A stretch of 64,000 nucleotides of DNA, from the NCBI RefSeq assembly GCF_014280075.1, contig NZ_CP047950.1:2170001-2234000 (forward strand), in the 5' to 3' direction. Below are positions 1 through 64,000 of this stretch, piece after piece. This stretch comes from Synechococcus sp. A15-62. Its GTDB lineage: Bacteria; Cyanobacteriota; Cyanobacteriia; PCC-6307; Cyanobiaceae. The notes under the pieces are model-generated. The model ran no database searches and was not told the DNA's origin. It saw only the letters and a program-made list of their open reading frames with translations. The position numbers and the translations under genes are program-made. The first letter of the stretch is position 1, and each line of letters starts with the position of its first letter.

Positions 1-2112
<2,112 letters not shown>

Positions 2113-2137
<25 letters not shown>

Positions 2138-2736
2138 AGCGCCCGCCGGGCCGCCCGGCTCACCAGCCAGACCACGGCCAATGTGGCGAGCACTCCCACC
2201 AGCCGCAGCGCCCAGGTTCCGGCATCGGCCTCACCCCCCAGCACCTCACCGAACCGGGCCACATCGCCGGCCAAGGCCCCCAAGCCGCAGAACAGCACCG
2301 TGCCGGGGAGGATGCCGATCAAGCCGATGCTGTAGTCCCGCAGGCGCACCTCACTGAGGCCGTAGGCCAGGTTGAGCAGCGAAAAGGGGAAGGCGGGCGA
2401 GAGGCGCGTCAACAACACCAACTTCAGGCCCTCCTTGCTCACGGCCCGCTCCACCGCCTGCAGCTTGGGGAACTGCTCCAACCGGCGCCGGGCCCAGTCG
2501 CGCAGCACCGAACGCCCCAGCAGAAACACCACCAACGCCCCGAGGCAGGCCCCAACAAACACCAGGCCACTGCCAAGCCAAGTGCCATAGAGCACCCCGG
2601 CCAGCATCGACGCCCAAACCCCCGGCAGCAACAGCGTCACCCAGAGGGCATAAAGCGGTATGAACAGCAGCGCCCCAGCGGGGGAGCGCAGCAGCTCCAA
2701 CACATCCGGCAGCCAGTGCTGAACCAAGGAGATCAA
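2113..2736 (-). CDS. TVP38/TMEM64 (DedA-like, SNARE-associated) membrane protein
   Basis: Integral membrane protein of 207 residues. Several hydrophobic segments frame the family's glycine-rich core: PGVWASMLAGVLYG, then VGACLGALVVFLLGR (about residues 38-75), then TRLSPAFPFSLLNLAYGL (about 110-127) and GILPGTVLFCGLGAL (about 140-155). These match the VTT/SNARE-associated domain, known in other systems for lipid scrambling or membrane homeostasis; the substrate here is unknown. It converges on the ligA unit and lies 34 bases upstream of the ABC exporter genes on the same strand, with no visible functional link to them. Confidence 0.88.
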
Positions 2737-2770
2737 GCGGACTCACCCACGCATGGCCTGGAGCATTGCA

Positions 2771-3559
2771 CTAACTTGATGCTGAGGTGTAGAAGCGCAG
2801 GGCAAAGAGCCAGAAGGCCCGTGCCGCGGCAAAAAACAAAGCCGCCAGAGCCAAGCCCGCCAGCAGCATTGGTGCGGTGGCCTCACCCAACAGCACCTGA
2901 GCCGGAACCGTGGTGAGAAACGCCACCGGCAGCACCAGGGTGAACAACAGGCGCAAAGCAGGCGGATAGGCGTTGAGGGGATAACGGCCGGAGGCCAGCA
3001 GAGCCCGCAACACCTCAGTGGCATTCCAGGTTTTGACGAACCAGATGCTTGTGGCAGCAATCAGGAACCAGAGCGAATAAAGAATCAAGCCACCAGCCAG
3101 CAGCATCACCAACACGGTGACAAGAGAAGACAGGCTGAACACCACACCGGCCTGATGGCTGCCCCAGGCCAGAAGCCCAAGCCCCAGAGCGATCTCCGGC
3201 AGCCCCGCCGGCGACAGCGTGCGCAACGACAACCAGAACTGGCTGTCGATCGGTTTGAGCAGCACGAAATCCAAGGTGCCCTCACGCACATGGGTGACGA
3301 TCGCGCCGAGGTTCGGACGCAACCAGGTGGTGGCCATGCCATCGAACACCGTGTAAAGCCCCTGCACCATCAGAGCCTGGGCCCAGCTCCAGCCCCCCAA
3401 CGTCTGATCCGGGCCATAGAACAACGAAAGCAGGAACAGGCTGCCGCTAAGGCTCATCGCCACCGCCAACAGCTCGATCAACACGTTGGCCTGATACTCC
3501 AGCTGCACGGCCACGGCCGTGCCCCAGAAGCGACGCAAGGTTCGCCAGTAGCGCCCCAT
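2771..3559 (-). CDS. ABC-2 type transporter permease, second subunit
   Basis: A membrane permease of 262 residues with six predicted hydrophobic segments, of the ABC-2 type family that pairs with COG4586-like ATPases (COG3694-like). I chose the ATG at 3559 (MGRYWRTLRRFWG) because it overlaps the stop of the upstream permease by one base (TGATG); a longer frame to 3730 would lie inside that gene. Its segment NVLIELLAVAMSLSGSLFLL is an early membrane span. With the two genes upstream it forms a complete exporter: two different permeases plus one ATPase. The substrate cannot be told from sequence. Confidence 0.88.
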   Translation of the reverse strand: MGRYWRTLRRFWGTAVAVQLEYQANVLIELLAVAMSLSGSLFLLSLFYGPDQTLGGWSWAQALMVQGLYTVFDGMATTWLRPNLGAIVTHVREGTLDFVLLKPIDSQFWLSLRTLSPAGLPEIALGLGLLAWGSHQAGVVFSLSSLVTVLVMLLAGGLILYSLWFLIAATSIWFVKTWNATEVLRALLASGRYPLNAYPPALRLLFTLVLPVAFLTTVPAQVLLGEATAPMLLAGLALAALFFAAARAFWLFALRFYTSASS

Positions 3560-4356
3560 CAGGCCCCCATGGCGCTGTAGCGCCGCACGCCGGCCCGCCA
3601 GAGCAGCAGCACCAGCGGCAACAGCAGAGCGATCCAAGCCAGTTGCGCGCCAAAGCCCGCCAACAGATCCACCGGCTGACCCGCCAGCACCCTGGCCGGG
3701 AAGTCGATCAGATAAGGGAAAGGCGTCCACTGGGCCAAGGCCCGCACCAGCGGCGGAAAGGCCGTGAGCGGTGCCAGCAGACCGGACAGGAACAGGAAGG
3801 GAATGAACTGGAGCCGCTCCAGGGCACTGGCCTTCTCACTCCAGAAGCAGAGGGCCGCAATCAAACTCTGGAACAGGAAAGCAATGGCGAAGGCCAGCCA
3901 AGTGGCCAGCCAGGCCAGCAGGAAGCCCCCCAACGACGGCAACCAGAAGGCCTGGGGCCGCACCGCAAAAAACACCGCTGCAATCAGGGCCGCAAAGGGC
4001 AGACGGGTGAGCTGCTCGCCGAGGTGGGCCGCCACGTAACGCCAGAGAGGATGCAGCGGTTGCAGCAGGTAAGGAGAGAGCCGACCCAGCAGGGCGTCTT
4101 CCTCGAAGGCATAGACCACCCACACCACCGAAAACTGGCGCACCAAAAAGGCGCTGAGGAAATAGCGATCCAGGGCCACGCCATCCAGCCCCAGCCCCGA
4201 GCGCGCGTCACTGCCGCTCCAGACGCTGAGCATGATGAACGGCAACACACCGGACAAAGCCCAGAGGGCGATCTCGGCGCGGTACTCGAGCATGTGGGCG
4301 TACTGGGAGCCCAGCAGCACCCGAATAATCCGCCGGTTCAGCCCGAAGATCCGCAT
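3559..4356 (-). CDS. ABC-2 type transporter permease, first subunit
   Basis: Permease of 265 residues (COG4587-like) with about six transmembrane helices. The N-terminal region (YAHMLEYRAEIALWALSG) is typical of this subfamily, where a cytoplasmic start leads into the first helix. It is translationally coupled at both ends: its ATG overlaps the ATPase stop by one base and its stop overlaps the next permease start by one base. This tight three-gene order ATPase-permease-permease is usual for this exporter type. The exported compound is unknown. Confidence 0.88.
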   Translation of the reverse strand: MRIFGLNRRIIRVLLGSQYAHMLEYRAEIALWALSGVLPFIMLSVWSGSDARSGLGLDGVALDRYFLSAFLVRQFSVVWVVYAFEEDALLGRLSPYLLQPLHPLWRYVAAHLGEQLTRLPFAALIAAVFFAVRPQAFWLPSLGGFLLAWLATWLAFAIAFLFQSLIAALCFWSEKASALERLQFIPFLFLSGLLAPLTAFPPLVRALAQWTPFPYLIDFPARVLAGQPVDLLAGFGAQLAWIALLLPLVLLLWRAGVRRYSAMGA

Positions 4357-5330
4357 CAGACCCGCCCCTGCCGGAACAGCCCACCGATCAGCTCCTCGAT
4401 CGGTGGATCGGTCACATCCAGATCGCGCACGGGGAAGCGATCCAGCAGTTGCGCCACCACGGCGGTGAGCTGGTCGCGGGGCACCAACAGCCGCACATCA
4501 CAGCCCTCCAACTGCTCTAGACGCCCCAACCCCTCCAGGGCATCCGCATCAACGGGCGACTCCAACTCGAGCCGCACCTCCCGCTCCGGCGCCAATTGAT
4601 CGGCCAGCAACTCGAGGGGCCCGTCGTGGAACAAGCGCCCTTGGTGGATCAGCAACACCCGGGGACACAACGCCGTGATGTCAGCCATGTAGTGGCTGGT
4701 GAGTAGCACCGTTGCCCCCGTGCGGCGGTTGTACTCCGCCAGAAACTGCCGCACCCGGGCCTGAGCATTCACATCCAGCCCCAGGGTCGGTTCATCGAGG
4801 AACAGCACCTCCGGCTCGTGCAGCAGCGCCGCCAGCAATTCGGCCTTCATCCGCTGGCCCAGGGAAAGCTTGCGCACCGGCCGGGTGAGCTCCTCCCCCA
4901 GCTCCAGCAGATCAGACAGCTCGTTGACTCGCCGCCGGGCCACAGCATCGGGGATGCCGTACACCGCCGCATTCACCCGCAGTGAATCCATCGGCGGCAG
5001 GTCCCAGAGCAACTGCTGCTTCTGCCCCATCACCAGGGTGATCCGGCGCAGGAACTCCGCCTGACGGCGCTGGGGTCGGTGCCCCGCCACCTGCACCTCC
5101 CCGGAACTGGGGTGGATCAGCCCGCAGAGCATCTTCAAAGTAGTGGTCTTGCCAGCCCCGTTAGCGCCGAGAAAGCCCACAATTTCTCCGGGTTCAATCC
5201 GGAAGGAAACGTCCTGCACTGCCATCACATCCCGGGTGCGGCGGCGAATGAAGTGGCGCAGGGTGCCGGCCAGCCCGGGTTGCTTCTCGGCAACCCGGTA
5301 AATCTTGCTCAGCCCCTCAACTGTGATCAA
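4356..5330 (-). CDS. ABC transporter ATP-binding protein (COG4586-type exporter)
   Basis: The motor subunit of the ABC-2 exporter. Visible motifs are Walker A (GANGAGKTT), a Q-loop (VMGQKQQLL), the signature LSLGQRMK, Walker B LFLDEPTLGLD and the H-loop (LLTSHYMAD). I place the start at a TTG at 5330 (LITVEGLSKIYRV), giving 324 residues, the usual length for the family. An in-frame ATG at 5414 would add a low-complexity leader and overlap the start of the divergent MscS gene. The TTG start is inference; the frame itself is certain. A promoter for each divergent gene probably lies at 5331-5412. Confidence 0.9.
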   Translation of the reverse strand: MITVEGLSKIYRVAEKQPGLAGTLRHFIRRRTRDVMAVQDVSFRIEPGEIVGFLGANGAGKTTTLKMLCGLIHPSSGEVQVAGHRPQRRQAEFLRRITLVMGQKQQLLWDLPPMDSLRVNAAVYGIPDAVARRRVNELSDLLELGEELTRPVRKLSLGQRMKAELLAALLHEPEVLFLDEPTLGLDVNAQARVRQFLAEYNRRTGATVLLTSHYMADITALCPRVLLIHQGRLFHDGPLELLADQLAPEREVRLELESPVDADALEGLGRLEQLEGCDVRLLVPRDQLTAVVAQLLDRFPVRDLDVTDPPIEELIGGLFRQGRV

Positions 5331-5412
5331 CGCGAAGGGCCGTTGTGGCTGAAAACACCCTCCAAGGCTAAAAGCCCAGCGGCAGCAAAAAAGGGGCAGC
5401 ATTGGATCGCCC

Positions 5413-6501
5413 ATGCACTTTTCGCTTCCGATGCCCTCAAATTCGGATGCCTTGTTCAGCTATCAAGCTGTACTGCTGGGCACGGCAGGCTTGGTGGTCT
5501 TCTGGCTCGTTCTCAGCTTTATCGAGAAGCGGCGTAACCGGCTTGGATCGCTGATCTCCCGATCAGCCATCAAGCACCCCCTGATGCTGGGCCTTGCGTC
5601 AGCCCTCTACCTGGGCTGGATCACGCAACTCCTGGAGCAGCGTTTCAACCTGCCTTCACTTTCCAGTGAACGTTTATCAACCACACTGATCATCATTTCG
5701 GGTGGCTGGGCACTCGACCGCTTGGGCCACGCGTTTTTTCGCTCACGCACGTTCGAGAACTGGCTCGAGCTAGACGATCCAAAAGATGAGGCAATGCTCA
5801 TCAGCCTGCTCGACAGGTTGTTCACCATTGCAGCGATTGTGGCAGTCGCCGCAGGGCTGATGGTGACCTTTGGTATTTCCACCACAGCCGTGGCAACTCT
5901 CCTTGGAGGCGCCGGCATTGGAATTGGCTTCAGCACGCAACAGATCTCCCAGAACTTCCTAACGGGATTCATGCTCTATTTCAATCGCCCCTTCAAAGAA
6001 GGCGATTGGATTAGTACCGATGGCCTGGAAGGAACCGTCGAAGAAATCGGCTGGTATCACACCAAAATTCGTACTTTTGAGCGTCGACCGCTTTACATCC
6101 CCAATTCGGTTTTCGCGACAAAACCGATTGAAAATCCCGGGCAAATGTACAACCGTCGCATCAAGGCAAGCATCAGCCTGCGCTACCAAGACATTCCTCT
6201 CATTGATGAGATCACCACATCAATTCGCGCGATGCTTGAACACCATCCCGCCATCGACCAGAACCAAATCATCCTGGTGAACTTCAACCAATGGGATTCA
6301 TCATCCGTCAATTTGATGATCTATTGCTTCACGAAGACCACGGTCTGGAAGGACTGGCTTGATATTCAACAAGGCGTGTTTTTGCAAATCGCCGAAATTG
6401 TGCAAAGCGCCGGAGCCGATTTCGCCTTCCCGAGCACCACGCTTTATGCCGGATCAGGTGGCGATGCTCAAGATCCAATCCGGATGCTCAAGCCCTCCTG
6501 A
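5413..6501 (+). CDS. MscS-family mechanosensitive channel (1)
   Basis: Protein of 362 residues. An N-terminal membrane part of about four helices is followed by the pore helix TVATLLGGAGIGIGFSTQQ (about residues 157-176), with the small-residue pattern of MscS TM3, then NFLTGFMLYFNRPFKEGDWI, which opens the beta domain, and a C-terminal alpha/beta cage. MscS channels release small solutes on hypo-osmotic shock; some family members gate ions instead. It is divergent from the ABC ATPase and convergent with valS. A second, not closely similar MscS gene lies at 10616, so osmotic release appears duplicated. Confidence 0.93.
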   Translation: MHFSLPMPSNSDALFSYQAVLLGTAGLVVFWLVLSFIEKRRNRLGSLISRSAIKHPLMLGLASALYLGWITQLLEQRFNLPSLSSERLSTTLIIISGGWALDRLGHAFFRSRTFENWLELDDPKDEAMLISLLDRLFTIAAIVAVAAGLMVTFGISTTAVATLLGGAGIGIGFSTQQISQNFLTGFMLYFNRPFKEGDWISTDGLEGTVEEIGWYHTKIRTFERRPLYIPNSVFATKPIENPGQMYNRRIKASISLRYQDIPLIDEITTSIRAMLEHHPAIDQNQIILVNFNQWDSSSVNLMIYCFTKTTVWKDWLDIQQGVFLQIAEIVQSAGADFAFPSTTLYAGSGGDAQDPIRMLKPS

Positions 6502-6526
6502 GCAATCTATCGATCGCAAATCACCA

Positions 6527-6554
6527 CCTGGCGGATCAATTGAGATCCGCCAGG
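6527..6554. terminator. perfect 11-bp inverted repeat between convergent mscS and valS
   Basis: The arms CCTGGCGGATC and GATCCGCCAGG flank a six-base loop (AATTGA). The structure sits between the stop of the MscS gene and the stop of valS and includes the last codons of valS. Its position between convergent genes suggests a bidirectional terminator, but there is no U-tract on either side, so intrinsic termination is not assured. Confidence 0.5.
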
Positions 6555-9280
6555 CGCTTGCGGGCCAAATCCGCTTGGGCCTGCTTCTCATCCAGGTTGG
6601 CCTGGCATTCCGCCACCACCTCCGGCGGGGCCTTGTCAGCGAAGTTGGGATTTCCAAGCCGGCCCGCCAGGCCCTTGATTTCCTTCTCCGCCTTGGCGAT
6701 GTCTTTCTCCAGGCGCCCCTTGAGCGCATCGAGATCCACAAGGCCTTCGATCGGCAGCAGCACCTGCAGCTCACCGCTCACCCCCGCCAGGGCCTTGGCC
6801 ACCGGAGCCGCATCAGCTTCCTCCGGCGCCATCACGGCCACCGACTCGGCCCGCGTCAACGCTGTGATGTCGGCCGTGCCCTTGGTCAGTACAGCCGCCA
6901 GTTCGCCGCGGCCGGTGACGAAACGCACCGGCACCGATTGGGAGGGCTTGAGTCCCGCCACAGCACGCAGGTTGCGCACCACACGGATGGCGCCGATCAG
7001 CTCAGCAAAGGAGGCTTCAAGGTCATCGTTGAGGGCCGCTTCATCCACAGCCGGCCAAGGCTGCAGGGCCAGGAAGGTGGTCTCCGGCTCGCTGGTGACG
7101 CTGTGCCAGAGCTCCTCGGTGAGGTGGGGCATCAGCGGATGCAGCATCAGATGCATCTGGCTGATCACCTTGGCCAGCACCTGCTTGGCCACCCGCTGAT
7201 CAGCCAGGGCCTCGGCTGAGGAGTTCTCACCGGGATTAAGCCTTCGCTTGCTCAGCTCCAGATACCAGTCGCAGACGTCGTTCCAGGCGAACTCATAGAG
7301 GCCCTTGGCCGCTTCACCGAGGCCATAGCTGCTGTAGCGCTCGGCCGTCTCCCGGTTCACCCGGGCCAGACGAGAGAGGATCCAGCGATCGGCCAGCTGC
7401 AGGGCTGCGGGATCGGGATCCCCGAGTTGGGCCGGCGTTTCGCCGCCCAGGTTCATCAAGGCGAAGCGGGTGGCGTTCCAGAGCTTGTTGGCGAAGTTGC
7501 GCGAGGCCTCCACCGTGGCGGAGATGTCCTTCTTGCGGTCGTAGTCCAGGCGGATGTCCTGACCCGCACCGGCCACCTCCCGCACCAGGGCGAAACGCAG
7601 GGCATCGGTGCCGTAGCGGTCGATCAGCAGCAGCGGATCGATGCCGTTTCCGGCACTTTTGCTCATCTTGCGGTTCTGCTCATCCCGCACCAGGCCGTGG
7701 ATGTAGACGTCCTGGAAGGGCATCTCGCCGGTGAAGGCGCCGGCCATCATCGTCATCCGGGCCACCCAGAAAAAGATGATGTCGAAGCCCGTCACCAGGG
7801 TGCTGGTGGGGTACCAGCGCTGCAGGTCAGCGCTGTCTGCATCGGGCCAACCCAGGGTGGAGAAGGGCCAGAGGCCACTGGAGAACCAGGTGTCGAGCAC
7901 GTCTTCGTCCTGCTCGATCTCCGCCGCCGCGCCGTACTCCGCCTTGGCCTTCGCCAGGGCTTCAGCTTCGTTGCGGGCCACCACGTAGGGCGTGGTGTCG
8001 GTGTACTTGCCACCGGTCTCGCTGATCACGAACCAGGCGGGGATCCGATGGCCCCACCAGAGCTGGCGGCTGATGCACCAGTCGCGGATGTCGGTGAGCC
8101 AGTCGCGGTAGACCTTCTCCCAACGCTCGGGGATGAAGCGGGGATCCTGCTTCTCGAGGGCCTCACGGCAGCGGGCCGCCAGGGGCTCGGTTTTGACAAA
8201 CCACTGGGTGGAGAGCAGCGGCTCCACCGGCACCTTGCCGCGATCGGAATAGGGAACGCTGTGGCGGTAGTCCTCCACCTTCACCAGCAGTCCCAGCTCC
8301 TCCAGGCCAGCCACCACGGCCTTGCGGGCCTCGAAGCGATCAAGCCCCTCGAACTGGCCGGCCTCCTTGTTCATCGTGCCGTTCTTGCGCATCACCGTGA
8401 TCTGGGGCAGACCGTGGCGCTGGCCGATGGCGAAATCGTTGGGGTCGTGGGCCGGCGTCACCTTGACGCAGCCGGTGCCGAAATCCTTCTCCACGTGATC
8501 GTCGGCCACGATCGGAATCTCCCGCCCCACGAACGGCAATGTGAGGGTCTGGCCCACCAGGTGGGCGTAGCGCTCGTCGGTGGGATTCACCGCAACCGCC
8601 GTGTCGCCCAACATCGTTTCGGGCCGGGTGGTGGCCACCTCCAGGTGGCCGTCGCCGCTGCTGAGTGGATAGCGGAAATGCCAGAGGTGGCCGTCCACCT
8701 CCTTCATCTCCACCTCCAGATCACTTACCGCCGAACCAGAGGCAGGGCACCAGTTCACCAGGTATTCACCGCGGTAGATCAGCCCCTGCTCATGAAGCCG
8801 CACGAAGGCCTCCTTCACCGCCTCACTCAGGCCCTCATCAAGGGTGAAGCGCTGGCGTTTCCAATCCACGGAATACCCCAGGCGGCGCAGCTGGCCGACG
8901 ATGCGGCCACCGCTTTCGGCCTTCCACTGCCATGCCCGCTCCAGGAACGCCTCACGGCCGAGGTCGTGACGGGTCTTGCCCTCTTCCTTGAGCTGCTTCT
9001 CGAGGATCGTCTGCACCGCGATCGAGGCATGATCGGTGCCGGGCAGGCAGAGCACGTTTTTCCCCGCCAGGCGCTGGTAGCGCACGATTGTGTCGATCAG
9101 GGCCGTGTTGAAGGCATGGCCCATGTGCAGGCTGCCGGTGACATTCGGCGGCGGGATCACCACTGAAAACGGTTCACCGGGGGCCTTCGGGTCGGGATGG
9201 AAGGCTCCCTGGTCGTCCCAGGCCTGCTGCCAGCGGGCCTCCGTGCCAACCGGGTCGTAGGTCTTGGCCAGTTCGGGCAC
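6536..9280 (-). CDS. valS: valyl-tRNA synthetase
   Basis: Charges tRNA-Val in the cytoplasm. The 914 residues match the bacterial ValRS length. The HIGH-type motif is [16 protein letters not shown] (about residues 43-58) and the KMSKS loop is [13 protein letters not shown] in the middle of the protein. The editing (CP1) domain lies between them, and an alpha-helical coiled-coil arm rich in Lys, Glu and Ala ends the protein ([21 protein letters not shown]). It stands alone between convergent mscS and the divergent lipoprotein gene. The window also carries a tRNA-Val gene, but 10 kb away. Confidence 0.98.
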
Positions 9281-9368
9281 GGAAAGCTCAGCGGTTCAGC
9301 CGGCCATGCTCGCAAAGCCCTGTCCACTCCGGCCAATCTCACTAGCGTCAGCCCAATGAATTGACGGC

Positions 9369-10619
9369 ATGGGTGCAATCCGGATCAAGCATCTGGCCCT
9401 TGGGATTGCGCTGACCGGCTTCTGCGCAGGCTGCAGCGCCTGGAGACCACCGGTGGTGGTGAAGGTGGTGCGCACGATCAACAACGCGGAAACCATCTCC
9501 AGCAGGGACTACGAACGGCTGCGGGAGGTGACCGAAGAAGCCATCGATCACATCAGAAGCGTGGATCCCCACATCCGCCCGCAACTGACCCTGTCTGCCC
9601 GGAAAAACTTCGTTGATGAAATCGCCGATCAGACCCGCAGCGGTTTTGGCCCGGATCTGCTGATCACCGACAGCGACACAGCACTTGAGCTGTACAGGCG
9701 CAACTTGGTGGATCCAATGGAGCTTTCACCCGAAGATCGCGCCGACACACCGAGCTATCTGTTCGACCTCGTCACTGCCAAAGACGGACAACTGGTGGGC
9801 CGCCCGGTGAACCAATTCGTGCAGCTGGCCTGCTTCAACAAGGAACGCTTGAGCTCCCCTCCTCAGACCCTGGAGGAGATGGCACAAGAAAGCGAAGGCA
9901 GCACCTTCGGCATGGCGCTGCAGTTGAAGGATCTGTTCTGGAGCGCTGAATCCTTTGACGCTGGCGAAGCGATGGAAGCCGCCCTCGCCCAGCTCCCGCC
10001 AGATGCCGAACGGCAAGCCAACGTGACCAGCTGGTTGCACTGGTTGAAAAACGCCAGCTATCAGCAGAACATCCGCTTCCTCAATGATCAGCGCAGCCTG
10101 CGCGACGCCTTGGTGGCTGGAGAGCTGGATTGGATCACCTGCTGGAGCAGCAGCCTGCGGGAGTTGAGAGAACAAATGGACGGGAAGCTTGCCCTCGCTC
10201 CGCTCCCCAAAGGACCGTCCACCAAGCTCAAAGCCGCCACCAAGCTTCAGGCTTGGTCCCTCGGTCGCAACTCCAGCCCAAAACAACGGGAGAAGGCCCT
10301 GGTGATGATTGATTTCATCACCAAACCCTGGGCACAAAAGACCTATGCCCTGGCCGGACGCAATTCACTGCCGGTGAATCGGAAAGCCGCAAAAATCGTG
10401 GCCGCAAAAATCCCAGGAGGAACTGAAGCCCTGGTGACGTACGCAGAGCAGTCGCTGAAGGAAAACGCCGCGAAGGGGCAATCGAAAGCGCGGGTGTTCC
10501 GCGATCCGGAGCGTTACGACACCATCTCGAACGCTCTGCTCGACACCATCTACGACGTCAGTTCCCCTGAAAAAGCCAGCCAAACCATCCTCAAGAGCTT
10601 GCGGGAGAGCGGCTCATGA
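9369..10619 (+). CDS. solute-binding-protein-like lipoprotein coupled to an MscS channel
   Basis: Protein of 416 residues with a basic N-terminus, a hydrophobic stretch and a likely lipobox (FCAGC, Cys22), so a lipid-anchored periplasmic protein is predicted. The body resembles family 1 extracellular solute-binding proteins (sugar-type): the start of the second lobe (FGPDLLITDSDTALEL), ARKNFVDEIADQ, and a late segment on removing the substrate (KPWAQKTYALAGRNSLPVN). No ABC permease or ATPase gene is adjacent. Instead its stop overlaps the start of an MscS channel by four bases. It could be an orphan receptor or a channel partner; see findings. Confidence 0.8.
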   Translation: MGAIRIKHLALGIALTGFCAGCSAWRPPVVVKVVRTINNAETISSRDYERLREVTEEAIDHIRSVDPHIRPQLTLSARKNFVDEIADQTRSGFGPDLLITDSDTALELYRRNLVDPMELSPEDRADTPSYLFDLVTAKDGQLVGRPVNQFVQLACFNKERLSSPPQTLEEMAQESEGSTFGMALQLKDLFWSAESFDAGEAMEAALAQLPPDAERQANVTSWLHWLKNASYQQNIRFLNDQRSLRDALVAGELDWITCWSSSLRELREQMDGKLALAPLPKGPSTKLKAATKLQAWSLGRNSSPKQREKALVMIDFITKPWAQKTYALAGRNSLPVNRKAAKIVAAKIPGGTEALVTYAEQSLKENAAKGQSKARVFRDPERYDTISNALLDTIYDVSSPEKASQTILKSLRESGS

Positions 10620-11938
10620 TCACGGAGATCACGTCTGAAGCCACCACCTGGCTGGGCTATCTGCAGCGCGGTTCCGTGCTCATCCAGGTGGGTTTGTTCG
10701 TTGCCGCCATCAGCAGCGAATCCCGGGTCAAGCGAAAACTCAGCAGCCCCCTGATTGCCAGCCTCACCCACCTGATCGTGCCGGCGGCGCTTTTCCTCAG
10801 CGCCAGCGTGTTGACCTTGGCCGGCATCACAGCGGGCTTTCTGCAGTACCTGGCGCTGCTCTGGGTGCTGTGGCGCTGCGTGGAACCCACCAAGCAGCTG
10901 ATCCACGGACGCTTCCCCAAGGTGCCCGTGGAAGAAATCGATAAATCCTTCTTTCGGCCTGTGCTTCTGGTGGTGTCGATCCTCACCTTTTCCCAGATGC
11001 TGGGAAGCAGGGAATCGCTGTCGCTGATTTCCCTCGGTGACGTATTCGGGGTGACACTCACCATTGGCAAATTGTTCACCGCCCTGGTGATCGTTTATTT
11101 GGTGACTGCCCTGGCCAGCCGCCCAGCGGCCTTCGCGGCCTGGCTTGGGGGCAGCTTCTTCGGCATCAAACCCCAAGGCCGAAGAGCGCTGGAAGTGATT
11201 CTTCGCTACTCGGTGATCGGAATCGGCGTGATGGGGGTGGCGTTTTACATCGGCATCAACGGAACCGCCCTGGTGGCCGTGGCCGGGGGGCTCTCCGTGG
11301 GCATCGGCTTCGGAATCAAAGAAATCATCTCCAACTTCATCAGCAGCATTTGGCTTCTATTTGAGGGCTCCGTTCGCCCTGGCGAAATCCTGATGATCAA
11401 CGGCGACCCCTGCACCGTGCGCAAGCTGGGGCTGCGCGCCACGCAGTTGCGCCGCGGCCGCGATGGGGCCGAACTTTTGATCCCCAACCAGAACTTCTTC
11501 ACCCAGGAGGCGGAGTCGTACACCGCGGGAGAGACCTCCCGCCGGGATGTAGTTGCGGTGGGAGCGGCTTACCACCACGAACCCAGTCAGGTGATCGCAG
11601 TTCTGGAGGAGGTGGCCCGTCAACACGAAAAGGTGTTGCAGCACCCACCTCCGGCTGCCTTCACCGTGGATTTCGCCGATTCCTCGATCAACTACAAGCT
11701 GCTCTTCTGGGTGCGCAATCCCCTTGAAGCGTTTGGTGTGGGGAGCGATCTGCGTCAAGCCATCTGGACAGCTTTCGACGAGAACGGCATCGGCATTCCC
11801 TTCCCACAGCGCCAGGTGTATCCAATGGAATGGCCTCCCTCAAAGGAGCAAACCCACCGGCTCGGCAGCCCCAGCAATCAGCTTCAGGCCGAAGCAGACA
11901 GCGATCCAGCCAACGATTCAACTGGCGAGACGCCGTAG
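10616..11938 (+). CDS. MscS-family mechanosensitive channel (2)
   Basis: Protein of 440 residues with about five or six hydrophobic segments. The MscS core has the pore helix ALVAVAGGLSVGIGFGIKE (about residues 221-239) and the beta-domain entry NFISSIWLLFEGSVRPGEIL. The C-terminus ends in an acidic, Ser/Asn-rich tail (about the last 35 residues) absent from the first MscS gene. It is coupled by an ATGA overlap to the preceding solute-binding-type lipoprotein. Its 3' end overlaps the convergent oxygenase gene by 21 bases. Confidence 0.92.
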   Translation: MITEITSEATTWLGYLQRGSVLIQVGLFVAAISSESRVKRKLSSPLIASLTHLIVPAALFLSASVLTLAGITAGFLQYLALLWVLWRCVEPTKQLIHGRFPKVPVEEIDKSFFRPVLLVVSILTFSQMLGSRESLSLISLGDVFGVTLTIGKLFTALVIVYLVTALASRPAAFAAWLGGSFFGIKPQGRRALEVILRYSVIGIGVMGVAFYIGINGTALVAVAGGLSVGIGFGIKEIISNFISSIWLLFEGSVRPGEILMINGDPCTVRKLGLRATQLRRGRDGAELLIPNQNFFTQEAESYTAGETSRRDVVAVGAAYHHEPSQVIAVLEEVARQHEKVLQHPPPAAFTVDFADSSINYKLLFWVRNPLEAFGVGSDLRQAIWTAFDENGIGIPFPQRQVYPMEWPPSKEQTHRLGSPSNQLQAEADSDPANDSTGETP

Positions 11939-12541
11939 GTAGTCCTCCTGGCGTCCGGCGTTGATCCAACCAGTGGCGATCAACTTGCTGGAGCTTTCAT
12001 TCACGCGTCCGCGGTGAATGTGGGACGGACCAGCCGGAAAGATCACCAACTTGCCCCGCTCCGCCGGTTCGTGGTGGTCCTGCCAGTGGAACTCGGTGCC
12101 GGCCTCATCAACGTCGTTGCAATAAAGAATCCAGGCCAGCACCCGGTGCACCGGTTCGGTGGCCTCATCGCTGATGGTCCAATCGCAGTGCCATCGCTTG
12201 AACCCTTCCCCCGGGGCGTAGTGCTGGAGGTTGAAGATCGGATTCACAAACAGGCTCTGTTGCGGGCAGCACTGCCGGAACAGAGGCCGCTCCTGCAGAT
12301 AGCGCTCCAAGCCGGCGGTCACCCCGCGAAGGATCAGTTGCGAGAGGGCGAAGGATTCGGGTTCCGAGCGATCAATCGCAACCAAGCTGATGTCGGTGCT
12401 CTGCTTCGCCGGTTCCCCCTCACCCTCGGGGCCGAAGGCCACACCAGGCCGCTGCAAATCCACCCGGCGCTCGAAGAATTCACGCACTGCATCGGCCACC
12501 GAGGCGTACCCGGGATTGCTGTAGCGCCCGATCAGGTTCAT
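11918..12541 (-). CDS. 2-oxoglutarate/Fe(II)-dependent oxygenase (prolyl-4-hydroxylase-like)
   Basis: Protein of 207 residues with a double-stranded beta-helix oxygenase pattern. The iron triad is His118 and Asp120 in RWHCDWT and a distal His (His174 or 176 in PSHIHRGRV). The following basic residue, Lys186 in SSSKLIATGWI, sits where 2-oxoglutarate is bound. The phrase IFNLQHYAPGEGFKRWHCD resembles P4H-type PKHH/PiuC-like enzymes. The substrate is unknown. It is coupled by a four-base overlap to the gene at 12538, so the two products probably act together. Confidence 0.85.
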   Translation of the reverse strand: MNLIGRYSNPGYASVADAVREFFERRVDLQRPGVAFGPEGEGEPAKQSTDISLVAIDRSEPESFALSQLILRGVTAGLERYLQERPLFRQCCPQQSLFVNPIFNLQHYAPGEGFKRWHCDWTISDEATEPVHRVLAWILYCNDVDEAGTEFHWQDHHEPAERGKLVIFPAGPSHIHRGRVNESSSKLIATGWINAGRQEDYLRRLAS

Positions 12542-12996
12542 GTCGCAGCCTCCAAGCGTGGTATCGCCACCACAGCATCGAGCTGCTGCCAGCGCGACCG
12601 GTCAGCCACATGGCCCTGCAACTGCACCTGCTCAATCACCGTGGCAGCGCGCTCCAGATCGAGGGGAACACCCGGGCCCATCGGCAGCACCAGCACCTGC
12701 TGCTCAGCCGGATCGGCCATCACCTGCAGATCGAGAGCCTCTAGCTCCCGCTCAAAGAACACCCGCCGCATTCGGGTGGTGAGACTTGGACCAAGTGCCT
12801 CAACGAAACGGGCCATGCCGGCTTCATCCCCGGAGCTACCGCAGTTCAACGACAACCAGATCAGCAGCTTCACCCAACTTTCCGCCGTCCACAGGGGTTG
12901 AAAGCTCTCCCGGTGCTGCCGCACCAGCTCAGCGATTGAAAAATCAAACAGCGTGGCCTGCAGGCCAGTGGCATCAGCGGAATCCATGCTGTTCAT
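12538..12996 (-). CDS. hypothetical protein upstream of 2OG oxygenase (152 aa)
   Basis: I recognise no family. The protein is acidic and mostly helical in composition, with a Leu/Trp-rich centre (WVKLLIWLSLNCG) and no signal peptide or clear membrane span. The gene lies upstream of the oxygenase with an ATGA overlap, which suggests joint expression and possibly a substrate or partner of the hydroxylase. The ATG at 12996 is followed by a second ATG three codons later, which could also serve. Confidence 0.7.
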   Translation of the reverse strand: MNSMDSADATGLQATLFDFSIAELVRQHRESFQPLWTAESWVKLLIWLSLNCGSSGDEAGMARFVEALGPSLTTRMRRVFFERELEALDLQVMADPAEQQVLVLPMGPGVPLDLERAATVIEQVQLQGHVADRSRWQQLDAVVAIPRLEAAT

Positions 12997-13041
12997 CCTC
13001 TCCTGCGAAAGGTCAGACTGGGGCGACTGGCTATTCGCACC

Positions 13042-13299
13042 ATGGCCCTGGACCTGAACGATCCCGAACTCGAGTTCTCCGATCTGGTCTACGCCTACCA
13101 GAGCTGGGTGATGGCGGTGATCAATGACGAAAAGCTGGACAGCGACGACAAGCTGCTCACCGATGACATCGCCGAGGACGCCCTCAACTCAATGCGCTTC
13201 CTGCCTGGCGAGGTGACCAGCGCCATCGAAACCAGCCTGGCCCGCGTCTACGACGTGGACGCCGACGAACTGGCGGAGCTGCTCTTCCCGGAGGACTGA
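13042..13299 (+). CDS. small acidic hypothetical protein (85 aa)
   Basis: A strongly acidic soluble protein (many Asp and Glu, ending in LAELLFPED). No family recognised. It reads like a helical protein with regular hydrophobic spacing (DLVYAYQSWVMAVIND, then AEDALNSMRFLPGEV). It is divergent from the 152-residue gene by 45 bases and 20 bases upstream of the short-chain dehydrogenase on the same strand, so it may be co-transcribed with the latter. Confidence 0.75.
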   Translation: MALDLNDPELEFSDLVYAYQSWVMAVINDEKLDSDDKLLTDDIAEDALNSMRFLPGEVTSAIETSLARVYDVDADELAELLFPED

Positions 13300-13319
13300 G
13301 CCCAGGCTCAGGTGACGCG

Positions 13320-14228
13320 ATGGGTTGGTCCGCGGCTGACATCCCAAACCAGCAGGGGCGCATTGCCCTGATCACTGGAGCCAACAGCGGTCTGGGTCTG
13401 GAGACCGCACGGGCCTTAAAACGCTGCGGGGCAACCGTGGTGTTGGCGTGCCGCAGCCCCCGCAAAGCCGAGCTGGCCAAGCAGGAGTTGCTGCAGGAGC
13501 GCGACGGTGGAGCGGTGGATCTGGTGGACCTAGATCTGGCGGACCTGACCAGCGTGGAAGAGGCAGCGGCCACCGTTGGCGAACGCTACGGCTGCCTTGA
13601 TCTGCTGATCAACAACGCTGGCGTGATGGCACCGCCGCGGCGCACCACCGCCCAGGGACATGAACTGCAGTTCGGTGTGAATCACCTGGGGCACATGGCC
13701 CTAACCCAGGCCCTCCTGCCGCTGATGCAAAACCGGCCCGATCCCCGCGTGGTGACGGTGACCTCAGGGGCGCAGTACTTCGGCAAGATCCGCTGGGACG
13801 ACCCAAGTTGGAGCAAGAGCTACGACCGCTATGGGGCCTACGGCCAAAGCAAACTCGCCAACGTGATGTTTGCCCTTGAGCTGGATGCACGCCTACGCAA
13901 GCAGGGCAGCCCCATCCGCTCCCTGGCCGCCCATCCCGGCATCGCGCGCACGGAACTGCAACCCACCGCGATCGCCAGCGTCGGCAACCGCTTCGAGGCC
14001 TTGGCCTACCGGCTGATGGATCCCCTGTTCCAAAGCGCCGGCATGGGTGCCCTGCCGCAACTGCATGCCGCCACAGCGGCGACGGCGCAGGGTGGCGAGC
14101 ACTACGGCCCTGAGCAGTTCGGCGGCTTGCGAGGTGCACCGGCGCTCTGCCGTGTTGCACCAGCAGCAAGCCAACCCGCCGAACGGCAACGGCTCTGGAG
14201 CTTGAGCGAGCAGCTGATCGGTGGCTGA
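13320..14228 (+). CDS. short-chain dehydrogenase/reductase (retinol-dehydrogenase-like)
   Basis: An NAD(P)-dependent oxidoreductase of 302 residues with a Rossmann fold. The cofactor motif is TGANSGLG (about residues 20-27), followed by VVLACRSPRK, which favours NADP. NNAGVMAPP follows (about 98-106), and the catalytic Tyr and Lys are in YGAYGQSKLANV. The extended C-terminal part resembles retinol dehydrogenase/WWOX-like and protochlorophyllide-reductase-related SDRs, but the substrate cannot be fixed. Its stop overlaps the GTG start of the next gene by eight bases. Confidence 0.93.
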   Translation: MGWSAADIPNQQGRIALITGANSGLGLETARALKRCGATVVLACRSPRKAELAKQELLQERDGGAVDLVDLDLADLTSVEEAAATVGERYGCLDLLINNAGVMAPPRRTTAQGHELQFGVNHLGHMALTQALLPLMQNRPDPRVVTVTSGAQYFGKIRWDDPSWSKSYDRYGAYGQSKLANVMFALELDARLRKQGSPIRSLAAHPGIARTELQPTAIASVGNRFEALAYRLMDPLFQSAGMGALPQLHAATAATAQGGEHYGPEQFGGLRGAPALCRVAPAASQPAERQRLWSLSEQLIGG

Positions 14229-16194
14229 ATCCAGCGCTGGCTTGCAGCGGCTGGCCCCCTTCGTGATGGGCCGGGCCCGACGCGGCGTTGTGGGATCCAG
14301 TCGCTACGCCCAACGGCTGCGAACTGCGGTGCTGGAGGCCGCCCGAGACCCGCAGCGCCAACCGGTGCTGATCAGCGGCGAACCCGGCCTGGAAAAAGAC
14401 AACCTCGCCGCCCTGGTGCACTACGGATCAGCGGACCGGCGTCGTCTGCTTGTGCGACTGGACGCCAGTGATCTGCAGGGCAGCAGCCTCAACCTGCTGA
14501 ATGAGCTTGGATCCAACACGCTGCTGGTGAGCGGCATGGACCGCGTTGACGACGCGGTCCAACAGCGCTTGATCGCGATGGCCCATGGCCAAGCACCGGA
14601 GTTCAAAGGACGCGTGCTGTTCACCAGCGAAGCCACCATCCCGGCCCTCGACGGCCTGGTGCAATCCATCCGCGTCCCTCCCTTACGGGTGCGCCGAACC
14701 GACCTAGGGGACTGGCTGCGCTACCAGCTGAGGTTGCAGAGCCCTGGCCTCGGCTGGAGCCAACCACCCGCCCTGTCGGAGAGCGTGGTGCGACGGCTCC
14801 AGAACCACGATTTCGCCAACAACCTGCGCGAACTCGAAGCAATGGTGGATCGCGCCCTGCGGCAGGCCCGTCAGCAAAGCCATGGCGAGCTGCCACCACT
14901 GCTGCCTGAAGAGGTCTTCTGGACCGAAGAAAAAACACGGCGGGCCCGTTTTGACATCTGGCGCTGGAAACCGCAGCTGCGCAACTGGATGCGCGCACCG
15001 GCGCTCTGGAACACGCTGCTGTTCGGCCTGGTGAGCTGGATGTTCGTGGTCGTGAACGTGGTGCTCTGGCTTGGCCCGCAGGACCGCGCAGCCAATCCGA
15101 TGCTGAATCTGTTCTGGGCCTGGTGGTGGCCGTTGATCCTGCTGAGCTATCCGCTGGTGGGTCGCCTCTGGTGCGCCATCTGCCCCTTCATGATCTGGGG
15201 ACAGATCGCCCAGAAGCTGACCCCGTGGCGCAAGAAAAGCTGGCCCCATGGGGACATGGACCGCTGGGGAGCGCCTGCCCTCGCCGCCGGTTTTGCCTCG
15301 ATTCTGCTGTGGGAGGAGGTCTGGAACCTCGAGAACACCGCTTGGCTGAGCAGCTGCCTGCTGCTGCTGATCACGGCAGGGGCCGTGATCGGTTCAACGG
15401 TGTTTGAAAAACGCTTCTGGTGCCGTTATCTCTGTCCCGTCGGGGGCATGAACGGACTGTTCGCCAAACTCTCGATCCTTGAACTCCGCGCAGAAGCCGG
15501 CACCTGCAGCGGCAGCTGCAGCAGCTACGCCTGCTTCAAGGGCGGACCCGCCGATGAGGAAGGGCTGGCCAGCGAAGGCTGTCCACTGGGCACCCACCCT
15601 GCCCATCTGAGCGACAACCGCAACTGCGTGCTCTGCATGACCTGCACCCAGGCCTGTCCCAACCGCTCCGTGCAGTTGCGACTGCGGCCGCCGGCCGCTG
15701 ATCTGCAACGCACCATGCAGGCCCCGAATGGAGAGCGTGGATTGATCCTGGTGCTGGCTGGGGGCATTTGCCTGCACCACTGGCAACGCCTGCTGGGCTG
15801 GCTGCCCCTGGCACCGTCGTCATTGCATGAAGGCCCCCTGCTGGCCCGGCTCAGCTTTGCGGTGCTCGCTCTTGCCTTACCAGCTGCGATTGGTTTGTGG
15901 CTCAACCGCCGTTGGCTCTACGCCGGATTGCCGCTGCTCTGGGCCCTGCTCTTGGCGCGCCATCTACCCATCGGCATGGCCGAGGCGGGCACCGTCTTGC
16001 CACATGGCTGGCCGCAATGGTCAGCCGACCCCCATGTGATCGGCTTCTGCCAAACCTTGGTGGTGGGGATCGGATGGATTGGTGCAGCAATCTTGAGTCG
16101 CCGCTTGCTGGATCTCGACCGCAGGGCCTGGGTTATGGGCAGCATGGTGCTGCTCCTGGTCAGCTTCAGCGGCCGCTGGTTGGTCGCCCTTTAA
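14221..16194 (+). CDS. fusion: degenerate sigma-54-activator-like AAA domain + NapH/NosR-like membrane polyferredoxin
   Basis: Protein of 657 residues starting at GTG. Residues about 20-235 resemble the AAA+ domain of sigma-54 activators: GEPGLEKD (53-60) in the Walker A place, RVPPLRVRRTDLGDW (151-165) and FANNLRELEAMVDRAL (198-213). The Walker A glycine before the lysine is Glu and no GAFTGA loop is visible, so classical activity is unlikely. Residues about 260-420 carry membrane helices and two NosR/NapH-type Cys motifs, WCAICPFMIWG (318-328) and WCRYLCPVGGMNG (400-412). A 4Fe-4S ligand set follows at C469, C472, C475 and C479. Four or so more helices end the protein. An electron-transfer or redox-sensing role is inferred. 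The Fur-family gene is four bases downstream. Confidence 0.87.
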   Translation: MAESSAGLQRLAPFVMGRARRGVVGSSRYAQRLRTAVLEAARDPQRQPVLISGEPGLEKDNLAALVHYGSADRRRLLVRLDASDLQGSSLNLLNELGSNTLLVSGMDRVDDAVQQRLIAMAHGQAPEFKGRVLFTSEATIPALDGLVQSIRVPPLRVRRTDLGDWLRYQLRLQSPGLGWSQPPALSESVVRRLQNHDFANNLRELEAMVDRALRQARQQSHGELPPLLPEEVFWTEEKTRRARFDIWRWKPQLRNWMRAPALWNTLLFGLVSWMFVVVNVVLWLGPQDRAANPMLNLFWAWWWPLILLSYPLVGRLWCAICPFMIWGQIAQKLTPWRKKSWPHGDMDRWGAPALAAGFASILLWEEVWNLENTAWLSSCLLLLITAGAVIGSTVFEKRFWCRYLCPVGGMNGLFAKLSILELRAEAGTCSGSCSSYACFKGGPADEEGLASEGCPLGTHPAHLSDNRNCVLCMTCTQACPNRSVQLRLRPPAADLQRTMQAPNGERGLILVLAGGICLHHWQRLLGWLPLAPSSLHEGPLLARLSFAVLALALPAAIGLWLNRRWLYAGLPLLWALLLARHLPIGMAEAGTVLPHGWPQWSADPHVIGFCQTLVVGIGWIGAAILSRRLLDLDRRAWVMGSMVLLLVSFSGRWLVAL

Positions 16195-16198
16195 AACC

Positions 16199-16609
16199 AT
16201 GGCCACTCGCCGCCCTTCCACCCAGATCAATGCCCGCCAGAAGGTATTGCTGGCGAACCTGCAGGCCTGTGGTGATGAGATGAGCGGTCAGCAGCTCCAC
16301 CGCAGCCTGGAACCCGACCAAGCCATGGGCCTGGCCACGGTGTATCGCAATCTGCGCCAGCTGCAGCAACGGGGCCTGGTGCGCTGCCGCCACCTGCCCA
16401 ATGGGGAAGCGCTTTATGCGCCGCTGGAGCGGGATCGCCACCACCTCACCTGCGTCGATTGCGGCAAGACCCAGGCGCTCGACCACTGCCCGATTCACGA
16501 CCTGGAGGTGCCCGAAGAAGGCCGCAAAGGCTTCGATCTCCTGTTCCACACGCTTGAATTCTTTGGTCTCTGCAGCGACTGCCGCGAGCGGCAGCAAAGC
16601 CCCTCATGA
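16199..16609 (+). CDS. Fur-family metalloregulator
   Basis: DNA-binding repressor of 136 residues. The winged helix contains the family recognition segment GLATVYRNLRQLQQRGLV (about residues 44-61). The structural zinc site is two Cys pairs, CVDC (85-88) and CSDC (125-128), and HHLTC (81-85) and HTLEFFGLC carry further metal ligands. Fur, Zur and PerR cannot be separated on this basis; the CxxC pairs and HHLTC fit Fur or Zur. It lies four bases after the polyferredoxin fusion and overlaps the next gene by four bases, suggesting one transcript. Confidence 0.9.
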   Translation: MATRRPSTQINARQKVLLANLQACGDEMSGQQLHRSLEPDQAMGLATVYRNLRQLQQRGLVRCRHLPNGEALYAPLERDRHHLTCVDCGKTQALDHCPIHDLEVPEEGRKGFDLLFHTLEFFGLCSDCRERQQSPS

Positions 16610-17343
16610 CCCTGGCCGCCACCTACTACGGAGCCAATGGCTGGTTGCTCGAATTCGACGATCTCCGCGTTCTGGTGGATCCCTGGCTGCGCGGCAGCCT
16701 GAGCTTCCCCCCAGGGGATTGGCTGCTGAAGGGGGAGCTGCCCTGTGAACGCAAGGCCCCCGAAAAGCTGAACCTGCTGTTGCTCACCCAGGGGCTCGCG
16801 GACCATGCCCATCCGGAAACTCTGGCGCTCCTCCCCAAGGACCTGCCCGTCATTGCATCGGTGGCTGCAGCACGGGTGGTGGATCGCCTGGGCTTCACCA
16901 GCGTGAAAGCCCTCTCCCCCGGAGAGAGCACCAACCATCAGGGCCTGCAGGTGCGGGCCAGCGCCGGTGCACCGGTGCCGATGGTGGAAAACGGTTATCT
17001 GCTCGAGCATCCGGCCGGATCGCTCTATCTGGAACCCCACGGTTTTCTCGATCCAGCGCTGGAGCCGCAACCGCTGGATGCCGTGATCACGCCGATGGTG
17101 GATCTAGGCCTTCCAGCGCTTGGGGCGTTTGTCAAAGGCTGCTCCGTGGTGCCGCAACTGGTGGAACGCTTCCAACCGAGCACGGTGCTCGCCAGCACCT
17201 CCGGCGGCGACGTGCGCTTTGGCGGTGCCTTGAGTCGGGCCCTACAAATGAAAGGATCCGTGGCCAGCACTGGAGCCCAGCTACCCGCCAGCAGCCGCTG
17301 GACTGACCCAACACCCGGAGAACGCCTGCTGCTGAAAAACTGA
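16606..17343 (+). CDS. metallo-beta-lactamase-fold protein with altered metal motif
   Basis: Protein of 245 residues resembling UlaG-like MBL-fold hydrolases: the N-terminal YYGANGWLLEF, DPWLRGSLSFPP, and the long central beta segments. The canonical THxHxDH motif reads TQGLADH here (about residues 63-69), so two of the three histidines are replaced. The normal dinuclear metal site is therefore probably lost or changed. A following HAHPETL keeps some histidines nearby. It is coupled to the Fur-family gene by an ATGA overlap. The substrate is unknown. Confidence 0.8.
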   Translation: MTLAATYYGANGWLLEFDDLRVLVDPWLRGSLSFPPGDWLLKGELPCERKAPEKLNLLLLTQGLADHAHPETLALLPKDLPVIASVAAARVVDRLGFTSVKALSPGESTNHQGLQVRASAGAPVPMVENGYLLEHPAGSLYLEPHGFLDPALEPQPLDAVITPMVDLGLPALGAFVKGCSVVPQLVERFQPSTVLASTSGGDVRFGGALSRALQMKGSVASTGAQLPASSRWTDPTPGERLLLKN

Positions 17344-17381
17344 TTTTTCGGATTAAGCTTTGTAACAACAGCTTGAGTTCG

Positions 17382-17618
17382 ATGAAATCCCCGCAAGCCA
17401 ACGATTCCTGGTTCCAAGGCGTCGCCGCCCGCGACATCCACATGGAGCAGCTCAAAAAGGCCGAACGCTTCAACGGCCGTGCCGCCATGCTCGGCATCGT
17501 GATCGGAATCATCACCGAGGGGCTCACCGGTGCCGGCATCGTTCACCAGATTGGGCTGGGCCCCCTGGTGGATGGATACGCCGCCTGCCGCACCCAATTC
17601 CTGCCCTTCTGCTTCTGA
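17382..17618 (+). CDS. hli: high-light-inducible protein (Hli, one-helix CAB-like)
   Basis: Small thylakoid protein that binds chlorophyll and protects photosystems in high light or other stress. The diagnostic motif ERFNGRAAMLG is followed by the hydrophobic helix IVIGIITEGLTG. A TTG three codons upstream (17373) is an alternative start; I prefer the ATG at 17382, giving 78 residues. The C-terminus carries an unusual Cys- and Phe-rich tail (ACRTQFLPFCF). It stands alone after the MBL-fold gene. Confidence 0.95.
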   Translation: MKSPQANDSWFQGVAARDIHMEQLKKAERFNGRAAMLGIVIGIITEGLTGAGIVHQIGLGPLVDGYAACRTQFLPFCF

Positions 17619-17675
17619 TTCGGGAAGGGGACAACCCCCCGATGACGAGAATGGTGCGATTCACGTTCGAATCGA

Positions 17676-17981
17676 ATGGCTGCTGACAAGGAACTGCTGA
17701 AGGAAGTGGCCCTGGAGCTGTGGAACACCACCAAGAAGCTCCGCCCCGGTCTGCCCAAAGCGCCTCGCGCCCAGCTGGTCCTGAAAGCTCTACTCACCAT
17801 CGGTGACATGAGCGATCAGCTGGAAGCCGCGATGGTGCTTGGGGTGATTGAGGCGCAGGAACCCGACGATGAGCCCGGGCAGGAAGAAGCGGCCGGCGAA
17901 GACAAGACGGTGACTGAAACAGAAGCCAAAGCCGAGCGGGAAACACCCAGAGTGGTGCGCAAGCGTTCCAGCAGCCGTTAA
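17676..17981 (+). CDS. hypothetical protein with acidic tail (101 aa)
   Basis: The N-terminal half is helical and well ordered in composition (KELLKEVALELWNTTKKLRP, then APRAQLVLKALLTIGDMSD). The C-terminal half is low complexity, rich in Glu, Ala, Thr and Lys, and ends in Arg-Lys-Ser repeats. I think this is one of the families restricted to marine Synechococcus and Prochlorococcus, but I cannot name it with certainty. It is on the same strand as hli, 57 bases downstream. Confidence 0.75.
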   Translation: MAADKELLKEVALELWNTTKKLRPGLPKAPRAQLVLKALLTIGDMSDQLEAAMVLGVIEAQEPDDEPGQEEAAGEDKTVTETEAKAERETPRVVRKRSSSR

Positions 17982-18003
17982 TCAAAACCTCCTGATAACA
18001 AGA

Positions 18004-18033
18004 CAGCCCATCCCCCTCCGTCCTTAGCGGGAT
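18004..18033 (+). terminator. weak hairpin after the 101-aa gene
   Basis: CCCATCCC and GGGATGGG form an eight-base stem around a 14-base loop, about 25-50 bases after the stop of the upstream gene. No U-run follows, so termination strength is doubtful. Confidence 0.35.
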
Positions 18034-18068
18034 GGGTCAGGCTTGTGGAGGCATCTCAGCAAGACGGC

Positions 18069-18284
18069 TTAGCTCTGCAGGGCCAGCACGGCCGCAGCGG
18101 CAGCAAGGGCCACGATTCCAGTCATCCAAATGCTGCTTTGGCGTTCCAACAACCAAGCAACGTTGCGAGAGAACGACAACCTGCCCGTCGCAAGCAGCGC
18201 TGTGAGCCCCACAAGCAGAACCACAGGCACCACAAGCGCCAAGAACAACTGCATCGCCAAATGCCTGTAAGGCCTGTCTTCCAA
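18069..18284 (-). CDS. small membrane protein with two hydrophobic helices (71 aa)
   Basis: No family recognised. Two clear hydrophobic segments, about residues 12-32 (LFLALVVPVVLLVGLTALLA) and about 52-69 (WMTGIVALAAAAAVLAL), are joined by a basic loop, which is typical of a small integral membrane protein. The opposite-strand frame over the same bases is basic low-complexity sequence and is not convincing. The gene is isolated; its start faces a short plus-strand frame at 18341. Confidence 0.55.
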   Translation of the reverse strand: MEDRPYRHLAMQLFLALVVPVVLLVGLTALLATGRLSFSRNVAWLLERQSSIWMTGIVALAAAAAVLALQS

Positions 18285-18340
18285 TGATGATCTGGTGGCA
18301 AGCCGTTCAACGTCGCAACATCCACACCACAGCCTGAACC

Positions 18341-18436
18341 TTGACTCTGTTGATTGTCACCGCCGGTTTCATCGGTCTGCTCTGGCTAACGCAGAGCCTG
18401 ATCCGACGCGGCATGGATGACGGCAGCAACGGCTGA
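18341..18436 (+). CDS. possible 31-aa single-helix membrane peptide
   Basis: The frame starts at TTG and reads a hydrophobic helix (LIVTAGFIGLLWLTQSLI), then two arginines and a short polar tail ending DDGSNG. That resembles the tiny membrane subunits common in thylakoids, but I recognise no specific family. An in-frame TGA lies two codons upstream, so the start is confined to the TTG codons at 18341 or 18350. It could equally be a chance frame. Confidence 0.3.
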   Translation: MTLLIVTAGFIGLLWLTQSLIRRGMDDGSNG

Positions 18437-18744
18437 GTGGGGCTTGCCCCCCCTGCTGGCAAGGGCGTTGTCAGTGATGTCTTGGCTCCCTTGCGCTCTG
18501 CTCTGCTTCCGCTTTCAGAAAACGGCGATGCTGCGATGAGGCATAGCCACTGAGGTCAATTCGGCTGGCATTGCTGCCAGCTTTGCGCCACTCCCTCGGG
18601 GGAGTGCTGGATCTTCGGTTCATGGAATCGAGTTATCGGTTCTCGCGCAGTGGGCCTTCAGCAAGGCTCTTTGGCGTTGCCCCACCTTTGCACACTTGCC
18701 TGTCCCCGCCAAGCGGATGAGTAATTGCAGCTACGGCAAGCCAA
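18437..18744. other. 308-base region without a convincing gene; two tight hairpins
   Basis: No open frame here looks like protein. Two perfect seven-base hairpins with tetraloops sit close together: GCTGGCA-TTGC-TGCCAGC (18564-18581) and CACTCCC-TCGG-GGGAGTG (18589-18606). Their spacing suggests a structured transcript or the leader of the downstream small gene. I cannot assign a known RNA family. Confidence 0.4.
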
Positions 18745-18948
18745 TTGGATTGGATCGATACTCCACCCAAAGGCAAACGGCTTGTGACCCCTGAGGAGCA
18801 GTACGTGAAATGCATGGACGCTGCCTACGCCGCTGCTGACAGGGAGACCTGCCTCAAAATGATTCGAAAAGCAGAGGGCGTCCTACGCGGAGAGTTCGGC
18901 ACCAAGCAGGGAAGCGATGACCCTGGAGGACAAGCATTGGCGAGCTGA
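18745..18948 (+). CDS. hypothetical protein (67 aa, TTG start)
   Basis: The frame opens only at 18721 after a TGA, so the TTG at 18745 is the main start candidate. The sequence looks protein-like, with an amphipathic helix containing two Cys (EQYVKCMDAAYAAADRETC) and then KMIRKAEGVLRGEFG. No family recognised. It ends about 40 bases before the 3' end of the convergent tRNA-Val gene. Confidence 0.5.
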   Translation: MDWIDTPPKGKRLVTPEEQYVKCMDAAYAAADRETCLKMIRKAEGVLRGEFGTKQGSDDPGGQALAS

Positions 18949-18989
18949 AATAACCCTGGAGAAAACCAGTGCTGCACTGAGTTTTGAAA

Positions 18990-19061
18990 TGGGCGATACT
19001 GGGATCGAACCAGTGACAATCTCCTTGTAAGGGAGGTGCTCTACCGCTGAGCTAATCGCCC
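18990..19061 (-). tRNA. tRNA-Val (anticodon UAC)
   Basis: On the minus strand a 72-base cloverleaf runs from acceptor GGGCGAT to ATCGCCC plus discriminator A. The D arm has GCTC/GAGC, and the anticodon loop CTTACAA gives UAC, decoding GUA/GUG valine codons. The T arm is ACTGG-TTCGATC-CCAGT. The first pair of the anticodon stem (C27-A43) is mismatched. The CCA end is not encoded. Confidence 0.95.
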
Positions 19062-19092
19062 CATCGGGCAGATTCTGCCCTAACGCGTCAGC

Positions 19093-19602
19093 TTGGGGGC
19101 GCAAAACAGCTCCGAAGGCTTGGCAGCGGGTCGCCGCCACGACCAAAGCATCTGGATCCTGAGCCTCCCGCTCGGGATTGCCGTTGGATTGGTGCTGGGA
19201 TGGGTTGCAGCGTTGATCGCCACAGCCAGCTGTCTAGCCGGAGGACTGTGGCTGTCCCCCGATCTTGATACCCGCTCCAATGCGCTGCGGCGGTGGGGCC
19301 CCCTCGGCTTCCTCTGGTGGCCCTATCGCCTCCTCATCCCCCATCGCTCGATCTGGTCCCATGGACCCGTGCTGGGAATGGGCGCGCGCCTGGGGGTGCT
19401 GCTCACCTGGTGCCTGATCGTGACCCTGGTGGTTCCGGCACTCTCACCAGCGATGCTGCTGACGACGCTGCAGCAACTGATGTGTCAGCACCCACGCGAA
19501 TTCATCGCGTGTCTGGTGGGTTTGGAGGGCAGTGCCTGGATCCACTTAATCCTGGATGGCGACCCCTGGCCCAAGGAATGGTCGACAAAACGACAGCGAT
19601 GA
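19093..19602 (+). CDS. DUF2227-type putative metal-binding membrane protein
   Basis: Protein of 169 residues from a TTG start. Two or three hydrophobic segments (LPLGIAVGLVLGWVAALIA near the N-terminus, LLTWCLIVTLVVPAL in the middle) alternate with conserved metal-ligand-like motifs: SPDLDTRS (about 55-62), PHRSIWSHGP (about 83-92) and a late His/Asp cluster (WIHLILDGDPWPKEW). This layout fits the DUF2227 family, described as putative metal-binding. The role is unknown. It precedes mazG by 33 bases on the same strand. Confidence 0.82.
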   Translation: MGAQNSSEGLAAGRRHDQSIWILSLPLGIAVGLVLGWVAALIATASCLAGGLWLSPDLDTRSNALRRWGPLGFLWWPYRLLIPHRSIWSHGPVLGMGARLGVLLTWCLIVTLVVPALSPAMLLTTLQQLMCQHPREFIACLVGLEGSAWIHLILDGDPWPKEWSTKRQR

Positions 19603-19635
19603 GAAGGTGGGCGTTGCCCCTGTTGTTGCCCAGGC

Positions 19636-20469
19636 ATGGCCAACGCTCCTTCTGCTGCAGTGCAACGACTGGTCGATGTCGTGGCACAACTCAGGAACCC
19701 AGCAACGGGTTGTCCATGGGACCTGGAACAGACCCATGCATCCCTGGTGCCCTACGTGTTGGAGGAAGCCCACGAGGTGGCTGATGCCATCCGTCAGGGC
19801 GATGACCAGCACCTCAAAGAAGAACTCGGCGACCTTCTCCTGCAGGTGGTGCTGCACGCCCAGATCGCTGGAGAGGAGCAACGGTTTGATCTCAATGCGA
19901 TCGCCGATGGCATCAGCAACAAGCTGATCCGCCGTCACCCCCATGTGTTCGGGGACGCCGAAGCCAAAACAAGTGACGACGTTCGACGCAGCTGGGACGC
20001 CATCAAGCTGGAAGAGCAGGCGGAGGCCCTGGCTGGCTCCACCAGCCCACTGAGCGACAGGCTTAAAACCAAGGTGCGCGGCCTGCCGGCCCTGGCTGGA
20101 GCGATGACCATCTCAAAAAAAGCAGCCAAAGCCGGCTTCGAATGGGATGACGTGGCCGGCGTCTGGGAGAAGGTCCATGAAGAGCTGGACGAACTCAAGG
20201 AAGCGGTGGCCAGCGGCAACAAAGACCATGCCCAGGAGGAACTGGGCGATCTCCTCTTCACCCTGGTGAATGTGGCCCGTTGGTGCCAAATCGAACCCGA
20301 AGAAGGACTCGCCGGCACGAACCAGCGCTTCCTCGATCGTTTCTCCCGTGTTGAAGCTGCCCTGGAAGGGGATCTTCAGGGCCGCAGCATCCACGAATTG
20401 GAAACCCTCTGGAAACAGGCCAAAGCAGCCATCAGGGCGGAGCAGTCCTCATCAACCGACACCGTTTAA
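19636..20469 (+). CDS. mazG: nucleoside triphosphate pyrophosphohydrolase MazG
   Basis: Hydrolyses (d)NTPs to NMP and pyrophosphate, a house-cleaning and (p)ppGpp-modulating activity in the cytoplasm. The 277 residues contain two MazG domains. The first has the EExxE...ExxD pattern in EEAHEVADAIRQGDDQ followed by EELGDLL; the second has HEELDELKEAVASGN followed by EELGDLLFTLVNVAR. The length agrees with two-domain bacterial MazG. It converges on arfB with a four-base tail-to-tail overlap. Confidence 0.96.
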   Translation: MANAPSAAVQRLVDVVAQLRNPATGCPWDLEQTHASLVPYVLEEAHEVADAIRQGDDQHLKEELGDLLLQVVLHAQIAGEEQRFDLNAIADGISNKLIRRHPHVFGDAEAKTSDDVRRSWDAIKLEEQAEALAGSTSPLSDRLKTKVRGLPALAGAMTISKKAAKAGFEWDDVAGVWEKVHEELDELKEAVASGNKDHAQEELGDLLFTLVNVARWCQIEPEEGLAGTNQRFLDRFSRVEAALEGDLQGRSIHELETLWKQAKAAIRAEQSSSTDTV

Positions 20470-20897
20470 TCGTCCAGGGATGGCCGGCTGCGCCGTTGAC
20501 GTTTGAGGTCCCCACGCTTTTTCTTCGTGTCCAAGCGCCGCTTCACGGCACCACGACCCGGCCTGGTGGCTTTGCGAGCCCGCGGCGGTGGCTGCAAGCC
20601 CTCGCGCAGCAGCTCCCCCATGCGATGCAGAGCCTTCTGACGGTTCTGCCATTGGGAGCGTTCTTCTGCGACCACAACCCTTAGGCAACCTTCCACCAAC
20701 CGGGCCCGGAAATGCTCCAGCAGACGGGCACGACGGAATGGCCCCAGACAGGAGCAGTTCGCCAGATCCAGAAGCAACTCAACACGGGAATCGGTGGTAT
20801 TGACCCCCTGCCCGCCGGGACCGGATGAACGGCTGAATCGCCAGCGCAGCTCTCTGGACGGAATGGTCAACCGCTCGTTCACCACCAGGTCCTGCAC
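20466..20897 (-). CDS. arfB: alternative ribosome-rescue factor ArfB (YaeJ-like)
   Basis: Peptidyl-tRNA hydrolase that frees stalled ribosomes. The catalytic GGQ motif is at residues 28-30 in SSGPGGQGVN, with the usual TDSRVELLLDL downstream. The C-terminal tail is strongly basic (RRLDTKKKRGDLKRQRR), which in this family enters the empty mRNA channel. At 143 residues it has the ArfB length and lacks the codon-recognition domains of RF1/RF2. Confidence 0.93.
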   Translation of the reverse strand: MQDLVVNERLTIPSRELRWRFSRSSGPGGQGVNTTDSRVELLLDLANCSCLGPFRRARLLEHFRARLVEGCLRVVVAEERSQWQNRQKALHRMGELLREGLQPPPRARKATRPGRGAVKRRLDTKKKRGDLKRQRRSRPSLDD

Positions 20898-22877
<1,980 letters not shown>

Positions 22878-22881
<4 letters not shown>

Positions 22882-23273
22882 TAGAAGTGCCGCGCATCAA
22901 TCCGCTGCTGCCGCAAACGGCTGTGCTGTTTGCTGAGCAATTGCAGCACCAGCGTTGGGTGCCGGTGGATGAGTGCCAGAAAGTTGGTACGGCTCAGGCG
23001 GAACAGCGAAACAGGTGTCACCGCTGTGGCATCACGGCTGTGGCATTCGGTGCCATCCACCAGATCTTCGTAGAAAAACAATTCACCGGAACCAAAGCGG
23101 ATGCGGTTCAAAGGACCGCTGCTCAGCTCCACCCATCCCCGTTCAATCACATGGATGAACTGCACCGGCTCGCCGGCGCAGAACACGGTTGTGCCGGTGG
23201 GAAGCGTCAGGCGATCCACCTCAGGCTGTTCCTGGATGAGTTCCAGAGGAGTCAGCGGAGCTGAGGCGGACAA
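22878..23273 (-). CDS. stand-alone cyclic-nucleotide-binding-like domain protein
   Basis: Protein of 131 residues made almost entirely of one CRP-type beta-roll: TLPTGTTVFCAGEPVQFIHV, then ERGWVELSSG, GSGELFFYEDLVDGT and TPVSLFRLSRTNFLALI. There is no helix-turn-helix after the domain, so it is not a complete CRP regulator. The usual RxS phosphate-binding cassette is not evident, so ligand binding is uncertain. It converges on speB with a four-base overlap. Confidence 0.82.
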
Positions 23274-23357
23274 GGCAACAACGGGGGGTGGCTGCAGTAT
23301 CCCGCGATCATCCGGTGGTGGCCATGACCAATGGCTGAGCCGTGGATGGATCCGAAC

Positions 23358-23570
23358 TCACGTCAAGCTGCGATCCAGTTCCAACTGACGCTCACCAACG
23401 CTGCTGCTCTGCAGAGCCGGAAGCTTGGGAGAACGGGGGGTCCAGTGGTGACAGACCATCAGATCCGCAATCTCGGCATGCACCTCCAACCGGCGCAGAC
23501 GGCACCAACCCTTGGCACCTGCCGGAAGGGTGCAGTACTGACAGCTGCGACAGCAGGAGCTGATGGCCAA
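23358..23570 (-). CDS. small cysteine-rich protein (70 aa), possible zinc-binding
   Basis: The N-terminus has a compact Cys cluster, SSCCRSCQYC, then a Cys (KGWCRLRR) and another with paired His (LMVCHHW). This spacing suggests a small zinc- or iron-sulfur-binding protein. I recognise no named family. Overlapping frames on both strands exist, but this one has the most ordered composition. It lies between the CRP-like gene and gcvT, with 57 bases to the former's start. Confidence 0.55.
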   Translation of the reverse strand: MAISSCCRSCQYCTLPAGAKGWCRLRRLEVHAEIADLMVCHHWTPRSPKLPALQSSSVGERQLELDRSLT

Positions 23571-23700
23571 ACAAGCGCCCCGGAAACGCGCTCAAGCTAG
23601 TGACGGCCTACAAAACGGACCATGAGTAGGGGCAAATTTCCGGGTTCCCTTCCGGATCGTGAAGCCCTCCATAAGAATGCGCTTCCCATCGGCCGCCCCC

Positions 23701-24804
23701 ATGTCCCTGCAGCGCACTCCCCTGTTCGAGTCCTGCCGCAGCGCCGGGGGCCGCATGGTGCCGTTTGCCGGCTGGGAGATGCCGGTTCAGTTCAGCGGTC
23801 TGATCCAGGAACACAAGGCCGTTCGCGAAAGGGTCGGCATGTTCGACATCTCCCACATGGGAGTGCTGCGCCTCGAAGGTGCCAATCCCAAGGATGCGCT
23901 GCAACGGCTGCTCCCCAGCGATCTGCACCGCATCGGGCCCGGCGAAGCCTGCTACTCCGTTCTGCTGAACGAGCGTGGCGGCATCCGCGACGACCTCATC
24001 GTTTACGACTGCGGTGCCATCGATGCCGAACGGGGTGCGCTGGTGCTGGTGATCAATGCCGCCTGCGCCGACAGCGACACCGCCTGGATCCGTGCACAGA
24101 TGGAACCCGCTGGCCTGACGGTGACCGACATCAAAAAGGACGGCGTGCTGCTCGCTCTGCAAGGCCCTGAGGCCATGGGGGTGCTTCAGGAGCTGAGCGG
24201 CGAAGAGCTCAGCGGCTTGCCCCGCTTCGGCCACCGGATGCTCAACCTCAAAGGTCTGAGCCAACCGGTGTTTAGTGCTCGCACGGGCTACACCGGCGAA
24301 GACGGTGCCGAGCTGCTGCTTAACGCCAACGACGGACAAAAGCTCTGGCAGCTTTTGCTCGATCGCGGTGTCACCCCCTGCGGCCTGGGGGCGCGGGACA
24401 CCTTGCGGCTGGAGGCCGCCATGCACCTTTACGGCCAGGACATGAACGACGCAACCAACCCCTTCGAGGCGGGATTGGGTTGGCTCGTGCACCTGGAAAT
24501 GCCCGTGGATTTTGTGGGCCGGCAGGCACTGGAGCAAGCGGCGGAATCCGGACCAACCAAACGCCTCGTGGGCCTCAAGCTGCAGGGTCGTGCCATCGCC
24601 CGCCACGACTACCCCGTTGTCCATAACGGGGAGACGGTGGGCATCGTCACCAGCGGCACCTGGTCCCCCACCCTGGAAGAAGCGATCGCCCTGGCCTACG
24701 TTCCCCCGTCCCTCGCCAAGCTCGGCACAGAGCTGAGCGTGGAGATTCGCGGTAAGGCCCAGCCGGCAACGGTCGTTCGCAAGCCCTTCTACAAACGAGC
24801 CTGA
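23701..24804 (+). CDS. gcvT: glycine cleavage system T protein (aminomethyltransferase)
   Basis: Tetrahydrofolate-dependent subunit of the glycine cleavage complex, needed for photorespiratory glycine in cyanobacteria. The 367 residues start at the ATG at 23701 ([12 protein letters not shown]). Typical motifs are [12 protein letters not shown] (about 21-32), [26 protein letters not shown] and [14 protein letters not shown]. The gcvP and gcvH genes are not adjacent. It is followed by aspS 49 bases downstream on the same strand. Confidence 0.97.
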
Positions 24805-24853
24805 AGCTCACCGCTGCTGTGGGAAACTCGCTCTTCTCCAGTTGAGACATCCC

Positions 24854-26683
24854 ATGCGCAGCAACGGTTGCGGCGACCTGCGCGAACAGAACATCGATCA
24901 GCAGGTGCAACTGTGCGGCTGGGTGGATCGACGCCGTGATCACGGCGGGGTGATTTTCATCGACCTGCGGGACCGCAGCGGGACGGTGCAGATCACGGTG
25001 GACCCGGATCTGGGTGCCGACGCCTTCGCCGTCGCCGAGCATCTGCGCAGCGAAACCGTGCTGCAGGTTGAGGGGAAAATGCGGGCCCGGCCTGGCGAAT
25101 CACTGAACGACAAGCTGGCCACGGGGGCTGTGGAAGTTCTCGCCAGCGGCATCACCGTGCTGAACAGCGTGAAAGGCAACCTGCCCTTCCCCGTGTCGGT
25201 TCACGACGAGGAGAACACCCGCGAAGAACTGCGGCTGCGCCACCGCTATCTGGATCTGCGCCGCAAGCGCATGAACGACAACCTGCGGCTGCGGGCCCAG
25301 ACCATCCAGGCCGCCCGTCGCTTCCTGGAAGACGCAGGCTTCATCGAGGTGGAGACCCCGGTGCTGACCCGCTCCACGCCGGAAGGCGCCCGCGACTACG
25401 TGCTGCCCAGCCGGGTGTGCGGCGGCGAATGGTTCGCCCTGCCCCAGTCCCCCCAGTTGTTCAAGCAGCTGCTGATGGTGGGCGGCATCGAGCGCTACTA
25501 CCAGGTGGCCCGCTGTTTCCGCGACGAAGACCTGCGGGCCGATCGCCAGCCGGAATTCACCCAGCTGGACATCGAGATGAGCTTCATGGATCAGGAGCAG
25601 ATCCTTGAGTTGAACGAATCACTGATCTGCGCCATCTGGAAGGCCGTGAAGGGCGTCGAACTGCCGCGGCCCTTCCCCCGCATGACCTGGCATGACGCCA
25701 TGGATCGCTACGGCACCGACCGGCCCGACACCCGCTACGGCATGGAGCTCACCAACGTGAGCGACATCGTCAAAGACATGGGCTTCAAGGTATTCAGCGG
25801 TGCCGTGAAGGCCGGCGGTGCGGTGAAGTGCATCGCGGTGCCCGGCGGCAACGATGCGGTGAGCAACGTGCGGATCAAGCCGGGCGGGGATGTGTTCAGC
25901 GAGGCCCAGAAAGCCGGTGCCGGTGGCCTGGCCTTCATCCGCGTGCGCGACGGCGGTGAAATCGACACGATCGGCGCCATCAAGGACAACCTCAGCGATG
26001 AGCAGAGGCAGGAGCTGCTCAGCCGCACCGGCGCACAACCCGGCACCCTGCTGCTGTTCGGCGCCGGCGACACCGCAACGGTGAACAAGGCCCTCGACCG
26101 GGTGCGCCAGTACCTGGCCAAGGAACTGGGCATGGTCAAGGCCGACCGGGACAACGACCAGTGGAACTTCCTCTGGGTGGTGGACTTCCCGATGTTCGAG
26201 TTCAACGGCGACGAGAACCGTTACGAGGCCCTGCACCACCCCTTCTGCGCTCCCAATGCTGAGGATCTCGGCAGCGATGCGTCGAAGTGGGCCGAAACCC
26301 TGCCCGGAGCCCGGGCCCAGGCCTACGACCTTGTGCTCAATGGCCTTGAGCTCGGCGGTGGCTCCCTGCGCATCCATGACTCCGCCCTGCAGCGTCAGGT
26401 GTTGCAGACGGTTGGCTTGCCCCTCGAGGAGGCCCAGGAACAGTTCGGCTTCCTGATGGACGCGCTCGATGTGGGCGCACCCCCCCACGGGGGCTTGGCC
26501 TTCGGTGTGGACCGGATGGTGATGCTGCTGGCGGGAGAGGAATCGATCCGCGACACCATTGCCTTCCCCAAAACCCAGCAGGCCCGCTGCCTGATGACCA
26601 GTGCCCCAGGGGGCGTGGCCGACAAGCAGCTGGAGGAACTGCACGTGGCCAGCACCTGGGTCGAGCCCGACCAGGAGGACTGA
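24854..26683 (+). CDS. aspS: aspartyl-tRNA synthetase
   Basis: Charges tRNA-Asp (and possibly tRNA-Asn if non-discriminating). The 609 residues start at the ATG at 24854; an in-frame TTG four codons earlier is less likely. The N-terminal OB anticodon domain ([20 protein letters not shown]) is followed by class II motif 1, motif 2 ([20 protein letters not shown]) and motif 3 ([20 protein letters not shown]), with the bacterial GAD insertion between motifs 2 and 3. Full-length bacterial type. Confidence 0.97.
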
Positions 26684-26786
26684 CCTCTGCGGCGGGACTG
26701 AGCAGATCCCGAAGGGAATCAGCGCATTTGTCGCACCGCGGTCAACGGCGAGGAACCCTGAAGTTGGACTTCACCAAGGCCAGCTT

Positions 26787-27920
26787 TTGCCCAGCAAGCC
26801 CCGAAGGACCGGGGGGACCCGTGAGCGCCGCAGCAGCGGCACCACGGATCTGCTGCGGCTTTATCTCCAGGACATCGGCCGGGTTGACCTGCTCACCAAT
26901 GAGGAGGAGGTCACCCTGGCCCGTTTGGTGCAGCGCCGCGAAGCACTGCTCAGCCAGCAACAGAAGCTGGCTGAAAGCGATGCCGCCATCGGTGAACTGC
27001 ACCGTCTCGAAGAACTGCAACGCCGCGAAGCCAACCAGCACAGCCACTGGCCAACCAAACAGGAGTGGGCCCGCGCGGCCGGACTGCCCTTGGCCGAGTT
27101 GCAGCAGCGAATTGACCGGGGCTATCAGGCCTGGGCGGAACAGGCCCAGCTGGAGGCCAAAGATCTGAAGCTGGCCCTCCGCAACGGACGGCGAGCCAAA
27201 GACCACATGATTCAGGCCAACCTGCGCCTGGTGGTGGCGGTGGCCAAGAAGTACCAACAGCGGGGCATGGAAATCCTGGACCTGGTCCAGGAGGGAACGC
27301 TCGGGCTGGAACGGGCCGTGGAGAAGTTCGACCCCACCCGTGGTTTCCGCTTCAGCACCTACGCCTACTGGTGGATTCGACAGGGCATCACCAGGGCCAT
27401 CGCCACCCAGAGCCGCACGATCCGTTTGCCCGTTCACGTCACCGAAAAACTGAACCGGATCAAACGGGTCCAGCAGGAGATTGCGAGCAACGAAGGGCGC
27501 ATTGCCTCGATCGCGGATCTGGCGCGCGAGCTGGGAATCAGTGAAGACACCGTGCGCCAGACCCTGGCCCGGGTGCCCCGTTCAGTGTCTCTGGACACCC
27601 GCGTCGGCCGCGAACAGGACACCCAGCTCGGAGATCTGATCGAGGACGGCCACGCCACCCCCGAGCAGACCCTCACCCACGACGAACTCCACAACGACCT
27701 GGAGCATCTCCTGGATGAACTCACCAGTCGGGAGGCCGCTGTTCTGCGCCGGCGCTTCGGCTTGGAGGACGACACGCCCCAGACCCTTGCCCAGATCGGG
27801 GAAGAACTGAAACTCTCAAGGGAGCGCGTCCGTCAGATCGAAACCCGCGCCCTGCTCAAACTGCGGCAACCCCAACGACGAAGCAAAGTCCGGGATTACA
27901 TCCAGGGCCTGGATTCCTGA
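26787..27920 (+). CDS. group 2 sigma-70 factor
   Basis: RNA polymerase sigma subunit of 377 residues from a probable TTG start at 26787; no ATG or GTG occurs at a sensible position, and a longer frame would run into aspS. Visible regions: 1.2 (TDLLRLYLQDIGRVDLLT), 2.1-2.4 (NLRLVVAVAKKYQQRGM, then FSTYAYWWIRQGITRAI), region 3 (VHVTEKLNRIKRVQQEI) and the 4.2 helix-turn-helix (TLAQIGEELKLSRERVRQIE). There is no long region 1.1, so it is a group 2, not the primary, sigma factor. Cyanobacteria use several such factors for stress and nutrient responses; which one this is cannot be told. Confidence 0.93.
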   Translation: MPSKPRRTGGTRERRSSGTTDLLRLYLQDIGRVDLLTNEEEVTLARLVQRREALLSQQQKLAESDAAIGELHRLEELQRREANQHSHWPTKQEWARAAGLPLAELQQRIDRGYQAWAEQAQLEAKDLKLALRNGRRAKDHMIQANLRLVVAVAKKYQQRGMEILDLVQEGTLGLERAVEKFDPTRGFRFSTYAYWWIRQGITRAIATQSRTIRLPVHVTEKLNRIKRVQQEIASNEGRIASIADLARELGISEDTVRQTLARVPRSVSLDTRVGREQDTQLGDLIEDGHATPEQTLTHDELHNDLEHLLDELTSREAAVLRRRFGLEDDTPQTLAQIGEELKLSRERVRQIETRALLKLRQPQRRSKVRDYIQGLDS

Positions 27921-27952
27921 GTCAAAATCGCGCCATCTGTACTTCAATCGCA

Positions 27953-28429
27953 ATGAGCAGCTCGATCGACATCGGCATCTCCGAAGATCAGCGCCGGCAA
28001 ATTGCAGATGGTCTGTGACGGCTGCTGGCCGACACCTGGGTGCTGTACGGCAAGACCCACGGATTTCACTGGAACGTGACCGGTCCGATGTTCAACTCCC
28101 TTCACGAGATGTTCGACGGCCAGTACAACGAACTCTGGGACTCTCTCGATGAAATCGCCGAACGCATTCGTGCCCTTGGCATGCCAGCCCCGTTCGGCGA
28201 CAGCACTCTCACCAAGCTGGCCTCCCTCAACGAAGCGAGCTCCATCCCAGCGGCAATGGAGATGGTGCAGCAGCTGATGAGTGACCACGAGGCCATGGCA
28301 CGCACCGCCCGCAGCGTCTTCGACATCGCAGACGCTGCCAATGATCAACCCACTGCAGACCTGCTCACACAACGGCTGCAGGTGCACGAGAAAACCGCCT
28401 GGATGCTGCGCAGCCTCCTGCAGAGCTGA
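27953..28429 (+). pseudogene. dps: Dps-family ferritin interrupted by an in-frame TGA
   Basis: From the ATG at 27953 the frame reads 21 codons of a normal Dps N-terminus, meets TGA at 28016-28018, and continues in the same frame with the complete Dps fold: [20 protein letters not shown], then [19 protein letters not shown], with the ferroxidase His and acidic residues. Without the stop the product would be about 157 residues, the usual length. The first possible restart is GTG at 28040, which would give 129 residues but remove most of helix A before the His ligands. Either the gene is inactivated, or it restarts, or the base is a sequencing error. Dps normally stores iron and protects DNA from peroxide. 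Confidence 0.85.
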
Positions 28430-28482
28430 ACGAAAGGGCGTCGGGTGACTCTGGAGGTCTGGCATCGCGCCAGGTAATTTGA

Positions 28483-30150
<1,668 letters not shown>

Positions 30151-30159
30151 CCCGCATCA

Positions 30160-30777
30160 ATGGCTGACTCCCAGCGTCTTCCCGTGGTGGAAACGTTCCA
30201 TTCCCTGCAGGGAGAAGGCCACCATGCAGGACGCAGTGCATTTTTCATTCGGCTCGCCGGCTGCAGCGTGGGCTGTCCCTGGTGCGACACCAAACACTCG
30301 TGGCCCAGTCAGGCACACCCTGAGCAACCCATCGATGCTTTGGCTGAAGCGGCACAGAGTGCTGCTGAGTCAGGGGCCAGCTTCGTTGTGATCACCGGTG
30401 GGGAACCGCTGCACCACGATCTACAGCCCCTCACCCAGGCCCTCGATGCGCGATGCGGTCTCCCCCTGCATCTGGAAACCAGCGGGGTGGATCCGCTGAG
30501 CGGACGCTTCGACTGGATCACCATCTCGCCGAAACGCCACCTGCACCCACGGCAAGAGCTTTTGCAGGCCTGCCATGAGCTGAAAGTTGTGGTGCATGGC
30601 CCGGAAGACATCAGCTTCGCTGCAGCAATGGCATCCCAGTGCGAGGACGACACCAAACGACTGCTTCAGCCGGGCTGGGAGAGCAGCATCGGAGAAGCCC
30701 TGGCAGTGGAGCATGTGCGTCAACACGCCCAATGGCGCCTCAGCCTGCAAAGCCACAAATGGCTTGGAATCCGCTGA
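30160..30777 (+). CDS. queE: 7-carboxy-7-deazaguanine synthase QueE
   Basis: Radical SAM enzyme that contracts 6-carboxytetrahydropterin to 7-carboxy-7-deazaguanine in queuosine and deazapurine synthesis. The cluster motif is CSVGCPWC (Cys35, Cys39, Cys42), preceded by ETFHSLQGEGHHAGR, the family N-terminus. At 205 residues it is of normal size. queC is three genes away in the same direction, with a dehydrogenase gene between them. Confidence 0.95.
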   Translation: MADSQRLPVVETFHSLQGEGHHAGRSAFFIRLAGCSVGCPWCDTKHSWPSQAHPEQPIDALAEAAQSAAESGASFVVITGGEPLHHDLQPLTQALDARCGLPLHLETSGVDPLSGRFDWITISPKRHLHPRQELLQACHELKVVVHGPEDISFAAAMASQCEDDTKRLLQPGWESSIGEALAVEHVRQHAQWRLSLQSHKWLGIR

Positions 30778-30844
30778 ACAATGCCGTTGAGGGCAGGGTC
30801 TGCTCCACTACGTTGAGGTTGAACAGAATTTGATCGCCTGAGCC

Positions 30845-31699
30845 ATGACCTCAGTGGCCGTTCTGGGCACAGGCCTCCTCGGAACGGCGATCGCAACGCG
30901 ATTGCTGGAGCAGGGTCTCCACGTCCACGTCTGGAACCGCGACCCCTCCAGGATCGTCTCGCTCGTGGAGAAAGGTGCAACAGCGATCGACGATCTGGGG
31001 CAAGCCGCGCAAAACGACAGAGTCTTGATCACCGTCTTGCGTGACGGGGCTGCCACTGCATCCGTGATCGGCGCGGTTGGGGCGTTGCCAGGCTCAACGG
31101 TGATCCCGATGGGGACCATGGGCGTGGAGGAAAGTCGCAAGCTCGCCACGCAGGTTGAGAACCAGGGAGGGCAGTACCTGGAAGCTCCGGTGCTCGGCAG
31201 CAAACCCCAGGCCCTCAATGGCACCCTGCTGGTGATGGCCGGCGGCGAAGCGCAGGTCTTCAAACAGCAACAGCCACTTCTCGCCCACCTCTGCAAGGAC
31301 CCCCTGCTCGTGGGACCGGTTGGTAGCGGCGCTGCCACCAAACTGGCTCTCAATCAGTTGATCGCCAGCCTCACCCACAGCTTCTCCCTCTCCCTGCAAC
31401 TAATTCAGCGGGCCGGCGTGCCTGTGGAAACGTTCATGGCCATCTTGCGGCCGTCAGCGCTCTATGCCCCCACCTTCGACAAGAAGTTGCAGCGGATGCT
31501 GGATCACACCTACGCCGATCCCAACTTCAGCACCGCCCTGCTGCGCAAAGACCTGCGCCTGTTCCTGGAGGAAGCCACAACCGCTGGGCTCCAAGATCGG
31601 GGGCTGAGCGGTTTGCTGTCCCTGCTTGAAAAAGCCAAGGACACCGAGCTGGATGAGCAGGACTACTGCGCCCTGCACGAACTCACGGTTCTGAGATGA
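30845..31699 (+). CDS. NAD(P)-dependent beta-hydroxyacid dehydrogenase family protein
   Basis: Oxidoreductase of 284 residues of the 3-hydroxyisobutyrate/6-phosphogluconate dehydrogenase group. The dinucleotide motif is [12 protein letters not shown] (about residues 5-16), followed by VWNRDPSR, which favours NADP. The substrate segment [20 protein letters not shown] and the catalytic lysine in [14 protein letters not shown] are present. Glyoxylate/succinic semialdehyde reductase is one possibility, but substrate is not decided. Its stop overlaps the queC start by four bases. Confidence 0.9.
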
Positions 31700-32376
31700 G
31701 TCAACGCACTGCCATCGCGCTTCTATCGGGAGGTTTGGATTCGGCCACCGCTGCGGCCCTTGCCCTTGAGCAGGGCGACCGCGTCATCGCCCTGTCCTTC
31801 GACTACGGCCAGCGCCATCGCCGCGAATTGGACGCCGCTGCTGCCGTAGCTGAGCAGCTTGGCTTGGCAGAGCATCACTGCATCGCCGTCAATCTGGCCA
31901 GTTGGGGGGGCTCAGCCCTCACCGACGCCAGCATCTCGATCCCCACCGATGGCGTTGAGGAGGGCAGCATCCCCCCCACCTATGTGCCCGGGCGCAACAC
32001 CGTGTTCATCTCCGTGGGCCTCAGCTTGGCGGAGGCTCGTGGAGCCGAGCGGTTGGTGCTGGGCGTGAATGCCGTCGACTACTCGGGGTATCCCGACTGC
32101 CGGCCCGACTACCTCAACGCCTTTCAGACCCTGGCCGATCTGGCCAGCAAAGCCGGTCGGGAGGGCCATGGCGCCCAACTCTGGGCACCTCTTGTGCAGT
32201 GGAGCAAGGTGCGCATCGTTGAGGAAGCCCTTCGCCTGGGTGTTCCGATCGAAGCAACCTGGAGCTGTTACAGCGGCGGCACGCACCCCTGCGGCGTCTG
32301 CGACAGCTGCCGCATCCGTGATGCAGCGCTCCGCGAGGCAGGCCGTTCTGACCTCTGCAGTTCTTCAGCGGCATGA
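31696..32376 (+). CDS. queC: 7-cyano-7-deazaguanine synthase QueC
   Basis: ATP-dependent conversion of 7-carboxy-7-deazaguanine to preQ0. The PP-loop SGGLDSAT is at residues 11-18 and the zinc-binding Cys set is at the C-terminus ([15 protein letters not shown]). At 226 residues it has the family length. Coupled upstream to the dehydrogenase and downstream to pabB by ATGA overlaps. Confidence 0.96.
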
Positions 32377-33671
32377 TCCGCCCACACCGGCTTGAGCTTC
32401 CCTGGCAGGAGCCCCAAGCCCTCGCGCACCAACTGGCCCATGCCTACGGCGAGGAAGGGATGGTCTGGCTGGATGGCGACGGCAGCAGCCTGGGCCGATG
32501 GGCCACCCTGGCGGTGGCACCCCAGGAGATCGTCTGCTGCCGCGGTCTCCCCGACGAGCCAGGAGCCAGCAATCCCTTCGAGGCACTGCGGGGGCTGGCC
32601 CCAGGGCATTGGTGCGGCTGGCTGAGCTATGAAGCCGCCGCCTGGGTGGAACCGGGAAACCCCTGGGCCAGCGACGGCATGGCCACGCTGTGGATCGCCC
32701 GCCACGATCCGGTGCTTCGCTTTGATCTGCAAAAGCGCAGGCTGTGGATCGAAGCCAGCAGCCCGGCTGCTCTGGACCGCCTCACCCAACAGCTGGCCTC
32801 CGTCACTAAGCAGCCCAAAGGCAAGCCCCCGTCCATCCCCCTGACGGCCTGGCATCACCACACCTCAGCAGATCACTACGCCACAGGTGTGCAGCGCATC
32901 CGTGATCTGATCGCAGCAGGCGATCTCTTCCAAGCCAATCTCACGGCCTGTTGCAGCACAGCTTGGCCCCAGGGAGGCAATGCCCTCGAGCTGTTTGTCA
33001 CCCTGAGGGAGGCCTGCCCTGCTCCCTTTGCAGGACTGATCATCAGCGACCAGAACGAGGCGTTGCTGTCATCGTCCCCGGAGCGGTTTCTGCAGGTGAG
33101 TGCCGAGGGAGCCGTACAAACCCGGCCGATCAAAGGCACCAGGCCGCGCCATGGCGACCCCGAACAGGATGCGAATCTCGCCGCGGAACTCGTGTGCAGC
33201 GATAAGGACCGGGCCGAGAACGTGATGATCGTCGACCTGCTGCGCAATGACCTCGGTCGTGCCTGCCAGCCGGGTTCGATCCAGGTTCCCCAACTGGTGG
33301 GGCTCGAAAGTTATGCCTCCGTGCATCACCTCACCTCGGTCGTGGAGGGACAGCTGCAGGCCGGATTGAGCTGGGTCGATCTTCTGGAAGCCAGTTGGCC
33401 TGGGGGGTCGATCAGCGGGGCGCCGAAACTGCGGGCCTGCCAACGTCTGCATGAGCTCGAGCCCACCAGCCGAGGGCCTTACTGCGGATCACTGCTGCGG
33501 ATCGACTGGGACGGCAGCTTCGACAGCAACATCTTGATCCGATCGTTGCTGCGCCAAGGCGACACCCTGCGGGCCCATGCCGGCTGCGGAATTGTCGCCG
33601 ACTCTGATCCCCTTGGCGAAGCAGAGGAGTTGATGTGGAAACTGCAGCCATTGCTGGAGGCGCTGGCATGA
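32373..33671 (+). CDS. pabB: aminodeoxychorismate synthase component I
   Basis: Converts chorismate and ammonia to 4-amino-4-deoxychorismate for folate. The 432 residues carry the chorismate-binding motifs [27 protein letters not shown] and [17 protein letters not shown]. The PIKGT lysine is typical of PabB rather than anthranilate synthase TrpE. A short, divergent N-terminal half contains the WLSYEAA segment. The aminodeoxychorismate lyase gene follows with a four-base overlap, which supports PabB over TrpE. The glutaminase partner PabA is not in the window. Confidence 0.93.
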
Positions 33672-34480
33672 CGGCATCAGTCGCCTGGATCGACGGCCAG
33701 TGGGGAACAGCAGCAAGCCTGCAGCTCCCCCTCGACGACCGCGCCCTGCTCCTGGCCGATGGCCTCTTTGAAACCGTGCTGATCCGCAACGGTGGGCCGC
33801 AACTCCTGCAGGAGCACCTGCAGCGATGGAGCGAGAGTGCGGCCCTACTGGGCATGGACCCGCCACCGCAGCGAAACGCGCTGGAGCCCCTAATTGAAGA
33901 CGCGATTCAGCGAAGCCAACTGAGCGAAGCCGATGGAGCCCTGCGCCTGAATTGGAGTCGGGGCAGCACACCCCAACGCGGAATCGGACTGTCGGCCTCA
34001 GGGCACCACCGCTTCTGGCTCACGCTCCAGGCCTGTGCACCAACGTTTTCAGCCGTCAGCACCATCACCAGTCGCCATGAACGCCGCAATGCTTCCAGCC
34101 GCTTGAGCCGATGCAAAACCTTCGCCTACGGGCAATCGATCCAGGCCCGCAGGGAAGCCCAGGAGCAAGGGGCCGACGATGCTCTGGTCTTGAACACGGC
34201 TGGAGCTCTGTGCTGCGGAACGGCGGCCAATCTGCTGGTCCGGCGACGCGGACAGTGGCTGACACCGCCCCTCAGCAGCGGCTGTCTCCCGGGGGTGATG
34301 CGGGGCCGTGCACTCGCCCGAGGCATCGCGGTGGAAACCGAGCTGGCGGCCGCGTTCGATGACGACGATCAGGCTGTTCTGATCAACAGCCTCAGCTGTC
34401 GACCGATCGCATCCCACAACGGCAAACCCATGGCGGCAACGACAACTGCAGTGGATCTATGGCAATCCCTACTCCATTGA
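33668..34480 (+). CDS. pabC: class IV PLP aminotransferase, probable aminodeoxychorismate lyase
   Basis: Removes pyruvate from aminodeoxychorismate to give 4-aminobenzoate. The 270 residues start at the ATG overlapping the pabB stop. Fold-type IV features are DDRALLLADGLFETVL near the N-terminus, the PLP lysine in SRCKTFAYGQSIQARREA, and ADDALVLNTAGALCCGTAANLLV. The last segment has Cys-Cys-Gly-Thr-Ala where many homologues have E-x-S/T-x-x-N. The pairing with pabB supports PabC; a branched-chain aminotransferase is the alternative. Confidence 0.88.
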   Translation: MTASVAWIDGQWGTAASLQLPLDDRALLLADGLFETVLIRNGGPQLLQEHLQRWSESAALLGMDPPPQRNALEPLIEDAIQRSQLSEADGALRLNWSRGSTPQRGIGLSASGHHRFWLTLQACAPTFSAVSTITSRHERRNASSRLSRCKTFAYGQSIQARREAQEQGADDALVLNTAGALCCGTAANLLVRRRGQWLTPPLSSGCLPGVMRGRALARGIAVETELAAAFDDDDQAVLINSLSCRPIASHNGKPMAATTTAVDLWQSLLH

Positions 34481-34499
34481 GCCAAAAGCAAGCGATGGC

Positions 34500-35291
34500 C
34501 TAGATCCGAAGAATCCGGCGCACAGCCTCGTCCCAGCCATGGGCATGGGGGGCTGCCGCGAGCTGGAAACGTCCGGCAGCGATCCCGGAACGCAACTCGG
34601 GATGGGGGCCATCGGGCCCGGGCACAACAACAGCAATGTCGGCCACCTCGAGCAACGGCAGATCGTTGGGTGAATCCCCCAAGGCCAAGACCTGCACCTG
34701 CTCAGCACCCAGATGTCGCTTGAGGGTGGCCAAAGCCTTGCCTTTGCTGATGTCTGGGCCCAGCAGGTGCCCCATGCGGTTGCCCTGCACCACCGTCAGG
34801 CCCATCCGCTGCACTAGGGCCTCAAGCCGGTGACGCCCCTCCGCCGAAGGCGGTACAAAAGGCACGCTGCAACAGCGCCGCTGGGCCTGGCGTAAAGCTT
34901 CACCGCCAAGCCCCAACAACCGCTGCCCATCCTCTTCACTGAGTTCATCCAACGGACGCAGGGGCTCACCCAACTCGGCCTGAAGACGCTGCAACTGAGG
35001 TTTCAGCGCCGTCCAATCCGGCCCCAACGGCAGCTCCCAGAGCTCCCCTGCCGGAGTTTCCCCGTGCACGGCGCCACCGTTTTCAACGATGTATGGGTCA
35101 TGAAGCCCCGCCTCAGCGCGAAAACCGCGCACTTCCTCCGCCGTTTTGCTGGTGCAGGGAATCACTGGAATCCGGTGCTGTTGCAGCTGACGGATCAGAT
35201 CCTTGGCCGGCGACCAGTCGTAGCTGTGATCCAGCAACGTGCCGTCGAGATCGGTCACCACCCACCACGCCTGCTCGCCACTCGCGGTCAT
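34500..35291 (-). CDS. HAD phosphatase, probable glucosyl-3-phosphoglycerate phosphatase (MpgP-like)
   Basis: Cof-type HAD-IIB phosphatase of 263 residues, close in layout to mannosyl-3-phosphoglycerate phosphatase. Motif I is VVTDLDGTLLDHSYDW, motif IV is ALGDSPNDLPLLEVAD, and YIVENGGAVHG and GRFQLAAAPHAHGWDEA are MpgP-like. The start at 35291 overlaps the stop of the sugar phosphorylase gene by four bases. In this locus it would dephosphorylate glucosyl-3-phosphoglycerate to glucosylglycerate. That substrate is inferred from the neighbouring synthase gene. Confidence 0.87.
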   Translation of the reverse strand: MTASGEQAWWVVTDLDGTLLDHSYDWSPAKDLIRQLQQHRIPVIPCTSKTAEEVRGFRAEAGLHDPYIVENGGAVHGETPAGELWELPLGPDWTALKPQLQRLQAELGEPLRPLDELSEEDGQRLLGLGGEALRQAQRRCCSVPFVPPSAEGRHRLEALVQRMGLTVVQGNRMGHLLGPDISKGKALATLKRHLGAEQVQVLALGDSPNDLPLLEVADIAVVVPGPDGPHPELRSGIAAGRFQLAAAPHAHGWDEAVRRILRI

Positions 35292-37018
35292 GGCTGAACC
35301 AACCAATGCACCGCATAAGGCTCTAGCGAATGCGACTGATGTGGTTCGAACACATGACCGCTCAGGCAATCGGCCCAGGGCTGGTTCAGATCACCACCCA
35401 AGCCCCTGAGGCGAAAGCTGAGACGCGCTGCCGTGATGTTGTGAACAGCCACCAGCGTTTCCCCCCCGCGGGAGCGCCGCAGGATGACGCAATCACTTCG
35501 GTCTGCGCTCAGCACCGTCATCGGGGCATCCGGGTGCAAGGCCGGATGAACAGACCGTTCAGCCAGAGCCCGCCGCAACACCGGCAGCAGCCCGGAGACA
35601 TCTGAATCGGGGTCCGCCAAGCGGCGCTCCAGGGCCTGGGCCGTGAACTGGGGCCGATTCAGATCCCGGCGATGGCCCGTGCGGCGAAAGCGAGTCAGAT
35701 CATTGGGAGCCGCCAGCAACGCCGGCAGATAGAAGGCGGGGACGCCTGGCAAGGCCAGGATCAACAGTTGGGTGAGCAAAAAGCGCTCCCTTTGGAAATA
35801 CGTGGGATCAATCCCCCCATCCGCCATGGCACTCCACCAGCTGATGTTGATCTCGTAGGGAACCTCCTCACCGGAACTGAGCATCCTGTGGCTGACCAGT
35901 CCACCCCGTTGCTCGCAACCGATCAACAGCTGCAGCAAGCGTTTCTGGGGCATCAGGCCCTCCAGGGGTCTTAAGCCGACTCCGTCATGACAAGCGGTGA
36001 AATTGAGCAGGCCTGTCTGCGGCGGCAAGTCGGGCCAACGACTCAGCCAGGCATTGATTAAGTCAGCCCGACCACTGACACTGGCCTCCAGCAGCAAGGG
36101 CGGCAGGGGAAAGTTGTAAGCGAGATGCGCTTCATCACCGCTCCTCAGATAGGAGAGGTTTTCCTGCTCCGGCACGTTGGTTTCCGTGACCACAACCCCA
36201 TCGGGACCCACCTGATCGAGCAGCAGACGCAGCACCCGAACCAGTTGGTGGGCCTGGGGCAGATGAATGCACGAGGTGTGGGGTTCTTTCCAGACAAAAC
36301 CCACGGCATCCAGACGGATCCAACGCACCCCATGGCGGGCCATCCGCTGCATCAGCCGGGCAAAGCCCAGCAGCACCTCCGCACTGCGCCAGTTGAGATC
36401 CACCTGATCGGGGCCAAAGGTGGTCCAGACCTGACGCGCGCCAACAGGGCCCCTCAATTGCGTGAACAGATTGGAACTGCGCGGACGAACAACATCCGCC
36501 CAGCAGGGATCAGGGGCTGCCTCCAGCACACAGGAGCGGCCGGGCTGCTCATCGCGCATGAACTGCTGCACCCAGGGGTGAGAGGCCGACACGTGATTCA
36601 GAACGAGATCCGCCATCAGCCGTCGGCCCTCGGCCAGGGCAGCGAGGTCGCTCCAATCGCCGAAACGCTGCTCAAGCTTCGTGTGGCTGGCCACCGCAAA
36701 ACCTCCGTCACTGGTGGATTGCAGGAACGGCAGCACATGAATTACCGCTGCGAAGGGCTGCAGATGGCGATTAACAAACGACTTCAGCGCTTGAAGACCC
36801 GGCACACCCTCATCACCAATGGTGTCGGCGTAGGTGATCAAGACCACATCGCCACCGTCCCAGCGATGGGTGAGCTCAGCCATATCGGCATCTCCTGACG
36901 CATCGCTCAAGATCTGCAGCAATTGCGACGACAACTCCTGGCCATCCCCGGAAGAATCAACGGGGTACAGACCGCCAAGCAGGGTCCGCAGCGTCTCGTC
37001 GCGCGGGGGCTGCATCAA
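35288..37018 (-). CDS. GH13 sugar phosphorylase (sucrose/glucosylglycerate phosphorylase type)
   Basis: A 576-residue alpha-amylase-superfamily enzyme of the GH13_18 kind: FLQSTSDGGFAVASH, then MADLVLNHVSASHPW, the nucleophile Asp in VRWIRLDAVGFVWK, the acid/base Glu in VVVTETNVPEQENLSYL, and NFTACHDGVGLRPLEG. These motifs fit sucrose phosphorylase relatives, and some members act on glucosylglycerate. With the glucosylglycerate synthase gene divergent by 66 bases and the phosphatase gene overlapping, phosphorolysis of glucosylglycerate is the most coherent role. It might otherwise cleave sucrose. Confidence 0.88.
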   Translation of the reverse strand: MMQPPRDETLRTLLGGLYPVDSSGDGQELSSQLLQILSDASGDADMAELTHRWDGGDVVLITYADTIGDEGVPGLQALKSFVNRHLQPFAAVIHVLPFLQSTSDGGFAVASHTKLEQRFGDWSDLAALAEGRRLMADLVLNHVSASHPWVQQFMRDEQPGRSCVLEAAPDPCWADVVRPRSSNLFTQLRGPVGARQVWTTFGPDQVDLNWRSAEVLLGFARLMQRMARHGVRWIRLDAVGFVWKEPHTSCIHLPQAHQLVRVLRLLLDQVGPDGVVVTETNVPEQENLSYLRSGDEAHLAYNFPLPPLLLEASVSGRADLINAWLSRWPDLPPQTGLLNFTACHDGVGLRPLEGLMPQKRLLQLLIGCEQRGGLVSHRMLSSGEEVPYEINISWWSAMADGGIDPTYFQRERFLLTQLLILALPGVPAFYLPALLAAPNDLTRFRRTGHRRDLNRPQFTAQALERRLADPDSDVSGLLPVLRRALAERSVHPALHPDAPMTVLSADRSDCVILRRSRGGETLVAVHNITAARLSFRLRGLGGDLNQPWADCLSGHVFEPHQSHSLEPYAVHWLVQP

Positions 37019-37084
37019 CTTCCTCCTCCAGGCCTTTCAGGTATGGGGCAGGACTCTGACCTCTGTTGTTGCATCGAACACCAC

Positions 37085-38335
37085 ATGGATTTTCAGCAGG
37101 GCCTGATCAGCACCGTCCACGACTACAGCTTGGGCAATCTGGATGCGGTTGCCTTCAACCAGGAGCTGAGTCAGCGACCCACAACCCTGCTGATCCCCTG
37201 CCTGATGGAGGAATTCAGCCGCCCGGCCCTCGGCCTGATTCGCGACACACTCTCAGGCCTGAAGGGACTCAACGAGCTGGTGGTGGCGCTGGCAGCCACA
37301 AGCGCCGAAGACGTCAAAGCAGCAGAAAAATTCTTCGAAGGGATGCCCTTCCCTGTCCGGGTGCACTGGACCAACGGCCCCGCTGTCCGTGAGTTGCTCG
37401 AATCCGTTGGCGAACTGGGGCTCGACGTGACCGGACCACCGGGCAAGGGCTGGGCCGTTTGGCAGGGGCTCGGGGTTGCTTGCCAAAACGCCGAGGTGGT
37501 TGGCCTGTTCGATGCCGACATCAGAACCTTTGGATCGGCGTATCCAGAGCGCATGCTCCGTCCCCTGCTGGATCGATCCCACGGCATTGCCTATGTCAAG
37601 GCGTTCTACAGCCGTCTATCCCTCGAAACCCAGGCGCTTCAGGGCCGAGCCACCCGTCTGTTTGTTGGCCCACTGCTGGCCAGCCTGGAGCAGGTTTTCG
37701 GGCCTCTGCCCTACCTGTCGTACCTGCAATCCTTCCGCTATCCCCTGGCTGGTGAATTCGCCTTCACCGCCGATCTGGCGATGAATCTGCGCATTCCTTC
37801 GGACTGGGGACTGGAGGTGGGTCTTCTGTCTGAGGTGTATCGCCATGTGGCCTCCAGCCGCATCGCTCAAGTGGATCTGGGATTGTTCGATCACAAACAC
37901 AAGGAGCTGGGTCAGCAACCAAGCGAAGGCCTGCAGCGCATGGCGGGCGAAATTTTCGGCACGGTGCTGCGCGGCCTGATGGAACACGAAGGCTGTGTGA
38001 TGTCGATGGATCAACTGCCAACTCTTGAAGTGCTGTACCGGCGAGTTGGCGAGGATCGCGTGCGGCAGTTCGGCCTTGATTCAGCGATCAATCGATTGCC
38101 CTACGACCGCCATGGCGAAGAACTGGCTGTTCAAAACTTTGCCGGTCTCCTGCGCCCCGGCTTGGCCAAAATGATGCAGGCGCCGATTGCCCATCAACTG
38201 CCCAGCTGGTCGCGACTGCGCAGCTGCAATTCAGCCCTTCAAGCTGACCTGGCCGCAGCAGGACAGGCAGATCGCACATCCCTGAAACGGCCGAATCACA
38301 ATCCTCAACGCATCACCTCTGAGCTCGCTGCTTGA
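37085..38335 (+). CDS. gpgS: glucosyl-3-phosphoglycerate synthase
   Basis: Makes glucosyl-3-phosphoglycerate from a nucleotide-glucose and 3-phosphoglycerate, the first step to the compatible solute glucosylglycerate. The 416 residues start at the ATG at 37085. The metal/sugar-nucleotide motif is VVGLFDADIRTFG, preceded by PGKGWAVWQGLGVA; PLAGEFAFTADLAMNLRIP and GLEVGLLSEVYRHVASSRI also fit the GT81 family. In marine cyanobacteria glucosylglycerate is a known minor osmolyte (established knowledge). The promoter lies in the 66-base gap shared with the phosphorylase gene. Confidence 0.92.
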   Translation: MDFQQGLISTVHDYSLGNLDAVAFNQELSQRPTTLLIPCLMEEFSRPALGLIRDTLSGLKGLNELVVALAATSAEDVKAAEKFFEGMPFPVRVHWTNGPAVRELLESVGELGLDVTGPPGKGWAVWQGLGVACQNAEVVGLFDADIRTFGSAYPERMLRPLLDRSHGIAYVKAFYSRLSLETQALQGRATRLFVGPLLASLEQVFGPLPYLSYLQSFRYPLAGEFAFTADLAMNLRIPSDWGLEVGLLSEVYRHVASSRIAQVDLGLFDHKHKELGQQPSEGLQRMAGEIFGTVLRGLMEHEGCVMSMDQLPTLEVLYRRVGEDRVRQFGLDSAINRLPYDRHGEELAVQNFAGLLRPGLAKMMQAPIAHQLPSWSRLRSCNSALQADLAAAGQADRTSLKRPNHNPQRITSELAA

Positions 38336-38352
38336 GGCCAGCAACTCAGCTC

Positions 38353-38535
38353 TCAGCCCAGCTGCTCCCGCTGCCTCGTGATCCAAACCGTTGCAGCGCG
38401 CTGGGAATGCCAAGCCTGAAGCAATTGCTTGGCCAACACCTGCAGCTGCTGTGGATCGATTGTTGATTCGATCACGCGATTCATCCGCTCAACATCGAAT
38501 TGTTGAGAGAAACTCAAATTGACTGATTTCTCCAT
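38353..38535 (-). CDS. small helical protein, NblA-like (tentative)
   Basis: Sixty residues with two amphipathic helices: LSFSQQFDVERMNRVIES, then DPQQLQVLAKQLLQAWHSQ and AATVWITRQREQLG. The length and the pattern x-L-x-x-x-Q-x-F-x-x-x-x-M at the start of helix 1 resemble NblA, the adaptor for phycobilisome degradation. The match is weak and made by eye, and picocyanobacteria have other small families of this shape. It converges on gpgS 17 bases away. Confidence 0.6.
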   Translation of the reverse strand: MEKSVNLSFSQQFDVERMNRVIESTIDPQQLQVLAKQLLQAWHSQRAATVWITRQREQLG

Positions 38536-38806
38536 TCTTCAATCCCCAACTACAAAACAATCATGCAAACAGCTGCAAAAAAGAGTTGTTTCAGTTGAAA
38601 CGAAAGTGCCGCTATGTGCAATGGCCAAAACCCGGAGCTTCGCCCGCCCCACCAAAACCTGACCAGAACCGTGATGATCGATACAAAAGCGACCTGCTCT
38701 GTATCAACTCATCTGTATCAAATCTAAAGGCGTGCTGATTCGGTGACCAATCAAACACTCCTCTTGCCTTGAGACCACGAGATTGGCATCATTCCAGATA
38801 CTCAAG
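38536..38806. promoter_or_regulatory. 271-base divergent region with repeated TGTATC motif
   Basis: It separates the NblA-like gene (minus strand) from the DUF1830 gene (plus strand) and must hold both promoters. It is AT-richer than its surroundings. TCTGTATCAA occurs twice in direct orientation at 38698-38707 and 38712-38721, and the hexamer core appears inverted as GATACA at 38680-38685. The 14-base period suggests a regulator binding array; the regulator is unknown. Confidence 0.45.
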
Positions 38807-39052
38807 ATGATTGAGTGTGTTTATCAGAACGACACCAGCCGGATGGTGATCGTGAAATGCATTGGTGCAGACCACTTCTACCGAGAAAAGGTGGTGATGC
38901 CCACAGAGGTCTTTTGGTTTGAAGCGCCCGAGGATGCGCGCCTGGAAATCTGGAAAATGTCAATGACAGGGCAGATGCTGCATGTGCGTGCCGACGTGAG
39001 CGATTACGCCATGGATGAAGAGCCTGCAACAGAATCAATCTGGGCCAGCTGA
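38807..39052 (+). CDS. DUF1830 domain protein
   Basis: An 81-residue soluble protein. The pattern ECVYQNDTSRMVIVKCIG followed by REKVVMPTEVFWFEAPEDA and LEIW matches the cyanobacterial DUF1830 family, whose function is unknown. I chose the ATG at 38807; an in-frame upstream extension to 38783 has only a TTG start. It converges on urtE with 33 bases between stops. Confidence 0.88.
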   Translation: MIECVYQNDTSRMVIVKCIGADHFYREKVVMPTEVFWFEAPEDARLEIWKMSMTGQMLHVRADVSDYAMDEEPATESIWAS

Positions 39053-39085
39053 ACCAACCCAGGAAAAGCCATCACGAGCGAATCT

Positions 39086-39796
39086 CTAAACGCTCAGGAA
39101 CTGATCAACAACCGTCTGGCTGAGTTCACTGGTTGAACCACTGGCAACAATGCCACCCCGTTGCATGGCGTAGTAGCGGTCAGCCTGGCGAACAAAGTGG
39201 AGATGTTGCTCCACCAGCAACACCCCGATCCCGGTGTCGGCGATGATCCGCCGAACAGCTGCTTCAATGTCCTGAACGATGTTGGGCTGAATACCCTCAG
39301 TGGGCTCATCCAACAGCAGCAACTTTGGCTTGCCAAGCAATGCGCGAGCGATGGCCAGTTGTTGTTGCTGCCCCCCACTCAAATCCCCACCCTTGCGCGG
39401 TAGAAACTCCTGAAGAATCGGAAACAACTCATACACAAATGGATCAATGTGGCGATTCCGCGCCAATCCACCTGGCAACGCCTCCATCCCCAAAAGCAAG
39501 TTTTCTTCCACGGTGAGCTGGGGAATGATCTCGCGACCTTGCGGCACATAACCAATCCCGGCCCGAGCTCGCTGATGCGGAGCCTGACGATCCAATTCAG
39601 CACCGTCGAACGCCATGGATCCGGAGCGGGGGCGCAACAGACCGATCAGCGATTTCAACAGGGTGGTTTTGCCCACACCATTGCGGCCGATCAGACACAC
39701 CATCTCCCCCGATTTCACGCTGAGATCAACATCCCGAAGAATGTGACTTTCACCGTAAAACGTGTTGAGTCCTTGGATCTCCAGCAGGTTCGTCAT
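39086..39796 (-). CDS. urtE: urea ABC transporter ATPase UrtE
   Basis: One of two ATPase subunits of the high-affinity urea importer, related to LivF. The 236 residues contain Walker A (GRNGVGKTT), the signature LSGGQQQQLAIARAL, Walker B LLLLDEPTEGIQPNIVQ and the H-loop (VEQHLHF). PTEGIQPN after the Walker B is typical of UrtE/LivF. The start overlaps the urtD stop by four bases; it is the last gene of the operon. Confidence 0.95.
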   Translation of the reverse strand: MTNLLEIQGLNTFYGESHILRDVDLSVKSGEMVCLIGRNGVGKTTLLKSLIGLLRPRSGSMAFDGAELDRQAPHQRARAGIGYVPQGREIIPQLTVEENLLLGMEALPGGLARNRHIDPFVYELFPILQEFLPRKGGDLSGGQQQQLAIARALLGKPKLLLLDEPTEGIQPNIVQDIEAAVRRIIADTGIGVLLVEQHLHFVRQADRYYAMQRGGIVASGSTSELSQTVVDQFLSV

Positions 39797-40548
39797 TGGT
39801 TCTCCTCCTCAGTGGTGCCGAGATAGACCTCAATCACCCGGGGATCGGCCTGCACCTGATCCATGGTGCCCTCACAGAGGACATGGCCCTGGTGCAGCAC
39901 AGTCACCGGACTTTCGAGCCGTCGAATGAATTCCATGTCGTGCTCAATCACCAACACGGTGTGATCCCCAGCCAACGACTTGAGCAGATCCGCCGTCAGA
40001 TCGGTCTCCTCATCCGTAAGCCCAGCCACTGGCTCATCCACCAGCAACAGGTCGGGATCCTGACCGACAAGCATGGCGATCTCAAGCCACTGTTTCTGGC
40101 CATGGGACAACGACCCAGCAGCCCAATCGGCACGGTTCTGCAAATTGACGATGCTCATCAAGTGATGAACGCGATCGCGCTGCTCCCCATTCAGGCCCCC
40201 CGCCAGCAATGACCAAGGCTGCTTCGGCTGGCTCACCGCCAAAGCCAAGTTCTCCTGAACGCTGAGCTTCTCGAAAACACGGGGGCTCTGAAACTTGCGG
40301 CCAATGCCAAAGCGCGCGATGCGGTGCTCGCGCGTTCCCACCAAAGAGCGTCCTTTGAACACCACATCCCCTTCGGTTGGGGCGGTCTTGCCAGTGATCA
40401 CATCCAGGAACGTGGTCTTGCCGGCGCCATTCGGGCCGATCACAGCACGCAGTTCCCCAGGCTGAAGGCTGAGGTTGAGATCGCGCAGCGCCAAAAAGCC
40501 ATCAAAACTGACGGTGATTTGGCGCAACTCCAATAAAGCCGTACTCAT
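39793..40548 (-). CDS. urtD: urea ABC transporter ATPase UrtD
   Basis: Second ATPase subunit, related to LivG, 251 residues. Walker A is GPNGAGKTT, the signature LSHGQKQWLEIAMLV and Walker B LLLVDEPVAGLTDEE. LSHGQKQWLEIAMLV and DEPVAGLTDEE are characteristic of UrtD rather than LivG. Overlaps urtC and urtE by four bases each. Confidence 0.95.
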   Translation of the reverse strand: MSTALLELRQITVSFDGFLALRDLNLSLQPGELRAVIGPNGAGKTTFLDVITGKTAPTEGDVVFKGRSLVGTREHRIARFGIGRKFQSPRVFEKLSVQENLALAVSQPKQPWSLLAGGLNGEQRDRVHHLMSIVNLQNRADWAAGSLSHGQKQWLEIAMLVGQDPDLLLVDEPVAGLTDEETDLTADLLKSLAGDHTVLVIEHDMEFIRRLESPVTVLHQGHVLCEGTMDQVQADPRVIEVYLGTTEEENQ

Positions 40549-41672
40549 GACTGAACCTCTTCCTGACCTTCAAGATCGAGACGTGGATAGGTCTCACTCC
40601 GACGGGCAATGCCGAATCGGTTGAGCCAGTTGCGAGGGCCATCGCCTCGGAACCAGCCAATGACGCCCTCCGGCAAAGCCGTCACCACGAGGATGAACAG
40701 GCCCCCTTGGATGAACAGCCAACTTTGGGGGAGAGCTTCGCTCACCAAACTCTTGGCGTAGTTGATCGCCACAGCGCCAAGGATGGCGCCCACGAGCGTG
40801 CCTCGACCGCCCACCGCAACCCAGATCACCATCTCAATCGAGAAGGGAACGGTCATGTACTGCGGCGAAACGATGCCCGATTGAACGGTGTAAAGCGCAC
40901 CACCGATGCCTGCCAAACCACCAGCGATGGCGAAGACGATCGTCTTGAACAGGGTTGGGTTGTAGCCGGCAAAGCGCAGCCGGGGTTCATCATCGCGAAT
41001 GGCGATCAACACGTCGCCAAACCGGCCACGCACCACCCAGCGCAGAAACAGCCAGGCCAGGATGACCACCACAGAGGTCAACCAGAAGAATCCCCGCTGC
41101 ATCTCAGAGGACCCAACCATCTGACCGAACAGCTGGGTGACATCGGTTTTGAGGCCGTTGGTGCCGTTGATCAGCTTCTGCTGGCCGTTGAAGAAATTGA
41201 AAAAAACGAGCAGGGCCGCCTGGGTGAGGATCGAGAAATAGACCCCCTTGATCCGGTTGCGGAAAACCAGGTTGCCCAGCACGGCAGCCAGCACGGCCGG
41301 AACCAGCCAGATCGCCACCAGGGTGAACAGCGGGGAATGGAACGGCTCCCAGAAGGCGGGCAACTGATCCACGCCGTACAGGCTGAAGAACTCGGGAATG
41401 CCATTGGGGAGATCACCCGAGCTGTTCAGCTGCAAGTACATAGCTGCCACGTAGCCGCCAAGGGCAAAAAAGATGCCCTGGCCAAGGCTGAGCAACCCGG
41501 TGAAGCCCCAGATCAAGTCGATGCCCAGGGCAACGATCGCCAAAGAGAGAAAGCGACCCAACAGATTCAGCCGAAACACCGGCAGAACAGCGGGCGCAGC
41601 AACGATGGCCGCAACGATCACCACCCAAAGGATGATCAAGGGCCAACGGCGTTGTTGAAAAGCTTGGAACAT
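40545..41672 (-). CDS. urtC: urea ABC transporter permease UrtC
   Basis: LivM-like membrane permease with about ten helices. I place the start at ATG 41672 (MFQAFQQRRWPLI), giving 375 residues; a longer frame to 41744 would run into urtB. Family motifs are GIDLIWGFTGLLSLGQGIFFALGG and IRDDEPRLRFAGYNP. The gap to urtB is only four bases. Confidence 0.94.
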   Translation of the reverse strand: MFQAFQQRRWPLIILWVVIVAAIVAAPAVLPVFRLNLLGRFLSLAIVALGIDLIWGFTGLLSLGQGIFFALGGYVAAMYLQLNSSGDLPNGIPEFFSLYGVDQLPAFWEPFHSPLFTLVAIWLVPAVLAAVLGNLVFRNRIKGVYFSILTQAALLVFFNFFNGQQKLINGTNGLKTDVTQLFGQMVGSSEMQRGFFWLTSVVVILAWLFLRWVVRGRFGDVLIAIRDDEPRLRFAGYNPTLFKTIVFAIAGGLAGIGGALYTVQSGIVSPQYMTVPFSIEMVIWVAVGGRGTLVGAILGAVAINYAKSLVSEALPQSWLFIQGGLFILVVTALPEGVIGWFRGDGPRNWLNRFGIARRSETYPRLDLEGQEEVQS

Positions 41673-41676
41673 CAGA

Positions 41677-42855
41677 TCAAGCCTCCACCATGCGTCCTTT
41701 TTGCGGGAACAGACCCGCGGGACGGAATTGAAGGAACACCACAATCAGAGCGAACACCATCACCTGGGCCATGCTCGTGGTGGCAAAGAAATTCACGGCA
41801 CCGGCCAGGGGAGCAGGCATATCAGGCCAGATCGTCAGCAGGCGTCCAGCGCCGATCAGGTCGGTGAGCAGGCCAATGGCAAAGGAAGCGAGCACGGTGC
41901 CGAAGAGGTTTCCGACACCACCGAGCACCACCACCATGAAGCAGCCCACGATGTAGGACCCGCCCACGTTGGGGCCCACCGAACCCAGCAGGGACACAGC
42001 AACCCCCGCCACACCGGCCAAACCAGAGCCGATGCCAAAGGTGAGCACGTCGACGGTGTCGGTGGGGATGCCCAGACAATCACTCATCGAACGGTTCTGG
42101 GTGACGGCACGAATGCGCATGCCCCACACACTTTTGTTGAGGAACCACGTCACCCCAACCACCGCAACGATCGTGATCACGATGATCACCAAGCGCGGCA
42201 CAGGAAAGGTGATGTCCATGAATTCGATACCACCGCGCATCCATTTGGGTGCCGTCACATCCACATTGCGGGAGGTGGCTCGGGCGATGCGACTGATTTG
42301 TGAGGCCAGGCCACCAGCGAGCAGCACACCGCCCAGGGCAGAAACAGCCCAACTCCCCGCACGCACCATGCGAGCTCGAGGCCCCGAGAGCAGAGAGGAG
42401 GGAAGCAGCAGTGGTAAGCCAAAGCCCAGCACCAGCGCCAGCATCAGGCCGGCGGCGTGGGCCAGGGGAACACTCCGCACAAACTGCTGAAGAATCAAGC
42501 TGACACCCCAGGTCGCGAGCAACGTCTCCAACGGGTTGCCGTAGAGCCGGCGAATCACGGTGCGTTCCAGCAGGATGCCGACCACACCGCTGACGATGAA
42601 GGCCAGCGGAAGCGCCACCAGCACGTAGGCGTTGTAAACCGGCTGCAGCGCAGGCAGTTTGAAGATCAGCTGCACCACGTAGGTGGTGTAGGCCCCAAGC
42701 ATGATCAGCTCGCCATGGGCGAGGTTGATCACACCCATGAGGCCGAAGACAATGGCCAGTCCTAGGGCGGCCATCAGCAGCACCGAGCCGATGGCAACAC
42801 CGTTGAACAGGCTTTCGAGAAGCAGTTGCACGGACGTGTGAAACGAAGCGTTCAA
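41677..42855 (-). CDS. urtB: urea ABC transporter permease UrtB
   Basis: LivH-like membrane permease of 392 residues. Motifs include GLAIVFGLMGVINLAHGELIM near the N-terminus and RAVTQNRSMSDCLGIPTDTVD, the cytoplasmic EAA-like loop of UrtB. The N-terminal hydrophobic start (LLLESLFNGVAIGSVLLMAAL) supports the ATG at 42855. It is separated from urtA by 69 bases that hold a strong hairpin. Confidence 0.95.
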   Translation of the reverse strand: MNASFHTSVQLLLESLFNGVAIGSVLLMAALGLAIVFGLMGVINLAHGELIMLGAYTTYVVQLIFKLPALQPVYNAYVLVALPLAFIVSGVVGILLERTVIRRLYGNPLETLLATWGVSLILQQFVRSVPLAHAAGLMLALVLGFGLPLLLPSSLLSGPRARMVRAGSWAVSALGGVLLAGGLASQISRIARATSRNVDVTAPKWMRGGIEFMDITFPVPRLVIIVITIVAVVGVTWFLNKSVWGMRIRAVTQNRSMSDCLGIPTDTVDVLTFGIGSGLAGVAGVAVSLLGSVGPNVGGSYIVGCFMVVVLGGVGNLFGTVLASFAIGLLTDLIGAGRLLTIWPDMPAPLAGAVNFFATTSMAQVMVFALIVVFLQFRPAGLFPQKGRMVEA

Positions 42856-42860
42856 TGAAA

Positions 42861-42894
42861 CGACAAAAGGAGGAGCCCGTCACCGGGCTCCTCC
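42861..42894 (-). terminator. strong hairpin with U-run between urtA and urtB
   Basis: On the minus strand an 11-base perfect stem (GGAGGAGCCCG with CGGGCTCCTCC) closes a four-base loop (GTGA) and is followed by TTTTG. It has the form of an intrinsic terminator between a binding-protein gene and its transporter genes. It would let some transcripts stop after urtA, making the periplasmic protein more abundant than the membrane subunits, a common arrangement. Confidence 0.8.
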
Positions 42895-42924
42895 CTGAAG
42901 AGCAATCAGGCTGTGATCAAAAGA

Positions 42925-44217
42925 TCAGAGCTTGTACTTCTCGCCCTTGGCGGCGTCGGTCCAGTCGCAAGCGAAGCCTTTGGAGCTGGGCTCGAACTGG
43001 TTCCAGGCCTGAGGAGCCACAGGGCCATCGGTGGATTCGAGGATCTCGAACTGACCATCAGCAGTGATCTGGCCGATGCGCACGGTCTGAGAGAGGTGGT
43101 GGTTGGGCATCACCTTCACAGGACCCTGAGGGGCGTCGAACTCGATGCCAATCAAAGCTTCACGCACCTTGTCGTCGTCGAAGCTGTTGGCCTTCTCGAC
43201 AGCCTTCTTCCACAGGTAGACCATGTTGTAGGCCGACTCCTGAGGGTCAGCGACCTGGCGGTCGGCACCGTACTTGGCCTTGAAGTCAGCAGCGAACTTC
43301 TTGGATGCCGGGGTGTCGATCGACATCATGTAGTTCCAGGCGCCGTAGTGGCCCTCAAGGAACTCAGAACCAATGGTGCTGATCTCCTCTTCCGCGATGG
43401 AATAGCTCATCACGTAGTAGCCGTTCTCGGGGGTGATACCGGCGTCCTGAATCTGCTTGAAGAAGGCGACGTTCTGGTCACCGTTGAGGGTGTTGATGAT
43501 CACACCGCCGTCAGGCAGGGCCTTCTTGATCTTGGCGATGATCGGAGCAACCTCGGTGTTGCCCAGGGGCAGGTAGTCCTCACCGACCACTTCGCCACCC
43601 AGGGACTTGAGCTGTTCCTTGGTGATGGTGTTGGAGGTGCGGGGGAAGACGTAGTCGGAACCCACAAGGAAGAAGGGCTTGCCAGCGGCAGGCGACTTCT
43701 CATACATGAACTTGGTGGCAGGCTCCGACTGCTGGTTCGGAGTGGCACCGGTGTAAAAGATGTTGTTGGAACACTCCTGACCCTCGTACTGAATCGGGTA
43801 GTAGAGGAAAGCGTTCTTCGACTCATAGACGGGCAGCATGGCCTTGCGGCTGGCGGAGGTCCAGCCACCGAAGACGACGGGCACCGCGTCCTGATCGATC
43901 AGCTTCTTGGACTTCTCAGCGAAGGTGGGCCAATCGGAAGCACCGTCTTCGACGATGTACTCGATCTTGTACTTCTTGCCGTCCACCTCAACGCCACCGG
44001 CGGCGTTGATCTCGTCGATCGCCATTTTCTCGGTGTCCACCAGGGTGGACTCGGAGATGGCCATGGTGCCGGTCAGCGAGTGCAGGATGCCAACGGTGAC
44101 GCTGTCGTCGTACTCAACGTTGGAAGCCTTTTCGCCACCACCACAGGCGGTCACGGCAAGACCCAGCGATGCCGCGGCCATGCCGGCGAAAAGGCGCTTG
44201 GAGAGAGGGGTGCTCAT
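42925..44217 (-). CDS. urtA: urea ABC transporter substrate-binding lipoprotein UrtA
   Basis: Periplasmic urea receptor. From the ATG at 44217 the protein has 430 residues; an ATG five codons upstream is less likely. A signal peptide (KRLFAGMAAASLGLAVTAC) ends in a lipobox with Cys25. Conserved UrtA motifs include VGILHSLTGTMAISESTLVD, VFGGWTSASRKAMLPVYE and YVFPRTSNTITKEQL. The operon order urtA-B-C-D-E is complete. In cyanobacteria it is controlled by NtcA (established); candidate sites lie at 44297-44310 and 44348-44361. Confidence 0.96.
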   Translation of the reverse strand: MSTPLSKRLFAGMAAASLGLAVTACGGGEKASNVEYDDSVTVGILHSLTGTMAISESTLVDTEKMAIDEINAAGGVEVDGKKYKIEYIVEDGASDWPTFAEKSKKLIDQDAVPVVFGGWTSASRKAMLPVYESKNAFLYYPIQYEGQECSNNIFYTGATPNQQSEPATKFMYEKSPAAGKPFFLVGSDYVFPRTSNTITKEQLKSLGGEVVGEDYLPLGNTEVAPIIAKIKKALPDGGVIINTLNGDQNVAFFKQIQDAGITPENGYYVMSYSIAEEEISTIGSEFLEGHYGAWNYMMSIDTPASKKFAADFKAKYGADRQVADPQESAYNMVYLWKKAVEKANSFDDDKVREALIGIEFDAPQGPVKVMPNHHLSQTVRIGQITADGQFEILESTDGPVAPQAWNQFEPSSKGFACDWTDAAKGEKYKL

Positions 44218-44296
44218 GGAATGAGAGGGCACTTAAAAGCTTGGACGCGCGAAACGCCCTGAAATTCGACCATCGCTACAGGCGGGGATTTGAAAC

Positions 44297-44310
44297 GTAA
44301 CAACGAGAAC
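44297..44310 (-). promoter_or_regulatory. candidate NtcA site upstream of urtA
   Basis: Read toward urtA the sequence is GTT-N8-TAC (GTA-N8-AAC on the plus strand), one base from the GTA-N8-TAC consensus, with one perfect half-site GTAACA. It is about 80 bases before the urtA ATG. A clear TAN3T -10 box at the usual spacing is not present (nearest is TAGCGA). A second GTA-N8-AAC lies at 44348-44361 inside the end of ureG. Confidence 0.4.
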
Positions 44311-44336
44311 ACTTTTGGCCCCAAAAGCTTGTGTTT

Positions 44337-44942
44337 TCATGATTTTGGTAGCTGTTGCAACAGGAACTCCACCACCTGCTCCAGGCCTTCACCACTGTGG
44401 AGATTGGTGAAACACCAGGGCCGGTCTCCCCGCATCCGCCGGGTGTCCTGTTCCATCACTGAAAGATCGGCACCGACCTGCGGAGCCAGGTCAATTTTGT
44501 TGATCACCAGCAGATCGGAGCGGGTGATGCCAGGCCCTCCCTTGCGGGGGATCTTGTCGCCGGCGGCCACATCGATCACGTAGATGCAGAGATCCACCAG
44601 TTCCGGACTGAAGCTCGCCGCCAGGTTGTCGCCACCGCTCTCCACCAAAACGAGATCAAGATTGGGAAACTGCGCCTCCAGCTCCGCCACGGCGGCTCTG
44701 TTGATCGAGCAGTCTTCGCGGATCGCCGTGTGAGGGCAACCACCGGTCTCCACGCCACGAATCCGCTCTGGATCTAGGGCACCAGCACGGGTGAGGAACT
44801 GAGCATCCTCCTGGGTGTAGATGTCGTTGGTGACCACCGCGAGCTGCAGGTTGTCGCGCAAGCGGCGACAGAGCGCCTCCACCAGTGCGGTCTTGCCGGA
44901 TCCCACAGGACCCGCCACCCCCAGACGCAGTTTGCTGCTCAT
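44337..44942 (-). CDS. ureG: urease accessory GTPase UreG
   Basis: GTPase that delivers nickel for urease activation. The 201 residues show the P-loop [12 protein letters not shown] (about residues 11-22), then [15 protein letters not shown], the metal-binding CPH motif in [15 protein letters not shown], and [16 protein letters not shown]. It overlaps ureF by one base and lies upstream of urtA by 119 bases on the same strand. Confidence 0.97.
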
Positions 44943-45613
44943 CAGCTTCGAAACAGGCGTGAATACAGCTCAGCATGGGCAAGCTGAGCAATGCCCGCAC
45001 CCACGCCACTGCTCCAGAGCTGCTGAGGATCAACCGCCAGAAGCAGCTGCGCTTGGGAGGCAATCAGCGGCAACAGCCGCTGCTGCAGCACCTGCGCTCG
45101 GGAGGGACCCAACGGCAACAGCCGCACCGAGGCACTGAGCTGATTGGCAACCCAGCCGTAGAGGTACCCCTCCACCATGTCTCCTGCTGGAACCGACAAG
45201 CCCACAGCGGCCCAGGCCCAGGCCGCTGGCCAGTTCAAGACCACAGGTTCAGGCAGGTCGTACCCCATATCCGACATCAACTGCAGCAGCGACATCCCCA
45301 TCTGACGCTGCTGCGCTCGCAGCTCCGCGGCCTCGCGGGTGGCCATCAGCCAACCATCCAGATCGATCAGGCGCGCCTTAGCCGCCGCGTCGGCCTGGGT
45401 GGACCACCCCACCAAAGCCTCCGCCAGAGGCCTCAACGCCGCAGCTTCCAACCGCACCGCGCCCCGTTGCAGTTCAGCCTCCAACCAAGCCTGGATCGCC
45501 TGCTCATCGGCGATGGAACCCGCCTGAATCAACACCTCCAACCCCTCGGAGTAGCTGAAGGCACCCACGGGCAGGGCCGGGCTGACCAGTTGCAGCAAGG
45601 CGAGGGACGTCAT
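44942..45613 (-). CDS. ureF: urease accessory protein UreF
   Basis: Helical partner of UreD and UreG that helps to open the urease for nickel delivery. The 223 residues carry the family N-terminus [20 protein letters not shown] and the C-terminal segment [19 protein letters not shown]. Coupled to ureG by TGATG and to ureE by a four-base overlap, so the minus-strand order is ureE-ureF-ureG. Confidence 0.95.
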
Positions 45614-46062
45614 CCGTGCTGATGACCTCCATAGGCACCGCCTTCAGGAGCAAACGGCTGCAGACAGCGGCTGACCGTCAAGCCACGCCCTTCCAGCATC
45701 GTGGCGAGAACGGAATCCTCTGGCAGCAAAAGCTCCTGCTCATGTAGCTCCAGGGCGACATGACGATTGCCCAGGTGATAAGCCGCCTGCAACAGCTCCA
45801 AGGGATGCGACCCCTGCACCCGTAGCAACGCCTCCGGCGCTGCCGTCACCTCCACAACATTCAAACAAGACTGATCCCCCAGCAGATCACCAGGCTGGAG
45901 AGAACCCTCCCGGGGCAACTGCAGCAGCACCGGACGACCGCAGGAGGTGGTACGACGGCCCCGCAGCACCGTGCGCTCTTCGGCCGTTAACGGCAACTTC
46001 AGGGTTGCCGTGGCACTGCTGTTCTGCAGGCGCTGCTCCAGCACGACCACCGCATCCGTCAC
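45610..46062 (-). CDS. ureE: urease accessory nickel chaperone UreE
   Basis: Nickel-carrying metallochaperone of 150 residues. The central domain reads AAYHLGNRHVALELHEQELLL, with the conserved His of UreE (GNRHVAL). The C-terminus has a short His-containing tail ([10 protein letters not shown]) in place of the long poly-His tail of some homologues. It is divergent from ureD across a gap of 54-105 bases, where promoters for both urease transcripts must lie. Confidence 0.93.
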   Translation of the reverse strand: MTDAVVVLEQRLQNSSATATLKLPLTAEERTVLRGRRTTSCGRPVLLQLPREGSLQPGDLLGDQSCLNVVEVTAAPEALLRVQGSHPLELLQAAYHLGNRHVALELHEQELLLPEDSVLATMLEGRGLTVSRCLQPFAPEGGAYGGHQHG

Positions 46063-46116
46063 CAGCGCCTCATCTCCAAATCCACAACGAAAGCGTGCCG
46101 GTCAATCAGAAGCACT

Positions 46117-47103
46117 TTGGTGTGCATTGCTACAGAGTCGAAGCCGGTGGCGGCGGAGCGTGAGGCCATGCAACGTCTTGATCCCTGGCACGGCCGCTGC
46201 GACCTGCAGTTTCATGCCGCCAACGGCAGCACCAAACACCAGGGGGGCTGCACAGCTCCGTTCAAGTTGCTTCGCAGTGAACGCGGTGAGGACGGACGCT
46301 GCGAGCTGCCGGTGCTGCACACCGCCGGAGGCCTCGTGGGCGGCGATCAACTGAGCCTGGACATCAAGCTTGGAGTCAACAGCCGCAGCCTGATCACCAG
46401 CGTGGCAGCGCAGAAGGTTTACGGGTCGATCGGCCGCAGCCGCCTGCAACCCCAGGGCTGCTTTGCCCGTCAACAGGTGCGCTGCGCGCTGGCCAGCGGC
46501 AGTGACTTCGAATGGCTGCCGCAGGAACTGGTGCTGTACGCCGATGCCCTGTTCGAGCAGCAGCTGACGGTGAGCCTGCCGCAGGACGCCTCCTTTCTCA
46601 GTGCAGAAATCGTGCGCTTGGGACGAACCGCAGCCGGTGAAACCCTGCAGCAGGGACGTTGGCGCTCGAGCCTCACCATTCAGCGCCTCACGGCCAGCAA
46701 CTCAACCTGGGAGCTGGCGGATCGGGTGGACCTCGGCGGCGCCAGCCTGGACAGCCCGCATGGGTTGGGAGGCGCCCCGGTGTTCGGAACACTGGTTTGG
46801 GCCGCGCCGATGGCCATGGGTGCCGAAACAACAGCAACGCTGCTGGAGGGAGCGCGGGCCGACCGCGAGGGTCTGACGGGCACGATGCGCTGCGGCGCCC
46901 TGAATCAGGGCCTGATCGCCCGCTATTCGGGCAATTCGAGCCGTGATGCCCGCTTCTGGTTCAGCCGGATCTGGGAGCGAACGCGGACGATCCGGGGGCT
47001 GACACGGCCTCGCATCCCCAGGGTCTGGCCCCTGCAGGAACTGCCTCTGCACCGACAAACGTCCACCGTGAACGCTTTCGAGGCTGCAGCGGAGACACAC
47101 TGA
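46117..47103 (+). CDS. ureD: urease accessory protein UreD
   Basis: Scaffold protein for the urease activation complex. From the TTG at 46117 the length is 328 residues; starting at the ATG at 46168 (MQRLDPWHGRC) gives 311, and that could be the true start. Characteristic segments are LHTAGGLVGGDQLSLDI, ITSVAAQKVYGS, WLPQELVLYADALFEQ and GRTAAGETLQQGRW. It begins the plus-strand operon ureD-A-B-C. Confidence 0.93.
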   Translation: MVCIATESKPVAAEREAMQRLDPWHGRCDLQFHAANGSTKHQGGCTAPFKLLRSERGEDGRCELPVLHTAGGLVGGDQLSLDIKLGVNSRSLITSVAAQKVYGSIGRSRLQPQGCFARQQVRCALASGSDFEWLPQELVLYADALFEQQLTVSLPQDASFLSAEIVRLGRTAAGETLQQGRWRSSLTIQRLTASNSTWELADRVDLGGASLDSPHGLGGAPVFGTLVWAAPMAMGAETTATLLEGARADREGLTGTMRCGALNQGLIARYSGNSSRDARFWFSRIWERTRTIRGLTRPRIPRVWPLQELPLHRQTSTVNAFEAAAETH

Positions 47104-47121
47104 AGAAGACCGAGCTTCGCC

Positions 47122-47424
47122 ATGCATCTCAGTCCCCAGGAAAAGGACAAGCTCCTGATCGTGACCGCGGCACTACTTGCCGAGCGGCGCTTGAACCGTG
47201 GCCTCAAGCTCAACCACCCCGAAGCGGTGGCCTGGCTCAGTTTTCTGGTGCTGGAAGGCGCCCGTGACGGCAAGAGCGTGGCGGAGCTGATGCAGGAAGG
47301 CACCACCTGGCTGCGTCAGGACCAGGTGATGGAGGGGGTGCCCGAGCTCGTGCATGAGGTGCAGATCGAGGCCGTCTTCCCCGATGGCACCAAGCTCGTC
47401 ACCCTGCACGACCCGATTCGCTGA
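47122..47424 (+). CDS. ureA: urease gamma subunit
   Basis: Small structural subunit of the nickel urease, 100 residues. It begins [21 protein letters not shown], the family N-terminus, with [20 protein letters not shown] and the C-terminal [15 protein letters not shown], all typical of UreA. It follows ureD by 18 bases and precedes ureB by 10. Confidence 0.98.
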
Positions 47425-47434
47425 GGCAGAACCC

Positions 47435-47755
47435 ATGGCACCTCTCATTCCAGGCGAACTGCTTCCCGAACCGGGTGAACTGGAGCTGAATGCAGGCCGG
47501 CCCGTCACCACGCTGAGCGTCTCCAACAGCGGAGATAGGCCCGTACAGGTGGGCTCCCATTTCCATTTCGCCGAAGCCAATGCCGCCCTGCAGTTCGACC
47601 GGGCCGCAGCCCGCGGTCAACGGCTCGACATCCCCGCCGGCACCGCCATCCGCTTCGAACCCGGCGACAGCCGCGACGTGAACCTGATTCCCTTCGCCGG
47701 TGCGCGACGCGTCATCGGCTTCAACGGCCAAATCAACGGACCCCTCGACGTCTGA
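47435..47755 (+). CDS. ureB: urease beta subunit
   Basis: The 106 residues start at the ATG at 47435 ([14 protein letters not shown]), the usual beginning of UreB; the frame opens further upstream inside ureA, but that part is not protein-like. The conserved [17 protein letters not shown] and [17 protein letters not shown] are present. ureC starts three bases after its stop. Confidence 0.98.
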
Positions 47756-47758
47756 CCC

Positions 47759-49464
<1,706 letters not shown>

Positions 49465-49468
<4 letters not shown>

Positions 49469-50223
49469 GCCCCACGCTGCTGGTGGTCCAACATGTTGAC
49501 CACGAAAACGCCGCACTGGTGGGAGAACTGGCGCTGCAACGGGGCCTGACACTCAAAATCCTGAGGCCCGACCGGGGCGACCCACTGCCGGACCCCAGGA
49601 CATGTGCGAACAGCATCGCCCTTGTGCTCGGTGGCCCGATGAGCGTCAACGATCGCGAGCAACCATGCATGGACTGGTTGCGGCAGGAACTGGACTGGTT
49701 GAGGGCCTGGCACCAGCAACGCCGACCGGTGCTGGGCATCTGCCTGGGGGCACAGCTCCTGGCTGTGGCTGCAGGAGGCAGCGTGCAACCGCTGCAGGTG
49801 GGAGCACCACCACAGCAGCTGAAGGAACTGGGCCTCGGCGCGATTCACTGGGTCGCAAATCCCAGTGATGAGGCCCTGCTCAAGGGGCAACCAAGCAGCA
49901 CTCTGGTGCTGCATTGGCATGGCGATCGCATCCAACTGCCGACTGATGCAACCCTGCTGGGTTCGTCGCTGCACTGCGCCGAACAGGTGTTTCGACTCGG
50001 AGCCCATGCCATTGGCCTGCAATGCCACCTCGAGATCGACGGCGATGCGCTTGAACGCTGGATCGCCAACGACCACGACTACGTGGTGAGCGCCCTTGGA
50101 GCTGAAGGACCCGGTCGCCTGACCCGGGACTGGCGCAAGCTGGGCGCCACGCTCCAGGAACAAGGCCGAAACTTCTTCAATGCTGTGCTCGATCAACTGA
50201 TTGAGATCAGCCAGGCCGACTAA
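49465..50223 (+). CDS. class I glutamine amidotransferase-like protein (GuaA-type domain)
   Basis: A 252-residue stand-alone GATase-like protein from a TTG start overlapping the ureC stop. The nucleophile Cys is in [16 protein letters not shown], and the catalytic His is in [12 protein letters not shown], so the triad looks intact. [11 protein letters not shown] is typical of the GMP-synthase GATase subfamily, sometimes called YfeJ-like. No synthase domain is fused. It probably transfers or releases ammonia from glutamine or a gamma-glutamyl compound. Its position directly after ureC suggests a nitrogen link. Confidence 0.85.
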
Positions 50224-50414
50224 TTCCTACGGACAAAAATAAACAAAACCAAAAACTTTTCTGAAGAGGTATCAACCTGAACACCACTTCGGGATTTACA
50301 GGAGCTTGAATATTTCTGTAGCAACAGCTACCGATCGTTCACTTCGCATCGCGCGAAGCGCAGTTCGCCTCAGGCCATGGAACGGGGACCTGAGCTTGCT
50401 TCGAGGACCATCCA
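50224..50414. promoter_or_regulatory. 191-base leader of the DUF4278 gene with NtcA-type site
   Basis: A perfect GTA-N8-TAC (GTAGCAACAGCTAC) lies at 50318-50331, 84 bases before the ATG. A six-base inverted repeat (CTTCGC/GCGAAG, 50342-50358) sits where a -10 box would be expected, and no good TAN3T is seen. The region is AT-rich at its left end. No open frame is convincing here. Confidence 0.55.
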
Positions 50415-50582
50415 ATGACCACCCTTCTCTACCGCGGGCATCAGTACCAGCAAAACAACGCCACTCAGGGCAAGCCCGGGGTGCAGCTCGTTTACCGCCG
50501 CAACGTGTACCAAGCCCGCCAGATCAACAACCATCGCACTCCGGTGCAGCTCGTTTACCGCGGCGTGGGCTACACGCGCTAG
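50415..50582 (+). CDS. DUF4278 small protein (55 aa)
   Basis: This short gene encodes two copies of a YRG-type motif: LLYRGHQYQ at the N-terminus, then VQLVYRRNVYQ and VQLVYRGVGYTR, the last two being an internal repeat visible in the DNA as well. The pattern fits the small cyanobacterial family DUF4278, of unknown function. It is preceded by a perfect NtcA consensus, which suggests nitrogen control. The basic, Tyr-rich composition is unusual beside its neighbours. Confidence 0.8.
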   Translation: MTTLLYRGHQYQQNNATQGKPGVQLVYRRNVYQARQINNHRTPVQLVYRGVGYTR

Positions 50583-50662
50583 GCCAACTTCTCAATCCGT
50601 AGCAACTCGAACATTCCAGTTCCGAGAACTGAGGCGTAATAGATCCAGCTTCAGCAACGACG

Positions 50663-50881
50663 TTGGATCTCATCGCTTCTCGCCTCGACCAAGGCCTCGT
50701 GCAGGTGAATCCCTCCAGCGTGCACGGCGTTTTCTGGCTGCAGACCCACTTTCCGTCTCAGGAATGGGATGCCCTGCTGTCTGGGCAGGCTGCCTTTGGC
50801 ATGGACTGCATCGATGACTTGATCACCGATGCACGTCAGGCCGGCCTGAACGTGGAGTGGGAAGCATCCGTCCCCAGCTGA
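50663..50881 (+). CDS. small hypothetical protein (72 aa, TTG start)
   Basis: No family recognised. The sequence is ordered in composition (SSVHGVFWLQTHFPSQEWDALLS, then GMDCIDDLITDARQAGL) with aromatic residues typical of a small folded domain. The only in-frame start is TTG at 50663. A strong terminator follows 24 bases after the stop, which supports a real transcription unit, perhaps with the DUF4278 gene. Confidence 0.65.
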   Translation: MDLIASRLDQGLVQVNPSSVHGVFWLQTHFPSQEWDALLSGQAAFGMDCIDDLITDARQAGLNVEWEASVPS

Positions 50882-50904
50882 ACACTCCGGAAATGAATTC
50901 CCTT

Positions 50905-50940
50905 AAAGCCCTGCACACGGCTGTGTTGCAGGGCTTTTTT
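50905..50940 (+). terminator. strong intrinsic terminator
   Basis: Arms AAAGCCCTGCA (50905-50915) and TGCAGGGCTTT (50927-50937) form an 11-base perfect stem with an 11-base loop, followed by a run of T on the plus strand. It ends the transcript of the 72-residue gene and also lies before the convergent DUF1028 gene. Confidence 0.9.
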
Positions 50941-50964
50941 AGTGGCGTGACCGATGGTGAATGC

Positions 50965-51639
50965 TCAAGCCACCAAACGGTTGAGCATCGGCAACTCAGA
51001 CAGTTCATCCCTCCACTCCTGGGCCCAGAGGGCCTGACTGCGCTCATACACCTCCATCAACTGCTCCACGGCGCGCTCGTGAAAATCAACGCGCAGATCC
51101 AACAGCGGGAAAGCCGCTTCGCCGCTCACCTGCACCGCCGCTGACGTGCAGAAGGGAGAACGATGGTCACCGCCGGACGCTTCCCCGGCCAGCAGAGCCA
51201 GCATCAGGCGGCGGCCTAGTTTCAAGCTGGGGTCACTGGTGAGAAAGGCCTGCTCCATGGCTGCCAGCACGCCCTCATCCACCAAGCAATTGCCGGCAAC
51301 AGACAGATCACGCTGATGGCGATGCCCTGCCCAAGGGCCGCAATCCTGCCCCGTCCAACAGGCCGTACGACCGTCCAGATCGATCAGGTGAAACTGACGC
51401 CGGTTACGGTGCTGATCATCCGCAAGAAGGCTGGCCAGAACGCTCTCAGCATCCGAACTCTGCTCCAGGCGCTCAAGGCCACAAATCCCCAGATACGGAT
51501 TGGTGTGGGCCTGGGTGGCGACGGCACCAACCCCGGCGCGGATGTGAGGCACGGTGGACCCAACAGCCAGATGACAGGTGGCAACCGCCACGCCGAAGCG
51601 ACCGTTGCTGGGATCACGGGCCAGGATCGAAAAAGTCAC
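50965..51639 (-). CDS. DUF1028 family protein
   Basis: Protein of 224 residues from a GTG start at 51639 that overlaps the amidohydrolase stop by four bases. Features of the family are VTFSILARDPSNGRFGVAVA at the N-terminus (Thr2 is a possible N-terminal nucleophile after start removal), VGAVATQAHTNPYLG and SVAGNCLVDEGVLAAM. DUF1028 is thought to have an Ntn-hydrolase-like fold; the activity is unknown. Its location suggests a role with the amidohydrolase next to it. Confidence 0.88.
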   Translation of the reverse strand: MTFSILARDPSNGRFGVAVATCHLAVGSTVPHIRAGVGAVATQAHTNPYLGICGLERLEQSSDAESVLASLLADDQHRNRRQFHLIDLDGRTACWTGQDCGPWAGHRHQRDLSVAGNCLVDEGVLAAMEQAFLTSDPSLKLGRRLMLALLAGEASGGDHRSPFCTSAAVQVSGEAAFPLLDLRVDFHERAVEQLMEVYERSQALWAQEWRDELSELPMLNRLVA

Positions 51640-52925
51640 GGCAGCTGACGGTCGAGCCGCAGCAACGTTTCCAGCAGCACCGAGGTGCCCGCCCAGCACT
51701 GCTCGTCACTGGTGAACTCTGCAGCGGAATGACTCAGGCCGCCCCGGCTGGGCACAAAGATCATGCCCATCGGCCAACGGCGGCCAACCTCCTGCGCGTC
51801 GTGGCTGGCGCGACTGGGGAGATGGCTGTGAGACAAGCCGAGATCGGCCGCGGCCTCCGCGATCGTGGCCATCACCACAGCATCAGCAGGGGTGGGATCA
51901 ACACTGAACTGGGGATCCACCGCGATCGGACAGCCCGTTTCAGCACCGATGTTCTCCACCTGCTGCATCAACTCCTCCACCAATTGATCGAGAACGGCCG
52001 GATCCACATCCCTGAGGTCAACCGTCAGGGCGACAGCACCAGGAACAACGTTGGCGGCATTGGGCCAAACCTCCAGTCGGCCCACCGTCGCCACAGGATC
52101 TCCGGGATGACGGGAGGCCATGGCCTCAACGGCAAGAACAATCCGCGAAGCCGCCACGAGAGCGTCCTGCCGCAATCCCATTGGTGTGGTGCCGGCGTGG
52201 TTGGCCTGGCCCTTCACATTGATGCTGAATCGACGCTGACCAACAACTCCCTCGACAACACCGATGGCATCGCCGCGTTGCTCGAGAACACCGCCTTGCT
52301 CAACATGCAACTCCAGGAAAGCGGCATAGGCCTCATCGGAGCGTCGCGCCGAAGCCAGGGAGGGCCAATGCCCGCCGATGCGCGCCAGATTGTCCTGAAT
52401 AGGCTGGCCATTGCTGGTGGCATAACTCCCCGGGTCATCGGAGGCCGTGCCCGCCAAGCCCTTGCAGCCCACCATGGTCGACTCCTCGTCGGCAAAGGCG
52501 ATCAACTCGATGCCATGCCGCAGGCGCAGGCCCTGGTCTTGAAGCGCGCGGCAAGCCTCCAGACCGGCCAACACCCCCAGAGCACCGTCAAAGCGTCCAC
52601 CAGTGGGAACCGTGTCGAGGTGCGACCCGGTCACCAGGGCAGGGCGGTGTGGATCGAGACCCTCCAGGCGTCCGATCAAGTTGCCAGCAGCATCAACACG
52701 AACCTGCATGCCGAGCTGCTTCATCCAGTGGGCCAGCAACTCACGGCCCTGCACATCCTCAGGCGAAAACCCACGTCGACAGACGCTGCCGTCGGGCTTA
52801 GCGCCAATACTGGCCAACTGTTCAATCGTTCCGATTAGCCGGTCACGGTTCGGACGTGCGACAAATTTGCTTGGCTCGATCCCGGTTGCAGGGGTGGTCG
52901 GAGAAGCCGAGATGAGCGTGGGCAA
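51636..52925 (-). CDS. M20-type amidohydrolase (hydantoinase/carbamoylase or allantoate amidohydrolase family)
   Basis: Zinc- or manganese-dependent hydrolase of 429 residues. Metal motifs are GSHLDTVPTGGRFDGALGVL (about residues 97-116), the acidic ADEEST, and LELHVEQGGVLEQRGD. The dimerisation segment (FSINVKGQANHAGTTPMGLR) is also typical. Members release ammonia from allantoate or a carbamoyl group from N-carbamoyl amino acids; these cannot be separated here. It lies in the run with an ATCase-like enzyme, AsnB-type protein and DUF1028, so a carbamoyl- or amide-containing substrate fits. Confidence 0.9.
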   Translation of the reverse strand: MPTLISASPTTPATGIEPSKFVARPNRDRLIGTIEQLASIGAKPDGSVCRRGFSPEDVQGRELLAHWMKQLGMQVRVDAAGNLIGRLEGLDPHRPALVTGSHLDTVPTGGRFDGALGVLAGLEACRALQDQGLRLRHGIELIAFADEESTMVGCKGLAGTASDDPGSYATSNGQPIQDNLARIGGHWPSLASARRSDEAYAAFLELHVEQGGVLEQRGDAIGVVEGVVGQRRFSINVKGQANHAGTTPMGLRQDALVAASRIVLAVEAMASRHPGDPVATVGRLEVWPNAANVVPGAVALTVDLRDVDPAVLDQLVEELMQQVENIGAETGCPIAVDPQFSVDPTPADAVVMATIAEAAADLGLSHSHLPSRASHDAQEVGRRWPMGMIFVPSRGGLSHSAAEFTSDEQCWAGTSVLLETLLRLDRQLP

Positions 52926-53019
52926 TGCCGTGACCTTCGTTTCAAACGGAAGTCAATATTCACCCGAAAACACGCGGAGCCTTGTAGCTAGCGCAACGAT
53001 TTAATCCTGACCAAAGAAT

Positions 53020-55044
53020 TCAAACAGGCATCAGCACCCGCCAGCCCAGGCGGTCCGCCTCCCGACGGGCCAGGGCTGGCACGTCTTCGGCCACAAACAT
53101 GCGGTGCAGCATCTGCACACCCAGCAGGTGATTGATCACCGCATCCATCTGCACACGCTCCGCATCGCTGGTGGCCGGATCCTCATGACGCAAGAACAAA
53201 GCGCGCACACCGGCTTTGCTCAACAAACCAGCGGCATCGATCGCCTCATCGCTGAGGTAGTCGTCGGCGAGCTGCTTCATCTGCTCCCACTTCTCAGGCT
53301 CCGTGTGGGCTGGCGGGGCCATGAAGGCGAATTTCTCACGCCGGTACAACACCTCCGGCAACAGGCCCGCCATGGCTTCCCGAAGCACGTATTTCTCAGT
53401 TTTCCCCTTGATCCGGAGTTCAGGCGGCACCTGCACCGCCACCGCTGCCAGATGGTGATCGAGGAAGGCGGGTCGCGCCTCCATGGAATTGGCCATGTCA
53501 ACCCGGTCGCCGCCCCAGGTGAGGATCTGGCCCTCCAGCATGGTCTTGATCCAGACGTACTGGGCCTTGTCCAGGGCATGGCGCCCGTCCAGTTGATCCG
53601 CATCCAGTTGCTCGGCAATCGCCTTGCCCGGGGAGTAATCCTTCAGGGCTGCGGCATGGGACTCCGCCAGAAGCCCAGGCACCAAGGGCGCGCAGGCCAG
53701 CCAGGGCTGCAGGCAGCTGGGGGTGAAGCCAACCACCGCATCAAGATCGGGGTCATCCACCTCGTTTTCAGCCAGCATCGCCCCCTGCACCAGGGCATTG
53801 GACTGCTGCAACAGGCTTTCCCAGCTGGCGCGCTCCTCCTGCGGCAGGTCATCCAAACCGTGGAGGAACATGTCGCGGCGAAAGGCGGGGTAACCACCGA
53901 ACAGCTCATCTGAGCCTTCGCCAGTCATCACAACCTTGTAATCCACGTCGTTGACGTGGCGGCTCATCAAGAACTTGGCCACCGCCAAGGTGTTGTAGAT
54001 CGTTCGCTCGGCATGCCAGATGGTGCGTTCCATGTGGCCATAGAGCTCCTGACCCGAGAGACGCATCAGATCCTGCTCGGCGCCGGTGGCCTCGGCCATC
54101 TCACGGGCAATCGGCGACTCGTCATAGCGCGCGTCATCGAAGCCGATCGTGAACGCCTTCACCGGTGCCTGGCTCACCGCTGAGGCCAAGCCGAGGATCG
54201 AACAGCTGTCGATGCCGCCGGAGAGGTAACAACCCACCGGCACATCGGCCACCATGCGCAGCTCAACGGCTTCCAGCAACGCCGCACGGACGGCAGCGAT
54301 GTGCTCTGCCTCAGTCCGGTTGGGGTCCCGATTGTCCTTGCGCGGAAAGTCGACGTCCCAGTAGGTGGTCTCCGACACCTCCAGATGCCCATTCACCCGT
54401 TGCACCTTCAGCACATGGCCGGGCTTCACCTGATGCACCCCTGCAAAGGCTGTGGTGCCGGGAACCATGGTCTGCATCAACTGGTGAAACAGACCCTCCG
54501 AGGTGAAGCGTCGCTCCACCGCCGGATGGGCAAACAGCACCTTCAATTCGGAACCGAACACCAGACCCTCCGGCGTCATCGCCCAGTACTGCGGTTTGAT
54601 GCCGAAGCGATCCCGCACCAGGTAAAGGCAGTCTTCAGCCCGATCAAACAAGGCGAAGGCGAACTCACCGCGCAACAAAGGCAGAGTCGCCTCCAAGCCC
54701 TGGCGTTGGTACAGCCGCAACAAGATCTCGGAATCGCTCTTGCTGCTGAAGCGCACCCCCTGGGCGGTGAGGTCAGCCCGAATCCGCTGGAAGTCGTAGA
54801 ACTCACCGTTATGAGCCATCAGCACCTCACCGTCATCGGTGAGGAAGGGCTGCCGCGCCCGTGACTCATTCAGGTCAATGATCGAAAGGCGGGCATGGCA
54901 GAAGCCGACGCCAGCCTGATCGAGCACCTCAACGCCAAAGCCATCGGGCCCGCGATGGGCCTGAATCGCCGCCATGTTGACCAGCAGCTGGCGGTCCACC
55001 GTCTGTTGACGGTCTGCGTTGAAAACACCTCCGATTCCGCACAT
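53020..55044 (-). CDS. asnB: asparagine synthase family protein (AsnB-type, glutamine-hydrolysing)
   Basis: A 674-residue two-domain amidotransferase. The N-terminal Cys2 of MCGIGGVFNADRQQ is the glutaminase nucleophile, with AHNGEFYDF following. The synthetase domain has the PP-loop SGGIDSCSILGLAS and MTGEGSDELFGGYPAFRR. It is longer than E. coli AsnB (about 554 residues), having the length of the class used for amidating other substrates or the actinobacterial/cyanobacterial AsnB type. It may therefore not make asparagine. It overlaps nothing and is nine bases from the ATCase-like gene. Confidence 0.9.
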   Translation of the reverse strand: MCGIGGVFNADRQQTVDRQLLVNMAAIQAHRGPDGFGVEVLDQAGVGFCHARLSIIDLNESRARQPFLTDDGEVLMAHNGEFYDFQRIRADLTAQGVRFSSKSDSEILLRLYQRQGLEATLPLLRGEFAFALFDRAEDCLYLVRDRFGIKPQYWAMTPEGLVFGSELKVLFAHPAVERRFTSEGLFHQLMQTMVPGTTAFAGVHQVKPGHVLKVQRVNGHLEVSETTYWDVDFPRKDNRDPNRTEAEHIAAVRAALLEAVELRMVADVPVGCYLSGGIDSCSILGLASAVSQAPVKAFTIGFDDARYDESPIAREMAEATGAEQDLMRLSGQELYGHMERTIWHAERTIYNTLAVAKFLMSRHVNDVDYKVVMTGEGSDELFGGYPAFRRDMFLHGLDDLPQEERASWESLLQQSNALVQGAMLAENEVDDPDLDAVVGFTPSCLQPWLACAPLVPGLLAESHAAALKDYSPGKAIAEQLDADQLDGRHALDKAQYVWIKTMLEGQILTWGGDRVDMANSMEARPAFLDHHLAAVAVQVPPELRIKGKTEKYVLREAMAGLLPEVLYRREKFAFMAPPAHTEPEKWEQMKQLADDYLSDEAIDAAGLLSKAGVRALFLRHEDPATSDAERVQMDAVINHLLGVQMLHRMFVAEDVPALARREADRLGWRVLMPV

Positions 55045-55053
55045 CAGCCCGCC

Positions 55054-56169
55054 TCAGATCACATCCATCACGCGTTCGGCCCGATCCACCATGCAGGTGA
55101 GCAGGGCCATCCGCAGGAACACGGCTCCCCTGGCCTGGCTGAAATACCAGTTGTGGGGCGTGTCATCCAGGCAGGTGCTGAGTTCCGCTCCCCGCGCCAA
55201 GGGATGGAGCACGATCGCTTCCGGTTTGAACGGCATGTCGCGGGTGAGGCGGAATCCTCCGCCGTGTACTTCATAGGAGTCGCCGACCCAGGCAATGGCA
55301 TTGATGTAAACGACATCCAAGTCGGGCACTTCAGCCTGAAGATCCGTGCTGGAGCGCACCTTCATCCCACAAGCTTCAAGCTCCTCCAACTGTCCTGGGT
55401 CGAACAGCGGCTGATCCGGCTCCAACTCGGGGGAGTGAATCACCACCACCTCGTCCACGGTCTGCGGGAATTTGGCCAGGATCCTCAACAGGGAGCGAAC
55501 CGTTCGCATCCGCGAAGGGATTCCGACAATCCCAATGCGAATCCGATCAGCGGGTGCCACTTCAGCTTCAGCAAGCTTGGGGCGCCACTTGAAGATCGTG
55601 TATAGATCGGCCATCGCCTGGGTGGGATGCTCATCGATCCCATTTCCAGCGTTGATGATCGGGATCCGAAGGGTGGACGTCATCGCGTAAACGGCACCGG
55701 GATCGCTGTCCCGAAGCACCACACAATCGCCGTAGTTGTTGAACATATGGGCGACATCTTCGAGAGACTCGCCCTTGGCGATCCCTGTGGTGGCCCTGTC
55801 GGTGATGTTGATGGAAGTACCGCCGAGTCGGTGCCAAGCACTGTCAAAAGACAGCCGCGTGCGCGTGCTCGGTTCGTAAAACGCGTTGATCAGAATCTTG
55901 CCGGTGAGCGGCGTGTTGTGACGGCAATAGCGATCTGGATTGCTCTCAAATTTCGCCGCCAGCCGAAACACCTGCAACAAAACCTCGGGGCGAAACGGTT
56001 GGATCGACACCACGTGCTGATCCACCAAATCCTTCAAAGGCTCAACGTCTTCAGCGATGGCAGCCAGCAGCTCCTGGGGTTGGTTCTGCCCGTAGACATC
56101 GGGCCCCATCGGCTCAAACCGAATCTGAACCGAAGACGCGTCCACAACTGCTGTTTTGGCCTGTGCCAT
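55054..56169 (-). CDS. aspartate/ornithine carbamoyltransferase-family enzyme of unknown acceptor
   Basis: A 371-residue paralogue of ATCase. Carbamoyl-phosphate site motifs are intact: YEPSTRTRLSFDSAW, VLRDSDPGAV, DEHPTQAMADLYTI and the Arg of SRMRTVRSLLRIL. The acceptor side is not ATCase-like. Where E. coli ATCase has R229 and Q231 (TRVQ) this protein reads INAIAWVGDSYEVH, and HPLPR is HPLARGAEL. It therefore probably carbamoylates something other than aspartate. Positions were compared by eye from motif order. The N-terminus is about 60 residues longer than PyrB. Confidence 0.85.
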   Translation of the reverse strand: MAQAKTAVVDASSVQIRFEPMGPDVYGQNQPQELLAAIAEDVEPLKDLVDQHVVSIQPFRPEVLLQVFRLAAKFESNPDRYCRHNTPLTGKILINAFYEPSTRTRLSFDSAWHRLGGTSINITDRATTGIAKGESLEDVAHMFNNYGDCVVLRDSDPGAVYAMTSTLRIPIINAGNGIDEHPTQAMADLYTIFKWRPKLAEAEVAPADRIRIGIVGIPSRMRTVRSLLRILAKFPQTVDEVVVIHSPELEPDQPLFDPGQLEELEACGMKVRSSTDLQAEVPDLDVVYINAIAWVGDSYEVHGGGFRLTRDMPFKPEAIVLHPLARGAELSTCLDDTPHNWYFSQARGAVFLRMALLTCMVDRAERVMDVI

Positions 56170-56330
56170 AGCGGAATCGGATCAACACTCTGTTTGCCAA
56201 ACCGAGTGCTAAAGCCAGGAACTACATCTTTCACCGGTAACAACAACCACACTGCTGCGTCCACGAAGAAGCAGCTTCTTAAGCAAAGATCCGGAAAGGA
56301 TTGTGCTGGGGTGGACGGCTAAAGGAGACA

Positions 56331-56480
56331 TCACCAAACCCGGCCATTGCGCCATTCCACCCACCAGATCAGCAGCAACACGAGCACCGACAGCACCAGG
56401 GCGAACTGACTGGCCACCAGCAAAAACTGAAAGCCAGACAGACCAACAAGGCCGGCCATCAAAGGAAGCGTTTGGATCAT
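56331..56480 (-). CDS. 49-aa single-pass membrane protein after the symporter
   Basis: The frame reads a long hydrophobic segment (FQFLLVASQFALVLSVLVLL), then WWVEWRNGRVW. Its ATG overlaps the stop of the sodium/solute symporter in an ATGA arrangement, a strong sign of a real, coupled gene. It is too short for normal gene callers. No family recognised; a small auxiliary subunit of the transporter is a reasonable guess. Confidence 0.65.
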   Translation of the reverse strand: MIQTLPLMAGLVGLSGFQFLLVASQFALVLSVLVLLLIWWVEWRNGRVW

Positions 56481-57907
56481 CCCTCCTCCTGCAACAAGGT
56501 GAAGTCGAAGCGTTCCGGCCAGAACCGACTGCCCATCAGCATCACAATCGCCGACACGGCCGCCGAAAACACAGCAGCGCAGTAAGGCGCGATCAGCACA
56601 TAGGCGAGCAGGCCCACAACGCTGCCGGCGAGCATGGCCGCAATGGCAGCCTTACGGTTGGCTGTACGCCAGTACAAACCGCAGGCCACAGGCCAGACCG
56701 TGGATGCCACCAGGGCACCGGTGAAAAACAGCACCGACGCAAGCGAATCCAGCCGTGGCCAGGACAGCGCCAGGGTGACGACGGCCAGTCCCACCACCAT
56801 CAGCCGCGCCGCCTGCTTGAGCTGCAGGTCGCTGGCCTGAGGCCGCAACAGGCGGAAGTACACATCCTCCGCCAACAGATCGGCGGTGGATGCAAGCAGC
56901 GAATCGAGGGTGGAGGTGAGTGAGGCAAACACCACCACAAACACCAGGGCCGCGCCGCCGGCCCCGAGCAGATCGGCTGCCATCACGGGAAACACCATGT
57001 TCACCTGCTCGAGGGGCAACTCACGGGCCAGGGCCACCAGGCCAATGGAGCCCGTCACCATCGGCACGCTCATCCAGGCGATGCCCCCCAAGACAAAAGA
57101 GGTCATCACGACCGAGCGCCGACTGGCGAAAACACGGGACCACCAGATGTTGTTGTGAAAGACCTCGCCCATCGAAAAGAGGGCGGAATTCCAGGCGATC
57201 AACAAGCCCGCCGGCAGCAGCAGATCAAGCCGATCGGGATGCCGGGCCACCAAAGAGGCATGCACCTCAGGCATCGGGAATTGACGGAAGGCGAGCACCG
57301 CCACCACCGCCAGCAGCACCATGATCAACAGCGACTGGATGAAATCGGTGCCGATCACGGCCCGCATCCCGCCGAACAGGGTGTAGACGGTGGCGACACC
57401 GATCACCAACACCATTCCCACGTGGTAATCAAAGCCTGAAAGCGCCTGCAGCAGCAGGCCAGCACCCATCGCCTGGGTCATCAGAAAGCCCAGGGTGTAG
57501 ATCGCGGTGATCACCATGAACACCCACCAGGCCAGACGCCCGTAGCGCAGGCGAATGAAGTCCCCGCTGGTGCGCCCGTTGGGCATCAACTGCTTGATCC
57601 GCGAGGCCAGGGGGGCGAACAGAATCAGGCCAAGCCCGGCCAGGGCATAGCTGAACATGCCCCAGAGGCCGGTTTTGTAGCCGAATTCAGGGGCGAGCAG
57701 GGTGGTGTTGCCGGTGACCCAGGAGGCCATCAACGTGGCCGTGCTCAGGGCAAGCCCGATGTTGCGCCCCGCCAGCATGTAGTCATCAGCATTGCCTTGA
57801 CCGCGCCGGCCCCAGGCAATACCCAGCGCCACCCAGAGAACAGAGAACAGCACCACCAACGCCCAGGCGATCCCTGGCTGAAGGAAGGGAACCGAGTCAG
57901 CGGACAT
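56477..57907 (-). CDS. sodium:solute symporter (SSS family)
   Basis: Secondary importer of 476 residues with about 13 membrane helices. Visible family features are DDYMLAGRNIGLALSTATLM (first core helix), TGNTTLLAPEFGYKTGLWG, then ASLTSTLDSLLASTADLLAED, the sodium-site region of SSS proteins. The overall pattern recalls the urea/polyamine DUR3-like branch, but the substrate is unresolved. It is coupled at both ends to tiny membrane protein genes and heads the run with the ATCase-like enzyme. Confidence 0.92.
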   Translation of the reverse strand: MSADSVPFLQPGIAWALVVLFSVLWVALGIAWGRRGQGNADDYMLAGRNIGLALSTATLMASWVTGNTTLLAPEFGYKTGLWGMFSYALAGLGLILFAPLASRIKQLMPNGRTSGDFIRLRYGRLAWWVFMVITAIYTLGFLMTQAMGAGLLLQALSGFDYHVGMVLVIGVATVYTLFGGMRAVIGTDFIQSLLIMVLLAVVAVLAFRQFPMPEVHASLVARHPDRLDLLLPAGLLIAWNSALFSMGEVFHNNIWWSRVFASRRSVVMTSFVLGGIAWMSVPMVTGSIGLVALARELPLEQVNMVFPVMAADLLGAGGAALVFVVVFASLTSTLDSLLASTADLLAEDVYFRLLRPQASDLQLKQAARLMVVGLAVVTLALSWPRLDSLASVLFFTGALVASTVWPVACGLYWRTANRKAAIAAMLAGSVVGLLAYVLIAPYCAAVFSAAVSAIVMLMGSRFWPERFDFTLLQEEG

Positions 57908-58085
57908 CCGTCGACCCCCTGCGGTTCCAATACAGGTGTCCGCGCAGAATCATCACCACCGTCGCCGCAGTCACAACGGCACCAAGGGCAAAGATCAGAC
58001 GCGCCCAGAGCAATTCATCCAAGGCGAAGAGCGTTTGAACTCCAGAAACAGATAAGCAAAGGAGGCACCCTGCCCTTGGCCCCAT
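57897..58085 (-). CDS. small membrane protein before the symporter (62 aa)
   Basis: One hydrophobic helix (ARLIFALGAVVTAATVVMI) is followed by a basic tail (RGHLYWNRRGSTDVR). The 3' end overlaps the symporter start by 11 bases, so co-translation is likely. The N-terminal ATG at 58085 gives a Cys-rich leader that may not be translated; an internal GTG would give about 50 residues. With the 49-residue protein it brackets the symporter. Confidence 0.55.
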   Translation of the reverse strand: MGPRAGCLLCLSVSGVQTLFALDELLWARLIFALGAVVTAATVVMILRGHLYWNRRGSTDVR

Positions 58086-58224
58086 GGCCTCGATTCAGGT
58101 GCCTACGGATACCCAAACAACAGGTGACCAGCGTCCTCTTGCCTGAAATTGCGGAATGTGTAGCAACCACCACCCGAAGTGGAGTGGGGCGACGCCTTGG
58201 ATAGGTCTGGCTTGTGCGATCAGG

Positions 58225-59700
58225 ATGTTCACCGACTACAAACCGACGGTCGGCTTCGACGAATATTTCTGCGGTGAAACGGCCACACCACGCGCCGATC
58301 TGGCCCCACTACTCGCATCACTGGGGCAGATGGGATTGCCCGAGCTCAACCGCAGCCATGCCTCAGCCAGCCAGCTGCTGCGTCGCCTCGGCGCCACCTT
58401 CCGCCTCAACGATTCCGGGCTCAAAGGCAGCGAACGAATTCTCCCCTTCGATCCCTTGCCTCGGCTGATCGGCCGCAGCGACTGGATCACCCTGGAGAAG
58501 GGACTGCTGCAACGCCTGGAAGCCATCGACTGCTTCCTCGCTGACATCTATGGCCCCCAGCAGATCCTCAACGACGGTGTGATCCCACGGGAAGACGTGG
58601 AAAGTTCCTCCGGTTGGCGACCTCAGATGCAGGGCATCAGCCTGCCCCTCAACCGCTGGTGCCACATCTCCGGGCTCGACCTGATCCGCGACGGCAAGGG
58701 CACCTGGCGGGTGCTGGAAGACAACCTGCGCTGTCCTTCAGGGGTGGCCTACTTCCTCGAGAACCGTCGGGTGATGAAACGGTTGTTCTCTGGCCTGTTC
58801 GAAGGACGTGCCGTTCAACCGATCGACGACTATCCCTCCCATCTGCTGCGCACCCTTCAAGACCTGGCGCCCTGGAGTGACACCCCCCGCGTGGCGATCC
58901 TGACGCCCGGGGTGTTCAACAGCGCCTATTTCGAACACAGCTATCTGGCCCAAGAAATGGGCATTCACCTGGTTGAGGGGCGCGATCTGGTGTGCGAAGG
59001 CGGACGGGTGTGGATGCGCAGCACCAATGGCCTGGAACCCGTGGATGTGATCTACCGCCGCATCGACGATGATTTTCTTGATCCCACCGTGTTCCGTAAG
59101 GACTCGATGCTGGGGGTGCCGGGCCTGATCGAGGTGCTAAGGCAAGGACGGGTCGCCATCGCCAACGCCCCTGGCACCGGCATCGCCGACGACAAGCTGA
59201 TCTATGCCCACGTGCCGGCGATGATCCGCTACTACCTCGATGAGGAGCCGATCATCGAGAACGTTCCCACCTACCTCTGTGCCCGGCCAGACGATCAGCG
59301 CTACGTGCTCGAACACCTCGAGCAACTGGTGGTGAAGTCGGTGGCGGAAGCCGGCGGCTACGGAATGCTGATCGGCCCCCAGGCCAGCCGATCGGAGCTG
59401 GCGGACTTCGACACGAAGATCCGTGCGAATCCCCGCAACTTCATCGCGCAGCCCACGCTGCAACTCTCCACAGTGCCGTCCCTCAGTGACGGAGAGCTCT
59501 ACCCCTGCCACGTGGATCTGCGCCCCTATGTGCTGCGCGGCGCAAGCAGCTGGGTGAGTCCAGGGGGGCTGACGCGCGTGGCCCTCAAGCGTGGCTCGCT
59601 GGTGGTGAATTCGTCCCAGGGCGGCGGCTGCAAGGACACCTGGATCGTCGACGATCAAACGATGGCAGCACCGCAAGCCCAGGAGGCTGTGCCGTGCTGA
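58225..59700 (+). CDS. circularly permuted ATP-grasp protein
   Basis: Predicted amide-bond ligase of 491 residues from the ATG at 58225. Typical segments are RWCHISGLDLIRDGKGTWRV, VLEDNLRCPSGVAYFLENR, VDVIYRRIDDDFLDP and the late ADDKLIYAHVPAMIRYYL, followed by LVVKSVAEAGGYGMLIGPQA. These match the CP-ATPgrasp family (DUF404/DUF407, COG2308). It overlaps the alpha-E gene by seven bases. The family is computationally linked to peptide-modification systems with alpha-E and transglutaminase-like proteins (established as prediction only). Confidence 0.92.
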   Translation: MFTDYKPTVGFDEYFCGETATPRADLAPLLASLGQMGLPELNRSHASASQLLRRLGATFRLNDSGLKGSERILPFDPLPRLIGRSDWITLEKGLLQRLEAIDCFLADIYGPQQILNDGVIPREDVESSSGWRPQMQGISLPLNRWCHISGLDLIRDGKGTWRVLEDNLRCPSGVAYFLENRRVMKRLFSGLFEGRAVQPIDDYPSHLLRTLQDLAPWSDTPRVAILTPGVFNSAYFEHSYLAQEMGIHLVEGRDLVCEGGRVWMRSTNGLEPVDVIYRRIDDDFLDPTVFRKDSMLGVPGLIEVLRQGRVAIANAPGTGIADDKLIYAHVPAMIRYYLDEEPIIENVPTYLCARPDDQRYVLEHLEQLVVKSVAEAGGYGMLIGPQASRSELADFDTKIRANPRNFIAQPTLQLSTVPSLSDGELYPCHVDLRPYVLRGASSWVSPGGLTRVALKRGSLVVNSSQGGGCKDTWIVDDQTMAAPQAQEAVPC

Positions 59701-60689
59701 GCCGCGTTGCCGATTCGCTCTACTGGATCAACCGCTATCTGGAACGCGCCGAAAACATCTCGCGCTTTCTGGAAGTGAGTGAAGCGATGGCATTGGACTG
59801 TCCTCCGGGCAGCGCCGAACCGTGGCTGCCGCTGGTGGAGGTGACGGGGGATCGCCACCGCTTCGATACGGCCTACCCCGGTGCCACGCCCAAACAGGTG
59901 GTGCGCTTCCTGCTGCTGGACCGCAGCAATCCCAACAGCATCGTGAGTTGCATTGCGATGGCGCGGGAAAACGCACGGCAGATCAGGGATGTGATCACCA
60001 CGGAGATGTGGGAGCAGATCAATGATCTGCACTGGAGCCTGCAGGACGACGAAGACATCTGGCGGGAACCGGTGCAGGAGCAACTGCGGATCATCCGCCG
60101 CGGCTGCCAGCTCGTGTACGGGATCACCGACACCACTTTGAGCCGTGATCTGAGTTGGCTGTTTAGTCAGCTGGGACGTCTAATCGAACGGGCCGATAAA
60201 ACCTCCCGCATCCTCGACGTCAAATATTTCCTGCTCCTGCCCTCCCCTGAGGAGGTGGGCGGCGTGCTGGATGAACTGCAATGGATCACCCTGCTGCGCA
60301 CAGCGGGGGCTTATCAGATGTACCGGCAGAGCATGCAGCACGCGATCAGCCCTGCCTCCGTGGCCCGCTTTTTGCTGCTGGACCCCATCTTTCCTCGCTC
60401 GGTGCGGTACTGCCTGCAGGGCATCAGCGACACGTTGCAACAGATTCAGCAGCAGCCAAACCAAGACACCCCGGATGACCTCGACTGTTTGCGCGGACAA
60501 CTCCTGGCCCGCTGGAGCTATGTGCGGATCGACAACCTGATCGAAGCCGGTCTGCATGAAGCCATTGACCAGCTTCAGCAGGACCTCAACCAACTCCACA
60601 ACCTGATCCAGACCCGCTACTTCACTAGCGCCGACCTCCGTTCCATCCCCACCGATCCTGCATGCGTGCTCTCATCGTTCACCGCCTGA
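59694..60689 (+). CDS. alpha-E domain protein (DUF403)
   Basis: An all-helical protein of 331 residues starting at GTG: LSRVADSLYWINRYLERAEN, then RFLEVSEAMALD, SIVSCIAMARENARQIRDVI and RLIERADKTSRILDVKYF. The regular motif R-x-x-x-x-x-R/E of the alpha-E helices is visible. In genome comparisons these occur between a CP-ATPgrasp gene and a transglutaminase gene, the order seen here. The molecular role is unknown. Overlaps the next gene by 28 bases. Confidence 0.92.
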   Translation: MLSRVADSLYWINRYLERAENISRFLEVSEAMALDCPPGSAEPWLPLVEVTGDRHRFDTAYPGATPKQVVRFLLLDRSNPNSIVSCIAMARENARQIRDVITTEMWEQINDLHWSLQDDEDIWREPVQEQLRIIRRGCQLVYGITDTTLSRDLSWLFSQLGRLIERADKTSRILDVKYFLLLPSPEEVGGVLDELQWITLLRTAGAYQMYRQSMQHAISPASVARFLLLDPIFPRSVRYCLQGISDTLQQIQQQPNQDTPDDLDCLRGQLLARWSYVRIDNLIEAGLHEAIDQLQQDLNQLHNLIQTRYFTSADLRSIPTDPACVLSSFTA

Positions 60690-61561
60690 CGTATCGGTAT
60701 GAGGCCCCCGTTTTCCTCGGGGAACATCGCCTGTGTCTGAGGCCTCGGGGGCAGGGGTTTCAGACCCTGCTGGAGCATCAGCTCAGCGTGCTGCCAGAAC
60801 CAGAGCAACGTCGGGAACTGGTGGCCGCCAGCGGCGACGAAATCCAACGGCTGCGTTTTCTTGGCAGCACCGATGAATTGGTCTTTGAGGCCCGCAGCCT
60901 GGTGGAGACCCGGCCAGCACCCCTGCTGGAAAGCTGCTTCAACGGACTAGAACCACCCCTTCCGTACCCGCAAGGCCAGCTCAACAGCGACCTGCAGGGT
61001 GCCCTCGAGGGCTGGTTGCCCAACGGTCAGCACGAACCCGCAGCCATCGAGCTCACCCAGGAAGCCCTGATGGGCAGCAACCAGCAGACCCTGGCTTTTC
61101 TGAAGCAACTGATTGAACTGATTCAAGAGCGGGTGAAATACACCCAACGCCATTTGGGGCCCGCCTGGCCGGCGGGTCGCACCCTGCGCGAGCGGATCGG
61201 CTCCTGCCGTGATCTGGCCATGCTGATGGTGGCCTGCTGCCGCGTGGTGGGTCTCCCCGCCCGATTTGTGAGCGGCTATCAACTGCAGCAACCTCCCCCG
61301 AAGGAGTACGACCTGCATGCCTGGGCAGAGGTTTACCTGCCGGGAGCGGGCTGGCGCGGCTTTGACCCCAGTGCCGGGATGGAAGTCAACGAACGCTATG
61401 TGGTGCTGGCCACCTCCTCCAAGCCGGAACTCACCGCAGCCGTGAGCGGCAGCTTCAGCGGCCCCCCGGGAACAAACAGTGAATTGACCTGGCAGATTCA
61501 GATCACCGAAGAAGCCTCCGCAACGGAAACCTCCTCACGCAACCTGGTTCAGGCCGCCTGA
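60662..61561 (+). CDS. transglutaminase-like cysteine peptidase family protein
   Basis: Protein of 299 residues, cytoplasmic by lack of a signal peptide. The N-terminal domain (MRALIVHRLTYRYEAPVFLG) precedes the transglutaminase core. The catalytic triad is Cys182 in GSCRDLAMLMVACC, His219 in YDLHAWAEVYLPG and Asp235 in RGFDPSAGM. Third gene of the CP-ATPgrasp, alpha-E, transglutaminase trio; it probably cuts the bond that the ATP-grasp enzyme makes, or the reverse reaction. The peptide substrate is unknown. Confidence 0.93.
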   Translation: MRALIVHRLTYRYEAPVFLGEHRLCLRPRGQGFQTLLEHQLSVLPEPEQRRELVAASGDEIQRLRFLGSTDELVFEARSLVETRPAPLLESCFNGLEPPLPYPQGQLNSDLQGALEGWLPNGQHEPAAIELTQEALMGSNQQTLAFLKQLIELIQERVKYTQRHLGPAWPAGRTLRERIGSCRDLAMLMVACCRVVGLPARFVSGYQLQQPPPKEYDLHAWAEVYLPGAGWRGFDPSAGMEVNERYVVLATSSKPELTAAVSGSFSGPPGTNSELTWQIQITEEASATETSSRNLVQAA

Positions 61562-62040
61562 AGCAACGGTTCCAGCCCGTGCAACTGGGGCTTCGGCGCC
61601 GAGCTATGGGTGGCTGCCATCAAGGCCGGGATCTCGGCGCTGTTGTAGACGCGGAATTCACGCACCAGAGAAGCGCCCTCCTCACGAACCGCCTGGTTCA
61701 GAACGACGGAACCATCGGGATCGGAGATCGACCGGTGGAAAGTGCCAGGAGGGATGCGAAGGATGTCACCACCGCTCTCGAGCCGAACGATGTGGAACGG
61801 CTGTTCCCAGGCCAGGTTCACAAGGAAGAAGGTTCTGCCGCCACTGGCCGCGAGCAGATTGTCTTCCTGATGAGGATGCAGATAGAACTGCCACGCTCCG
61901 CTCTCCGGGTCGTTGGGGGGCGACACCGCCGGGCCGCTGTGAATCACCAGATCACGCGCGTTCGAGGTGTCCACGGTGACGTCGAAAAAACGAACCGACG
62001 GGGTGTCGCGGAAGCGCTCGTAGGCCAGCAGTTCAAACAT
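61549..62040 (-). CDS. cupin-fold protein
   Basis: A 163-residue beta-barrel protein from the ATG at 62040 (MFELLAYERFRD); an upstream ATG at 62097 adds an unlikely leader. The metal pair is in FYLHPHQEDNLL and PPGTFHRSISD, typical of an RmlC-like cupin. Substrate unknown. It converges on the transglutaminase gene with 13 overlapping bases. Confidence 0.82.
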   Translation of the reverse strand: MFELLAYERFRDTPSVRFFDVTVDTSNARDLVIHSGPAVSPPNDPESGAWQFYLHPHQEDNLLAASGGRTFFLVNLAWEQPFHIVRLESGGDILRIPPGTFHRSISDPDGSVVLNQAVREEGASLVREFRVYNSAEIPALMAATHSSAPKPQLHGLEPLLQAA

Positions 62041-62119
62041 GTCGATGGATCCTGAGGGATCCTTCAGCTGCCCCGTTGTACCGAGGGCATCACGCAAAAA
62101 CGGTGACGATCACGACGGT

Positions 62120-63163
62120 TCAGCCCCCCAGATACGCCATTTCCGCATGGGTTGACGCAGCGGCGCCTGGATCACGCTCCTCGCTGTAGCGGTCTTGGCG
62201 CCGCTGCCAGAGCTGGCGCATGGCCTGCTCAAGCTGAAGCTCAGATGCGAGCGCGGGCTTCAGATCGGTGCCTTCAGCGGAGAACAGGCAGGTGAATGCC
62301 TGCCCATCAGCGGTGACACGCAAGCGGTTGCAATCCCCGCAGAACGGCTCACTGATGGAGGCAATCACACCGATGGATCCGGCACCATCGCCATAGCGCC
62401 AACGCCGGGCCGTGCCACCCCGCGGTCGACCCAGCGGTTCAAGAGGCCAACGGGCGTGAATGCGCTCCACCATCTGCGCCGCCGGCAGCACCTGGTCCAG
62501 CGTCCACTGGTTGCGGTTGCCCACATCCATGTATTCGATCAAACGCAGCTCCATCCCCTGCTGCCGCGCCAAAGCGGCCAAAGGCAACAGCTGATCGTCA
62601 TTGATCCCCCGTTGGATCACGGCATTGAGTTTGAGCTCACCGCGTGAGGGGTCAAAGCCAGCGGCGCAGGCCGCCGCAATGCCGTCCTGCACCTGGCGCA
62701 CCAGGCGTTCACCAGCCACGGCACCACCCTGGAGACCAGCCATGCGCGCCGCTGCTTCCCCTTCCGCCGCATCCAGGCTGATGGTGATGCGATCCAGCCC
62801 TGCGGCACGCAACGCCCGCGCCATCGGTTCCGACAACAGCACCCCGTTGCTGGTGAGCGCCACGGCCTGCAAACCAGCCATCGGATCCGAACGATCCCGC
62901 CGGGTCTGCGCCACCGCCTCCAGCAAAGGCAACAAACGCCGACTCAACAACGGCTCTCCACCGGTGAGCCGCAACGTCTGTACTCCCAGGCGCGTGGCCA
63001 CACGAATCACGCGAATCTGCTGCTCAAGGGTGAGCAGGCCAGGGGGCTCCTCCACATCCGGACAGCAGTACGGACAGGCGAGATTGCAGCGGGCCGTGAG
63101 CGACAACCGCAGCACCCCGATGGGCCGGTTGAGGCGGTCCGCAAGCGGCAGCGACGTGCTCAT
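62120..63163 (-). CDS. moaA: GTP 3',8-cyclase MoaA (molybdenum cofactor synthesis)
   Basis: Radical SAM enzyme that, with MoaC, turns GTP into cyclic pyranopterin monophosphate. The 347 residues have the first cluster Cys at 26, 30 and 33 (CNLACPYC), the second cluster in FCGDCNRLRVTADGQAFTC, and the functional C-terminal Gly-Gly (AYLGG). The ATG at 63163 overlaps the mobA stop by four bases. Molybdopterin is needed for nitrate reductase in these cyanobacteria, whose genes may lie beyond the window. Confidence 0.96.
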   Translation of the reverse strand: MSTSLPLADRLNRPIGVLRLSLTARCNLACPYCCPDVEEPPGLLTLEQQIRVIRVATRLGVQTLRLTGGEPLLSRRLLPLLEAVAQTRRDRSDPMAGLQAVALTSNGVLLSEPMARALRAAGLDRITISLDAAEGEAAARMAGLQGGAVAGERLVRQVQDGIAAACAAGFDPSRGELKLNAVIQRGINDDQLLPLAALARQQGMELRLIEYMDVGNRNQWTLDQVLPAAQMVERIHARWPLEPLGRPRGGTARRWRYGDGAGSIGVIASISEPFCGDCNRLRVTADGQAFTCLFSAEGTDLKPALASELQLEQAMRQLWQRRQDRYSEERDPGAAASTHAEMAYLGG

Positions 63164-63744
63164 CCCTCCAACGCTGCCAGATCTGCGGGGCAATTGGCAT
63201 TCACCAACGCCTCTGCAGGCAAGCGCACCGCCTGATGGGGAACGCAGGTCAACCAATCCATCCAGCGCAACTCTCCGCGTTGCAGTTGCTGATCAAGGCA
63301 GGAGCGGAAGGGAGAACCGGAGGGGATCACCGCCAGCAACGGCTGCAGCCGTTGCCCGTCATGGGCCACCGCTGCTTGCTCCGGGGCACGATTCCAGGCT
63401 GCGATCAGCTGCTGGACAACGGCCGTGCGCAAACGCGGCATGTCCACCGGCAGCACCAACAAGGCCTCCCCAGGCTGAGACGGCAACAGCCTGGCCAGCG
63501 CCTGCAGGGGGCCATTCCAGGGAGGGGACTCCAGCACCACGGAACATCCGGGCCGGTGGGCCAGCAGCTCTGCGTGCACGGGATGACGACTCAACACCTG
63601 CACCGGATGACCCAGCGGCAACAGCTGGTCAACCAGGGCCGTGAGCCAGACACCACCGCAGGGGTGCGGCAAGAGGGCCTTGTCACGCCCCATGCGACGG
63701 CTGCTTCCGCCACTGAGCACACAAACCCGCAAGCCTTGATTCAC
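63160..63744 (-). CDS. mobA: molybdenum cofactor guanylyltransferase MobA
   Basis: Adds GMP to molybdopterin to give MGD. The 194 residues start at a GTG at 63744 (MNQGLRVCVLSGG after GTG), chosen because the glycine-rich nucleotide motif LSGGSSRRMGRDKALL then lies near the N-terminus as in the family; the in-frame ATG at 63798 would add 18 atypical residues. LPVDMPRLRTAVVQQLI also fits. It is coupled to moaA. Confidence 0.9.
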   Translation of the reverse strand: MNQGLRVCVLSGGSSRRMGRDKALLPHPCGGVWLTALVDQLLPLGHPVQVLSRHPVHAELLAHRPGCSVVLESPPWNGPLQALARLLPSQPGEALLVLPVDMPRLRTAVVQQLIAAWNRAPEQAAVAHDGQRLQPLLAVIPSGSPFRSCLDQQLQRGELRWMDWLTCVPHQAVRLPAEALVNANCPADLAALEG

Positions 63745-64000
63745 ATCGTCGACCAACAATCTGCACCAGCAAAGTCCAACAACCCACAAAAGTTGCAACC
63801 GCTACCAAACCGCTGCGGCACAAGATCACCTGATCCGATCAATCAGCCCCATTGATGTTTGCCCGGAAACACAAAAACACAAATCGGTAACCAATCTGAC
63901 CAAACAAGGGGTCGGCGAATTGATTAACTGCGCGGGTTAAACGGATTCTCTTTTCGACCGTTTTGCCATCCCCGGGCACCTTTCCTTTTGAAGCCCGAGG
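63745..64000. promoter_or_regulatory. 256-base right-edge region upstream of mobA
   Basis: No protein frame is convincing up to the window end. It should hold the mobA promoter and perhaps that of a gene outside the window. A near-consensus NtcA site, GTA-N8-GAC, lies at 63887-63900 (GTC-N8-TAC toward mobA). No matching -10 box was found, so the site is weak. Confidence 0.4.

What the first reader, a model, noticed from the sequence alone, without database searches (positions are those of the whole stretch)
14221..16194. Fusion of a degenerate sigma-54-activator-like AAA domain to a membrane polyferredoxin
The first third looks like a sigma-54 activator AAA domain but has GEPGLEKD in place of a working Walker A and lacks GAFTGA. 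Cyanobacteria have no sigma-54, so a classical role is impossible. The remainder is a NapH/NosR-like membrane electron-transfer module with a CxxCxxCxxxC cluster. The stop lies four bases before a Fur-family regulator. A redox- or iron-sensing membrane protein is possible.
Basis: partly seen in the sequence, partly recalled or inferred. Interest (0 to 1): 0.68.

Follow-up and report, generated by a model that had tools for sequence, protein, structure and literature searches.

The report
Cyanobacterial FesM-like membrane iron-sulfur protein
This gene encodes a short form of a membrane iron-sulfur protein found widely in cyanobacteria (most likely FesM, reported to help recycle electrons around photosystem I), carrying a worn-down leftover of a bacterial gene-switch motor at its front end; it is a variant of something known rather than a new sensor.

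Summary
Window 14221-16194 (+) is a 657-aa ORF: residues 18-240 model as a sigma-54-activator AAA domain (VIA Z 19.1), followed by a NapH-like membrane iron-sulfur module and five further membrane helices. The fusion is conserved (match in 265 of 388 sampled class genomes). In 105 aligned homologues the P-loop Lys and 12 cysteines are invariant; the Walker B catalytic Glu and GAFTGA occur in none. Non-picocyanobacterial homologues usually carry an extra N-terminal CRP-type domain (36 of 39 in one alignment) that this orthologue and the other picocyanobacterial ones collected lack. The architecture matches my recollection of FesM of Synechococcus PCC 7002 (PSI cyclic electron flow). The FesM paper was not held, but in two genomes of that genus this is the only Fer4_5 protein. 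The "Fur" neighbour is Zur (74% identical to WH8102 Zur, 7NE9), a zinc sensor, directly adjacent only in close marine relatives, so the iron-sensor idea loses its support. Best reading: a CNB-less FesM, a membrane electron carrier (probably to quinone) with a non-hydrolysing AAA regulatory or assembly domain. A patchy paralogue group keeps a GKT P-loop.

The parts
14221..16194 (+). FesM-like protein, 657 aa: pseudo-ATPase AAA domain + NapH-like membrane iron-sulfur module + C-terminal 5-helix membrane domain
14272..14940 (+). AAA domain of sigma-54-activator type (residues 18-240)
   Evidence: VIA Z 19.1 to DmpR 6iy8_C, 211 aligned, 2.6 A; hhalign to PspF 99.4%, E 1.3e-21
14377..14403 (+). altered Walker A, GEPGLEKDN (residues 53-61)
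   Evidence: GEPGLEKDN in 83 of 105, GEPGLGKDN in 17 of 105; K59 in 105 of 105
14518..14535 (+). altered Walker B (residues 100-105, TLLVSG); no catalytic Glu
   Evidence: Glu at 105 in 0 of 105
14998..15402 (+). membrane helices 1-4 (residues 260-394) with CxxCP (C318, C321), predicted on the cytosolic side
   Evidence: Fer4_5; Cys invariant in 105 of 105
15421..15435 (+). CxxxCP motif C401-C405
   Evidence: invariant 105 of 105
15505..15657 (+). ferredoxin-like dicluster region: C429, C433, C438, C454 and C469, C472, C475, C479
   Evidence: these 8 Cys invariant in 105 of 105
15706..16191 (+). C-terminal membrane domain, five predicted helices (residues 496-657), no known domain found
13320..14228 (+). 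upstream short-chain dehydrogenase (PRK06197 type), overlaps the start by 8 bases; local neighbour only
16199..16609 (+). downstream Fur-family gene = Zur, zinc sensor; local neighbour only
   Evidence: 7ne9 E 7.6e-66, 95 of 128 identical; 7NE9 is WH8102 Zur

Best explanation
[quoted passage not shown] Its N-terminal AAA domain descends from a sigma-54 activator but lacks the residues for normal ATP hydrolysis and for engaging sigma-54; it most likely serves as a regulatory or oligomerising cap (nucleotide-binding or purely structural) on the electron carrier. Shown here by sequence and model: domain make-up, predicted topology, invariance of 12 Cys, loss of the catalytic residues, conservation and purifying selection. 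Inferred: cluster types, direction of electron flow, quinone as acceptor, role of the AAA domain. Recalled or second-hand: the FesM phenotype and the equation of this family with FesM.
For: AAA fold with altered Walker A and lost Walker B Glu and GAFTGA. NapH-like module. 12 invariant Cys in 105 homologues, predicted cytosolic in an N-in, 9-helix topology of the window protein with positive-inside bias. In the phylum sample 61 of the 76 matches are in-class and the other 15 are all partial; three of these 15 were read in full (L163, L164, L165) and carry the parts as separate genes. dN/dS against seven relatives 0.03-0.08 in the Fe-S region and 0.14-0.24 in AAA. In two genomes of the Picosynechococcus genus (assigned by matching plasmid pAQ7 of PCC 7002) the only Fer4_5 protein is this family's 840-aa member with cNMP_binding, sigma-54 AAA and Fer4_5 domains. 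PMC9003380 passages state that FesM acts in PSI cyclic electron transfer and that its loss in PCC 7002 prevents mixotrophic growth with glycerol.
Against: The FesM paper (PMC1176428) was not held, so that FesM is this family rests on recall plus the single-candidate argument; sequence identity to FesM itself was not tested. The window form lacks the CNB domain, so function may have shifted. No direct evidence for clusters, quinone site or PSI. The Fe-S stretch is modelled poorly (pLDDT under 50 in 426-443 and 445-471), and the fold search did not test the membrane part. No match was found in 89 of 151 sampled family genomes (49 of the 95 that are at least 90% complete and at most 5% contaminated), so it is dispensable in many picocyanobacteria.
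Confidence: 0.7

Rival explanations
1. A membrane redox or metal sensor that signals to transcription: the Fe-S module senses redox or iron and the AAA domain relays it, perhaps to a Fur-family regulator nearby.
For: The N-terminal half of the family is built of transcription-factor parts (CNB, sigma-54-activator AAA). In the window it sits four bases before a Fur-family gene. In 11 further picocyanobacterial loci another Fur-family relative (26-33% identical) lies about 1.1-5.4 kb upstream on the opposite strand.
Against: The window neighbour is Zur, a zinc sensor, directly adjacent only in close marine relatives. No neighbour cluster was shared by more than 8 of 40 distant loci. No sigma-54 DNA-binding domain found in the genome, no GAFTGA, no DNA-binding domain found by Pfam.
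Confidence: 0.12
2. A NapH/CcoG-like reductase working with a periplasmic or luminal partner (metal or cytochrome maturation) rather than cyclic electron flow.
For: Membrane core related to NapH; five extra helices of unknown role.
Against: Scores far below the NapH cut-off (32.8 of 213 bits); no partner gene recurred next to distant homologues in more than 8 of 40 loci; second-hand mutant evidence for FesM, if the identity holds, points to PSI cyclic flow. CcoG itself was not compared.
Confidence: 0.13
3. A decaying relic: the CNB domain has gone and the AAA domain and then the protein are being lost in picocyanobacteria.
For: CNB absent from the FesM-type ORF in 104 of 104 picocyanobacterial loci; match in 62 of 151 family genomes; split ORF in G221/L023.
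Against: dN/dS well below 1 in every region; all 12 Cys kept.
Confidence: 0.05

Closest known systems
FesM of Synechococcus sp. PCC 7002 (Xu, Liu, Zhao 2005, Plant Physiol 138:1586; only its title seen, in reference lists)
   Same: Membrane iron-sulfur protein by title; two genomes of the PCC 7002 genus have one Fer4_5 protein each and it is this family's CNB-AAA-NapH member; that of G164 is 41% identical to the window protein over 674 columns
   Different: The window protein lacks the N-terminal CNB domain; FesM itself was not compared because its paper and genome record were not available by name
NapH (TIGR02163; E. coli NapH)
   Same: Membrane core with paired CxxC(x)CP-type motifs and a ferredoxin-like Cys set; hhalign 95.2%, E 2.6e-8
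   Different: Adds an AAA domain and five C-terminal helices; first cluster site is Cx3Cx4C...CP rather than CxxCxxCxxxCP; below the NapH cut-off
Bacterial enhancer-binding proteins (PspF, FleQ, NtrC1, DmpR)
   Same: AAA fold and lid; invariant P-loop Lys; N201, E204, L205 of the stretch I take for sensor II (label recalled) invariant
   Different: No GAFTGA, no Walker B Glu, altered P-loop, no DNA-binding domain found, followed by membrane helices, no sigma-54 DNA-binding domain found in the genome
slr0593 of Synechocystis, annotated 'cAMP binding membrane protein' (name in PMC3516471; link to this family is recalled)
   Same: Annotation fits the CNB-bearing form
   Different: In 34 of 37 CNB domains of the family the residue aligned with the CRP phosphate-binding Arg is not Arg, so cAMP binding is doubtful; not compared by sequence

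Membership tests
Sigma-54 activator (bEBP) | AAA fold of sigma-54-activator type | tested here: met
Sigma-54 activator (bEBP) | GAFTGA loop | tested here: not met
   0 of 105 homologues
Sigma-54 activator (bEBP) | Walker B DE with catalytic Glu | tested here: not met
   Glu at position 105 in 0 of 105
Sigma-54 activator (bEBP) | Walker A with GxGK | tested here: not met
   window GEPGLEKD; the second Gly is present in 19 of 105 homologues
Sigma-54 activator (bEBP) | Sigma-54 present in the genome | tested here: not met
   PF04552 not found; the same search rings in 4 of 14 control genomes. Other sigma-54 domains were not searched
NapH (TIGR02163) | Score over the curated cut-off | tested here: not met
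   32.8 of 213 bits
NapH (TIGR02163) | Membrane core with two CxxC(x)CP motifs and ferredoxin-like Cys set | tested here: met
FesM | Membrane protein with conserved cluster Cys | tested here: met
   12 invariant Cys, 9 predicted helices; clusters themselves not testable here
FesM | Sequence match to FesM of PCC 7002 | tested here: inconclusive
   The only Fer4_5 protein in two genomes of that genus is the family member, 41% identical for G164; FesM record itself not held
FesM | N-terminal cNMP-binding-type domain (recalled) | tested here: not met
   absent in the window protein and in 104 of 104 picocyanobacterial loci
FesM | Needed for PSI cyclic electron flow | not testable with these tools
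   second-hand statement in PMC9003380
Zur (downstream neighbour) | Close relative of WH8102 Zur | tested here: met
   7ne9 E 7.6e-66, 95 of 128 identical

The most novel reading that the evidence does not exclude
A whole transcription factor (CRP-type sensor plus sigma-54-activator AAA ring) was recruited in early cyanobacteria as a built-in, non-hydrolysing nucleotide-sensing gate on a membrane electron carrier, so that adenylate state sets cyclic electron flow directly at the protein level; two descendant branches then tuned it, one losing the CRP domain (picocyanobacterial orthologues) and one keeping a GKT P-loop (the paralogue group).
Probability: 0.25. Interest if true: 0.7.

Novelty: new variant of a known kind. 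Interest (0 to 1): 0.4.

Why it matters
If the identity holds, the fusion is the common cyanobacterial FesM, and the family gives a concrete case of a transcription-factor ATPase turned into a probable regulatory cap of photosynthetic electron transfer. It also warns that domain-based names for this family (sigma-54 interacting regulator, recalled; cAMP binding membrane protein) may mislead, because key motifs for both activities are missing. Whether the AAA cap reads adenylates is directly testable.

Tried and rejected
Iron sensing via the Fur neighbour: rejected; it is Zur, and direct adjacency is local. Against this, 11 other picocyanobacterial loci have a different Fur-family relative 1.1-5.4 kb upstream on the opposite strand; I did not follow that up.

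Loss of the CNB domain driven by loss of adenylate cyclase: not supported. The own genome has no PF00211 match, but the domain is also absent in picocyanobacterial orthologues whose genomes have cyclases (e.g. G119, G358, G373) and in two non-picocyanobacterial members whose genomes have cyclases (L143 from G065, L144 from G323). In one search the profile marked L144 as a hit, but only 30 residues precede its AAA domain and Pfam finds no cNMP domain in it.

Conserved operon partner: in the distant set no neighbour cluster reached more than 8 of 40 loci. In the picocyanobacterial set several clusters recurred (up to 42 loci), mixed with spurious antisense ORFs; in one locus examined (L080) the neighbours are a glutathione S-transferase, a CDP-alcohol phosphatidyltransferase, a sugar epimerase, HisA and an Lhr-type helicase, none an evident redox partner. 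The other loci were not examined this way.

C-terminal five-helix domain: no Pfam match in the window protein (one of 51 members of A2 matched MARVEL at 0.00081) and no convincing PDB match by sequence; the fold search was filled by the AAA domain, so its fold is untested.

Literature for FesM: only citing papers were found; PMC12265555 was a false hit (FeSMo). Two searches for this domain combination listed no paper on it (listings only).

Full report
What is there. Window 14221-16194 (+) is one open frame of 657 aa starting with GTG. It overlaps the preceding short-chain dehydrogenase gene by 8 bases and is followed after 4 bases by a Fur-family gene. The own genome is a single contig of 2,294,140 bases, 99.98% complete, with one match to this protein.

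N-terminal domain. Pfam finds Sigma54_activ_2 (1.3e-5) and a sub-threshold AAA lid. Profile comparison of 105 homologues (A1) with E. coli PspF gives 99.4% probability, E 1.3e-21. The AlphaFold2 model (mean pLDDT 83.2) matches sigma-54 activators over residues 18-240: VIA Z 19.1, 2.6 A, 211 aligned residues to DmpR 6iy8_C, with FleQ and NtrX rows tied within 1; Foldseek best E 2.5e-7 to 7ejw_D, a FleN-FleQ AAA complex. The catalytic parts are not: GEPGLEKDN stands in 83 of 105 homologues and GEPGLGKDN in 17 of 105, with K59 in 105 of 105; no homologue has Glu at the catalytic Walker B position (0 of 105); GAFTGA occurs in 0 of 105; a segment that in PspF precedes the lid, where I recall the arginine fingers to be, is shortened. 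PF04552 is not found in the genome, and PF25601 finds this gene alone there, just under its cut-off.

Membrane and iron-sulfur part. In the model residues 260-394 form four membrane helices, followed by a ferredoxin-like region (398-495) and five more helices (503-656); a plain hydropathy scan of the window protein found eight peaks rather than nine. Loop charges fit an N-in topology in which all 12 cysteines face the cytosol. These 12 are invariant in 105 of 105 homologues: C318, C321, C401, C405, C429, C433, C438, C454, C469, C472, C475, C479. E. coli NapH aligns over 305-488 with 95.2% probability, E 2.6e-8, but the NapH family score is 32.8 bits against a cut-off of 213. Profiles of the membrane part and of the C-terminal part found no convincing solved relative by sequence. 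The model is poor in 426-443 and 445-471.

Distribution. 265 of 388 sampled genomes of the class have a match, 62 of 151 of the family, and 76 of 244 of the phylum sample. In the last, 15 matches lie outside the class and all are partial (at most 238 of 698 positions); the number of out-of-class genomes searched is not shown. I read three of the 15: L163 and L164 are separate NapH-like polyferredoxins, L165 is a canonical-looking tandem activator with GAYTGA. The full fusion was thus seen only in the class, which I take to be the photosynthetic cyanobacteria. How A1 was made: of 150 loci collected (the window's own gene is L001; L025, L026, L027 and L030 repeat L111-L114), 133 passed a coverage and duplicate filter; with the window, 107 of 134 rows remained after a 93% identity filter, and 2 rows with unknown residues were dropped, leaving 105.

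Two forms. Outside the picocyanobacteria the protein is usually about 840 aa, with an N-terminal domain that Pfam calls cNMP_binding in 36 of the 39 non-picocyanobacterial members of A2 (36 of 51 in all; 12 of the 51 are the window and picocyanobacterial rows, of which I had trimmed 11 to the AAA start). L143 and L144 have none. A profile of that domain, searched against untrimmed ORFs, hits the FesM-type ORF in none of 104 picocyanobacterial loci, set apart by locus number and including the window's own; four of these are cut at the 5' end. It marks 45 of 46 others, among them L144, which has only the linker. The residue aligned with the CRP phosphate-binding Arg is Arg in 3 of 37, though 25 of 37 have a Glu one column from the CRP Glu, and the alignment to CRP is not strong (hhalign 58%, E 9.6e-5). 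So cAMP binding is doubtful, not excluded, even where the domain is present. Presence of adenylate cyclase does not explain the loss.

Neighbours. The dehydrogenase directly upstream was seen in 12 and the Fur-family gene downstream in 13 picocyanobacterial loci, both counts including the window's own copy, and one Fur about 3.9 kb away; the others encode proteins 72-100% identical to the window's. Many loci had only about 1.5 kb of flank. A different Fur-family relative (26-33% identical) lies 1.1-5.4 kb upstream, opposite strand, in 11 loci. Among 40 distant loci no neighbour cluster reached more than 8. The window's Fur-family gene is 95 of 128 identical to chain 7ne9, which the Nat Chem Biol paper deposits as Zur of Synechococcus WH8102 (PMC9337993, passages read). 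Zinc, not iron, is its metal there.

Selection. Against seven close relatives dN/dS (NG86, some dS above 1) was 0.14-0.24 for AAA, 0.09-0.16 for the first membrane part, 0.03-0.08 for the Fe-S part and 0.09-0.17 for the C-terminus. The AAA domain is retained, if somewhat relaxed.

A second branch. Seven loci (L155-L160, L162) carry a divergent paralogue, 34-36% identical to the window protein, forming a clade with 100/100 support in a tree of 30 rows. All seven keep the 12-Cys motifs. Three have a strict GxxGxGKT P-loop; in the other four the translations read PGSGKT, PGGGKT or PGTGKT with another residue at the first glycine. None has the Walker B Glu. Of five scanned, four have a cNMP_binding domain (L155, L156, L157, L159) and L162 has none. 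L155 and L156 come from genomes of the window's own family (G588, G556), so some picocyanobacteria still own a CNB-bearing paralogue.

Identity and function. From memory, this architecture is FesM of Synechococcus PCC 7002. The paper is not held. PMC9003380 (passages read) says FesM takes part in PSI cyclic electron transfer and that its loss prevents mixotrophic growth on glycerol. In both, the only Fer4_5 protein found is the family's 840-aa member with cNMP_binding, sigma-54 AAA and Fer4_5 domains; that of G164 is 41% identical to the window protein. This makes FesM the natural name but is not proof. PMC3516471 (passage read) lists slr0593, 'cAMP binding membrane protein', with negative expression values in an iron-deprivation table; I recall but did not test that it is the Synechocystis member.

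Mechanism. Electrons most likely enter from ferredoxin or NAD(P)H-linked donors on the cytosolic side, pass the [4Fe-4S] sites and the CxxCP/CxxxCP pair, and reach plastoquinone in the membrane. The AAA domain most likely binds nucleotide without normal hydrolysis, or is structural, and regulates or assembles the carrier. These steps are inference.

Verdict. It is a shortened variant of a probably known, widespread protein, with an under-appreciated pseudo-ATPase domain.

Noticed in passing
L155-L160, L162: Divergent paralogue group with a GKT P-loop, lacking the Walker B Glu, 12-Cys motifs kept; four of five scanned keep a cNMP_binding domain.
   Followed up: partly
L140:5643-9002: A family member with two AAA domains in tandem; the first has a more canonical P-loop (GEAGVGK) and a Walker B Asp.
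   Followed up: no
L005 against window 14221-16194: AAA region differs strongly (dN 0.29) while the C-terminal region is nearly identical (dN 0.02), as if a recombination joined two alleles.
   Followed up: no
L023 (G221): The gene is split over two overlapping ORFs (466 and 228 aa), possibly a frameshift or pseudogene.
   Followed up: no
window 16199-16609: Fur-family gene is the close relative of WH8102 Zur.
   Followed up: yes
L017, L044, L045, L053, L056, L070, L080, L082, L100, L104, L109: A different Fur-family relative (26-33% identical to the window's) lies 1.1-5.4 kb upstream of the FesM-type gene on the opposite strand.
   Followed up: no
CNB domains in A2 loci: In 34 of 37 the residue aligned with the CRP phosphate-binding Arg is not Arg, casting doubt on 'cAMP binding' annotations.
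   Followed up: partly
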